DNA of 45,626 nucleotides from Myxococcales bacterium (GTDB lineage: Bacteria; Myxococcota_A; Polyangia; Polyangiales; Polyangiaceae). Made by a program: the position numbers and the translations under genes. The stretch covers positions 1-45,626 of the forward strand of contig JAAFHV010000044.1 of NCBI GenBank assembly GCA_013297655.1. Reading direction: 5' to 3'. A model generated the notes under the pieces. The model saw only the letters and a list, made by a program, of their open reading frames with translations. It was not told the origin of the DNA and did not search any database. This document shows positions 1 to 45,626 of this stretch, piece after piece; the first letter of the stretch is position 1, and each line of letters starts with the position of its first letter.

Positions 1-1
1 G

Positions 2-163
2 CGCGGTTGGGGGCCCTGCGGGGAGAGAATGGGGTTTGTGCGCGGGGCGCACGGGGCCTGGGCGCGACGGCGCGGGCCTAGGAGACGGCGCGGTCGGGGG
101 CCCTGCGGGAGAGAATGGGGTTTGTGCGCGGGGCGCACGGGGCCTGGGCGCGACGGCGCGGGG
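2..163. repeat. imperfect tandem duplication, unit about 86 bp, two copies
   Basis: Copy 1 begins at about 2 and copy 2 at about 89. Both share the cores GAGAGAATGGGGTTTGTGCG and GGGGCGCACGGGGCCTGGGC, with a one-base length difference and a few substitutions. The array may continue to the left of the window. It is not CRISPR-like, because the copies abut with no unique spacer. Confidence 0.75.
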
Positions 164-329
164 CCGCGGGTGGGCACGGTTTTGTGGCGGTGGGGGGGTC
201 CCCCCGGACTCGGCTGGACCGGTTCTTCGAGGGCGATCCGATCGGAGACGCTTGGCTCGCGTGAACAGCACTCCAGCCTCAAACACAGGACCCACCCCCC
301 CACCGCCACAAAACCGCGCCCACCCACGG
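164..329. repeat. long inverted repeat, arms about 36 bp
   Basis: The left arm (164-199) and the right arm (about 294-329) are reverse complements at about 34 of 36 positions, both containing GGTTTTGTGGCGGTGGGGGG read on the appropriate strand. The spacer is about 94 nt. A transcript could form one long hairpin. No transposase gene is nearby. Confidence 0.75.
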
Positions 330-360
330 CCTGTCGGAAGCCCGTCGCGGGAAGAGGGAG

Positions 361-396
361 AGATGGGAGAGATGGGAGAGATGGGAGAGATGGGAG
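361..396. repeat. 9-bp tandem repeat, four perfect copies
   Basis: Four head-to-tail copies of AGATGGGAG are followed by a degenerate fifth (AGGGAG). It is purine-rich on the + strand and lies inside the gene-free left region. Such a short array could vary in copy number between strains. Confidence 0.85.
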
Positions 397-797
397 AGGG
401 AGAGCGGGACTTCCGCGGGAGCTCGGGATCGGCGAGAGCTTACGTGTGCAGGATGCACGCAGTCGCAAAACCGGCGCGAGGGCAGAGCGCCGCTTGCCGC
501 TTGCCGCGTGCGGCGATCGCTTCGTCGCTTCTCGGGAGGTCGATGGCGCAAGCGGTGTCTCCGTCGCGCGGGACGGTACGTGCTGAGCGCCGCGCCTCCA
601 CCATGCAGCCCCGCGCCACGACGCCGCGCGTCTTCGTCGGGATGTTTCGGTAGCAGTGTAGAGTGCACGCATATCCGCCGCGCGTGCGACGACCGACCTC
701 CTCGACCGAAGCGAAGCCGCGACCGCTCGACCCCAGCCGGCGACCGCTCACCAGCGACGGGGAGGTCGCGCACCTCGCGCGCGCGTAGCTTTGGCCC

Positions 798-1211
798 GTG
801 TCCGCCAAGCCGCTGCGCTCGTTCTTCGGCTCGTTGCTCGTGCTCGTGATGCCGCTCGTTTTGCCTGCGTTCGTGTTCGTCGCCGTGCTCGCGACCGAAG
901 CGCCGTTCCTCCGCCCGAGCCCGCCGCACGAGCCTCGCCGCGCGTACTGCACGTGGGCCTGTCACAACGTGGGCTGCTCCCATCGCACACGTTTGCCGGC
1001 GGTGCTCACCGCCGACACGGGGCTCTACGGCACGACGATCCACGGGCTCTTCCGGATCGGGCGCGGGCTCTCTTCGGATCGACGCACTGGCTACGGCGCC
1101 GCGAACCTGCTCGTGCTCTGCGCGGGGTGGCCCGCGGCGATGTACGGGCTCGTCGTCGTGGCCCTCCGCCAGCGGATCCGCATCGTCGCGCTACGAAAGC
1201 GGGGCAGATGA
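798..1211 (+). CDS. small membrane protein with C-x3-C-H motif
   Basis: A 137-residue protein of unknown function. Residues about 8-33 and 101-124 are hydrophobic and should be membrane segments. Between them sits a Cys/His motif (C51, C55, H56, C60, H62) that could bind a metal. The GTG start is supported by a -10-like TAGCTT at 786-791, six bases upstream, and by the absence of a Shine-Dalgarno, so the mRNA may be leaderless. The stop overlaps the next start as ATGA, so the two are probably translated together. I recall similar short proteins with a C-x3-C-H-x3-C-x-H signature in other bacteria but know no function, so none is assigned. Confidence 0.7.
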   Translation: MSAKPLRSFFGSLLVLVMPLVLPAFVFVAVLATEAPFLRPSPPHEPRRAYCTWACHNVGCSHRTRLPAVLTADTGLYGTTIHGLFRIGRGLSSDRRTGYGAANLLVLCAGWPAAMYGLVVVALRQRIRIVALRKRGR

Positions 1212-1465
1212 ACGCCGTCGCGCTCGGGGCTCGCGTGTATTGTGCATGTGTCGACTTCGAGCTGCGCCTCGCGAAGCTTCTGTCGATCTCGTACCGCGAC
1301 GTGAACGCGGGGCTCTTTTTTGTCCTCTGGCCGCTCGTGACGGTGGGGCTCGTCGCCCTCGTGATCCACCAGCGGCGGGTGCTGCGAAGGCTCGAGCGGG
1401 TTCAGGTCTCGTCGTCGGCCGCGCGAGGCTTGGCTTCCGGCGAGGTCGACGCGTCGCCGTCCTGA
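1208..1465 (+). CDS. small single-pass membrane protein
   Basis: An 85-residue frame that starts inside the stop of the preceding gene (ATGA overlap, 1208-1211). Residues about 33-54 form one strongly hydrophobic segment, followed by an Arg-rich stretch (RRVLRRLERV) that would face the cytoplasm. The last 64 bases overlap the 3' end of lnt on the other strand, so the C-terminal Ser/Ala-rich tail is unreliable as evidence. The coupling and the hydrophobic segment are why I believe it is a real partner of the upstream Cys/His membrane protein. Function unknown. Confidence 0.55.
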   Translation: MNAVALGARVYCACVDFELRLAKLLSISYRDVNAGLFFVLWPLVTVGLVALVIHQRRVLRRLERVQVSSSAARGLASGEVDASPS

Positions 1466-3168
1466 GCGGCTTTGACGGCGGCTTCGGGGTCGACCTTGTC
1501 GGCCTTCGCCTCGTCGTCGCTCTTGGCCTCGTCGTCGCTCTTGGCCTCGTCGCCCTTCGCGGGCTTCTTCGCGGCGGCCTTCGTGGGCTCAGGATCGCCC
1601 TTGCGACGGAGCGAGAAGAATCCGAAGAACACGACCGCGACGCTGGTCACGAGCCACGGGGCGTCGCCGAGGACCTCGTACAGCGTGCCGTCATTCATGA
1701 GGTGGACGGTGGCGCTCAAGGTCTCCGCCTGGAACGTCTTCGTGTGGCTCATCGTGCGGCCGACCGGATCGACGATCGCGCTCACGCCGCTGTTGGTCGC
1801 GCGGACGAGGTAACGGTGGTGCTCGATCGCGCGCATCTTCGCGAGGGCGAGGTGCTGCCACGGCTCGAGGGTGTCGCCGAACCACGCGTCGTTCGTGATG
1901 TTGACGAGGAGCTCGGGGTGCTCCGCGTTCACGAGCTCGTTCGTGAAGCGAGGGAGGATGTCCTCGTAGCAAATCAGCGTCCCGAGCTTGTATTCCTTGC
2001 CGTTCCTCGTGAAGAGCAGCGGCGCGTACTCCTTGCCCTTCGAGAAGCGACCGCTGTTCGGCGACCACTTGTGCAAGATCGGGAGCTCCTCCCCGAAGGG
2101 CAGGTACTCGCCGAACGCGAGGAGGTAGTGCTTGTCGTAGCGGGCGGTAACCTCACCCTCGCGGTTCGTCGAGAGAGCGGTGTTGTACCAGCGCTCACGA
2201 TCGGGATCGCGGCGGTACACGACGGCGCCGAAGACCATCGGCACGCCGGCGGTCCCGGACACGCGGTCCTTCATGAAGGGCTTATACATCGCCTCCGGTA
2301 CCGCGAAGGTGACCGAGGACTCGCTCCAGACGACGAGCTCGGCGCCCTTTTGACGGAGCTCTTGGGTGAGCCTTTTGTGGCGGCGCAGGCCCTCGCTCGG
2401 ATCCTCGCGCTTCTGCATGAGGCCCAGGTTTCCCTGTACGAGGCCCACCACGAGCGGCTCGCTCGCTTGCGCGCGGGCGTCGACCTGGGCGATGCGGATG
2501 ACGCCATAGAGCGCGGAGACCACGATCGCGGCGAAGCCGAGGGCGACGAGGCGCACGTTCGGCGCGCGGCGCGAGAGCTTGGCGAGGAAGAGCTCCCCGA
2601 GGGCGACGTTCGGTCCGAGGAGCGCGAGCCCCACGAGGATCGGCCCGCCGAGATCGGCGACCTGACCGAGCACCGGCGTGTCGTGGGTGATCCCCGCGAA
2701 GTACCAGGTGAAGAGCACCGGGAAACACAGCTCTGCTGCGACGAACGCGCCGAGAAACGCGAGCGGACGAACGTAGCCGAGCTTGGCCTCCGACGCGTCC
2801 GCGAGCTTCAGGCGAATGCGCGCGTAAAGGTAGCCGTGGAGCGCGCTCCTTCCCCCTTGCACGCTCGCGACGACGAGCACGAAGAACGCACAAAACGGCA
2901 TCGGAAAGCCGCTGAACGTCTTCAGCATGCCCATCAGCCAGTAGAAGCCGGCCGCGTTCATCGTCGCGCCTTGGATGAGCCCTATCCACGCGGCGCGCTT
3001 CGGCGCTTGGCCCTCGAGCGCGATGTAAAACGGCACGTACGCGACGAACGCGAAGGGCCAAAAGTCGATGCCGGGGAAGGCGAGGAAGTAAAAGAGCCCC
3101 GACACGAACGCGCCGAGCGCGGCGAGGCCGGCCGGCAATGCGCGAAATCCCGGCTTGGCCATGATCAC
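1402..3168 (-). CDS. lnt: apolipoprotein N-acyltransferase
   Basis: Adds the third acyl chain to the N-terminal cysteine of lipoproteins, in the inner membrane. The N-terminal half (about 10-225) carries several membrane segments. The periplasmic nitrilase-like domain has the expected triad: E283 (WSESS), K346 (YDKHYLL) and C400 (LICYED). A final membrane helix lies near 505-520. At 588 residues it is longer than usual because of a charged C-terminal tail (from about 522) with the repeated EAKSDD unit, encoded by an 18-bp repeat near 1508-1545. The start is GTG at 3168, overlapping the upstream stop as GTGA with GGAG just before it; an ATG at 3162 is the alternative. It is the last gene of an operon with two lipoprotein prolyl isomerases, which would themselves be Lnt substrates. 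Confidence 0.95.
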   Translation of the reverse strand: MIMAKPGFRALPAGLAALGAFVSGLFYFLAFPGIDFWPFAFVAYVPFYIALEGQAPKRAAWIGLIQGATMNAAGFYWLMGMLKTFSGFPMPFCAFFVLVVASVQGGRSALHGYLYARIRLKLADASEAKLGYVRPLAFLGAFVAAELCFPVLFTWYFAGITHDTPVLGQVADLGGPILVGLALLGPNVALGELFLAKLSRRAPNVRLVALGFAAIVVSALYGVIRIAQVDARAQASEPLVVGLVQGNLGLMQKREDPSEGLRRHKRLTQELRQKGAELVVWSESSVTFAVPEAMYKPFMKDRVSGTAGVPMVFGAVVYRRDPDRERWYNTALSTNREGEVTARYDKHYLLAFGEYLPFGEELPILHKWSPNSGRFSKGKEYAPLLFTRNGKEYKLGTLICYEDILPRFTNELVNAEHPELLVNITNDAWFGDTLEPWQHLALAKMRAIEHHRYLVRATNSGVSAIVDPVGRTMSHTKTFQAETLSATVHLMNDGTLYEVLGDAPWLVTSVAVVFFGFFSLRRKGDPEPTKAAAKKPAKGDEAKSDDEAKSDDEAKADKVDPEAAVKAAQDGDASTSPEAKPRAADDET

Positions 3169-3731
3169 TCCGTGCGCAGGATGACGTGAAATCCGAACGG
3201 CGTCTCGACGACGCCCGAGATCTCGCCGACCTTCAAGTGGAACGCGGCTTCCTCGAAAGCGGGCGCCATCTTTCCACGCGTGAACTTGCCGAGCGCGCCG
3301 CCGCGTGCGGCCGCCCCGGGCTCGTCCGAATACTCCGTCGCGAGGCGAGTGAAGCTCTCCCCGCGCTTGGCTCGCTGCGCCACCTTCTCCGCGAGGGCCT
3401 CGGCCTGCTCACGGGTGCGGACGACCGCCGCCGGCGCGCGCTCGGAGCCGACGTATTGCACGAGCACGTGCCTCGCCGACACCTCTTTGGGAGGCGCTTC
3501 GTGGGTTGCCGGCGTCTTCTCGACGGCGGCGCTCGTGGTCGCGCTGGCGGCGACAGGGGCCGGATCGGCGGGCTTCGGATCGGCCGTGGGCTCCGCATCG
3601 GCGCGGGGCGCGGGGAGGGGCGACGTAGGCATGTCCGGCGCGGCGACGACCTGAGACGCGCCGCACCCGCTCGTCACGGTCGCGACGAGCGCTGCGAGCG
3701 CGAACGCGCCCACGCCGAGCCGCGACGTCAT
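3165..3731 (-). CDS. parvulin-type peptidyl-prolyl isomerase, lipoprotein
   Basis: A 188-residue protein with a lipoprotein signal (VTSGC, lipidated C23), an Ala/Pro-rich linker (about 30-85) and a parvulin domain at 86-188. Domain marks are ARHVLVQYVG, SDEPGAAARGGALG and the closing GFHVILRTE, the usual end of the PpiC/SurA family. It should help fold proteins in the periplasm while anchored to a membrane. It overlaps both neighbours by four bases (ATGA with the FKBP gene, GTGA with lnt), so the three genes are one translationally coupled operon. A single parvulin domain with no SurA-type chaperone segment suggests a simple isomerase. Confidence 0.9.
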   Translation of the reverse strand: MTSRLGVGAFALAALVATVTSGCGASQVVAAPDMPTSPLPAPRADAEPTADPKPADPAPVAASATTSAAVEKTPATHEAPPKEVSARHVLVQYVGSERAPAAVVRTREQAEALAEKVAQRAKRGESFTRLATEYSDEPGAAARGGALGKFTRGKMAPAFEEAAFHLKVGEISGVVETPFGFHVILRTE

Positions 3732-4309
3732 GGCTTCTTCTTGATCTCGAGGAGCTCGACCTCGAACACGAGGGTCGAGAACGGGGGGATCTGCGGAGGG
3801 GCTCCACGCGCGCCGTAGCCCATCGACGACGGGATCGTGAGCTTGCGTTTGCCGCCCGGACGCATGCCCTGCACGCCCTCGTCCCAGCCCTTGATCACGT
3901 TGCCGCGACCAAGCTGAAACTCGAAGGGTTTCCCGTGCTTGCGAGACGCGTCGAACTCTTTGCCGTCCGTCAGGGTGCCCACGTAGTGGACCGAGATGAG
4001 GTCACCCGCTTTGGCCTCCGGGCCCTTGCCGACGACGAGATCTTTCTTCTCGAGCGGCTTCTCCGGCTCCTTCGGCTTCTCGGGCTCGGCGGGCTTCTCG
4101 GGCTCGGCGGGCTTGACCTTCTGGATCTTGTCGAGTCCGGCGTGCGGATCGGCGGGTTTCCCCGAAGCGGCGCCGGAGGGCGCGGCTCCCGGATCTTTGG
4201 TGACTGTGACCGGCTCGTCGTCCTGCGGGGCCGTGAGCTTGGAACAGCCGAACGACCCGAGGAGGGCCAAGGTGAGCGCGGAAGCGAAAAAGCGATGCCG
4301 GGCGTGCAT
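3728..4309 (-). CDS. FKBP-type peptidyl-prolyl isomerase, lipoprotein
   Basis: From the ATG at 4309 the protein is 193 residues. It starts with a lipoprotein signal ending LGSFGC, followed by a long linker with PAEPEK/PKEPEK repeats (about 65-90), then a C-terminal FKBP domain. Core residues are visible: VHYVGTL, the FD of EFDASR, VIKGWDEGV and MGYGARG. It should isomerise prolyl bonds in the periplasm. A TTG at 4321 and a GTG at 4315 are in frame, but the TTG lies within the predicted -10 box (4320-4325), so the ATG is preferred. First gene of the FKBP-parvulin-lnt operon, with four-base overlaps throughout. Confidence 0.9.
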   Translation of the reverse strand: MHARHRFFASALTLALLGSFGCSKLTAPQDDEPVTVTKDPGAAPSGAASGKPADPHAGLDKIQKVKPAEPEKPAEPEKPKEPEKPLEKKDLVVGKGPEAKAGDLISVHYVGTLTDGKEFDASRKHGKPFEFQLGRGNVIKGWDEGVQGMRPGGKRKLTIPSSMGYGARGAPPQIPPFSTLVFEVELLEIKKKP

Positions 4310-4319
4310 GGGCACGCGC

Positions 4320-4347
4320 AAAGTACCTTTATCCGCTGCTTTGTAAA
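4320..4347 (-). promoter_or_regulatory. candidate sigma-70 promoter of FKBP-parvulin-lnt operon
   Basis: On the minus strand TTTACA (4347-4342), 16 bases, then TACTTT (4325-4320). The FKBP ATG lies 10 bases further on, so any leader would be only a few bases long. This is an AT-rich island in GC-rich sequence. Confidence 0.4.
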
Positions 4348-4457
4348 GGGTCCGTTGCCGCCGTGCCCGCCCGCGGGGAGGTCCCGGGCGCCGACGATGA
4401 CGGCCGCGTGCTCGGGAGCCATTCCGTCACGAACCGCGCTATCGTCCGGCCCCCGCC

Positions 4458-5675
4458 ATGGCCCGCGTGCTCCACATCGAGGACGATCCGCGCAACCGCC
4501 TCCTCGTCCGCAAGCTCCTGCTCGCGGAAGGGCACGAGGTCGTCGACGCGGCCGACGGCGTGGAGGGGGTCAGGCTCGCGCTCGCCGAGCGGCCCGATCT
4601 GGTGCTCGTGGACATCAACATCCCCGGCCTCGACGGCTACGAGGTCACCCTTCGCCTCCGCACCGAGGCCTCCCTCGCGCAGGTCCCGATCATCGCGATC
4701 ACGGCAGAGGGCGATCGTGAGACCAGCCTCGCCGTCGGCTGCGATGGGTTTTTGCAGAAGCCGATCGACGCGCGCAAATTCGCGCAGGAGGTCGGCCGCT
4801 ACCTAAAAGGCTTTCGCCCGAGCCTCGTCTCGTTCTCCGACGCGACCGGCGAGCGCCTCCGCATGCAGAGCGGGCGCATCGTCGCGCACCTCGAGCAAAA
4901 GGTCTCCGAGCTGTCGTCCGCGAACGAGCGCCTCCGCGACATGGACCGCCTGCGGATCGAGTTCTACCGGAACGTGTCGCACGAGCTCGCGACCCCGCTC
5001 ACACCGATCGTGGGCTACCTGCGCATGCTCGCCGACGAGGAGCTCGGTGACCTCAACAAGGCCCAGCTCAAGGCGCTCCGCGCGATGGACGACTCGGTCC
5101 GAAGGCTCCGCGGCGTGCTCGACAACCTGGTCGACGTGACCGCGCTCGAGACCGGGAAGATGCGCTTTTTCCACAAGGAGTACGACTTCGTCGACACCGT
5201 GCGGCGCACCCTCGCGAGCTTCGCCGACAAGGTCGACGATCGAAAAATCACGCTCCTGGAGGAGCTCCCCAAGGGCGGCTTGCCCGGCCACGCGGACGCC
5301 GATCGCCTTGGCCGCGCGATTGGGCAAATCCTCGATAACGCTATTAAATTTACCCCCGAGGGCGGCATCGTCGGGGTCAGCGTGCGTTCGCACGAGAGCA
5401 CCTACGAGATCATGATCGCCGACACCGGCGATGGCGTCGCCGACGATCGCGCGGCGCGGATCTTCGACGCGTTTTACCAGGTCGACGGGTCCGCGACGCG
5501 CTCGTTCGGGGGCGTCGGCGTGGGCCTCGCGATCGCGCGCAAGGTCGCCCGTGGGCTCGGCGGCGATCTCGTGCTCGTGCCTGAGGGCGCGACGATCGAG
5601 GGCATGTTCCTCGGCGGCGCGGCGTTCAGCCTCACCGTCGCGAAGCGCGCGCCGCAAGCCGTGGCCGAGCCATGA
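4458..5675 (+). CDS. response regulator-histidine kinase hybrid
   Basis: 405 residues with no membrane segment or sensor domain. A receiver domain comes first (about 3-115), with acidic pocket E8/D9/D10, phosphoacceptor D52, T82 and K101. A short helical linker (about 130-165) leads to a HisKA dimerisation helix with H175 in NVSHELATPL, then a HATPase domain with N294 (ILDNAIKF), D322 (ADTGDGVA) and the glycine loop GGVGVGLAI. The order receiver-kinase means it probably takes phosphate or a signal from another protein in the cytoplasm and passes it on. No Shine-Dalgarno is evident. The stop overlaps the cysteine desulfurase start (ATGA), an unusual pairing. No separate output regulator is adjacent. 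Confidence 0.93.
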   Translation: MARVLHIEDDPRNRLLVRKLLLAEGHEVVDAADGVEGVRLALAERPDLVLVDINIPGLDGYEVTLRLRTEASLAQVPIIAITAEGDRETSLAVGCDGFLQKPIDARKFAQEVGRYLKGFRPSLVSFSDATGERLRMQSGRIVAHLEQKVSELSSANERLRDMDRLRIEFYRNVSHELATPLTPIVGYLRMLADEELGDLNKAQLKALRAMDDSVRRLRGVLDNLVDVTALETGKMRFFHKEYDFVDTVRRTLASFADKVDDRKITLLEELPKGGLPGHADADRLGRAIGQILDNAIKFTPEGGIVGVSVRSHESTYEIMIADTGDGVADDRAARIFDAFYQVDGSATRSFGGVGVGLAIARKVARGLGGDLVLVPEGATIEGMFLGGAAFSLTVAKRAPQAVAEP

Positions 5676-6820
5676 CCTCGCCTACTACGGGTACGCGTCC
5701 GCGCGTGTACCTCGACTGGAACGCGACGACCCCACCGCTCCCCGCCGCCCTCGACGCGATGATGCACGCCGCGCGCACCGCGTGGGCGAACCCCGCGAGC
5801 GTGCACGGCGACGGCCGCGCGGCGCGTAAATACGTGGAAGATGCACGGACCGAGCTCGCGGCGCTCACCGGCTACGAGGCACGCGACGTGGTGCTCACCT
5901 CCGGCGGCACCGAGGCGAACAACCTCGCGCTTCGGTCGGCGTTCGCGATCGGCGAAGGCGGCGTTCTCGTGACGTCGCGGGTGGAGCACCCGTCGGTCGT
6001 GCGTGTCGCGGAGGCCCTCGCACGCGAAGGCGCGTGCACCGTGCGCTGGCTCGCGGTCGAAGCGGGCGGCATGGTCTCCCTCGCCGATCTCGAAGCGGCG
6101 CTCGCGGAGGGGCAAGTGAAGCTCGTCGCGGTCCAGGCGGTCAACCAGGAGACCGGCGCGATTCAGCCCGTGGCCGACGCGATCGCGCTCGCCCACGTGC
6201 GCGGCGCGAAGGTCCACGTCGACGCGGTGCAAGCGTTCGGTCGTGTCTCGACGAGCTACATCTTCGGCGCGGATACCCTCGCGATCGCGTCGCACAAGCT
6301 CCGTGGTCCGAAGGGGGTGGGGGCGCTCGTCACGAAGCCGGGCGCGAAGCTCCACGCGTACACCTTCGGCGGCGCGCAAGAGCGCGGGCTCCGTCCCGGC
6401 ACCGCCGATCCCGTCGCGTGCGCGGGCTTCGCGGTCGCGCTTCGTCACGCCCACGAGGGCCCCGCGCGTTACCAAGCGATCGCGAAGATGCGCGATCGTC
6501 TCGAAGCCGCGCTCGCGGGTTCGTCCGTGCGCCCCGCCGAGCTTCGCGCCCAAACGCGCGCCCCGCACGTGAGCAGCCTGCTTTTTCCTGGGTGGGAGGG
6601 ACCCGAGCTCGTCGCCGCGATGGACCTCGAGGGCGTGAGCGTCTCGAGCGGCAGCGCGTGCAGCGCGGGCACGAGCGAGCCTTCCCCCGTCGTCAGCGCC
6701 CTCGTCGGTGAACGCGCGCGCTCCGCCGTCCGCGTGTCGCTCGGCGAGGGAACGACCGAAGACGACGTGAGCTACGCCATCGAGGCGTTCACCCGCGTGC
6801 TCGCCCGCGCCACGAGCTGA
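5672..6820 (+). CDS. cysteine desulfurase, NifS/IscS family
   Basis: A PLP enzyme of 382 residues that takes sulfur from cysteine for iron-sulfur clusters or thio-modification. Visible marks are the N-terminal YLDWNATTP, H106 (EHPSVV), D184 (HVDAVQ), the PLP lysine K209 (ASHKLRGPKG) and the catalytic C330 within SSGSACSAG. Length fits the family. No iscU, iscA, mnmA or nifU gene is next to it, so the sulfur acceptor cannot be read from context. It is translationally coupled to the upstream receiver-kinase (ATGA). The gene faces the reverse-strand aromatic-repeat gene, with a weak hairpin (GCTCG-TCTT-CGAGC, 6849-6862) between them. Confidence 0.93.
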   Translation: MTSPTTGTRPRVYLDWNATTPPLPAALDAMMHAARTAWANPASVHGDGRAARKYVEDARTELAALTGYEARDVVLTSGGTEANNLALRSAFAIGEGGVLVTSRVEHPSVVRVAEALAREGACTVRWLAVEAGGMVSLADLEAALAEGQVKLVAVQAVNQETGAIQPVADAIALAHVRGAKVHVDAVQAFGRVSTSYIFGADTLAIASHKLRGPKGVGALVTKPGAKLHAYTFGGAQERGLRPGTADPVACAGFAVALRHAHEGPARYQAIAKMRDRLEAALAGSSVRPAELRAQTRAPHVSSLLFPGWEGPELVAAMDLEGVSVSSGSACSAGTSEPSPVVSALVGERARSAVRVSLGEGTTEDDVSYAIEAFTRVLARATS

Positions 6821-6889
6821 CCCGTCCACGCCTCACGACGGACGCGCAGCTCGTCTTCGAGCACCCTCGTCGGCGTTCGTGCGGCGCGG

Positions 6890-8725
6890 CTACTGCGGGG
6901 TCGGCGCGACGCGCGGATCGGAGCCCGAGAGCGTGATCGGGAGCCACAAGGCTTTCACCTGCGAGAGGGTGCCCTGGCGCTTGTACCCGGCGAGGCCAAA
7001 CAGGAAATTCCAGAAGTAACCCGCGGGGTTCTCGCCGTAGGAGAACAGCGGGACAAAGTGGAACTGCCAGTCGAGGCCGGTCGTTCCGCTCGCCTTTTTC
7101 TGGATGTAGACGGTGTTGCCCGTCACCTGCGTGATCTCTTGCGTCTTGGTGTCGGCGAAGCGCCAGAAGAACGGGAAGGCCACCGTCGCGCGCGACTTCG
7201 GGGTCGCGAAATCCCAGAGGAACGGGGCGACGACGAGGTGCGACGAGTGCTCGCTTCGGCCGAGGTACACGATCGGGTGGAAGTCGGTCTCCCAGCCCTT
7301 CCAGCTCTTTTGAACCGTGACGTTGGGGAACGTCCAGTACGTACGCGACTCGCCGTAGTGCTCGAACCGGGCGAAGAGCGGCGTCCAAAAGCTGCGCCCC
7401 TCGTTGCCCTGATCGCCGTAATAAAACGGGAAGAACCCGCGCGCGGCGAACCCGGTGTCCTTGTCGTCGTACGAATAATAAAGCGGGACGATCGGGCCCG
7501 CGGTGGTGAGGCTGGTGCGCCCCTTCCGCGTGGTGGCGTGCACGTAAAACGGCGTGACGGTGGTGTCGACGAGGGGCGTCGTACGGTGCAAATACCCCGG
7601 GAACGCGAAGAGCGTGCCCGACGGCGAGTAGCCCGAGTGGAAGAGCGGCACGATCGTCGTGTGTGACTCTTTGACGCCGCCCGTGTCCGGCTTGCCGCGG
7701 ATGCTGAAATAGAAGGGCGCGATGTCGAACACGAAGCGCTTCGGATCTTCGTGCGTGATGACGGGGCCCGCGACCGTGAACGTGCTCTCGTCGGCCTCGC
7801 GCTCGCGATGGTAAAACGCGAGCGGCGGGATGAGCGTGTAGGTCTTGTGCCCGCCCTCGGTGTTTCCGTTGTCGCCCTGGAAGAAGAACGGGGCCACGCC
7901 GCGATCGACGTCGGTCCCGGTGCGATCGCGGAAGTAAGGGCCAATCAGCGTGAACGCGCCGTCTTTGCCCCAGTGCGACGAGGTGAGGAGGAGCGGGAAG
8001 TGGAAGTACCCGCCGTCCTTCCGCGCGCCGGTGAACGCGAGGGGAGCGATCCAGTTGTCGTGCTCGTTCGCCGCCTCGCGGTGGGCGAGGGGGCCGAGCA
8101 CGAAGGTGCGCGAGTCGTCGTCGCGCACGTGCCACGCGAAGGGGAAGATGATGTCGGCGTCGTGCCGCGGCGAGCGACGCTGATAATAGAGCAGCGCGAA
8201 GAGCGACTCACGATCGGGTCCCGAGGGGGCGACCACGCCGGCCGGATCGGGGGCGGTCGCCGCCGGCGCGAGGCGCTTGTGCTCGAGGTAAAAGGGCGGC
8301 AAGAAGCGGAACCGGTAGTCGCCGCGCTCTTCTTCGTAGACGGGGAAAAACGAGCGGCTCAGTCGACCCACGGGCGCCGGCGCGGGCTCCATGCTGTCGG
8401 TGCCGATGCGGTCTTTGATCTCTTCCGGCACCGCGAGCGGATCGGCTGCCCCTTGGGCTTGGGGCTCGGCGCGGTTGGGGGCCTTTTTGCTGCCCGGCTG
8501 CGGATCTTCGTCCTCGTCGTCTTGTGCCTTCGGATCGACGGTGCCGGGCGGCGGCGGGGCGGGGCGACCACGGCCGCGAGCGGGCTGTCCTTGCTGCGGC
8601 TGCGGGCGCTGGGCGTGGGCAAGGCTAGGCAGCGCGAGCGTGACGAGCACGGGGAGCGCGAACGCGAGGCGCGTGCTGATGCGCGGGATGCGCGTGGTGC
8701 GCGGGAGGTGGGCGCGGAGCCTCAC
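6890..8725 (-). CDS. exported aromatic-repeat protein, coupled to hisS
   Basis: 611 residues from a GTG at 8725 that overlaps the hisS stop (GTGA); no other plausible start follows the stop. A basic N-terminus and hydrophobic stretch ending SLAHAQ form a signal peptide. A low-complexity Pro/Gln/Asp-rich linker (about 40-115) follows. The rest is about twenty short segments rich in aromatics and proline, such as IFPFAWHV, GPYFRDR, APFFFQGD, TPFYVHA, GFFPFYYGD and VPLFSYGE, spaced about 20 residues apart. That spacing suits repeated beta hairpins, either an outer-membrane barrel or a soluble beta-repeat fold. I recall similar unnamed proteins in myxobacteria but no characterised family, and function is unknown. 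Confidence 0.8.
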   Translation of the reverse strand: MRLRAHLPRTTRIPRISTRLAFALPVLVTLALPSLAHAQRPQPQQGQPARGRGRPAPPPPGTVDPKAQDDEDEDPQPGSKKAPNRAEPQAQGAADPLAVPEEIKDRIGTDSMEPAPAPVGRLSRSFFPVYEEERGDYRFRFLPPFYLEHKRLAPAATAPDPAGVVAPSGPDRESLFALLYYQRRSPRHDADIIFPFAWHVRDDDSRTFVLGPLAHREAANEHDNWIAPLAFTGARKDGGYFHFPLLLTSSHWGKDGAFTLIGPYFRDRTGTDVDRGVAPFFFQGDNGNTEGGHKTYTLIPPLAFYHREREADESTFTVAGPVITHEDPKRFVFDIAPFYFSIRGKPDTGGVKESHTTIVPLFHSGYSPSGTLFAFPGYLHRTTPLVDTTVTPFYVHATTRKGRTSLTTAGPIVPLYYSYDDKDTGFAARGFFPFYYGDQGNEGRSFWTPLFARFEHYGESRTYWTFPNVTVQKSWKGWETDFHPIVYLGRSEHSSHLVVAPFLWDFATPKSRATVAFPFFWRFADTKTQEITQVTGNTVYIQKKASGTTGLDWQFHFVPLFSYGENPAGYFWNFLFGLAGYKRQGTLSQVKALWLPITLSGSDPRVAPTPQ

Positions 8726-9999
8726 GGGGTGCCTTTCGCGAGCCGGTCGGCGAGGACACGCACGACCTCGGATCGAGCGATTTTTTCCTGCGTGCGCGCG
8801 TTCAGATCTTTTACCTCGACCACGCCCGCGGCGATCTCCGCGTCGCCGACGAGGATGCCGTAGGGGGCCTCGAGCGAGGTCGCTCGGCGCAGCATGGACT
8901 TCAAGTTCGCGCCGCGCGTGTCGACGTCGCACGTGACGCCGTGGGCACGAAGCTCCCGCGCGAGCACGAGCGCGTAGGTGGTCGCGGGGCTGCCCATCGG
9001 CGCCAAGAAGACGCTCACGACCGGCTTCTTTTCGCCGTCGTCGGTCGCGATCAAGAGGCGCTCGAGGCCACCCGCGAAGCCGATCGCGGGCACGCTCGCG
9101 CCGCCGAGCTGCTCGACCATGCCGTCGTAGCGTCCGCCGCCGATGAGGGTGTCGCCGGCTCCGAGCTTCTCCTTGGCGCCTTTGATCTCGAAGAGCGTGC
9201 GTGTGTAGTAGTCGAGCCCACGGACGAGCTTCGGGTCGACCTCGTAGGTGACCCCGAGGGCATCCAAGTGCCCGAGAAGATTCTTGAAGTGGTCCTTGTC
9301 GGCCTCGTCGAGCACGCTCTCCAAGGTGGGCGCGCCTTCGAGCGCGGCGTGGTCCTCGGGGGCCTTCGAGTCCAAAATACGGAGCGCGTTCTTCTCGAGG
9401 CGCTTCTGCGAATCCTCCGAGAGCTGCGCTTTCTTCGGCTCGAGGTACGCGCGGACCGCCTCGGTGTAGGCGACACGCGTGCCCGGGCCGCCGATGGAGT
9501 TGAGGAGCACCCGCGGCGCGGTGACGCCGGCGGCGGAGAGGAACGCGCAGAGCTCCGCGATCATCTCGGCATCGCTGCCGGGGCCGGCGTCGCCGAAGCA
9601 CTCGGCGCCGTACTGCCAGAACTGCCGGTAGCGACCGGCTTGCGGCCGCTCGGCGCGGAACATCGGGCCGAGGTAGTACCAGCGGCTCACCGGCTCGGCG
9701 TTGGCGACCTTGTGCTCCACGTAGGCGCGCACGGCGCCGGCGGTGCCTTCCGGGCGAAGGGCGAGCTCGTCGTGGTGGCGCGTGAAGGCGTACATTTCCT
9801 TCTCGACCACGTCGGTGACCTCGCCGATGGCGCGGACGAAGAGCGGCTTGTGCTCCACGAACGGGGTGCGCACCTCGCGATAGCCGGTGAGCGCCATCGA
9901 GCGACGAAAGAGCGCTTCGAGGCGGTGCCACCGTGCGATCTCGCCCGGAAGCACGTCGTTCATGCCTTTGACGGCGCGCACGGAGGTCTTTTCAGCCAT
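8722..9999 (-). CDS. hisS: histidyl-tRNA synthetase
   Basis: A class II synthetase that charges tRNA-His. From ATG 9999 it is 425 residues, the normal size. Visible marks are VKGMNDVLPGE at the N-terminus, LALRPEGT, the motif 2 region FRAERPQAGRYRQFWQ, the HisRS signature GLDYYTRTLFEI and GGGRYDGM before motif 3. The C-terminal anticodon-binding domain (about 325-425) is intact. An in-frame TTG at 10005 is an alternative start; neither has a clear Shine-Dalgarno. The stop overlaps the start of the aromatic-repeat gene, so the two share a transcript. Upstream it diverges from ruvX. Confidence 0.95.
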   Translation of the reverse strand: MAEKTSVRAVKGMNDVLPGEIARWHRLEALFRRSMALTGYREVRTPFVEHKPLFVRAIGEVTDVVEKEMYAFTRHHDELALRPEGTAGAVRAYVEHKVANAEPVSRWYYLGPMFRAERPQAGRYRQFWQYGAECFGDAGPGSDAEMIAELCAFLSAAGVTAPRVLLNSIGGPGTRVAYTEAVRAYLEPKKAQLSEDSQKRLEKNALRILDSKAPEDHAALEGAPTLESVLDEADKDHFKNLLGHLDALGVTYEVDPKLVRGLDYYTRTLFEIKGAKEKLGAGDTLIGGGRYDGMVEQLGGASVPAIGFAGGLERLLIATDDGEKKPVVSVFLAPMGSPATTYALVLARELRAHGVTCDVDTRGANLKSMLRRATSLEAPYGILVGDAEIAAGVVEVKDLNARTQEKIARSEVVRVLADRLAKGTP

Positions 10000-10094
10000 T
10001 CGCAAGAAGTGCCGGGCGCGGAGCCGCAGCGGGGCGGACTTTTGCCCGCTCGATCGTGTGGGGTCAAGCGTTTCGGCGCGTCCCTCGTGTCCTC

Positions 10095-10123
10095 TTTCGC
10101 CGCGGGACGCGGGGTGCTAAGGC
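10095..10123 (+). promoter_or_regulatory. candidate promoter of ruvX-mltG, probably leaderless
   Basis: TTTCGC (10095-10100), 17 bases, TAAGGC (10118-10123), then seven bases to the GTG start at 10131. The distance puts the transcription start at or next to the start codon. The same layout precedes the genes at 37867 and 42353. Confidence 0.4.
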
Positions 10124-10130
10124 CCCCCGG

Positions 10131-10631
10131 GTGAAGTCGTCGCCGCCTGGGGAGCCGGAGGCCGTCGCCAAAGCGGGCCGGCCGGGTGGCAAGAAGCGCC
10201 GTGCGTGCGCGCTCGACCTGGGCGGCGCGCGGGTGGGTCTCGCCCTCGCGGACGAGCTCGGGCTCTACGCCCACCCGCGTGGCGTGCTCCCGGCCAGGCC
10301 ACGCAAAGAATTCCTCGAGAAGCTCGCCGCCTTCGTCGCCGAGGAGAAGGTCACCCACGTCATCTGCGGGTTGCCCCTCGACATGAAGGGCGGGGAGGGC
10401 GACAGCGCTCGGAAAGCTCGCGATTTAGCTCAGGAAATCGCAGACGTGTGCGACGTCCCGGTGGAGCTCTGGGACGAGCGGCTCACCACCGTAGAGGCGC
10501 GCCGCGCCCTCGCCGCGAGCGAGGTCCACGGGCAAAAAGCGAAGGCGCGGATCGACGAGGCGTCCGCCGTCACCATTCTCCAGGCCTGGCTCGACCAGAC
10601 CGCGAGCCAGCGCCGCGGGGGTCCGCGATGA
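10131..10631 (+). CDS. ruvX: YqgF/RuvX-type Holliday junction resolvase-like nuclease
   Basis: 166 residues from GTG 10131. The RNase H-like fold is marked by DLGGARVGLALAD (first catalytic Asp), VICGLPLDMKG, the Glu of DERLTT, and IDEASAVTILQAWLD (last catalytic Asp). The family acts in pre-16S rRNA 5' end processing and perhaps recombination. An ATG at 10056 would add 25 residues unlike the family N-terminus and would leave the -10-like TAAGGC inside the gene, so the GTG is preferred. The stop overlaps the mltG start (ATGA). The combination of ruvX and mltG is common in bacteria. Confidence 0.9.
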   Translation: MKSSPPGEPEAVAKAGRPGGKKRRACALDLGGARVGLALADELGLYAHPRGVLPARPRKEFLEKLAAFVAEEKVTHVICGLPLDMKGGEGDSARKARDLAQEIADVCDVPVELWDERLTTVEARRALAASEVHGQKAKARIDEASAVTILQAWLDQTASQRRGGPR

Positions 10632-11791
10632 ACGACCGCGGAGGAAGCTCCCGCGGCTCGCAGAGCACGCGCCGCAAAAAGAAGCGCTCCACGTCGTCAC
10701 CGTCCGGAGGCGGCGGAGGTGGAGGAGTCGGCCGCGCGGTCCGCGTGGTCCTGCTCGTGGTCGGGTTGCTGCTCGCGCTCGCGACCACCGGGATCTTGCT
10801 CGTCTACCCGTCGCGCAAGGGGGAGGGCAGCGGCAAGGTCGTGCTCGTGGACCTGATCGAAGGAGAGGGCACGTTCGCGCTCGCCGATCGCCTCGCCGCC
10901 GCGGGGGTGGTCGCGAGCCCCAAAATCTTCGCCATCTACGCGCTCAGCCAGGGCGGCGCGAAGGGGGTCGCGAGCGGCCAGCATCTGCTCGTCGACGATC
11001 TCACCCCCGGCGAGCTCCTCCGTCGCCTCCAGCGCTTCGGGATGGCCGAGCGGGTGAAGGTCACGTTCCCAGAAGGGTTCACCCGCTTCGACATGGCTCG
11101 TCGCCTCGAGGAGAAGCGGATTTGCACCGCGGAGGGCTTCCTTGCCGCGACCACCAAGCCGGAGCTCTTGAACGAGCTCGGGCTCAAGGGCTCCGCGGAG
11201 GGGCACCTCTTTCCCGCGACCTACGACTTCGTGGCCGACGCCGATCCGCTCGACCTCGTGCGGCGCATGAAGGCCGAGATGGACAAGCGCCTCGCCGGCC
11301 TCGAGCTCGCCCACGCCGCCTCGCGCGCGCAGCTCGCGGGGGAGCTCGGTTGGACCACGCACGAGTTTCTCACCTTCGCGAGCATGATCGAAAAAGAAGC
11401 CGCGGTGGACGAAGAGCGCCCCATCGTCGCGAGCGTGTTCGTGAACCGGCTCCGGGATCCGAGCTTCAAACGGAAGCTCCTACAGTGCGATCCCACCGCC
11501 GGCTACGGCTGCCTCGTCGCGCGCGACAAGATCCCGGCGTGCGCGAATTACACCGGGAAAATCACGCACGACATCAACTTCGCGCCCGAGAACACGTACA
11601 GCACGTACACCCACGAGGGCCTGCCCCCGGGGCCGATTGCGAACCCGGGCGTCAAGTCGATCGCGGCTGCTTTCCAGCCCGCCGTCACGCGGTACTTCTT
11701 CTTCGTCGCGCGCGGAGGCGGCCGTCACGCGTTTTCGGAGACGCTCGACGACCACAACGCCGCCGTCAAAGAGTCCGGCACCAAGCACTGA
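10628..11791 (+). CDS. mltG: endolytic transglycosylase MltG
   Basis: 387 residues. A basic, Ser/Gly-rich cytoplasmic N-terminus (1-36) is followed by one membrane helix (about 37-60), a LysM-like stretch (about 65-140) and the YceG catalytic domain. The active-site region is SMIEKEAAVDEER with glutamates at 255 and 257; the substrate-binding EGLPPGPIANPG lies near 330-341. It cuts nascent peptidoglycan strands in the periplasm and so sets glycan length. The start is fixed by the ATGA overlap with ruvX. The poly-Gly run near 27-33 is a local repeat. Confidence 0.95.
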   Translation: MNDRGGSSRGSQSTRRKKKRSTSSPSGGGGGGGVGRAVRVVLLVVGLLLALATTGILLVYPSRKGEGSGKVVLVDLIEGEGTFALADRLAAAGVVASPKIFAIYALSQGGAKGVASGQHLLVDDLTPGELLRRLQRFGMAERVKVTFPEGFTRFDMARRLEEKRICTAEGFLAATTKPELLNELGLKGSAEGHLFPATYDFVADADPLDLVRRMKAEMDKRLAGLELAHAASRAQLAGELGWTTHEFLTFASMIEKEAAVDEERPIVASVFVNRLRDPSFKRKLLQCDPTAGYGCLVARDKIPACANYTGKITHDINFAPENTYSTYTHEGLPPGPIANPGVKSIAAAFQPAVTRYFFFVARGGGRHAFSETLDDHNAAVKESGTKH

Positions 11792-11810
11792 CTCGGTCGG
11801 TGCGGCGGCG

Positions 11811-11825
11811 CGTGCAAGATGCACG
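11811..11825. terminator. short hairpin between convergent mltG and phosphatase genes
   Basis: CGTGCA-AGA-TGCACG, a six-base-pair stem with a three-base loop, in the 85-bp gap between convergent genes. No U-tract on either side, so it is a weak candidate. Confidence 0.3.
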
Positions 11826-11876
11826 GAAGGAGGCCGCGCGCGGAGGCGAGCTGCACCCGGTCGTGCGCGAAGCGGG

Positions 11877-12863
11877 TTACTTCTTGCCCTTCTCGTCGAG
11901 CAGCTTCTCCATACCCGCGTCGTCGATGGCGAGGCCTTCGTCGCGCGCGGATCGCATGATGCCCTTCGCTTCGTCGCGAGTGAGGACGTCGAGCGCGACC
12001 AGGACGGCGGCCACCTCGGCGTAGCTCTCGTGGAGGACGAGGCCGGTGAGGCGCTCTTTCGGCACCTCCGCGTTCACCTTGTGGATGAAGCCCGCGATCA
12101 CGCGCCCGGGGTGCGCCTTGATGACGTCCTTGTACACCTCCGGATCGCGCTGCGACGTGTCGCCGAACAGCACGAACTTTTGGGTGCCGGTGCGCGCGAA
12201 GATGCTCGCCACGTCGCGTACTTTCTCCGGGTGCGCCACCCACGGGACGCCGGAGACGCCGGTCTCGATCGGGCCGAGCGGGACCCCGTGCTTCGTGAGG
12301 TAGTCCGGCACGAGTGTGACCCGCTCCGGTTTGCGCGCCGTCACGTAGTAGACGTCGCCCGCTTTTCCGCCGTTCTTGGTCTCGAGGGTGGTGAAGAGCG
12401 CCTTCACGCCGGGGTAGGGCGCCTTCGCGAGATCGGGCTCCGACTCGGGGATCACGGTCTTGTCGAGGTCGGACACGATCCCGATCTCGCCCATCGGCGC
12501 CGCGCACACCGACGCGACGTGGCCCTTCGCCTTCGCGTACGCGAGGATCGCGTTGAGCGCGCTCGGCCCGACGAGGGCGATCGCGTCGAGCTGCTTCAAG
12601 GTCTCGTAGGGCCGGCCCTTCACGATGTTCTCGGCGGCGCGCCGGTCGAGCTTCGCGGCGTCGTCGAGCTCGTCGATCGTGGCCTCGTTGGCGACCTTGC
12701 GCATGCCCTTCGCTTCGCAGCTCGTCTCCGGGGGGGCCTTGAACGAGTTGGCCTCGTCCTCAGCGACGCCCGTGGGCTCCCCCGCCGGCTCGAGCGTGTC
12801 CGCGGAGCACGCCGCGAGCGATAGGCCCAACGAAACGACCAGGAAAAGACGCGCCGCCCTCAT
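11877..12863 (-). CDS. App1-like HAD phosphatase lipoprotein
   Basis: 328 residues from ATG 12863; an upstream ATG at 12899 adds 12 residues before the signal and is less likely. A lipoprotein signal ends in LAAC (C19). Residues about 60-115 resemble a helix-hairpin-helix module (DRRAAENIVKGRPYET, then LVGPSALNAIL). The C-terminal half has App1/DUF2183-like phosphatase marks: nucleophile and acid/base aspartates in SDLDKTVIP (132, 134), YYVTARKPERV, and FGDTSQRDPEVY. The family hydrolyses phosphatidate or similar phosphoesters. A membrane-anchored periplasmic or outer-membrane enzyme is likely. It diverges from the EamA gene. Confidence 0.82.
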   Translation of the reverse strand: MRAARLFLVVSLGLSLAACSADTLEPAGEPTGVAEDEANSFKAPPETSCEAKGMRKVANEATIDELDDAAKLDRRAAENIVKGRPYETLKQLDAIALVGPSALNAILAYAKAKGHVASVCAAPMGEIGIVSDLDKTVIPESEPDLAKAPYPGVKALFTTLETKNGGKAGDVYYVTARKPERVTLVPDYLTKHGVPLGPIETGVSGVPWVAHPEKVRDVASIFARTGTQKFVLFGDTSQRDPEVYKDVIKAHPGRVIAGFIHKVNAEVPKERLTGLVLHESYAEVAAVLVALDVLTRDEAKGIMRSARDEGLAIDDAGMEKLLDEKGKK

Positions 12864-12931
12864 CCCCGGTCTTTGCGCGGAAACTGCCGCCGCGGCCACC
12901 CGGTTTTCTCGGATCCAGGCATAAAGGACGA

Positions 12932-13369
12932 ATGCAACCTTGGATGTACGCCGCGCTCGCGGGCTCCCTCTTCGTGGGTGCGCACTACACGCTCTTGCGC
13001 GCCGCCTCCGGCAAGATTGGGGACACCCTCGGCGCCTTCGTGCTCGAGGGCACCGCCGCGCTCGGGATCCTGATCGCGTACTTCGTGCTGCCGAAGGCCA
13101 CCCCGGTGGAGACCACGCGCGGGGGCGTCTTGTTCTCCGTCGCGAGCGGGCTCTGCATCTCCGCGGTCAGCATGTTGCTCTTCTTCGCGCTGCGGAAGGG
13201 CGGGCCGGTCGCGTCGACGGGCACGATCGTGCTCGGCGGAGGCGTCACGTTCGCCGCGATGCTCGCGCCCTTGTTCTTCGGGGAGCCGTTCACGCCGCGT
13301 CGCGCGCTCGGGGTGCTCCTCGGGATCGGCGCGATCGTGGTGCTCTCGACCGAGGCGCGCGCCTCGTAA
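12932..13369 (+). CDS. EamA/DMT-type half transporter
   Basis: A 145-residue hydrophobic protein with about four or five membrane segments and the EamA sequence style ([14 protein letters not shown] near the start, [19 protein letters not shown] near the end). It is half the length of usual ten-segment DMT carriers, so it would act as a dimer. The substrate cannot be inferred. The ATG lies six bases after a CATAAA (12920-12925), with AAGGA also present, so it may be leaderless or have a very short leader. It diverges from the phosphatase lipoprotein; the gap between the two is only 68 bp. Confidence 0.8.
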
Positions 13370-13475
13370 CGCGGGGAATTTTCCCTGTCGATGTCGCAGG
13401 AACGCTTGCGTCGCGGGGCGCGGCGAACGAAAGTACGCGCCGCTCATCCGAGCCGCCCGAAGGAGCCTCGCGCCG

Positions 13476-15482
13476 ATGCCCACGTACGATCCTGCTACCG
13501 AAACGCTCGCTGTCGACACCATCAAGACCCTCTCGATCGACGGGGTCGAGAAGGCACAAAGCGGCCACCCGGGCACCCCGATGGGCCTCGCCGACATCGC
13601 GTTCGAGCTCTTTTCGCAGCACCTTCGTTACGATCCGAAAGATCCGTCGTGGGCCGGTCGAGATCGCTTCGTGCTCTCGTGTGGGCACGCGTCGATGCTC
13701 CTCTACTCGATGCTCCACCTCGCCGGGTACGAGCTCTCGCTCGAGGATTTGCAGCAGTTTCGGCAGTGGGGCTCGAAGACGCCGGGCCACCCCGAGCACG
13801 TGCACCACACCCCCGGCGTGGAGACCACCACCGGCCCACTCGGGCAGGGGATCGCGAACGGGGTGGGCTTCGCGCTCGCGAGCAAGCTCAAGGAGGCCCG
13901 CTTCGGTGAGCCCTTCGCCGACGCGCGCACCTACGTCATCTGCTCCGACGGCGACGTCATGGAAGAGGTGTCCGGGGAGGCGAGCAGCCTCGCGGGGCAC
14001 CTCGGCCTCGACAACCTCGTCATCGTCTACGACGACAACCGCATCACGATCGAAGGCGAGACCTCGCTCGCGTTCAGCGAGGACGTCGGTAAGCGCTACG
14101 AGGCTTATGGCTTCTTCGTGCAGAGCGTGAACGGCCACGATCGCATCGCGATCCGGACCGCCCTCGATCTCGCCAAGGCGCAAAAGGGGAAGCCCTCGTT
14201 CATCGTCGCGCGGACCAACATCGCCAACGGCGCGCCCAACGCGGTGAACACCTCCGAAGCGCACGGCGCGCCGCTCGGGAAGGACGAAATTGCCCTCGTC
14301 AAGAAGGCGATGGGCTTCGATCCGGACAAGACGTTCCAGGTGCCCGCCGCGGTCTACGCGCTCTTCCAGGCCCGCGCCGCCGAGCTCGCGACCGCGCGCG
14401 CCGCGTGGCAAACCAAGGTCGACGTGTGGCGGCAGACCAACGCCGAGAAGGCCTCCGCCCTCGAGGCGTTCGAGGCGCGCGCGGTGCCCGCCGATCTCTA
14501 CGCGCAGCTCCTCGCCGACCTCCCCACGAAGGACGACGCGACCCGCAACCTGTCCAACGCGATCCAGCAGAAGGTCGCCGCCCTCGTCCCGAGCCTCATC
14601 GGCGGCTCTGCCGATCTCGCGCCCTCCACCAAGACGCTCATCAAGAACGGCGGCAGCGTCGGCGCGGGTGGCTTCGCGGGGCGGAACCTGCACTTCGGCA
14701 TCCGTGAGCACGGCATGGGCGGCGTCGTGAACGCGCTCGCGCTGGCGGGGGGCATCGTGCCCTATGGCGCCACGTTCCTCGTCTTCAGCGACTACATGCG
14801 GGGGAGCATTCGGCTCTCTGCGCTCGGCAAATTGCAGACGCTGTGGATCTTCACCCACGACTCGATCTTCCTCGGGGAGGACGGGCCCACCCACCAGCCG
14901 GTGGAGCACCTTTGGGCGCTGCGGCTCATCCCGAACCTCTACGTGGTGCGACCGGCCGACGCGATGGAGACGGCGGCGGCCTGGGCGATCGCGCTCGCAC
15001 GAAAAGATGCGCCGACCGCGTTCTCGCTCACGCGCCAAAAGGTGCCGAGCCTCCACCGCGCGGACGGCTTCGATCCGAACGTGATCCTCCATGGCGCCTA
15101 CGTGCTCTCGGAGGCCCCTGGCGGCGTCCCCGACGTGGTCCTCGTCGCAACCGGCAGCGAGGTCGCGCTCGCCGTAGGCGCGGCAGAAGAGCTCGCGTCG
15201 ATGGGCCGTAAGGTCCGCGTCGTGTCCGCTCCGTGCCTCGAGGCGTTCGACGCGCAGACAGAGGCCTACAAGTCGCACGTGCTCCCCGCGGGCATCCCCA
15301 CGGTGTCGATCGAGGCCGGCAGCGCCGCGCCTTGGAAGAGCGTCATCGGCCGCGATGGCCTCACGATCGGCGTCGAAGGCTACGGCGCGAGCGCCCCGGA
15401 CAAGGTCCTCGCCGAGCAGTACGGGCTCACCGTCCCGCACGTCACCGCGAAGATCAAAGCGTACCTCGGCCTCGGGGGCTGA
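13476..15482 (+). CDS. tkt: transketolase
   Basis: 668 residues, the normal length. It is the thiamine-diphosphate enzyme that moves two-carbon units in the pentose phosphate pathway. Marks are [25 protein letters not shown], the ThDP-binding [16 protein letters not shown] and [12 protein letters not shown], the catalytic Glu in [10 protein letters not shown], and [14 protein letters not shown] in the pyrimidine domain. The C-terminal domain (about 535-668) is complete. AAGGAG lies 11-16 bases before the ATG. 6-phosphogluconolactonase follows after one small lipoprotein gene, and pgi is elsewhere in the window. Confidence 0.96.
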
Positions 15483-15577
15483 GCCCACCGCGCGGCACGG
15501 CTTGGCTCACGCTCGGCAGGGATCGCGCTGAAATCGTCGGCGAAAGCGCATGGATCGTGGCTTGCTAAGTCATGGGC

Positions 15578-16009
15578 ATGCGCTTTTATCTTGCCTGCCC
15601 TCCGCTCCTCTTCGCCTCCACCCTCGGCTCTCTCGGCTGCACCGGTCTCGCGTGCACGAGCGATCTGCGGGGCTACACGATCTCGATCGACCGCGACGTC
15701 GCCACGAGCGTCGATCCCGAGGGCAGCGTGGTGGCCGCTTGCGTGGGGGGCAACTGCAAGAGCTTCACCGTCGGGCAGGGGAAGTTCGGCTCGGAGGCGG
15801 GATTCGAAACGATCGGGGGCGAGCTCATGAAGACCGGTGACGGCAAGGTGAGGCTCAGGGCGAAGTTTTCGATCGCGGAGCGCTCGGGGACGACCCCGCT
15901 CTCGGTGCGTGTCACGTCGAGCGCGGGGGCCGTGCTCGTCGACGCCGCGGGGGAGGTGGCGTGGGACTCGGACGGGTGCCACTCCGCTCCAGACCGCCTC
16001 GCGCTCTGA
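15578..16009 (+). CDS. small lipoprotein of unknown function
   Basis: 143 residues from the ATG at 15578. A lipoprotein signal ends LGSLGC. The mature part has paired cysteines (a Cys five residues after the lipidated one and a CVGGNC pair) and reads as a small beta-rich domain. No family recognised. An ATG at 15572 is two codons upstream, but the -10-like TAAGTC occupies 15566-15571, so the second ATG, six bases after it, fits a leaderless start better. It lies between tkt and pgl on the same strand but has its own likely promoter. Confidence 0.65.
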   Translation: MRFYLACPPLLFASTLGSLGCTGLACTSDLRGYTISIDRDVATSVDPEGSVVAACVGGNCKSFTVGQGKFGSEAGFETIGGELMKTGDGKVRLRAKFSIAERSGTTPLSVRVTSSAGAVLVDAAGEVAWDSDGCHSAPDRLAL

Positions 16010-16041
16010 GCTTCCACCGGAAAATCTCCTGGTTTCGCGTG

Positions 16042-16070
16042 TTGCAGATTCTCGACTTGGCCCCTAGGCT
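16042..16070 (+). promoter_or_regulatory. candidate sigma-70 promoter of pgl
   Basis: TTGCAG (16042-16047), 17 bases, TAGGCT (16065-16070). The pgl start is 23 bases downstream with ACGGAGG at 16081-16087 as ribosome binding site. It is one of the best promoter matches in the window. Confidence 0.5.
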
Positions 16071-16093
16071 GCGCGGCTCAACGGAGGCCATCT

Positions 16094-16822
16094 TTGACCA
16101 CGCAAGTCGTCCCTGGAAAGCTCGTGGCGGTTCGAGACGCAGCGAGCGGCGCGCAAGAAGCGGCCAAGCTCTTCGCCGGCGTGCTCAAGAAGGCGATCGA
16201 GTCGCGCGGCGTGGCGACCATGGCCGTGAGCGGCGGAGGCACGCCCATCCCCGCCTACCGCGCCCTCGCCGCGAGCGACGTGCCGTGGGACAAAGTGAAG
16301 CTCTTTTGGGTCGACGAGCGGGCGGTCCCCGAGTCGCACGAGCGAAGCAACGCCCGCGCCGCCAAAGAGGCGTTCGGGCCGCTTCCGTTCGCCGGGGTGT
16401 TCGTGATGGACGGCGCCGCGGCCGATCTCGACGCCTCCGCCAAGGCCTACGCCGAGACGCTCGCGAAAGAAGTGCCCGGCCCCGGCAAGACGCCGGTCCT
16501 CGATCTCGTCATCCTCGGTGTCGGCGACGACGGCCACACAGCGTCGCTCTTCCCGGGCGATCCGGCGGTGGCGGACACGACGAGCAGCGTGCTCGCGGTG
16601 AAGGCGAAGGGCGATCGTGAGGCGCGGCTCACCCTCGGTCGCGCGGTGCTCTCCGAGGCCCGCACGTCGTTCGTGCTCGCGTTCGGCAAAGGGAAAAACG
16701 CGCCCCTCGAGCAGGCGTGGGCCCTCGGCGGCGACGTGTCGGAGTGCCCCGCGCGCATCACACGCGGCTTCAAGGGTAGCCTCACCTGGCTGGTCGACCG
16801 CGCCGCGGGCGGCATCGCCTAG
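16094..16822 (+). CDS. pgl: 6-phosphogluconolactonase
   Basis: 242 residues, DevB/SOL type, hydrolysing 6-phosphogluconolactone in the oxidative pentose phosphate pathway. Marks are MAVSGGGTPIPAY, LFWVDERAVPE and the signature LGVGDDGHTASLFPG. The start is TTG at 16094, chosen because ACGGAGG sits seven bases before it and no ATG occurs until residue 43, inside a conserved motif. The gene sits in a run with tkt. It faces the MFS gene, with a strong hairpin in the gap. Confidence 0.93.
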   Translation: MTTQVVPGKLVAVRDAASGAQEAAKLFAGVLKKAIESRGVATMAVSGGGTPIPAYRALAASDVPWDKVKLFWVDERAVPESHERSNARAAKEAFGPLPFAGVFVMDGAAADLDASAKAYAETLAKEVPGPGKTPVLDLVILGVGDDGHTASLFPGDPAVADTTSSVLAVKAKGDREARLTLGRAVLSEARTSFVLAFGKGKNAPLEQAWALGGDVSECPARITRGFKGSLTWLVDRAAGGIA

Positions 16823-16910
16823 TCGGTCGAGGGGGGCTCGCGTCCCTGACGAGGATGGGCGCACGCACGCTGCCAAAGCGAGCGAAAGAGCCCGCAACGC
16901 CGCAAGTTCG

Positions 16911-16931
16911 CCCGTCCCGACGAGGGACGGG
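16911..16931. terminator. bidirectional hairpin between pgl and MFS gene
   Basis: CCCGTCCC, loop GACGA, GGGACGGG: eight perfect G/C-rich pairs between convergent genes. Followed on the + strand by ATTT, not a true U-tract. Confidence 0.5.
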
Positions 16932-16987
16932 ATTTCACCTTTGGTGCCACGACGACCGCATCGAGCGCCGCTGATCCGGGCGAGCGC

Positions 16988-18289
16988 CTACGTGGCGCGC
17001 TTCGGCTCCGGCTTCGCTCCCTCGCTCGCGCGTGGCCACCAGAGGAAGCCCGAGACGCCGATCGCGAAGGCCACGAAGAGCATCGCGTAGCGTGGCGGGA
17101 AGTGGTCCGAGAGCACACCCACGAACGGGGGCGACCAAAGATCGCCGAAGAGGTGAATCGAGAAAATCGAGAGCGCCATCGCGCTCGCGCGAAGATGATG
17201 CGGCACGCTCTTCAAGATCACGGCGTTGATCGGCGAGGTCGACAAGAAGAGGGCCGTCTCGCAGAAGAGCGCGCCGCCGAAGAAGCCGTTCGCGGTAGGC
17301 GACAGGAAACAGAACGCCGCCAGAGGCGCTCCAATAAGGCTCCCGATCGCGCAGAGCTTGAGCAGCGCCTGCACCTCGGTCCGCGTGACGTGGCTTTCCG
17401 TTTCCGCCTTTGCGGCGCTCTCGCGGTAGCCGACCTCGCCCTCGAGCGGATCCTTCGGGATGCCCGCGACCGCCTTCTTTTGCATGCGATCCGAGAGCGC
17501 ACCGCCGACGAAGGTGCCAATCGCGCCGCCGACGACGGTGAGCAGGCCGAAGCGGAAGTTCGCCTTCGAGAGCTCGATGTGGAACGTGTCGGACAAGAAC
17601 GTGGGCGCCCAGAACGAGAAGCTCCCGATCGCCGCGGTGTAGGCGCAATAGCCGATGACCGCGCGCCGAAACTGGACCGAGGCCCAGAGCTGCTTGAGCG
17701 AGCCGAGCACGTCGGGCTTCTCGCGCTCGCCACGCTCGGGCTCGGCGATGAGGAGGCAGCTCAGGGCCAGCAAGAGACCGGGGCCGCCGGCGAGGAAGAA
17801 CGAATAGCGCCACCCGTAGGCGTGCTCGATCGCGCCGCCGACGAGGTACCCGAGGGCCGCCCCGATGGGCTGCGCCACGAAGAAGATCGCGAGGTACTTC
17901 CCCTTTTTGTCCTTCGGGGCCACATCGTCCAAGATCGTGGGGGCTATCGACGTGAAGCTCGCCTCGCCGACGCCCACGATGGCGCGGCAGAGCAGCATGG
18001 TGCCCGCGCCGTGCACGAGGCCGGAGGCGAACGTGGCGATGCTCCACACCGCGATCCCGAACGTGATCAGCGCGGTCCGGCGCATGCGATCGCCGAGGTA
18101 TCCGAACACCGGGCTCGTCAAGAAGTAGCCGGCAAGGAACACCGTCGCCATGAGCCCGCTCACGAAGTTCGTGAGGTGAAGCTCGTCGCGTACTTTCGGG
18201 AGCACCGCCGCCAGCACGTAACGATCGACGAAGTTCAGGAGGTTCAGCGCGGTGAGCAGCGCGAGCACGAGTTGGGGCCTTCGGATCAC
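16988..18289 (-). CDS. MFS transporter, spinster-like
   Basis: 433 residues from GTG 18289 with about twelve membrane segments. Marks are FVDRYVLAAVLPKV in helix 1, the loop 2-3 motif GYLGDRMRRT and VGVGEASFTSIAPT, the pattern of Spns-like major facilitator carriers. A long cytoplasmic loop (about 290-345) precedes helix 7-8. Substrates of bacterial relatives are mostly unknown. A longer frame from 18400 would add 37 residues rich in Gly, Arg and Asp that are antisense to an RCC1-like remnant. The -10-like TACGGT six bases before the GTG also supports the short form. Convergent with pgl. Confidence 0.88.
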   Translation of the reverse strand: MIRRPQLVLALLTALNLLNFVDRYVLAAVLPKVRDELHLTNFVSGLMATVFLAGYFLTSPVFGYLGDRMRRTALITFGIAVWSIATFASGLVHGAGTMLLCRAIVGVGEASFTSIAPTILDDVAPKDKKGKYLAIFFVAQPIGAALGYLVGGAIEHAYGWRYSFFLAGGPGLLLALSCLLIAEPERGEREKPDVLGSLKQLWASVQFRRAVIGYCAYTAAIGSFSFWAPTFLSDTFHIELSKANFRFGLLTVVGGAIGTFVGGALSDRMQKKAVAGIPKDPLEGEVGYRESAAKAETESHVTRTEVQALLKLCAIGSLIGAPLAAFCFLSPTANGFFGGALFCETALFLSTSPINAVILKSVPHHLRASAMALSIFSIHLFGDLWSPPFVGVLSDHFPPRYAMLFVAFAIGVSGFLWWPRASEGAKPEPKRAT

Positions 18290-18310
18290 GCCCGTACCGT
18301 ACCAGGGCCG

Positions 18311-18415
18311 GAGCGCACGTGGTGGGCCACCGCCGACACCACCTGCGCGATCCTCGCGAACGGCGGCATCGTCTGCTGGGGCAAGGCCGACGTCGGCCAA
18401 ACCGCAAAAGGCACC
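18311..18415 (+). pseudogene. RCC1-repeat-like remnant
   Basis: One open frame of about 35 codons reads like a single RCC1-type repeat: TWWATADTTCAILANGGIVC, then WGKADVGQ, matching the common pattern H/TCA-x-L-x-NG-x-V-x-CWG-x-x-x-x-GQ. There is no start, no signal peptide and no second repeat on either side. It looks like the debris of a larger RCC1-repeat surface protein, a family common in myxobacteria. It lies in the gap between the MFS and HD genes. Confidence 0.4.
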
Positions 18416-18516
18416 GTTGGGACACTCTCCTGCGACGCGCGTCGGGAGGCGAACGCGGCGCGGCGGACCACGAGCGGCGGGAGGCCTCTGCGCGTAGGGC
18501 TGCTACGCTCGGCGGT

Positions 18517-19062
18517 ATGTTGCGGGTAAAGCGCGCGCTCGACTGGGCCGCCCAGCTCCACGAGAGCCAGCTCCGAAAATACCCCGGGGTGCGTGTACCT
18601 TACATGAGCCACCTGGCCGGGGTGGTCGCCACCCTCGCGCGCCACGGCTTCGACGACGAGGTGGTCGCCGCTGGGGCGCTCCACGACGCGATCGAGGACG
18701 CAGGGGTCACCGCCGAAGAGATCGCCGATCGGCTCGGCCCGAGGGTCGCGGAGCTGGTGGTCGCCTGCAGCGAGGCCGACAAGGATCTCCCTTGGGAGGC
18801 GCGCAAAGAGGCCTACCTCGCCGCGTTCCCGAAGAAGGGCTGGTCCGCGCAGGCGATCACGCTCGCCGACAAGATCGACAACCTCTCGAGCATCTTGGTG
18901 TGCAAGGCCGATCACGGCGATCCGTGGAGCCAGTTCAAGCGCGGCCGCGACGCGCAAATCGAGCGGTTCGTCGCGCTCTCCGAGGCCACGCGCTCCCTCG
19001 CGCCGCACCCGCTCGTCGACGAGTACCTCACCGTGCTCGCCGAGATTCACCGCGCGACCTGA
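18517..19062 (+). CDS. small HD-domain hydrolase, MESH1/RelA-hydrolase-like
   Basis: 181 residues. The HD metal site is clear: H32 (YMSHLAGV), H56-D57 in ALHDAIED with E60/D61, and D118 in LADKIDN. The N-terminal LHESQLRKYPGVRVPY and the whole layout match the (p)ppGpp hydrolase domain of RelA/SpoT proteins and stand-alone MESH1-type small alarmone hydrolases. The likely role is hydrolysis of alarmone or a related nucleotide; no synthetase domain is attached. The ATG lies seven bases after TACGCT (18504-18509) with no Shine-Dalgarno, so the transcript may be leaderless. Confidence 0.85.
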   Translation: MLRVKRALDWAAQLHESQLRKYPGVRVPYMSHLAGVVATLARHGFDDEVVAAGALHDAIEDAGVTAEEIADRLGPRVAELVVACSEADKDLPWEARKEAYLAAFPKKGWSAQAITLADKIDNLSSILVCKADHGDPWSQFKRGRDAQIERFVALSEATRSLAPHPLVDEYLTVLAEIHRAT

Positions 19063-19421
19063 CCGCGAGGCGCTGCGCGCGTGACGGCTTCCTGCGGGTG
19101 GTTGCATGATGCAAGGGTCGTGTCGCGGACGTGGCGGACGACGCGAGAGCGTGCCCTTCGTCCGCGAGTCACGAACAGCTCGGCGCCGAAGGCGGGCGGA
19201 TCGGACGCGTCGCTCGTGCGGGCCCGCGTGCGCTCGTGTCTCCGGGGACGTCGGCTCCTCGAGGAAAGGCTCGTAAGATCAACGCGTCCCGCTGCGGTCG
19301 TGGTCACGTCGCTCGCGCGAGTCGCGCGTCGTCGCGGGCGCCCGGCGCGCTCGTTTCCTACGGTTGCTCTAGGCGAGGGAGTGTCCTTCCGATCGCCCAC
19401 GAATCCCTTGTACAAGAAGGC
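19063..19421 (+). other. intergenic leader with palindrome and alternative hairpins
   Basis: No gene in these 359 bases. A perfect palindrome TTGCAT-G-ATGCAA lies at 19102-19114. A shared 3' arm (19158-19167, TCGTCCGCGA) can pair either with TCGCGGAC at 19123-19130 or with GCGGACGA at 19134-19141; the two stems exclude each other. The region could be the terminator of the HD gene or a regulated leader of the cNMP/DUF1003 gene. AGAAGG lies just before the ATG at 19422. Confidence 0.45.
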
Positions 19422-20318
19422 ATGTCGGACACCGCCGAGCTCCTCGCCGAAGTTCCACTCTTTGCGCTCCTCTCGGAAGACGACCGCAAGGTGCTTGCCG
19501 CTCAGATCGACGTCGAGAAGTACGCCGAAGGCCACACCATCTTCGAGTACGGCGATCCGGGAGACTCGATGATGGTGGTCGTGAAGGGCGAGGTGGAGCT
19601 CTTCGTCAAGAACAAGACGGGCGAACGAACGCTCCTCGAGAGCGTGACCCCGGGCGAGTTCTTCGGCGAAATCTCGCTCCTCGACGAGGGCCCTCGCAAC
19701 GCGACCGCGATCTGCAAAGCGGCGACCGAAGTGCTCGTCGTCGATCAGGACGATCTCGACGTGCTCTTCACCAAGAACCCGAAGGCGGCGCTCACGCTCC
19801 TCGCCGCCACCGGAAAGCGCCTGCGCAGCACGGCGGTGTTCATTCGCAACACGGCCACCCGCAACGAGAACGAGGTCGTCGAGGACAAGCGCACGACCAT
19901 CATGCGGGTCGCCGATTGGATCGCGGACTTCAGCGGCTCGATGCCGTTCTTGTTCCTCCACATCGGATTCTTCTTCGTCTGGATCATCACGAACGTGCAC
20001 GTGCTGCCGTTCGGCGACTTCGACCCGTTCCCGTTCGGCCTGCTGACGATGGTCGTCTCCCTCGAGGCGATCATCCTGAGCGTGTTCGTGCTCCTCAGCC
20101 AGAACCGCCAAATCGAGCGCGAGCGTGTTCGCGCGGACATCGAGTACGACGTGAACTTGAAGGCCGAGCTCCAGATCCAGCAGCTCCACGAGAAGCTCGA
20201 TCTGATGGGCTCGCAGCTTCAGAAGCGCCTCTCGACGCTCGAGAAGGCGACCGCGCGTGGTGTCGCGGTGAGCGATCTCCCGCCCCGGAGCGGGAACGCG
20301 CCGCAGACACAACCCTGA
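19422..20318 (+). CDS. cyclic-nucleotide-binding domain plus DUF1003 membrane protein
   Basis: 298 residues. The N-terminal half (about 10-125) is a cNMP-binding barrel with EYGDPGDSMMVVVKGEVEL and the phosphate-binding cassette GEFFGEISLLDEGPRNATA, where R92 would contact the nucleotide phosphate. The second half is DUF1003: two membrane helices (about 174-195 and 206-226) with the family marks WIITN, FDPFPF and LLSQNRQ. A coiled-coil tail follows (about 228-278). It has no DNA-binding helix-turn-helix, so it is not a CRP-type regulator. It probably senses cAMP or c-di-GMP at the inner face of the membrane. Start ATG 19422 with AGAAGG before it. Confidence 0.88.
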   Translation: MSDTAELLAEVPLFALLSEDDRKVLAAQIDVEKYAEGHTIFEYGDPGDSMMVVVKGEVELFVKNKTGERTLLESVTPGEFFGEISLLDEGPRNATAICKAATEVLVVDQDDLDVLFTKNPKAALTLLAATGKRLRSTAVFIRNTATRNENEVVEDKRTTIMRVADWIADFSGSMPFLFLHIGFFFVWIITNVHVLPFGDFDPFPFGLLTMVVSLEAIILSVFVLLSQNRQIERERVRADIEYDVNLKAELQIQQLHEKLDLMGSQLQKRLSTLEKATARGVAVSDLPPRSGNAPQTQP

Positions 20319-20322
20319 GGCG

Positions 20323-20376
20323 GCCCCCTCGCCGGGAGTTCGCGCCGCGCTCGCGGCGTCCGACGCCTCTGGGGGC
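20323..20376. terminator. hairpin between convergent genes
   Basis: Outer stem GCCCCC/GGGGGC and an inner stem CGCCGCG/CGCGGCG (20343-20358) in the 81-bp gap between the DUF1003 gene and the reverse-strand lipoprotein gene. No U-tract. Confidence 0.35.
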
Positions 20377-20399
20377 TCCGTCGACCCGCGAACGGCGCC

Positions 20400-20831
20400 T
20401 CAGCCTGGTGGGCGGGGGCCCGCGTCGATGGTCTTCAGGGCGCACGCTTGATACGCCCCGAGCTGCCCGCTGCACCCGGTTACCAAGGCCTGTGAGCTTT
20501 TGGCAGCGTCGGTCTTGCCGTTCGCCCCGCACGTGATCTTGCCCGCCGCGCAGTTGAGAACGTCGACGTATTCGCGGTCGCACCCACTTCCGGACGCGTC
20601 TTTCCCGGCGAGGCACGCCTCTACGGTCGCCGCGGGAGGCTCGGGATCCTTAGGGCACGCTTTCCTGCAAATGCTCGGTGAGACCACGCCGCCGCCGGTC
20701 GAGCCGCCGCTTCCGGTGCCGCCGCCGCTTCCGGTGCCGCCGCCGCCATCCTCGTCGGCGATCACGCCACCGCACCCGACGACGATAAGGCCTACCAACG
20801 CCGCCAATCCGAGCCGAACTACGTCGTGCAT
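20400..20831 (-). CDS. cysteine-rich lipoprotein of unknown function
   Basis: 143 residues. A lipoprotein signal ends IVVGC (C20). A flexible Gly/Ser/Thr linker (about 28-50, repeats of GGGTGSGG) holds a small domain with eight cysteines (SIC, KAC, EAC, SGC, LNC, ITC, TGC, QAC), which probably form four disulfides outside the cytoplasm. No family recognised, but this type of Cys-rich lipoprotein is common in myxobacteria. AGGAG precedes the ATG on the minus strand. The 170-bp gap to parE shows nothing else clear. Confidence 0.75.
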   Translation of the reverse strand: MHDVVRLGLAALVGLIVVGCGGVIADEDGGGGTGSGGGTGSGGSTGGGVVSPSICRKACPKDPEPPAATVEACLAGKDASGSGCDREYVDVLNCAAGKITCGANGKTDAAKSSQALVTGCSGQLGAYQACALKTIDAGPRPPG

Positions 20832-21001
20832 GGTGTGCTCCTCGAAGAAAGTCTCGCCGAAAGACTAGGAGCGTCCCTCACGGAGCGCATGAAAATCGCA
20901 GCCTGACCGTGGATCCGTTTCACGGAGCGACCGGATGCGAGAAGGTGCCCCGCCGCCGGCCGGAGTGATCTGGCGAGACCGCGTGGCGTCGAGAGCGCGC
21001 C

Positions 21002-22912
21002 TCAGACGTCGATGTCTTGGGCGTTCTCGGCGTGCTCCATGATGAACTCGAAGCGCGCCGAGGGATCTTTGCCCATGAGCTCGCCGATGATGCGATCGGT
21101 GGCGAGCGCGTCGGCGACCTCGATGCGGAGGAGGCGGCGGGTGCGCGGGTTCAGGGTGGTCTCCCAGAGCACCTTCGGCATCATCTCGCCGAGGCCCTTG
21201 AAGCGGGTGATGTCGGCCTTGCTCTCGTCTTTTCCGAGCTCGTGCAAGATGCGCTTCTTGTCGGCTTCGTCGGCCGCCCAGTGCGTCTGTTTGCCGGACT
21301 CGATGCGGTAGAGCGGCGGCATGCCCACGAACACGCGCCCGTTCTTCAGGAGCTCCGGCATGTGCCGGTAGAAGAACGTGAGCAGCAACGTGGTGATGTG
21401 GTGGCCGTCGGAGTCGGCGTCGGCGAGCACGATGATGCGTGCATACCGCAAGCGCTCGATGTCGAAGTCTTTGCCGACGCCGCAGCCGAGGGCGACCACG
21501 AGATCGGCGAGCTCTTTGTTCTCGAGCACCTTCGCGAGGGTGACCGACTCGGTGTTCAGCACCTTGCCGCGGAGAGGCAAAATCGCCTGTATTTCGCGAT
21601 CGCGGCCCTGCTTCGCGGAGCCACCGGCGGAGTCGCCCTCGACGATGAAGAGCTCGGTCTTCTCGCGCGAGTTGCTCGAACAATCGGAGAGCTTGCCGGG
21701 CAGCATCGCGCGGCCGCTGGTGGCCGTCTTGCGCGAGATGCTCGCCGACGCGGCGCGGGAGGCCTCACGGGCGCGGGACGAGAGGATGATGCGGGCGACG
21801 ATTTGCTCGGCGACGCTGCGGTTCGAGTTGAGCCACTGCTCGAGGGCGGGGCGGAGCGACGTGTCGACGAAGCCCTGCACCTCCGGGTTGTTCAAACGAT
21901 CCTTCGTTTGCCCTTGGAACTGCGGCTCCGCCACGTACACGCTGAGGATGCACGAGAAGCCTTCGCGGATATCTTCGGCCGTGATCGTGACGCCGCGGGG
22001 GGCGAGGGCGTGGGTCTCGACGTAGTTGCGGACCGCCTTGCCGACCGCGCTGCGGAGGCCGATCTCGTGGGTTCCGCCGGAGCCGGTCGGGATCCCGTTC
22101 ACGTAGCTGCGCACGTGCTCGTCGGTCGCTTCGGTCCACTGGAACGCGACCTCGACCTTGACCCCGTTCTCCTTGAGAAGAGAGAACGGAACCTCGTGGA
22201 CGGGCTTCTCTTTGCGCTCGAGGACGACCTTCTTCAGGTAATCGAGGATGCCCTGCTCGTGCCGAAATACCTCGGTTTTTGCCGTAGATTCGTCGGTGAA
22301 ACGGATCTTGAGGCCGCGGTGGAGGTAGCTCGCGATCTCGATGCGATCACGGATGGTCTGTGGGTCCATCTCCGTGCGCGGGAAGATGGTGGGGTCGGGC
22401 TGGAAGAACACGCTCGTGCCGGTGCCACGCGCGGCGCCGAGCTTCTTCAGCGGGCCTTGTGCCACGCCGCGCTTGAACTCCATGCTCCACTCGGCGCCGT
22501 CGCGCTTCACCTTCGCGACGAGCTTCGACGAGAGCGCGTTCACGACCGAGGCGCCGACCCCGTGGAGACCGCCGGAGGTCTTGTAGTTCTGGCCCTCGAA
22601 TTTTCCGCCCGCGTGGAGGGTGGAGAAGATGACCTCGATCGCGCTCTTCTTGGTCTTCGGGTGTTTGTCGATCGGGATGCCGCGCCCGTCGTCGACCACC
22701 GTGACGCTCGATTTGTCCTTGTGGACGGTGACCGCGATCTCCTTCGCGTGGCCGTTCATCGCCTCATCGATGGAGTTGTCCAAGATCTCCCACACGAGGT
22801 GGTGGAGCCCCGACGTGCCGACGCCCCCGATGTACATGCCGGGGCGCTTGCGCACCGGATCGAGGCCCTCGAGGATCGTGATGTCTTTGGCGGTATAGGC
22901 GGTCGGCTTCAA
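21002..22912 (-). CDS. parE: DNA topoisomerase IV subunit B
   Basis: 636 residues, without the large insertion of enterobacterial GyrB. The ATPase domain shows E42/N46 (WEILDNSIDEA), D75 (VDDGRGIP) and the lid TSGGLHGVGASVVNALS. The TOPRIM domain has VEGDSAGGSAKQGRDR (E425) and the metal aspartates of LADADSDGHH (498, 500, 502). The start is TTG at 22912, six bases after the parC stop, so parC-parE is an operon with parC first. Subunits A and B together relax and decatenate DNA. Gyrase-like activity cannot be fully excluded from sequence alone. Confidence 0.93.
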   Translation of the reverse strand: MKPTAYTAKDITILEGLDPVRKRPGMYIGGVGTSGLHHLVWEILDNSIDEAMNGHAKEIAVTVHKDKSSVTVVDDGRGIPIDKHPKTKKSAIEVIFSTLHAGGKFEGQNYKTSGGLHGVGASVVNALSSKLVAKVKRDGAEWSMEFKRGVAQGPLKKLGAARGTGTSVFFQPDPTIFPRTEMDPQTIRDRIEIASYLHRGLKIRFTDESTAKTEVFRHEQGILDYLKKVVLERKEKPVHEVPFSLLKENGVKVEVAFQWTEATDEHVRSYVNGIPTGSGGTHEIGLRSAVGKAVRNYVETHALAPRGVTITAEDIREGFSCILSVYVAEPQFQGQTKDRLNNPEVQGFVDTSLRPALEQWLNSNRSVAEQIVARIILSSRAREASRAASASISRKTATSGRAMLPGKLSDCSSNSREKTELFIVEGDSAGGSAKQGRDREIQAILPLRGKVLNTESVTLAKVLENKELADLVVALGCGVGKDFDIERLRYARIIVLADADSDGHHITTLLLTFFYRHMPELLKNGRVFVGMPPLYRIESGKQTHWAADEADKKRILHELGKDESKADITRFKGLGEMMPKVLWETTLNPRTRRLLRIEVADALATDRIIGELMGKDPSARFEFIMEHAENAQDIDV

Positions 22913-22918
22913 GATCGC

Positions 22919-25339
<2,421 letters not shown>

Positions 25340-25718
25340 GGAAAACCCGAGGATTTAGCGAATTTCGGGGACCCTACATCAGAACGGGCACACGGCGTCA
25401 AGTTCCGCGCCAACCTGGCACCGTTGACGCGGGGGCGGGGGAGGATGTTCAGCACCCGGGAAGGGGCAAAACGTGGGCGGCCGTGGAATGGCGCGAGCGT
25501 CGCAAAAAAGAGCGCGACGGGTGATCCGTTCTCGCCCGCGCGCCCACGAGCTTGGTGCAGGCGCGACCCGGCGGCGCCCACGCGTGTTTCGAACGAGATG
25601 ACGAGGTAACATTCAAGAACAATTCAACATTTTTTGGTGAACGGCGAACCGTTCAGGACCATCCAACGTGCAGTTGCGTCCCCGCGCGAGGGACCGTTTA
25701 CTGAACCATCGAGGACCG
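25340..25718. other. divergent promoter region of parC and kinase operon
   Basis: 379 bases with no gene. The right part (25605-25640) is unusually AT-rich, with two TTCAA steps (CATTCAAGAACAATTCAACA), then the palindrome listed at 25638. A GAGGA lies just before the kinase ATG. No clear -35/-10 pair could be picked with confidence. Confidence 0.4.
25638..25655. promoter_or_regulatory. 18-bp palindrome upstream of kinase operon
   Basis: TGAACGG-CGAA-CCGTTCA, seven perfect pairs, 63 bases before the kinase start and next to an AT-rich block. It may be an operator for a dimeric regulator, or a small hairpin in the kinase leader. Confidence 0.45.
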
Positions 25719-27404
25719 ATGGCGACCTGCCCGACCTGCTGGACGAAATACGACGACACCAAAGAGACGTGCGACGACGACGGCGAGACGCTCGTCCCGG
25801 ACGCGGTGTTCGCGCACGCCGAAGCTGCGGTCGCGCCCGGTACGATGATCGGGGAGTACAAGGTCGAGTACAAAATCGGCGAGGGCGCGTTCGGCCAAGT
25901 GTTCCGTGCGGTCCACCCGATGATCGGCAAGCACGCCGCGATCAAAGTCCTCGGTCGCGCGCTCTCGTACGATCCGCAGATGGTCTCGCGCTTCATCGCC
26001 GAGGCGCGCGCGGTAAACCAAATCCGCCACAAGAACATCATCGACGTCTTCGGCTTCGGCGCGCTCCCAGACGGCCGCCAGTGGTACGCGATGGAGCTCC
26101 TCGAAGGGATGACCTTCGACGCCTACTTGAAGCGCCGCGAGTATCTCTCGATCGCGGAGGCGGTGCCCATCCTGCGCGGCATCGCGCGCGCCCTCGACGC
26201 CGCCCACGCCAAGGGAATCTTCCACCGCGACCTCAAGCCCGAGAACGTGTTCCTCGTCGAAAACGAGGACGGACCGCCGGAGCCCAAGCTGCTCGATTTC
26301 GGGATCGCCAAGCTCTCGAAGAAGGGCTCCTCGAGCCACAAAACGGCCACCGGCGCGGCGATGGGCACGCCCTACTACATGTCTCCCGAGCAGTGCCGCG
26401 GCCACGAGATCGACGCGCGCACCGACGTGTATGCGTTCGGCGTGATGGCCTTCGAGATCCTCACCGGCTCGTTGCCGTACCAGAGCGAGAACGCGCTCGA
26501 GCTGCTCCTCCTCCACCTCAACGAGCCGGTGCCTCGCGCGTCGCTGCGGAGGCCCGAGCTCGGGCCCGCGTTCGACGACGTGTTCGCGCGGCTCATGGCG
26601 AAGGAAAAAGACCAACGCCCCGAGACCGCCTCCGCGGCGCTCGAGCAGCTCGCGGCGGCGGGGGGAATCACGGTGAATCGCTCCGGTGGCGCGAGGGTCG
26701 TCCTCGACGGTCCGACCCGCTCCGGCGCGAGCGCTGCCGCCGTCAACGCCGCGACCATGCCCGCGCCGTCCTCCCCGTCGCTCGACTCGTCAACCACGCA
26801 AGTGGTCTCGTCGCCCGTCGCCGCGGGCTCCTCGCCGTCGCTCGCGACGTCGGCGTCGGCGTCGCCCTCGCAGACGCTAGGCGCCCAAGCGACCGACGTA
26901 CGCGCACCGGCGCGCATCACGGGTCGCACGTATGCCGCGGTCGCCGCGGTCGCGGTCCTCGTCGGTGCGATCGGGGTCGTCGTCGTGCGCCCATGGGTGA
27001 GCGCGTCGCGGCCACCGCCGCTCACGTCGGCTGCGCCGATCGTGTCTTCGGCCGCGCAAACCACGGCCGCCCCCACGCCGTCGATCGCGCCGAAGACGAC
27101 GGTGGCCATCACGCTCTCCGGCGTTCCGGACGACGCGCAAATCTCGCTAGGCGAAAATAGCCTCGGGAAGGGTCCTGGCCCGCACGTGATCCCGAAGGGC
27201 GGCCCGACGGTCGTGCTTTCGGTCGTCGCGAAGGGAATGAAGCCGACCACGGTGAACGTCGATCCGAGCGCCGACACGACCGTGCTCGTGCGCCTCGAGA
27301 AGGGGCAGGGGCCTAGCGCCGGCCAAGTGGGCCCGAGCACCAGGCCCACCGGCAAGCCCACAGGGCCGATCTCGAAGGACATCGCGGTGCCCGATTTCAA
27401 GTAG
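25719..27404 (+). CDS. Ser/Thr protein kinase with zinc ribbon and PEGA-like tail
   Basis: 561 residues. A short N-terminal zinc-ribbon-like motif (C4, C7, C18) is followed by a Hanks-type kinase domain (about 46-310): glycine loop GEGAFG (54-59), K76, E95, HRDLKPEN with D171, DFG at 193 and a SPE motif. A Ser/Ala-rich linker leads to one membrane helix (about 405-425). The extracytoplasmic tail ends in a PEGA-like beta domain (about 461-527). All catalytic residues are present. An ATG at 25668 would add 17 residues before the zinc ribbon; 25719 has GAGGA before it. First gene of a three-gene unit with FG-GAP and TPR/PEGA proteins. Confidence 0.93.
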   Translation: MATCPTCWTKYDDTKETCDDDGETLVPDAVFAHAEAAVAPGTMIGEYKVEYKIGEGAFGQVFRAVHPMIGKHAAIKVLGRALSYDPQMVSRFIAEARAVNQIRHKNIIDVFGFGALPDGRQWYAMELLEGMTFDAYLKRREYLSIAEAVPILRGIARALDAAHAKGIFHRDLKPENVFLVENEDGPPEPKLLDFGIAKLSKKGSSSHKTATGAAMGTPYYMSPEQCRGHEIDARTDVYAFGVMAFEILTGSLPYQSENALELLLLHLNEPVPRASLRRPELGPAFDDVFARLMAKEKDQRPETASAALEQLAAAGGITVNRSGGARVVLDGPTRSGASAAAVNAATMPAPSSPSLDSSTTQVVSSPVAAGSSPSLATSASASPSQTLGAQATDVRAPARITGRTYAAVAAVAVLVGAIGVVVVRPWVSASRPPPLTSAAPIVSSAAQTTAAPTPSIAPKTTVAITLSGVPDDAQISLGENSLGKGPGPHVIPKGGPTVVLSVVAKGMKPTTVNVDPSADTTVLVRLEKGQGPSAGQVGPSTRPTGKPTGPISKDIAVPDFK

Positions 27405-27452
27405 CTTCGTGGTCTTTGCGCTGGTCACGACGAGACGAGAGGGGATGAAGAA

Positions 27453-30185
27453 TTGAGCCCGAGAAGCCTGCGGTTGGTCTGCGCGGCGGTCGCCGTATGT
27501 CTCGCGGCGAGCTGCGCCGAGCTCACCGAAATCGGGGCAGACGTCTGCGGAAATGGGGTCGCGGAGGTCGGCGAGGATTGTGACGACGTCGCCGGTCGTC
27601 TCCCGAAACAAGGTCAAACCGACGCCTCCACGGCGTGCCTTGGCCGCGGCTCGGTAAACCAGTGTCGCTATGGGTGCGTCTCGTCGAAAGACTGCCCGAC
27701 GGGCTGGGGGTGCAACCTCGAACAAGGAACCTGTGCCGCGCCGACAGGCACGTTCACCCCCCTCGAGCCGGTCGACAAGAACGGCGCGGTGCGGCTCGTC
27801 GCGGGCGACTTCGACGGCGACGGACGCACCGATTTGGTGCTCTCGCAGCCGAGCGGGCTCGATGGAAACTCCCTCGCCTCGGCCTATTTTTATACGAGCG
27901 GGATGCGCATTCGCGAGCGGGTCGCGCTGCCGATCTCGCTCGGCGTGACCGCGTCGATCCCGTCGTCCGTCACGACCAAAGCCCTCGCCGCGGTCGGCAG
28001 CGCGAGCGCAAGCGCGACAGCGGCCGACGCGGGTGAGAGCGCGTTTCCGATCTCGGACCTCACGTTCGCCTCCGCGTTCGGGCTCGGGATTTTGCGCGGC
28101 TCGGCCGACCGCCCGTTCGTCCCCGAGCTCTTTCCGTATCTCTCGCTCTCGTTCGGGCTCCCGGATCAAAAGGCGTCTCAGATCATCGCGATCCCGAAGC
28201 CTCCGCGGGACGGATCACTCCGCGGGCAGGTTGGATATTTCCTCACCGTGAAGCTCGGAAACCAAACCGCCCTCGTCCCGTTCGAGCTCAATGGTGCCCC
28301 GCGCTTCGACCCCGCGATCACCACCGCCGGGAACCCTCAGGACGTGCGCTTCCTCGTCGCCCCCGGAGGCGAGGCGCTCTGCTTCCGCGGCGACGGCTGC
28401 GCCCAGGCGCTGGTCTGGTCGAAGACCCCGCAGAACCGCGACCTTCTCATCGTCGACGCACCCCCGAACGTGCAGCGCAACCCGCCGAAGTTTACGGTCG
28501 AGCCGGGCATCGACGCGGTCGGGGTGGGCGACATCGACGGCGACGCGATCCCGGACGTGGTGATCGGCCCGAAGGTGGGCGCAGGCGCGCAAAAAGAGGC
28601 GTTTTGCCCCTTCGTTCTCTACGGAAACAAGCTTCGCGCAGGCAACGCGCCGCTCGAGCGACTCGCCGGAAACTGCGTCGGCGAGCCCTTCGTAGGGCTC
28701 GTCGATCTCAACGGGGACGGCCTCGCCGACTTCGTCTACGGATCGAGCATCCACGTCACCTCACGCGCCGACGGCGGCGCACAGATCACGCGCGCCGAGG
28801 CGTACCGACGCTCGTCGTCTTCGTGGAGCCAGCTCGAGGTCGGCGACTTCGACGGCGACGGCAGGGTCGACGCGATCTTGGCGGTGCAAGGCCAGAGCGG
28901 CCTCGACGTGGTCCGCGGCGGCACGGGCGAGATGCGCGTGCTCTCGGTTCCCACCCCGGAGCCGGTCGACGTGATCACGTCGGGGTACTTCGACGCGGAC
29001 CGCATGCTCGACGTCGCGTACACGACGAAGCTCGTGCGCACCGAGCGCAACCAAGAGGCGTCCGCCTACATCGTGTTCGGCGGGCCGGAGAACCAAACCA
29101 CGCCCGTAGGCACGAAGAACGTGTCGCAGCTCGTGAACCTGCGCCGCCCGATCCCCGAGAAATTCCTGCCCGATACGGATTTTCTCGGCCTCGTTCAAGA
29201 CACCGAGGTGGTGCCGGCGCGCGGTCAGAAAGATCCAAAGTCCACCCCGCAGGCCATCTTGTTCACTTCGTACGTGCCGCAGGGGCGCGCCGCGGTATCG
29301 ATCCTTCGCCGCACGCGGAACGACAACGCGGTGGCTGGCCGTGCGCAGGCGTTCGGAAGCTTTACGGGAGAGGGGAGCCTCGACGCGGTTCAAGTCGCGC
29401 TCACCGACAGGGCCGACTGCACCCAGGGCGCGACGATTCAAACCGTGCAAGGTGTGCTCACCCCGCCAATCCTGACGAACTTCGGCGAGATCGGGTCGGC
29501 GCCCGTCGGGTACGGGCCTCAGTTGCCGATCGCGCTCGTCGCTGGGAAGACCGGGACGACCGACGAGGCGTTCTTCGTCACGGTGCGCGATGGTCAGCTC
29601 GTCGTGTTTCGCGCGCGGCGACGCCCGCCGTTGTTCGTCCTCGAGCCGCAAGAGATTTACCGCGCTCCCTACGCTCCTGCGAGCGGCGGCGCGTGTCCGG
29701 TGCCGAACCCGCGCGAGGACGCCCTCTTCCCGCACGAGAAGCTCGCCCTCCTCGACCTCGACGACGACGGCGATCTCGACCTCGTCTTCAGCGACGGCGG
29801 TCGGCTCGCGCTCGCGGGTCAGTCGGACCAAAAGCCCGGCCTCATGTTCGCGCTCGTGAACGACGGCAACGGCGGCTTCGCCCCGATCGCCGCGCCGAAC
29901 CTCGTCGGTCGTAGCTTCACCAAGGTGCGCCTCGGCGCGAAGGGCAGCGCGCTCGCCGTGCTCTCCCCGGACGCGATCTCCTTTTACCAAGTGCGCGACG
30001 GAGCGTTGGCGCGGATCGACGGGATCGACTTCAAGCCGAAAAAAGAAGCCGCGCGCGCGCTCGAAGCGGGCGACTTCGACGGCGACGGAGTGGACGATCT
30101 CGCCGTCCTGTCCGCCGGCACGCTCCAGATCTACCGTGGCATAGCGCGCGGCGCCGGGGCCGTGAACGAAGGAGGTGCCGATTGA
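27453..30185 (+). CDS. FG-GAP/VCBS repeat lipoprotein
   Basis: 910 residues, exported. A signal with a lipoprotein-like end (LAASC, C21) is followed by a Cys-rich stretch (CGNGVAEVGEDCDD, then paired cysteines to about 95) like the Cys-rich repeats of myxobacterial surface proteins. The rest is a beta propeller-type series with calcium-binding loops: DFDGDGRTDLVL, DIDGDAIPDVV, DLNGDGLADF, DFDGDGRVDAIL, DLDDDGDLDLVF and DFDGDGVDDLAV. TTG start at 27453, with GAGAGGGGA upstream; a nearby ATG (27445) hits a stop at once. It probably binds or displays something on the cell surface. The stop overlaps the next start (TTGA). Confidence 0.88.
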   Translation: MSPRSLRLVCAAVAVCLAASCAELTEIGADVCGNGVAEVGEDCDDVAGRLPKQGQTDASTACLGRGSVNQCRYGCVSSKDCPTGWGCNLEQGTCAAPTGTFTPLEPVDKNGAVRLVAGDFDGDGRTDLVLSQPSGLDGNSLASAYFYTSGMRIRERVALPISLGVTASIPSSVTTKALAAVGSASASATAADAGESAFPISDLTFASAFGLGILRGSADRPFVPELFPYLSLSFGLPDQKASQIIAIPKPPRDGSLRGQVGYFLTVKLGNQTALVPFELNGAPRFDPAITTAGNPQDVRFLVAPGGEALCFRGDGCAQALVWSKTPQNRDLLIVDAPPNVQRNPPKFTVEPGIDAVGVGDIDGDAIPDVVIGPKVGAGAQKEAFCPFVLYGNKLRAGNAPLERLAGNCVGEPFVGLVDLNGDGLADFVYGSSIHVTSRADGGAQITRAEAYRRSSSSWSQLEVGDFDGDGRVDAILAVQGQSGLDVVRGGTGEMRVLSVPTPEPVDVITSGYFDADRMLDVAYTTKLVRTERNQEASAYIVFGGPENQTTPVGTKNVSQLVNLRRPIPEKFLPDTDFLGLVQDTEVVPARGQKDPKSTPQAILFTSYVPQGRAAVSILRRTRNDNAVAGRAQAFGSFTGEGSLDAVQVALTDRADCTQGATIQTVQGVLTPPILTNFGEIGSAPVGYGPQLPIALVAGKTGTTDEAFFVTVRDGQLVVFRARRRPPLFVLEPQEIYRAPYAPASGGACPVPNPREDALFPHEKLALLDLDDDGDLDLVFSDGGRLALAGQSDQKPGLMFALVNDGNGGFAPIAAPNLVGRSFTKVRLGAKGSALAVLSPDAISFYQVRDGALARIDGIDFKPKKEAARALEAGDFDGDGVDDLAVLSAGTLQIYRGIARGAGAVNEGGAD

Positions 30186-31426
30186 ACGCGCGCAGCCATC
30201 GACGTCTAGCGGCGTGCGTCCTCGTGGCCGCGCTCGGGCTCGCTCCTGGCCTCGCGAGCGGCCAGCAAGCCAACGTCGAGCAAGCGAAGACACAGTTCAC
30301 CCTCGGGGCGCAGGCGTACACCGCGGCGAAGTACGACGTCGCCGTCACCGCGTTCGACGAGGCATATCGGCTCCTCCCGCGGCCGGAGATCCTGTTCTCC
30401 CTCGCGCAGGCCGAGAAGAAACAGTGCGTAGCCGTTAAAGATGCGAATTTGCTAAAAAAAGCGCTCGCTCACTACCGCCAGTACTACGCGCTCGATCTGC
30501 CCCAGAACAGCCGCAAGACGGAGGCGGTCGAGTCGATCCAGTACCTCGAGCAGCTCGCGAGCCAAGCCGAGTACGGAGGCGGGCAGGCCCCAGCGACGGC
30601 GAAGGGCCCTACGAAGCTCGCCGTGTTCTCGACCGCCGACGGCGCCCACGTCTACGTCGACGGGCGCAGCCAAGGTGACGTCCCGTTCGTAGGGCCGGTC
30701 GCTCCTGGCCGCCACACGGTGCTCGTGCGCCTCGAGGGGTTCACCGACGCCACCCGCGACGTGATCGTTCCGGAGGGCACCACCCAGACGATCCCGATGC
30801 CGCTCTCGGAGCGCGCCGTCGGCGTCGCGTTCGACACCGCGATAGGCGCCGATGTCTACGTCGATGGTCGTTTCGTGGGCCGCACTCCGCTCCCGGTCGA
30901 AGGCGCGCCGCTCTCGCCGGGGAACCACGTCGTGGTCGTCGTGAAGAACGGAAAACGCCTCGCGACGAAGGACATCAAGGTCGAGCGCAACCGCCCGATC
31001 GTGGTGCGGATGCCGCTCGAGACCAGCACGCAGCGGGTCGGCGCCTACGCCGTCGGCGCGGTCGGCATCGCGGCGCTCGTGGGCGCGGGCGCCTTCTATT
31101 TCGTGGCCGCCGCGGAGCAGAGCCGTGCGCAGAGCAGGTCCGAGAGGATCCCCCAAGGTACCCTCGACGCCGATGGTCTCCGCCAATACACGCAGGCGGT
31201 CGCCAACCGCGATGCGTTCCGGGCCTCGGGCACGATCACGGGCATCGCGGGGCTCGCCGTGCTCACGGGCGCGGTGCTCCTCTACGTGGTCGACACCCCC
31301 GATCCAAAGAGCGTCCCCGTTCGCTCCACCGACGAGCCCAAAGCGAAGCCAAAGGGAGACTTCGAGGTCTCGGTCGCGCCTTCGTTCGGCCCGTTCAACG
31401 GCGCCTTCCTCACCGGCACGTTCTGA
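30182..31426 (+). CDS. TPR/PEGA membrane protein
   Basis: 414 residues. A signal peptide ends near ASGQQ (27). TPR-like helices (about 30-125) precede two PEGA-type beta domains (about 145-208 and 211-278, each with the VYVDG turn: HVYVDGRSQGDVPF, DVYVDGRFVGRTPL). Two membrane helices (about 287-310 and 351-370) follow, with a short C-terminal tail ending in FGPFNGAFLTGTF. The TTG start overlaps the FG-GAP stop. This protein shape is common in myxobacteria near Ser/Thr kinases. It could be an envelope scaffold working with the kinase, whose tail has the same PEGA-like fold. Function unproven. Confidence 0.85.
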   Translation: MNARSHRRLAACVLVAALGLAPGLASGQQANVEQAKTQFTLGAQAYTAAKYDVAVTAFDEAYRLLPRPEILFSLAQAEKKQCVAVKDANLLKKALAHYRQYYALDLPQNSRKTEAVESIQYLEQLASQAEYGGGQAPATAKGPTKLAVFSTADGAHVYVDGRSQGDVPFVGPVAPGRHTVLVRLEGFTDATRDVIVPEGTTQTIPMPLSERAVGVAFDTAIGADVYVDGRFVGRTPLPVEGAPLSPGNHVVVVVKNGKRLATKDIKVERNRPIVVRMPLETSTQRVGAYAVGAVGIAALVGAGAFYFVAAAEQSRAQSRSERIPQGTLDADGLRQYTQAVANRDAFRASGTITGIAGLAVLTGAVLLYVVDTPDPKSVPVRSTDEPKAKPKGDFEVSVAPSFGPFNGAFLTGTF

Positions 31427-31475
31427 CCGAACGCCCGCGGCTCGGGTTGAACGGCCGTCGTTCGCGTACCGAGTC

Positions 31476-31511
31476 GCCTACGCCGACGAGAGCGATCTCG
31501 CCAGCGTAGGC
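31476..31511. terminator. bidirectional hairpin between convergent operons
   Basis: Outer stem GCCTACGC/GCGTAGGC (eight perfect pairs), internal loop, inner stem CGAGA/TCTCG with a GCGA tetraloop. It sits midway between the TPR/PEGA and ThrRS genes. No U-tract. Confidence 0.55.
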
Positions 31512-31529
31512 ACCCACGATTTCGGCGCT

Positions 31530-32735
31530 TTACACGAACGACGGTGGTCGCGCGTGCTCGAGGGCGAGCTTCACGGCGTCGTCGAGCGCCACCTCGGATT
31601 GACCGTCACTCTCGCCGAAACGAAGCGTCACGCTCTGTCGCTCGACCTCGCGTTTGCCGAGGACGAAGACGAGCGGAACGCCATCTTCGTGCACCATCGC
31701 GATGCGCTTCGCGAGGGTGCCCTCGGAGAGCATGTCCACACGCAGCCCCGCTTTTTGAAGCTCCGCGTGCACCCGTGCGCCGTAGTCGCTCTGTGCCTCC
31801 GAGACCGGGAGCACCACCGCTTGCAGCGGCGCGATCCAGGCGGGCAGCTTCTCGCCGTGCTCCTCGAGGAAGATCCCCAAGAAGCGCTCGAGGCTGCCGA
31901 AGAGGGCGCGGTGGAGCATCACCGGGGTGCGGCGCTTTCCGTCCACATCGACGTACGCGAGGCCGAAGCTCTCCGGCATCACGAGATCGACCTGGATGGT
32001 GCCGCACTGCCAGCGTCTTCCTTGGCGATCGAGGAGGGAAAACTCGAGCTTCGGACCGTAAAATGCGCCTTGCCCGGGCTGCTCCTCGTAGGCGATCCCG
32101 AGCCGATCGAGCACGCGAAGCAAGAGGGCCTCCGCGCGATCCCAGCGGTCGTCGTCGCCCGCGCGATCCTTCGGCCGTGACGAGAACGCGACCCCGAGCC
32201 CGTGATCGAAGCCGAACGCGCGATAGAACGGCTCGACCCCGCGGCAGAAGCGCTCCACCTCCGCCTCGGCGTCGTCGAGGGCGCAGATCACGTGCCCGTC
32301 GTCCTGGGTAAATTGGCGCGCGCGGAGGAGGCCGTGGAGCGTTCCGGAGGCCTCGTCGCGGTGCACTTGCCCGAGCTCGAAATAGCGGAGCGGGAGCTCT
32401 TTGTACGAGGGCGGACGACGGAGCGCGACGAACAGGTGCCCCGGGCAGCTCACCGGCTTGATGGCCGCGTCGAGGGAGCCGTCTTGGAGGCGGAACATGC
32501 CGTCGAAGAAGTGCGTCCAGTGCCCGCTCGCCTCCCACACGGGGCGCCGCATGATCTGCGGAGTCTTCACTTCTTCGTAGCCGTGGGCGCGCACCTGGGC
32601 GCGAACGGCCTCTTCGAGCGCGTGGTACATCACGTACCCGCGGGGGTGCCAAAAGACCATCCCGGGGGCCTCCTCGCGGAAGCTGAAGAGGTCGAGGCGC
32701 TTGCCCAAATTTCGGTGATCGCGTGGGTCGTTCAT
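31530..32735 (-). CDS. thrS: short threonyl-tRNA synthetase, no TGS or editing domain
   Basis: 401 residues from ATG 32735, with GAAGGAGA upstream. It holds only the class II catalytic core and the anticodon-binding domain. The three zinc ligands that bind the substrate threonine are kept (C97 in SCPGH, H148 in QDDGHVI, H275 in MLHRALFG), as are motif 2 (VHRDEASGTLHG) and motif 3 (RALFGSLERFLG). Standard bacterial ThrRS is about 640 residues, with N-terminal TGS and editing domains, both absent here. A longer frame to 32885 encodes only Arg/Pro-rich sequence, so nothing was lost by a wrong start. It may be a second, specialised enzyme beside a full-length copy elsewhere. Confidence 0.9.
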   Translation of the reverse strand: MNDPRDHRNLGKRLDLFSFREEAPGMVFWHPRGYVMYHALEEAVRAQVRAHGYEEVKTPQIMRRPVWEASGHWTHFFDGMFRLQDGSLDAAIKPVSCPGHLFVALRRPPSYKELPLRYFELGQVHRDEASGTLHGLLRARQFTQDDGHVICALDDAEAEVERFCRGVEPFYRAFGFDHGLGVAFSSRPKDRAGDDDRWDRAEALLLRVLDRLGIAYEEQPGQGAFYGPKLEFSLLDRQGRRWQCGTIQVDLVMPESFGLAYVDVDGKRRTPVMLHRALFGSLERFLGIFLEEHGEKLPAWIAPLQAVVLPVSEAQSDYGARVHAELQKAGLRVDMLSEGTLAKRIAMVHEDGVPLVFVLGKREVERQSVTLRFGESDGQSEVALDDAVKLALEHARPPSFV

Positions 32736-33199
32736 GGCGGGTTCTCCTTCGGTTTTCGAGAGAGCCCGGGAGCGAGATCCGCAGTCGAGATGCACCCACC
32801 ATGGATGCCGCCTCTGCCGTGGTCCTCGGGACCGGGCGGGCGGAATCGGTGGGAAACTGTGCTCTTTTACACGCGCTTCGAGCACACCACGACCGAACCG
32901 CCCTCGCGGGTCTCGGTAGTCGTGGTGGTCGTGACGACGTGACGAAGCACGAGAGAGGTTTACGACGCGACGAGCCGACGCGCAACCCGGCCCCTCGGCG
33001 TGGTGCGAGGAGGGGAGGGCGCGAAGCGTAGTTGGCGGGAGGCGGGAGGCGGAAGCGGAAGCGCAGAGGCCAGAAGCGGGAGGCCAGAAGCGAGGCGCGT
33101 GCGACGCCTGCGTCGGGTGATGGAACGCCGCGCGGGCCAGGGGAAGAACCCGAGGCCCGCGAGGAGGTGCGTCGGCACGAGGCCGTCAGAGCGCGCGAA
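32736..33199. other. intergenic region upstream of short thrS
   Basis: 464 bases without a gene. A purine-rich low-complexity block (about 33034-33096) repeats AGGCCAGAAGCG twice. A long imperfect hairpin is at 32885-32927: CACCACGAC/GTCGTGGTG (nine pairs), then ACCG/CGGT and CCC/GGG with small bulges. On the minus strand it would sit in the leader about 150 bases before the thrS start. No U-tract follows. Confidence 0.45.
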
Positions 33200-34459
33200 T
33201 CAGAACTGGTGCGCTTCGGTCGAGTCCTCGAGGGCGAGGGTCGAGGCCTTGCCGCCGGAGATGACCTCCGCGACCTGATCGAAGTAACCGGTGCCCACTT
33301 CGCGCTGGTGGCGGGTGGCGGTGTAGCCGTCCTTCTCCGAGGCGAACTCGCGCTCCTGGAACTCGCTGTAGGCCTCCATCCCGCGCGCCTTGTAGTCCTT
33401 CGCGAGGGTGAACACGCCGTGGTTGAGCGAGTGGAAGCCGGCGAGGGTGACGAACTGGAATTTGTAGCCCATCGCGCCGAGCTCGACCTGGAACTTCTTG
33501 ATCGTCGCGTCGTCGAGGTTCTTCTTCCAGTTGAACGACGGCGAGCAGTTGTACGCGAGCATTTTCTTGGGGAACTTCGCGTGGATACCCTCGGCGAACT
33601 GCTTCGCTTGGGCGAGATCCGGGGTCGACGTCTCGCACCAGACGAGGTCGGCGTAGGGCGCGTAGGCGAGGCCGCGCGCGATGGCGGTCTCGACGCCGGC
33701 TTTGATCTTGTAGAAGCCCTCGCCGGTGCGCTCGCCCTTGAGGATGAACGGGTGGTCGCGCTCGTCGACGTCGCTCGTGAGGAGCTTCGCGCTGTCGGCG
33801 TCGGTGCGCGCGACGAGCACGGTGGGGACGTCCATCACGTCGGCCGCGAGGCGGGCGGCGACGAGGGTGCGGATGAACTGGCTCGTGGGGACGAGCACCT
33901 TGCCGCCCATGTGGCCGCACTTCTTCTCGCTCGCGAGCTGGTCCTCGAAGTGAACGCCAGCGGCGCCCGATTCGATCATGTTCTTCATGAGCTCGAACGC
34001 GTTGAGCGGGCCACCGAAGCCGGCCTCGGCGTCGGCCATGATCGGGAGGAACCAATCGTGGAGGCGTTTGCCCTCGGCGTGCTCGATTTGGTCGGCGCGC
34101 TGAAGTGCCTGGTTGATGCGCTTGACCACCGCGGGGACCGAGTCGACGGGGTAGAGGCTCTGGTCCGGGTACATGTTGCCGGACGTGTTCGCGTCGGCGG
34201 CGACTTGCCAACCCGAGAGGTAGATCGCCTTGAGACCGGCGCGCACGTGCTGCACCGCCATGTTGCCGGTGAGCGCGCCGAGGGCGGCGACGAAGGGCTC
34301 GTCGTGGAGGAGCTGCCAGAGGCGCTTCGCACCGAGGTTCGCGAGGGTGTGCTCGATCTTGACCGAGCCACGGAGCTTCTGGACGTCGGCCTGCGAGTAG
34401 GGGCGGACGATGCCTTCGAAGCGCTGGGCGAGGGCGTCACTCTGGGTCACTGCGGTCAT
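33200..34459 (-). CDS. aceA: isocitrate lyase
   Basis: 419 residues. It cleaves isocitrate to succinate and glyoxylate, the first step of the glyoxylate shunt. The signature KKCGH is at 179-183 with catalytic C181. [12 protein letters not shown] supplies metal-binding aspartates, and VARTDADS and the C-terminal [13 protein letters not shown] are typical of the bacterial enzyme. GAAGGAG lies before the ATG. It follows aceB by 48 bases, so the two form an operon with aceB first. The divergent regulator at 36315 is the likely controller. Confidence 0.96.
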
Positions 34460-34507
34460 CGGGAGTCTCCTTCGGGTATTTGGTAATGCTCTGGAACTGT
34501 TGAAAAA

Positions 34508-36136
<1,629 letters not shown>

Positions 36137-36181
36137 GGGCTCTCTCGGTTCTCCGCGTCAACGCGTCGTCGATGACGCCCG

Positions 36182-36288
36182 TTGACAATGCGGTCAATTC
36201 TGTCACTCGTCAATGAACGATGTTGCGAAGGCTAGAAACCAACGTATACAACTGTCAATGACAGCGTGTCATTCTGTAAATCTGTAAA
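36182..36288. promoter_or_regulatory. operator cluster between aceB and its divergent regulator
   Basis: A dense set of GTCAAT/GTCACT/GTCATT half-sites near 36193, 36202, 36209, 36254 and 36268. Symmetric elements are TTGAC-6 nt-GTCAA (36182-36197), CTGTCA-A-TGACAG (36252-36264) and the overlapping AATGACA-GCG-TGTCATT (36257-36273). Two direct copies of TCTGTAAA abut at 36273-36288. These are plausible binding sites for the divergent regulator and explain joint control of both directions. Confidence 0.55.
36223..36250 (+). promoter_or_regulatory. candidate promoter of the regulator gene
   Basis: TTGCGA (36223-36228), 16 bases, TATACA (36245-36250). The palindromes at 36252-36273 would lie over the transcription start, which suggests self-repression. 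GTATAC is symmetric, so it could also serve the opposite strand. Confidence 0.4.
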
Positions 36289-36314
36289 CTTCGGTGTCGA
36301 ATCGGGGCGATTTC

Positions 36315-37826
36315 ATGGCAAAGCTAACGCAATCCGGCAAGGGCGCGGCGGCGAGGAGGCCAAGCAAGGCCGACAAGGGGCCGATGTTCGGCGCGAAGGT
36401 CCGCGGCCACCGGCGTTCGAAGGACATGAGCCAGGTCGATTTGGCCGACCGGCTCGGCGTCTCCGCGAGCTACCTGAACCTCATCGAGAACAACCGGCGC
36501 CCGCTCCCCGCGCCGCTCCTCATCAAGCTCGCGCAGATCTTCGACCTCGATCTCGCGGCGTTCGCGACCGACGAGGACGCGCGGATGGTGGCCGACCTGA
36601 CCGAGGCGTTCGCCGATCCGCTCTTCGAGGACGAGGACATCACGTCGGTCGACGTCCGCGAAATGGCGAACGCGAGCCCGTCGGCGTCGCGCGCTGTGCT
36701 CTCGCTTTACAAGGCCTACCAAGCGGCGCGCACCGCGGCAGACAACCTCTCGTCCAAGCTCGCCGGCGGGGAAGACATGGGCACCGTCGATCGCTCGCAC
36801 CTACCGACGGAAGAAGTGTCCGATTTCATCCAGCGCACGTGGAACTTCGTGCCCGAGCTCGAGGCCGGCGCGGAGAAGCTCTGGGCCGACGCGAAGCTCA
36901 CGACCGAAGATCTCTACCCGGGCCTCCTCCGCTACCTCGAGCGCGAGCACGGCATTTCGGTGCAGATTGCACGTTCTGGCTCGGAGCGCGGGATTTTGCG
37001 GCGGTTCGACGCCGAGAAGAAGGTCCTCGTGCTGTCCGAGCTGCTCCCCACCCGCACCCGCACGTTTCAAGTGGCGCACCAAGTGGGGCTCCTCACCCAG
37101 CGCGAATTGCTCGAGCGCCTCGTCGTCGACGGGCGGCTCACGACGCACGAGAGCCGCGCCCTCGCGCGGGTGTCGCTCGCGAACTATTTCGCCGGCGCGG
37201 TGCTCATGCCGTACGACGCGTTCATGTCGGCGTGCCGCGAGGAGCGCTACGACCTCGACGTCATCGGGCGACGGTTCAAGGTCGGCTTCGAGCAGGTCTG
37301 CCACCGGGTGACCACCCTCCGTCGCCCGGGCAACGAGGGGATCCCGTTCCACATGATCCGCATCGACGTCGCGGGGAACATTTCGAAGCGCTTCTCCGCG
37401 TCCGGGATTCGCTTCGCGCGCTTCTCCGGGGCGTGCCCGCGGTGGAACATTTTTAGCGCGTTCCTCACGCCGGGCATGATCCGTATCCAGATGTCGCGGA
37501 TGCCGGACGGCTCGTCGTTCTTCTGCCTCGCGCGCACGGTCCAGAAAGACTCGTTCGGTTACCACGCCCAAAAGCCGGTCCAGGCGATCGGCCTCGGGTG
37601 CCGCGCCGAGCTCGCGAAGGAGCTTATTTACTCGGACGGAATCGACCTGGGGAACCCGGACATCTGCATCCCGGTCGGCGTCACGTGCCGGCTCTGCGAG
37701 CGCACCGATTGCGAGCAGCGGGCGTTTCCTTCGCTGAAGCACCCGCTCACCATCGTGGACGACGTGCACCGCGCCACGCCGTACGCGCCCGCGCCCGCGT
37801 CGTCGTCCGACGTGCCGACCAGGTGA
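36315..37826 (+). CDS. short-chain fatty-acyl regulator, XRE-IrrE-DUF2083 type
   Basis: 503 residues from ATG 36315 (an in-frame GTG at 36294 would add seven). It has an N-terminal XRE helix-turn-helix (about 25-80, MSQVDLADRLGVSASYLNLI), a middle IrrE/DUF955-like domain in which the zinc motif is degenerate (VAHQVGLLT in place of HExxH), and a C-terminal DUF2083 domain with the conserved cysteines of CRLCERTDCEQRAFP. This is the ScfR/RamB/PrpR-type family, which senses acyl-CoA metabolites and controls acetate, propionate or glyoxylate genes. Divergence from aceB-aceA supports that role. Activator or repressor is not readable from sequence. Confidence 0.9.
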   Translation: MAKLTQSGKGAAARRPSKADKGPMFGAKVRGHRRSKDMSQVDLADRLGVSASYLNLIENNRRPLPAPLLIKLAQIFDLDLAAFATDEDARMVADLTEAFADPLFEDEDITSVDVREMANASPSASRAVLSLYKAYQAARTAADNLSSKLAGGEDMGTVDRSHLPTEEVSDFIQRTWNFVPELEAGAEKLWADAKLTTEDLYPGLLRYLEREHGISVQIARSGSERGILRRFDAEKKVLVLSELLPTRTRTFQVAHQVGLLTQRELLERLVVDGRLTTHESRALARVSLANYFAGAVLMPYDAFMSACREERYDLDVIGRRFKVGFEQVCHRVTTLRRPGNEGIPFHMIRIDVAGNISKRFSASGIRFARFSGACPRWNIFSAFLTPGMIRIQMSRMPDGSSFFCLARTVQKDSFGYHAQKPVQAIGLGCRAELAKELIYSDGIDLGNPDICIPVGVTCRLCERTDCEQRAFPSLKHPLTIVDDVHRATPYAPAPASSSDVPTR

Positions 37827-37831
37827 GGCCC

Positions 37832-37860
37832 TTTCGTTCGCGCCGGTTCGCCTCTACCGT
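37832..37860 (+). promoter_or_regulatory. candidate leaderless promoter of small membrane gene
   Basis: TTTCGT (37832-37837), 17 bases, TACCGT (37855-37860), six bases to the GTG start. Confidence 0.4.
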
Positions 37861-37866
37861 GCGCGC

Positions 37867-38289
37867 GTGGAGCCGGAGTCACTCATCCAGAAATACGAGA
37901 CCGAGGTCGCGCGCCTCGTCGCGTTGAAGGCGACGCTCGGGGTCGAGGAGGGGCGCCTCAAGTTTCTCCCCCTCGTGGGCCTCGTCGTCGGGATCGCGGT
38001 CGGGGCGCTCACGAAGCCAGCGTACGGGCTCCTCCCGCTCGCGCTCAGCGTGGTCACGGTCGGCACCGGGCTCTATCTCACCCGCGTCCACCGAATGGAG
38101 CGCGACTACAACCTTGCTCGCGCGAAGAAAGAGCTCGCGCGGCTCAAGGCAGAAGCGAAAGCCATCGGCGGCACGACGGGGACGCGCGCATCCGCACCGT
38201 CACCGTCACCGTCACCCTCGTCCGCGTCGCCCGAGGCGCATGCCGGCGCCGAGGTCGCCAGCGTCGACGCGAAGGGCTCCGAGGGCTAG
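37867..38289 (+). CDS. small membrane protein with two TM helices and coiled coil
   Basis: 140 residues from GTG 37867, which lies six bases after a -10-like TACCGT. An N-terminal amphipathic segment (1-30) is followed by two membrane helices (about 33-50 and 53-72), a charged coiled coil (about 75-100, YNLARAKKELARLKAEAK) and a Ser/Pro-rich tail (PSPSPSPSS, from a short DNA repeat). Codon pattern and hydrophobicity suit a real protein. No family recognised. Upstream gene is the ScfR-type regulator; downstream is the FHA protein, 121 bases away. Confidence 0.65.
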   Translation: MEPESLIQKYETEVARLVALKATLGVEEGRLKFLPLVGLVVGIAVGALTKPAYGLLPLALSVVTVGTGLYLTRVHRMERDYNLARAKKELARLKAEAKAIGGTTGTRASAPSPSPSPSSASPEAHAGAEVASVDAKGSEG

Positions 38290-38374
38290 AGCCCCGAGGC
38301 GCTCGAATTTACGGCATTTTGCGCCGTCGCGGCGGCCCCCTGCCTTAGAACGCACGCGCACCTGTGCTTCGCGC

Positions 38375-38403
38375 TTGCAAGACGAGGCCGGGGATATTCT
38401 AGT
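38375..38403 (+). promoter_or_regulatory. candidate promoter of FHA gene
   Basis: TTGCAA (38375-38380), 17 bases, TCTAGT (38398-38403), seven bases to the ATG. A GGGGGA run lies in the gap, so either a leaderless or a very short-leader message is possible. Confidence 0.4.
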
Positions 38404-38410
38404 GGGGGAA

Positions 38411-39844
38411 ATGGACGAGGTCGTCGCGCGATCGCCCGCGGCACGGGTGGCCAAGTGGCTCGTGGAAAAGGGCAGGGCTCCGGAAGCCGTGTCGCTTTTG
38501 AGCGTGCGTGCGGCCATTGGCTCGAACGACAAAGAGGCGCAAGAGCTCTTGGCGGAGGCGCTCCGCATCGACCCCGCGTCGCCGTTGGCGAAGCTCGCGT
38601 TCGAGCGCATGGAAGGCATCCAAGCCGGCGATCACGAGCCGCTCGAGCAGGCCATCCGCGTCTGGACGAACGAGGAGATCGCCCGCCTCGAGCGCGAGAT
38701 CGCGAAGCCAGCGTTCCGTCGTGCGCAGGTCGGCTTCAACAACAACGTGAAGTACAAGGGCCTCGTCTTCCATATCCAAACGGAAGACTCGGGCCTCGAC
38801 AAGCCACACATCATCACGCACCTCTTCGCCGACGGCGGCCGCGTCATCAAGAGCCACAAGCGCTCCTACGCGCCGCACGTCACGCGCGACGACATCGCTC
38901 CTTTCGTGCGCGCCCTCATGAAGGGCCAGCACATGGAAATGGCTATTTTCCTGCGCACCGGTCGCTTCGACCCGGTGATCGAGGGGAAGGCCATCGGCGG
39001 CATGGAGCTGCTCGAGCACGAGCCCGAGGTCGAGGTCCAAAAGCTCGCCGCGAAGGACGCGAAGAAGCCGCCGCCCGCGCCCGCGCCCGCAAAGCTCACC
39101 GTCACCCAGTCTCCCGCGTCGAAGGCCCCGCCGCTTCCCCCCGAAGCCCGCAAGGTGCCTCAGCCGGTCAGCCCCTCGGCGCCGCCCGCGCCCGTGCCCG
39201 CGTCGCAAAAGCCGAAGCCCACGGTTCGCCTCCGCGTGATTCGTGGGCCGCAGGGCCCGAAGGTCTACGAAGGCACCTCGCGCGAGGTCATCCTCGGTCG
39301 CGCCGGGGAGATCCCGCTTCACGGCGATCCGTTCTGCCATCCGCGCGAGGCGCTTCTCCGCATCGACGGCCCCAATGTCTTCTTGAGCGATCTCGAGAGC
39401 GGCAACGGCGTGTTCCTACGCGTGCGAAGGCCGGTCGAGCTCGAGCCGGGCGACCACTTCATGGTCGGCGATCAGGTCCTCACGATCGAAAAGAACCCCA
39501 AGCCCGACGACGGCCCCGCGGACGGCCCGACCTACTTCTACTCGTCGCCCAAGTGGCCGTCTTCGTTCAGGATCGTGCAGGTCTTCGAGGGCGGCGGCAA
39601 GGGCGCGTGCGTGCTCGCGCGCGGCACCACGATGCAGCTCGGCCGCGAGCTCGGCGACTTCGTGTTCCCCAACGATCCGCTCGTGGGCGAGCCTCACTGC
39701 TTGGTCGAAGAGCAGGCGGGGGCGATCTTGCTGACCGACTTGGGCTCGGCGTCCGGCGTGTTCGTGCGAATCAAGGGCGACGAGCAGGTGGTCCCCGGCG
39801 ACGAAATCGTCGTGGGGCGGACCCGCCTCATCCTCGAATCCTAA
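38411..39844 (+). CDS. tandem FHA-domain protein with uncharacterised N-terminal module
   Basis: 477 residues from ATG 38411. Residues 1-95 are helical and TPR-like. Residues about 100-190 hold a conserved-looking module (VGFNNNVKYKGLVFHIQTED, then PHIITHLFADGG and RALMKGQHMEMAIFLRTGRF) that I recall from other myxobacterial proteins but cannot assign. A Pro/Ala/Lys linker (about 215-268) is followed by two FHA folds, about 272-361 (VILGRAG, LESGNGVFL) and 386-477 (LGRELGDFVF, LGSASGVFV). FHA domains bind phosphothreonine, so a link to Ser/Thr kinase signalling is likely. The first FHA lacks a clear SxxH motif, so its binding is doubtful. Confidence 0.87.
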   Translation: MDEVVARSPAARVAKWLVEKGRAPEAVSLLSVRAAIGSNDKEAQELLAEALRIDPASPLAKLAFERMEGIQAGDHEPLEQAIRVWTNEEIARLEREIAKPAFRRAQVGFNNNVKYKGLVFHIQTEDSGLDKPHIITHLFADGGRVIKSHKRSYAPHVTRDDIAPFVRALMKGQHMEMAIFLRTGRFDPVIEGKAIGGMELLEHEPEVEVQKLAAKDAKKPPPAPAPAKLTVTQSPASKAPPLPPEARKVPQPVSPSAPPAPVPASQKPKPTVRLRVIRGPQGPKVYEGTSREVILGRAGEIPLHGDPFCHPREALLRIDGPNVFLSDLESGNGVFLRVRRPVELEPGDHFMVGDQVLTIEKNPKPDDGPADGPTYFYSSPKWPSSFRIVQVFEGGGKGACVLARGTTMQLGRELGDFVFPNDPLVGEPHCLVEEQAGAILLTDLGSASGVFVRIKGDEQVVPGDEIVVGRTRLILES

Positions 39845-39900
39845 GCATAGACGGGCCGCTCTCGGGCGATACCGGCGCGCTGCCGTCGTCGGCCGTGCTC

Positions 39901-39916
39901 ATGTACAGGAGTACAT
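39901..39916. promoter_or_regulatory. 16-bp palindrome downstream of FHA gene
   Basis: ATGTAC-AGGA-GTACAT, six perfect pairs with a four-base centre, 57 bases after the FHA stop. It may be an operator or a small hairpin. I could not tie it to a known regulator. Confidence 0.3.
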
Positions 39917-40001
39917 TCCGCGCGGCCTCCTAGGCAGCGCTTGGTCTCGCCCGAGATCGCCCCGCCTATGGGGACGTCGATTTGTGGGAGAGAAAAGTGT
40001 G

Positions 40002-40090
40002 GGGGCGGGGCGCTTCGCTCCCGCGGGCGCGGGGGGCGGGGCGCTTCGCTCCCGCGGGCGCGGGGCGCGGGGCGCTTTGTTCGCGGGCGG
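40002..40090. repeat. 31-bp GC-rich tandem repeat, about three copies
   Basis: Copies carry CGCTTCGCTCCCGCGGGCGC at 40011 and 40042. A diverged copy begins at 40073 (CGCTTTGTTCGCGGGCGG). Period is exactly 31 bases. It lies directly before the promoter region of the TPR gene at 40127. Confidence 0.75.
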
Positions 40091-40126
40091 AGGGGCGTGG
40101 TAGAGGTGCGCGGAGGAGCACGAAAT

Positions 40127-40555
40127 ATGGCTGGCCGTTATGGAATGTCGTTCGCGAAGGGGCTCATCGAGAAGGGGGACTACGATGAGGCCGTCGACGC
40201 CGCTACGAAGGAGATCGAGGGGGGTCAGAAGGGGCCCGAGCCTTGGTTCGACCGCGGGACGGCGTACGAGCTGCTCGAGAGGTACCCCGAGGCGGTGAGC
40301 GACTTCGAAGCCGCGCTTCGCATCAACGCGGCGGAAAAAGAGCTCGATCCGTTCGCGCTCGATGACGCGTATTTCTCGGCTCTCGTGTCGGCCGCGAAGG
40401 CCGAGACGAACGTCGCGAACGCCGTCGCCCTCGTCGCGCGGTACCGCACGACGTTGCCCGAGGGGGAACACGTGGAAGAGAGCGTCACCTGGGAAAAAAG
40501 GCTGCGCGGAGAGCTCCCGAGCATCCTCGACAAAACCAAAGGCGTCGCCGGCTGA
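40127..40555 (+). CDS. small TPR protein
   Basis: 142 residues from ATG 40127, with GGAGGA at 40112-40117 as ribosome binding site. Two TPR-like helix pairs cover about 5-75: FAKGLIEKGDYDEAVDAATK and PWFDRGTAYELLERYPEAVS. The C-terminal half is helical and charged. No signal peptide or membrane segment, so cytoplasmic; it probably binds another protein. The 31-bp repeat ends just upstream. TAGAGG at 40101-40106 with TTGTTC 18 bases before could be the promoter. Convergent with pgi. Confidence 0.75.
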   Translation: MAGRYGMSFAKGLIEKGDYDEAVDAATKEIEGGQKGPEPWFDRGTAYELLERYPEAVSDFEAALRINAAEKELDPFALDDAYFSALVSAAKAETNVANAVALVARYRTTLPEGEHVEESVTWEKRLRGELPSILDKTKGVAG

Positions 40556-40565
40556 CACGCGACAC

Positions 40566-40597
40566 GGGCTCTCGCGCCACGAGTTGGCGCGGAGCCC
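40566..40597. terminator. bidirectional hairpin between TPR gene and pgi
   Basis: GGGCTC, bulged T, CGCGCCA, loop CGAGT, TGGCGCG, GAGCCC: thirteen pairs with one bulge, filling the 52-bp convergent gap. It is the strongest terminator candidate in the window, though no U-tract follows. Confidence 0.65.
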
Positions 40598-40607
40598 TTG
40601 GGGCGGC

Positions 40608-42260
40608 TCAGGTGGTCGCGCGGCGGGCTTTGAGCCAGGCGAGGAGCCCGTTGGTGGAGCTGTCGTGGCTCGTGATCGCCCCAGGCTCGCGGAGCTCCGG
40701 GAGGATGCGCGCGGCGAGCTCTTTCCCGAGCTCCACGCCCCATTGGTCGTAGCTGTTCACGTTCCAAATCACGCCCTGCACGAAGATCTTGTGCTCGTAG
40801 AGCGCGACGAGGGCGCCCAAGGTGCGCGGATCGAGGCGGTCGACGACGAGGCTGTTCGACGGGCGATTCCCCGGGAAAACCTTGTGCGGAGCCAAGCGCG
40901 CAATTTCGCCTTCGGGGGTGCCCTTCGCCGCGAGCTCGGCCGTCGCCTCGTCGAGCGTCTTGCCGCGCATGAGCGCCTCGGTCTGAGCGAGGAAGTTCGA
41001 GAGCAATAGATCGTGGTGCTCCCCGAGCGGGTTCTGGCTCACCGCCGGGACGAGGAAGTCACACGGCACGAGGCGCGTGCCCTGATGGATGAGCTGGTAA
41101 AACGCGTGCTGACCGTTCGTGCCCGGCTCCCCCCAAATCACGGGCCCGGTGCTGTAGTCCACGTCGACCCCGTCGCGGTCGACACGCTTGCCGTTCGACT
41201 CCATGTCGCCCTGCTGGAAGTACGCCGGGAACCGGTGGAGGTACTGGTCGTAGGGCAGGATCGCGTGCGACTCCGCGCCGAAGAAATTGCTGTACCATAC
41301 ACCCAGTACGGCCATGATCACGGGCAGGTTTTCCTCGAGCGGGGCCTCGCGAAAATGACGGTCCATCGAGAACGCGCCGTCCAGGAGCTCCTCGAAGCGG
41401 TCCATCCCGACCGTGGCCGCGATCGAGAGACCGATCGCGGACCAGAGCGAATAACGCCCGCCGACCCAGTCCCAGAACTCGAACATGTTCGCGGTGTCGA
41501 TCCCGAACTTGGACACCTCCTTCTCGTTCGTGGAGAGGGCGACGAAGTGCTTCTTCACCGCGTCGTCGGAGCCGAGGCGGTTCACGAGCCAGGCGCGCGC
41601 GCTCCGCGCATTGGTGAGTGTCTCCTGGGTGGTGAAGGTCTTCGAGGCGACGATGAACAGGGTCTCCTCCGGGTCGACCTTGCGCAGCGTCTCGGCGAGG
41701 TGGGTGCCGTCGACGTTGGACACGAAGTGCGCGCGCACGCCCGGTCGCGTGTAGGGTTTGAGCGCCTCCGTCACCATCACGGGCCCGAGATCGGAGCCGC
41801 CGATGCCGATGTTGACGATCTGCGTGAGCTTCTTGCCCGTGTGACCCGCGAAGGCGCCGCTCTCGACCCGCGCCGTAAAGTCGCGCATCTTCGAGAGAAC
41901 GCGGTTCACCTCGGGCATCACGTCGCGCCCGTCGACGAGCACGCACGCGTTGCCGCGGTTTCGGAGCGCGACGTGCAACACCGCGCGGCGCTCGGTCACG
42001 TTGAGCTTCTCGCCGCTCCACATCGCGTCGCGCATCTTCTCGACCCCAGCGTCGCGCGCGAGGGCAAAAAGAAGCTTCATCGTCGTCGCGTCGGCGCGGT
42101 TTTTCGAATAGTCGAGGAACACCCCCGCGCCCTGTTTGCTCATCGTCGCGAACCGGGTGGGGTCCTTCTCGAAGAGCTCGCGCATGAGCAAGCTCTTGCC
42201 GGTCGTCGTGTAGTGCTCGAGGAGCGCGGCGTAGCTCGGGTTCTTCGTCAATCGCGGCAT
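40608..42260 (-). CDS. pgi: glucose-6-phosphate isomerase
   Basis: 550 residues, normal size. It interconverts glucose-6-P and fructose-6-P in glycolysis and gluconeogenesis. Marks are [32 protein letters not shown], the catalytic Glu region [19 protein letters not shown] and the C-terminal [11 protein letters not shown] with the active-site Lys. GAGGA lies a few bases before the ATG. It diverges from the ABC transporter genes at 42353. Together with tkt and pgl it covers upper sugar-phosphate metabolism in this stretch. Confidence 0.96.
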
Positions 42261-42316
42261 GACGACGATCCTCGCACGCCGTGCCGCGCGCGAGAAGGGC
42301 CCGTCCGTGCTTCTCC

Positions 42317-42345
42317 TTACGCCCGCGGCGCGCCTTTGCTATTCC
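42317..42345 (+). promoter_or_regulatory. candidate leaderless promoter of ABC exporter
   Basis: TTACGC (42317-42322), 17 bases, TATTCC (42340-42345), seven bases to the GTG start at 42353. No conventional ribosome binding site precedes the GTG beyond the G-run. Confidence 0.4.
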
Positions 42346-42352
42346 GTTGGGG

Positions 42353-43324
42353 GTGATCGCGAACGACGTGCCTGCCGTGCACACACGAGGCCTCGTGAAG
42401 ATCTACGACGACACCGTCGCGGTCGCGGGGCTCGATCTGACCGTCGCTCGCGGCGAGTGCTTCGGCCTCCTCGGTCCGAACGGCGCTGGCAAAACGACCA
42501 CCGTGGAGATCCTCGAAGGCCTCGTCGACAGGTCGGGCGGCACCGTCGAGATCTTCGGCCGCACATGGGAGGCCGACGAGCGCTGGCTCCGCGAGCAAGT
42601 GGGGGTGTCGTTCCAAACCACGCACCTCCAAGAGAAGCTCACCGTGCGCGAGATCTTGGAGCTCTTTCGCGCCTTTTTCCTCGAGGGAAAGCCGGTCGCG
42701 CAGGTGCTCGAGGAGGTGCGCCTCGTCGAAAAAGCCGACGCCCGCTACGAGACGCTCTCCGGCGGTCAAAAGCAGCGCGTCGCGGTCGCGTGTGCGCTCG
42801 TAGGCAGGCCCGCGCTCCTCTTCCTCGACGAGCCCACCACCGGCCTCGACCCGCAGTCGCGACGCGCGCTGTGGGACGTGGTCCACACGTTCCGGGAGGC
42901 GGGCGGCACCGTGCTCCTCACGACGCACTACATGGATGAGGCCGAGAAGCTCTGCGACAGGGTCGCGATCGTCGACCACGGAAAGATCATCGCCTCGGGC
43001 ACCCCGGCCGAGCTCGTCGCCCAAATTGGCGCAAAAGAAGTGGTCACCGTGCGACTCGCGCCGCGCGACGACACGAGCGACGACGCCACGGTGGAGACGG
43101 CCCGCGGGAGCCTCGTGGAGGCGCTCGAGGGGGCCCTCGGGGTGGTCTCGGTGCGCCGTGAGCCCGATGCCCTCGCGATGACGGTACGCGAGCTCCACGA
43201 CTCGCTCCCTGCGCTCCTCGCGATCCTCGCCGCGCGCGGAGAGAGCATCCTCGGCCTCACGACCCACCGCGCCACCCTCGAGGACGTGTTCATCGAGCTC
43301 ACCGGGAGGCAGCTCCGTGAGTGA
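42353..43324 (+). CDS. ABC transporter ATP-binding protein, ABC-2 exporter type
   Basis: 323 residues from GTG 42353. Walker A GPNGAGKTTT (41-50), signature LSGGQKQR (135-142), Walker B LLFLDEPTTGLD with D159/E160, and the switch H192 (TTHYMDEAE). The C-terminal about 95 residues form the accessory domain common in drug and antibiotic exporters (DrrA/CcmA-like). An ATG at 42281 gives an extra Arg-rich N-terminus unlike the family. The stop overlaps the permease start by eight bases. Substrate unknown; export of a drug, lipid or peptide is typical. Confidence 0.92.
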   Translation: MIANDVPAVHTRGLVKIYDDTVAVAGLDLTVARGECFGLLGPNGAGKTTTVEILEGLVDRSGGTVEIFGRTWEADERWLREQVGVSFQTTHLQEKLTVREILELFRAFFLEGKPVAQVLEEVRLVEKADARYETLSGGQKQRVAVACALVGRPALLFLDEPTTGLDPQSRRALWDVVHTFREAGGTVLLTTHYMDEAEKLCDRVAIVDHGKIIASGTPAELVAQIGAKEVVTVRLAPRDDTSDDATVETARGSLVEALEGALGVVSVRREPDALAMTVRELHDSLPALLAILAARGESILGLTTHRATLEDVFIELTGRQLRE

Positions 43325-44363
43325 CGGCGCGCGGCGAGCGCGGGCCATCCGCGCGATGGTCGTGTCGCATATGCGTGCATCCTACAGGGAGCCGGGGGGC
43401 CTCTTTTGGACCTACGGTTTTCCGATCTTGCTGTCGCTCGTGCTCGGGCTCGCGTTCCGCTCCCGCGCGCCCGAGGCGCCCCGCGTCGCGGTCGTCGGGG
43501 CGGAGGCCCCCGTCGTCGCCGAGAAGATCACCCGCGGCGGCGAGGTGGTCGCCAAAGTCGAAGCGCGCGACGTCGCCGAGCGCGCGCTTCGCACGGGAAA
43601 AATAGACGCAATGGTGATCACGGAGGGGCCCGCCGTCGAGTACCGCTTCGACCCGACGCGTCCCGAGGCGCGCCTCGCCAAGGCGCTCGCCGATCACGAG
43701 CTTCAGAAGGCCTCCGGCGCCGATCCGAAGGTGGCCACGAAGGACACGATCGTCACCGAGGTGGGTGCAAGGTACATCGACTTCCTCTGGCCCGGTTTGC
43801 TCGGGCTCGGCCTCATGTCGACGGGGCTGTGGGGGATCGGGTTTTCGCTCGCGGACATGCGCGCGAAGAAGCTCCTCCGTAGAATCGTGGCGACGCCGAT
43901 GCGACGGAGCGATTTCCTCGCCTCGTTCTTGCTCGTGAGGGTGGTCCTGCTCTTGGTCGAGATTCCGCCGCTGCTGATCTTCGGGCGGCTTTTTTTCTCC
44001 ATCTCGGTCCGCGGCTCGCCGCTCGCGCTCGTGCTCACGTTGCTGCTGGGGGCGCTCCTCTTCGCGAGCATGGGGCTCCTCCTCGCGTCGCGATCGCAGA
44101 ACCCGCAGATCGTGAGCGGGCTCATCAACGTGGTCTCTTTCCCCATGTACCTCGGGTCGGGGGTGTTCTTCTCCGCGTCGAGGTTTCCGCCCGCGGTCGA
44201 GCCGTTCTTGCGCGTCCTGCCGCTCACGGCATTGAACGACGCGCTGCGAGGGATCGTCACCGACGGCGCCGGGCTCTCCGAGGTGCACCGTCCGCTGCTC
44301 TACCTGCTCGCGTGGAACGTGGTCGTCTTCGCGCTCGCGGTGCGCCTGTTCAAGTTCCGCTGA
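43317..44363 (+). CDS. ABC-2 type permease
   Basis: 348 residues from GTG 43317. One membrane helix near the N-terminus (about 29-46) is followed by a large loop (about 50-150) on the outer face, then five closely spaced helices (about 155-345). The ABC-2 marks LLRRIVATPMRRSDFLAS and SFPMYLGSGVFFSASRFPP near the end match YhfI/DrrB-type permeases. Eight-base overlap with the ATPase gene. Together they make a simple two-gene exporter. The gene is followed within 54 bases by the convergent proline-rich protein. Confidence 0.9.
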   Translation: MSDGARRARAIRAMVVSHMRASYREPGGLFWTYGFPILLSLVLGLAFRSRAPEAPRVAVVGAEAPVVAEKITRGGEVVAKVEARDVAERALRTGKIDAMVITEGPAVEYRFDPTRPEARLAKALADHELQKASGADPKVATKDTIVTEVGARYIDFLWPGLLGLGLMSTGLWGIGFSLADMRAKKLLRRIVATPMRRSDFLASFLLVRVVLLLVEIPPLLIFGRLFFSISVRGSPLALVLTLLLGALLFASMGLLLASRSQNPQIVSGLINVVSFPMYLGSGVFFSASRFPPAVEPFLRVLPLTALNDALRGIVTDGAGLSEVHRPLLYLLAWNVVVFALAVRLFKFR

Positions 44364-44417
44364 CGCGTACGCGCCCTGCGATCGACGCCCCGCCCGGCCT
44401 CTGCACGGACGCGCGAG

Positions 44418-45563
44418 TCAGCCGGAACGCAACATCGCGATGAGCGCGACGAGCACGATCCCCACGATCGCGACGACGACGCCGATCGTGATGCGCTTGC
44501 GACGCCGGGCCGCGTCCGCGAACGGGTTGTGGTCGAGGGAGTAGCTCTGCTCGGGCACGAGGATGCGCAAATCCTCGTGGGTCGAGAGCCGCCGACCGGG
44601 ATACTCGCCGGTCGGGACGTGAAACGGAGGGGCGGTGTAGGGCGCGGGCGGAGCGGGCTCGAACACCTCGAACGGCGTCGGCCGCGCGACGTGCCCCATG
44701 TTGGGCCCGCCCGGAAACCCTTGGCCCGGGTGCGGCGCGAAGGCGGGGGGCGGATGATACGCGAAGCCCTGCGGCGCCTGCGGGGGCGGCACGAACGGCG
44801 CGAGGCTCGCGGCCGAGCTCGCCCGTTGTCGCTCGTCCATCACCACCTCGGCCTGAAATACCGGCCGTGGCCCCGACATCCCGAGCCCTTGCTGCGACGG
44901 CGCGGGGAGCTGCGGCGGCAGCGCAGGGCTGCCCGCCATCATCACGGTCGCGAACCGAGGATCGCCGCTCGGCGCCGGCGGCGGCTCTGGCGCGAGCTTC
45001 AAGGTGGAGGGGGAACGTGGATCGTTCGGAAGGGAGAACGCCGGCTCCGGGCCTCGCGAGGGCGGCGGATACGAGGTCGGTGCGAGCGCCTGATCGCGCG
45101 CGTCGGCGCGGCCTTCGTGACCACGCGCGTTCAGCCTCGGCGCAGCCTGCGGAGCCGACCGCGGCGCGGACGGGAGCGCGATCGCGGTGGGAGGCTCCGA
45201 GGGCGGGGGTGGCGCTTCGCTGCGCGGCCCCGGACGCGGGATCACGCTCGGCCGTGTGCCTCCAGGTCGCGGTGGCCCGTCGTTGCGACCGCCCACCCTC
45301 GGGACAGCCTTCGTCGGCGCGATCGGGACGGCGTCTTTGCGGAGATCGGCGAGCGCGGCCATGAGCTCGGGATCGAGCTCGGATTGCGCGAGGGTCGCTT
45401 CGTCGTCGTGGTCTTCTTCGTCTTGCCAGCTCGGGCGCGCCTGGGGAGGCGGCGCCTGGGGAGGCGGCGCCTGGGGAGGCGGCGCCTGGGGCGGTGCGGG
45501 CACGGCGTGACCCGCGCGCTCGGCCGCCCGCCGCTCCGGTCCCGACATCACGCGCGCGGCCAT
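44418..45563 (-). CDS. proline-rich tail-anchored protein, possibly partial
   Basis: 381 residues from the ATG at 45563. Most of it is disordered Pro/Ala/Ser-rich sequence, including the PPPQA repeat (about 25-42), an acidic patch (DEEDHDDEA) and many PPPPS/APPP stretches. The only ordered parts are near the C-terminus: a basic RRRKR and one membrane helix (about 357-378) ending SG, the shape of a tail-anchored protein facing the cytoplasm. The frame stays open through 45626 with no stop, so the true start may lie beyond the window. No domain recognised. Confidence 0.6.
   Translation of the reverse strand: MAARVMSGPERRAAERAGHAVPAPPQAPPPQAPPPQAPPPQARPSWQDEEDHDDEATLAQSELDPELMAALADLRKDAVPIAPTKAVPRVGGRNDGPPRPGGTRPSVIPRPGPRSEAPPPPSEPPTAIALPSAPRSAPQAAPRLNARGHEGRADARDQALAPTSYPPPSRGPEPAFSLPNDPRSPSTLKLAPEPPPAPSGDPRFATVMMAGSPALPPQLPAPSQQGLGMSGPRPVFQAEVVMDERQRASSAASLAPFVPPPQAPQGFAYHPPPAFAPHPGQGFPGGPNMGHVARPTPFEVFEPAPPAPYTAPPFHVPTGEYPGRRLSTHEDLRILVPEQSYSLDHNPFADAARRRKRITIGVVVAIVGIVLVALIAMLRSG
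45437..45499. repeat. 15-bp tandem repeat encoding PPPQA
   Basis: Four copies of GGCGCCTGGGGAGGC at a 15-base period, the last slightly diverged. In the reverse-strand protein this gives PPPQA units. Copy number may vary between strains. Confidence 0.8.
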
Positions 45564-45626
45564 GCGAGGGGGGGCGCTCTGCGCGTTCTGCGCGCTCGGG
45601 AGCCGCGGCGGGACCGCAGCGGACGG

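Follow-up and report, generated by a model that had tools for sequence, protein, structure and literature searches.

The aceBA-regulator locus

The window, by which we mean the whole analyzed stretch of 45,626 nucleotides, carries aceA and aceB on the minus strand and, divergent from them, a gene for a regulator of the ScfR/RamB type (Table 1). The two ace genes probably form a single operon, as only 48 bases separate aceB from aceA on their common minus strand, while the gap between aceB and the regulator is 178 bases. The regulator is read from an ATG at 36315, with a GTG at 36294 as a possible alternative start.

The initial annotation, made from the sequence alone, had called the regulator ScfR-type and its divergent neighbors the glyoxylate shunt, and profile matches bear out both calls. 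A ScfRs domain (PF09856) at the C-terminus of the regulator scores 207 bits against a cut-off of 24, and aceBA is identified by PRK15063 and TIGR01344. The regulator also has an XRE helix-turn-helix (PF01381, 42.5 bits), with Leu56 in the recognition helix. It falls short of the RamB equivalog NF038139, with 422 bits against a curated cut-off of 700, and we therefore call it RamB-type rather than RamB. All four [4Fe4S] cysteines of MtPrpR (Cys363, 447, 450, and 455) align with cysteines of the regulator (Cys374, 458, 461, and 466), and in a HMMER pairwise alignment the MtPrpR CoA contacts Arg338 and Lys347 are retained and Lys217 and Lys410 are not. A search of its own genome (9.9 Mb) found the regulator to be the sole match there, and the nearest regulators among the named relatives are those of Polyangia-type Myxococcota MAGs.

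Within the gap, the 107 bases from 36182 to 36288 are 41% GC in a window of 68% GC. GTCA occurs at 36193, 36202, 36209, 36254, and 36268 and TGAC at 36183 and 36259, seven words in total, with three exact copies of GTCAAT (36193, 36209, and 36254). The presence of several GTCAAT-like half-sites had been claimed from the start, and their density is unmatched elsewhere in the window: at least seven GTCA/TGAC words are found in 33 of its 45,519 107-base intervals, all of which start at 36151-36183 and overlap the region itself. Dinucleotide shuffles of the region reached seven GTCA/TGAC words in 5 of 5,000 trials, and none of 5,000 reached the observed seven TGTMA words, counted in both orientations. 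Three symmetric pairs are present, as first described, namely TTGAC-N6-GTCAA at 36182-36197, CTGTCA-A-TGACAG at 36252-36264, and AATGACA-GCG-TGTCATT at 36257-36273; the latter two, reported as nested, strictly overlap through one common arm. The direct repeat TCTGTAAA is likewise found, at 36273 and 36281. An RNA hairpin or attenuator seems unlikely, the dyads making poor hairpins with loops of 1 and 3 bases.

Table 1. Genes and proposed regulatory features of the aceBA-regulator locus (positions in the window)
Feature	Coordinates	Strand	Basis
aceA, isocitrate lyase	33200..34459	-	PF00463; NCBIfam PRK15063, 763 bits (cut-off 562)
aceB, malate synthase A	34508..36136	-	TIGR01344, 826 bits (cut-off 594.5); ORF coordinates
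ScfR/RamB-type regulator, 503 aa	36315..37826	+	PF09856, 207 bits; PF01381, 42.5 bits
Proposed aceBA -10, CATTGT on minus strand	36185..36190	-	Putative; 3/6 consensus; 17 bp from conserved TTGACN
Ace-side box GGTCA-N4-TGTCA (GGTCA-ATTC-TGTCA)	36192..36205	+	Sequence; same form as P. denitrificans box AGTCA-N4-TGTCA (oligos 46-49 of PMC10370305)
Half-site NGTCAA (+), TTGACG on minus strand, proposed aceBA -35	36208..36213	-	NGTCAA at -44/-45 in 12/12 aligned loci; putative promoter role
Palindrome TGTCAATGACA (half-site 0 plus inverted half-site)	36253..36263	.	2 exact copies in 9.9-Mb genome
Half-site +14, TGTCA	36267..36271	+	TGTMA here in 11/12 aligned loci
Half-site +22, TGTAA	36275..36279	+	TGTMA here in 10/12 aligned loci
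Half-site +30, TGTAA	36283..36287	+	Relatives mostly +31 (TGTMA in 9/12 aligned loci)

Conservation of the half-sites and their spacing

To compare the region with its counterparts, we reduced 109 loci with a long regulator match to 60 at <92% identity, of which 43 are ace-linked and divergent (30 to aceB and 13 to aceA) and 17 are without ace linkage. Regulator-sense TGTMA averages 3.40 copies per intergenic region at the aceB-linked loci and 3.62 at the aceA-linked loci, and 0.65 in the 300 bases upstream of the 17 unlinked regulators. Across the 43 ace-linked loci, 149 regulator-sense copies were observed versus 24.5 in shuffles (the largest shuffle giving 43), and 38 copies on the opposite strand versus 12.5. 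TGTAAA is present in 35 of these loci and TGTCAA in 33, and word-to-word distances peak at 8, 9, 10, 14, 17, 22, and 31, each found 12 to 19 times versus about 0.1 in shuffles. Retention of the sites in related ace/regulator intergenic regions had been set beforehand as a test, and their number, strand, and spacing are all conserved.

Twelve loci, including the window, were aligned on the first TGTCA of the array, located by regular expression (by eye for L007, L008, and L065), so that offset 0 is TGTCA by construction. The other 19 of 31 loci first viewed were excluded, 10 having no anchor, 2 being near-copies, and 7 having differing arrays. Offset 14 holds TGTAA in nine of the aligned loci and TGTCA in two, offset 22 holds them in seven and three, and at offset 31 TGTCA is the commoner (seven, with TGTAA in two); the inverted half-site TGACA lies at +6 in 8 of 12. 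As each word replaces the other at the same array positions, the aligned sequences indicate that TGTCA and TGTAA are one half-site, to which both the TCTGTAAA repeat and the GTCA words belong. GTCAAT, the half-site first proposed, was thus close, but what is conserved is TGTMA(A), a unit that covers the TGTAAA repeat as well. The Holophagae have the same words, with TGTCAA at L023, L029, and L041 where close relatives show TGTAAA.

On the ace side, we propose that TTGACN and a CANNNT-type hexamer may constitute the aceBA promoter. The hexamer, 17 bp from TTGACN on the minus strand, starts with CA in 11 of the 12 aligned loci and fits CANNNT in 10. The aceB transcript is predicted to start near 36178. 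A generic promoter scan did not report the proposed -10; on the minus strand it gave another promoter-like pair, at 36300-36271.

Some further features of these loci were observed. Between the two groups of half-sites, at 36232-36246, the twelve aligned loci share a conserved element, approximately aGAAA..G..GT, which in several of them forms an imperfect AAAC-N4-GTTT dyad and is perhaps the promoter of the regulator or some other site. The Holophagae/Geothrix loci (L016-L042) have, near aceA, a TGTCAA-AGA-TTGAC dyad with YTATTCT after it; this strongly conserved feature is apparently a lineage-specific second operator. Anaeromyxobacter-labelled MAGs (L013, L014, and L050) contain close relatives of the regulator, for which ace neighbors were not found and upstream TGTMA words are absent. 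Finally, two genomes have the regulator region on two contigs (L112 and L067 in G033; C274/L065 and C302 in G011), with a diverged second operator in G033, reflecting either duplication or mixed bins.

A candidate operator and competing explanations

We consider it likely, with a probability of roughly 80%, that the neighboring ScfR/RamB-type regulator uses the cluster at 36182-36288 as its operator, through which it would control both its own gene and aceBA. The XRE domain would read the half-site TGTMA(A). Just 5' of the regulator ATG lies an array of four regulator-sense words (36253, 36267, 36275, and 36283) with an inverted copy at 36259, and some 45 bp from it a second group (36192, 36201, and 36208) is located at the proposed aceBA promoter. 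Regulator bound at the array is predicted to limit its own transcription. An ace-side half-site appears to overlap the aceBA -35, and so a tetramer bridging both groups would repress aceBA in the absence of its acyl-CoA; the ligand-bound form may act from the upstream array as an activator of aceBA, an analogy drawn from P. denitrificans RamB.

The study of that protein (Kremer et al. 2023; PMC10370305) describes RamB as controlling the genes for malate synthase and isocitrate lyase that are divergent from its own, proposes that it represses them on succinate and activates them on acetate, and reports that CoA esters convert the RamB tetramer to a dimer. From the wild-type and mutant probes, the class 2 RamB boxes of P. 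denitrificans Pd1222, CTGTAAGGTTTGTCA and CAGTCAGTATTGTCA in ramB sense, have the form NGTMA-N4-NGTMA, and the CTGTAAGGTTTGTCA box ends at the ramB start; RamB no longer bound when both boxes were mutated, and reporter activation was lost when either or both were changed (PMC10370305). The class 2 operator shares with the myxobacterial locus the divergent ramB-aceB arrangement, direct-repeat NGTMA, and regulator-sense boxes just before the regulator start. The NGTMA-N4-NGTMA form is present at 36192-36205, whereas the regulator-side array in the window has N3 spacing. In place of the two boxes 18 bp apart seen in the P. denitrificans probes, the myxobacterial array has offsets 0, 14, 22, and 30, together with the palindrome and the ace-promoter group. 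By its sequence, then, the putative operator is a variant of the P. denitrificans class 2 RamB kind with an added palindrome. The corresponding helix residue is also Leu in the aceB-linked homologues from Paracoccus alcaliphilus, Limimaricola, and Rhodovulum. Corynebacterium glutamicum RamB and Mycobacterium tuberculosis PrpR/RamB belong to the same protein family and have acetate or propionate targets, but their sites are reported to be TTTGCAAA-like, unlike TGTMA here (PMC4448153, PMC6765138).

An inducer derived from the ethylmalonyl-CoA pathway, as in the P. denitrificans route, is unlikely, since a profile search of the own genome returned no crotonyl-CoA reductase above cut-off.

Two factors might share the region, the ScfR on the TGTAA direct repeats and a second repressor, dimeric and of a type such as TetR or GntR, on TGTCAATGACA, an arrangement that we regard as improbable. 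The palindrome is restricted to a subset of the Polyangia-type loci (9 of all 43 ace-linked loci), in contrast to the general occurrence of the direct words, and in the loci that have it the first arm is never TGTAA, although partly by construction, as this arm served as the anchor. Against a separate factor, TGTCA and TGTAA replace one another at offsets 14, 22, and 31, and the palindrome is in register with the array. Its distribution also fits a site of the local regulator rather than that of a general factor, as it is nearly absent elsewhere. Fourteen related genomes contain 22 exact copies, 16 of them at the ace-regulator locus (counting L112, the diverged second copy of this region in G033), and the reversed control gave 0; one of the 14 lacks the palindrome, and in five both copies lie at the locus exactly 31 bp apart. 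The six off-locus copies, judged from open frames only, are apparently inside long frames in five cases (L102, L103, L108, L114, and L120) and intergenic in L111.

The second exact copy in the own genome (C511:5447; L092 1501-1511) is intergenic, with a further TGTCA about 40 bases on. One flank has a partial MerR-like Pfam match, and a frame that overlaps the site gave an F420-oxidoreductase-like one; neither of these matches shows a link to acyl-CoA. Searches of the own genome with TGTCAATGACA at up to one mismatch, TGTMA-N4-TGTMA, and TGTMA-N3-TGTMA returned the ace locus plus few others, the last pattern giving two further matches (L126 and L127); one-mismatch matches to TGTCAATGACA were assessed by scanning a small number of frames against Pfam (L093, L095, and L097), and L121 by open frames. 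A wider acyl-CoA regulon, raised at the outset, thus finds no support from the patterns tried in the own genome. The TGTMA-N4-TGTMA pair was rejected as a means of defining a regulon, having many non-ace matches in the 14 genomes, in several of them roughly as many as the reversed control.

The half-site of PhoB is CTGTCAT, and CTGTCAA and TGTCAT resemble it as words. Sites of the Pho-box kind, or of another global regulator, are nonetheless very improbable, as a global regulator would have many sites, whereas in the own genome the palindrome and closely spaced TGTMA pairs occur almost nowhere but at this locus. That the cluster is a compositional accident of an AT-richer intergenic stretch, 41% GC inside a 68% GC window, can be practically dismissed, with dinucleotide shuffles of the region giving such a cluster rarely or never and the spacing retained across distant loci.

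Recognition-helix residue and operator word in the ScfR family

Comparison of the RamB-type regulator with other ScfRs suggests that the family uses a second operator word. PccR/MccR-type ScfRs, linked to acyl-CoA carboxylase or prp genes, have the same domain set as the myxobacterial regulator but, at the loci read in this analysis, their recognition helix has Gln and the word upstream is mostly TTGCRAA. We assembled 134 non-redundant regulators from the 60 loci, 18 plasmid loci, and 59 loci of the class to which genome G070 belongs, with near-copies removed, and read the helix residue after S-Y-L-N or its variants using one looser expression for all rows. This residue is Leu in 109, Gln in 24, and His in 1. 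Leu-type regulators have on average 2.88 TGTMA and 0.17 TTGCRAA upstream, and Gln-type regulators 0.29 and 2.54, respectively. Locus by locus, TGTMA outnumbers TTGCRAA in 95 of the 109 Leu-type cases (reverse in 1, ties in 13), and TTGCRAA outnumbers TGTMA in 18 of the 24 Gln-type cases (reverse in 1, ties in 5). The plasmid loci (n = 18) were fetched after the rule had been formed; there, TGTMA is more frequent in 7/7 Leu-type loci and TTGCRAA in 7 of 11 Gln-type loci, with four ties and no reverse. In Streptomyces clavuligerus, a Gln-type regulator linked to aceA has a single TTGCGAA, and sense TGTMA is absent. The sole His-type regulator, L187, also aceA-linked, was excluded from the word counts; its words are in the opposite orientation (TGACA 3 versus 0), unlike those of nearly all others.

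Within the aligned helix-turn-helix, the Leu/Gln column best separates the operator types, with an overlap of 0.06, the next column having 0.14. Leu56 occupies what we take to be the position of Gln33 in the phage 434 repressor, a residue that makes a base contact. By a quick method, the residue changes once on the tree, and this single change makes ancestry and cause indistinguishable for Leu and Gln, so the residue is not proven to set the word, and a Fisher test of the association is not taken as proof either. Leu is also no guarantee of TGTMA, as 8 of 11 paralogues in the clade L079-L090 have Leu and yet at most one sense TGTMA upstream.

It is to us an even call whether ScfR operators are built from two words, TGTMA(A), general in the family, or TTGCRAA, set chiefly by a single helix residue, Leu versus Gln. 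The Gln branch (PccR, MccR, and related regulators) would then represent one switch, and part of the Polyangia would have gone further, converting the direct repeats of the ace operator into a pair of palindromes set 31 bp apart. A literature search by title and abstract yielded no paper dealing with this regulator in Myxococcota or with a Leu/Gln split and, within the same scope, no study of it in Holophagae.

The half-sites described here offer a predicted, base-level binding model for control of the glyoxylate shunt in Myxococcota and Holophagae, and the association of helix residue with operator word provides a one-residue, one-word prediction that covers the whole ScfR regulator family.
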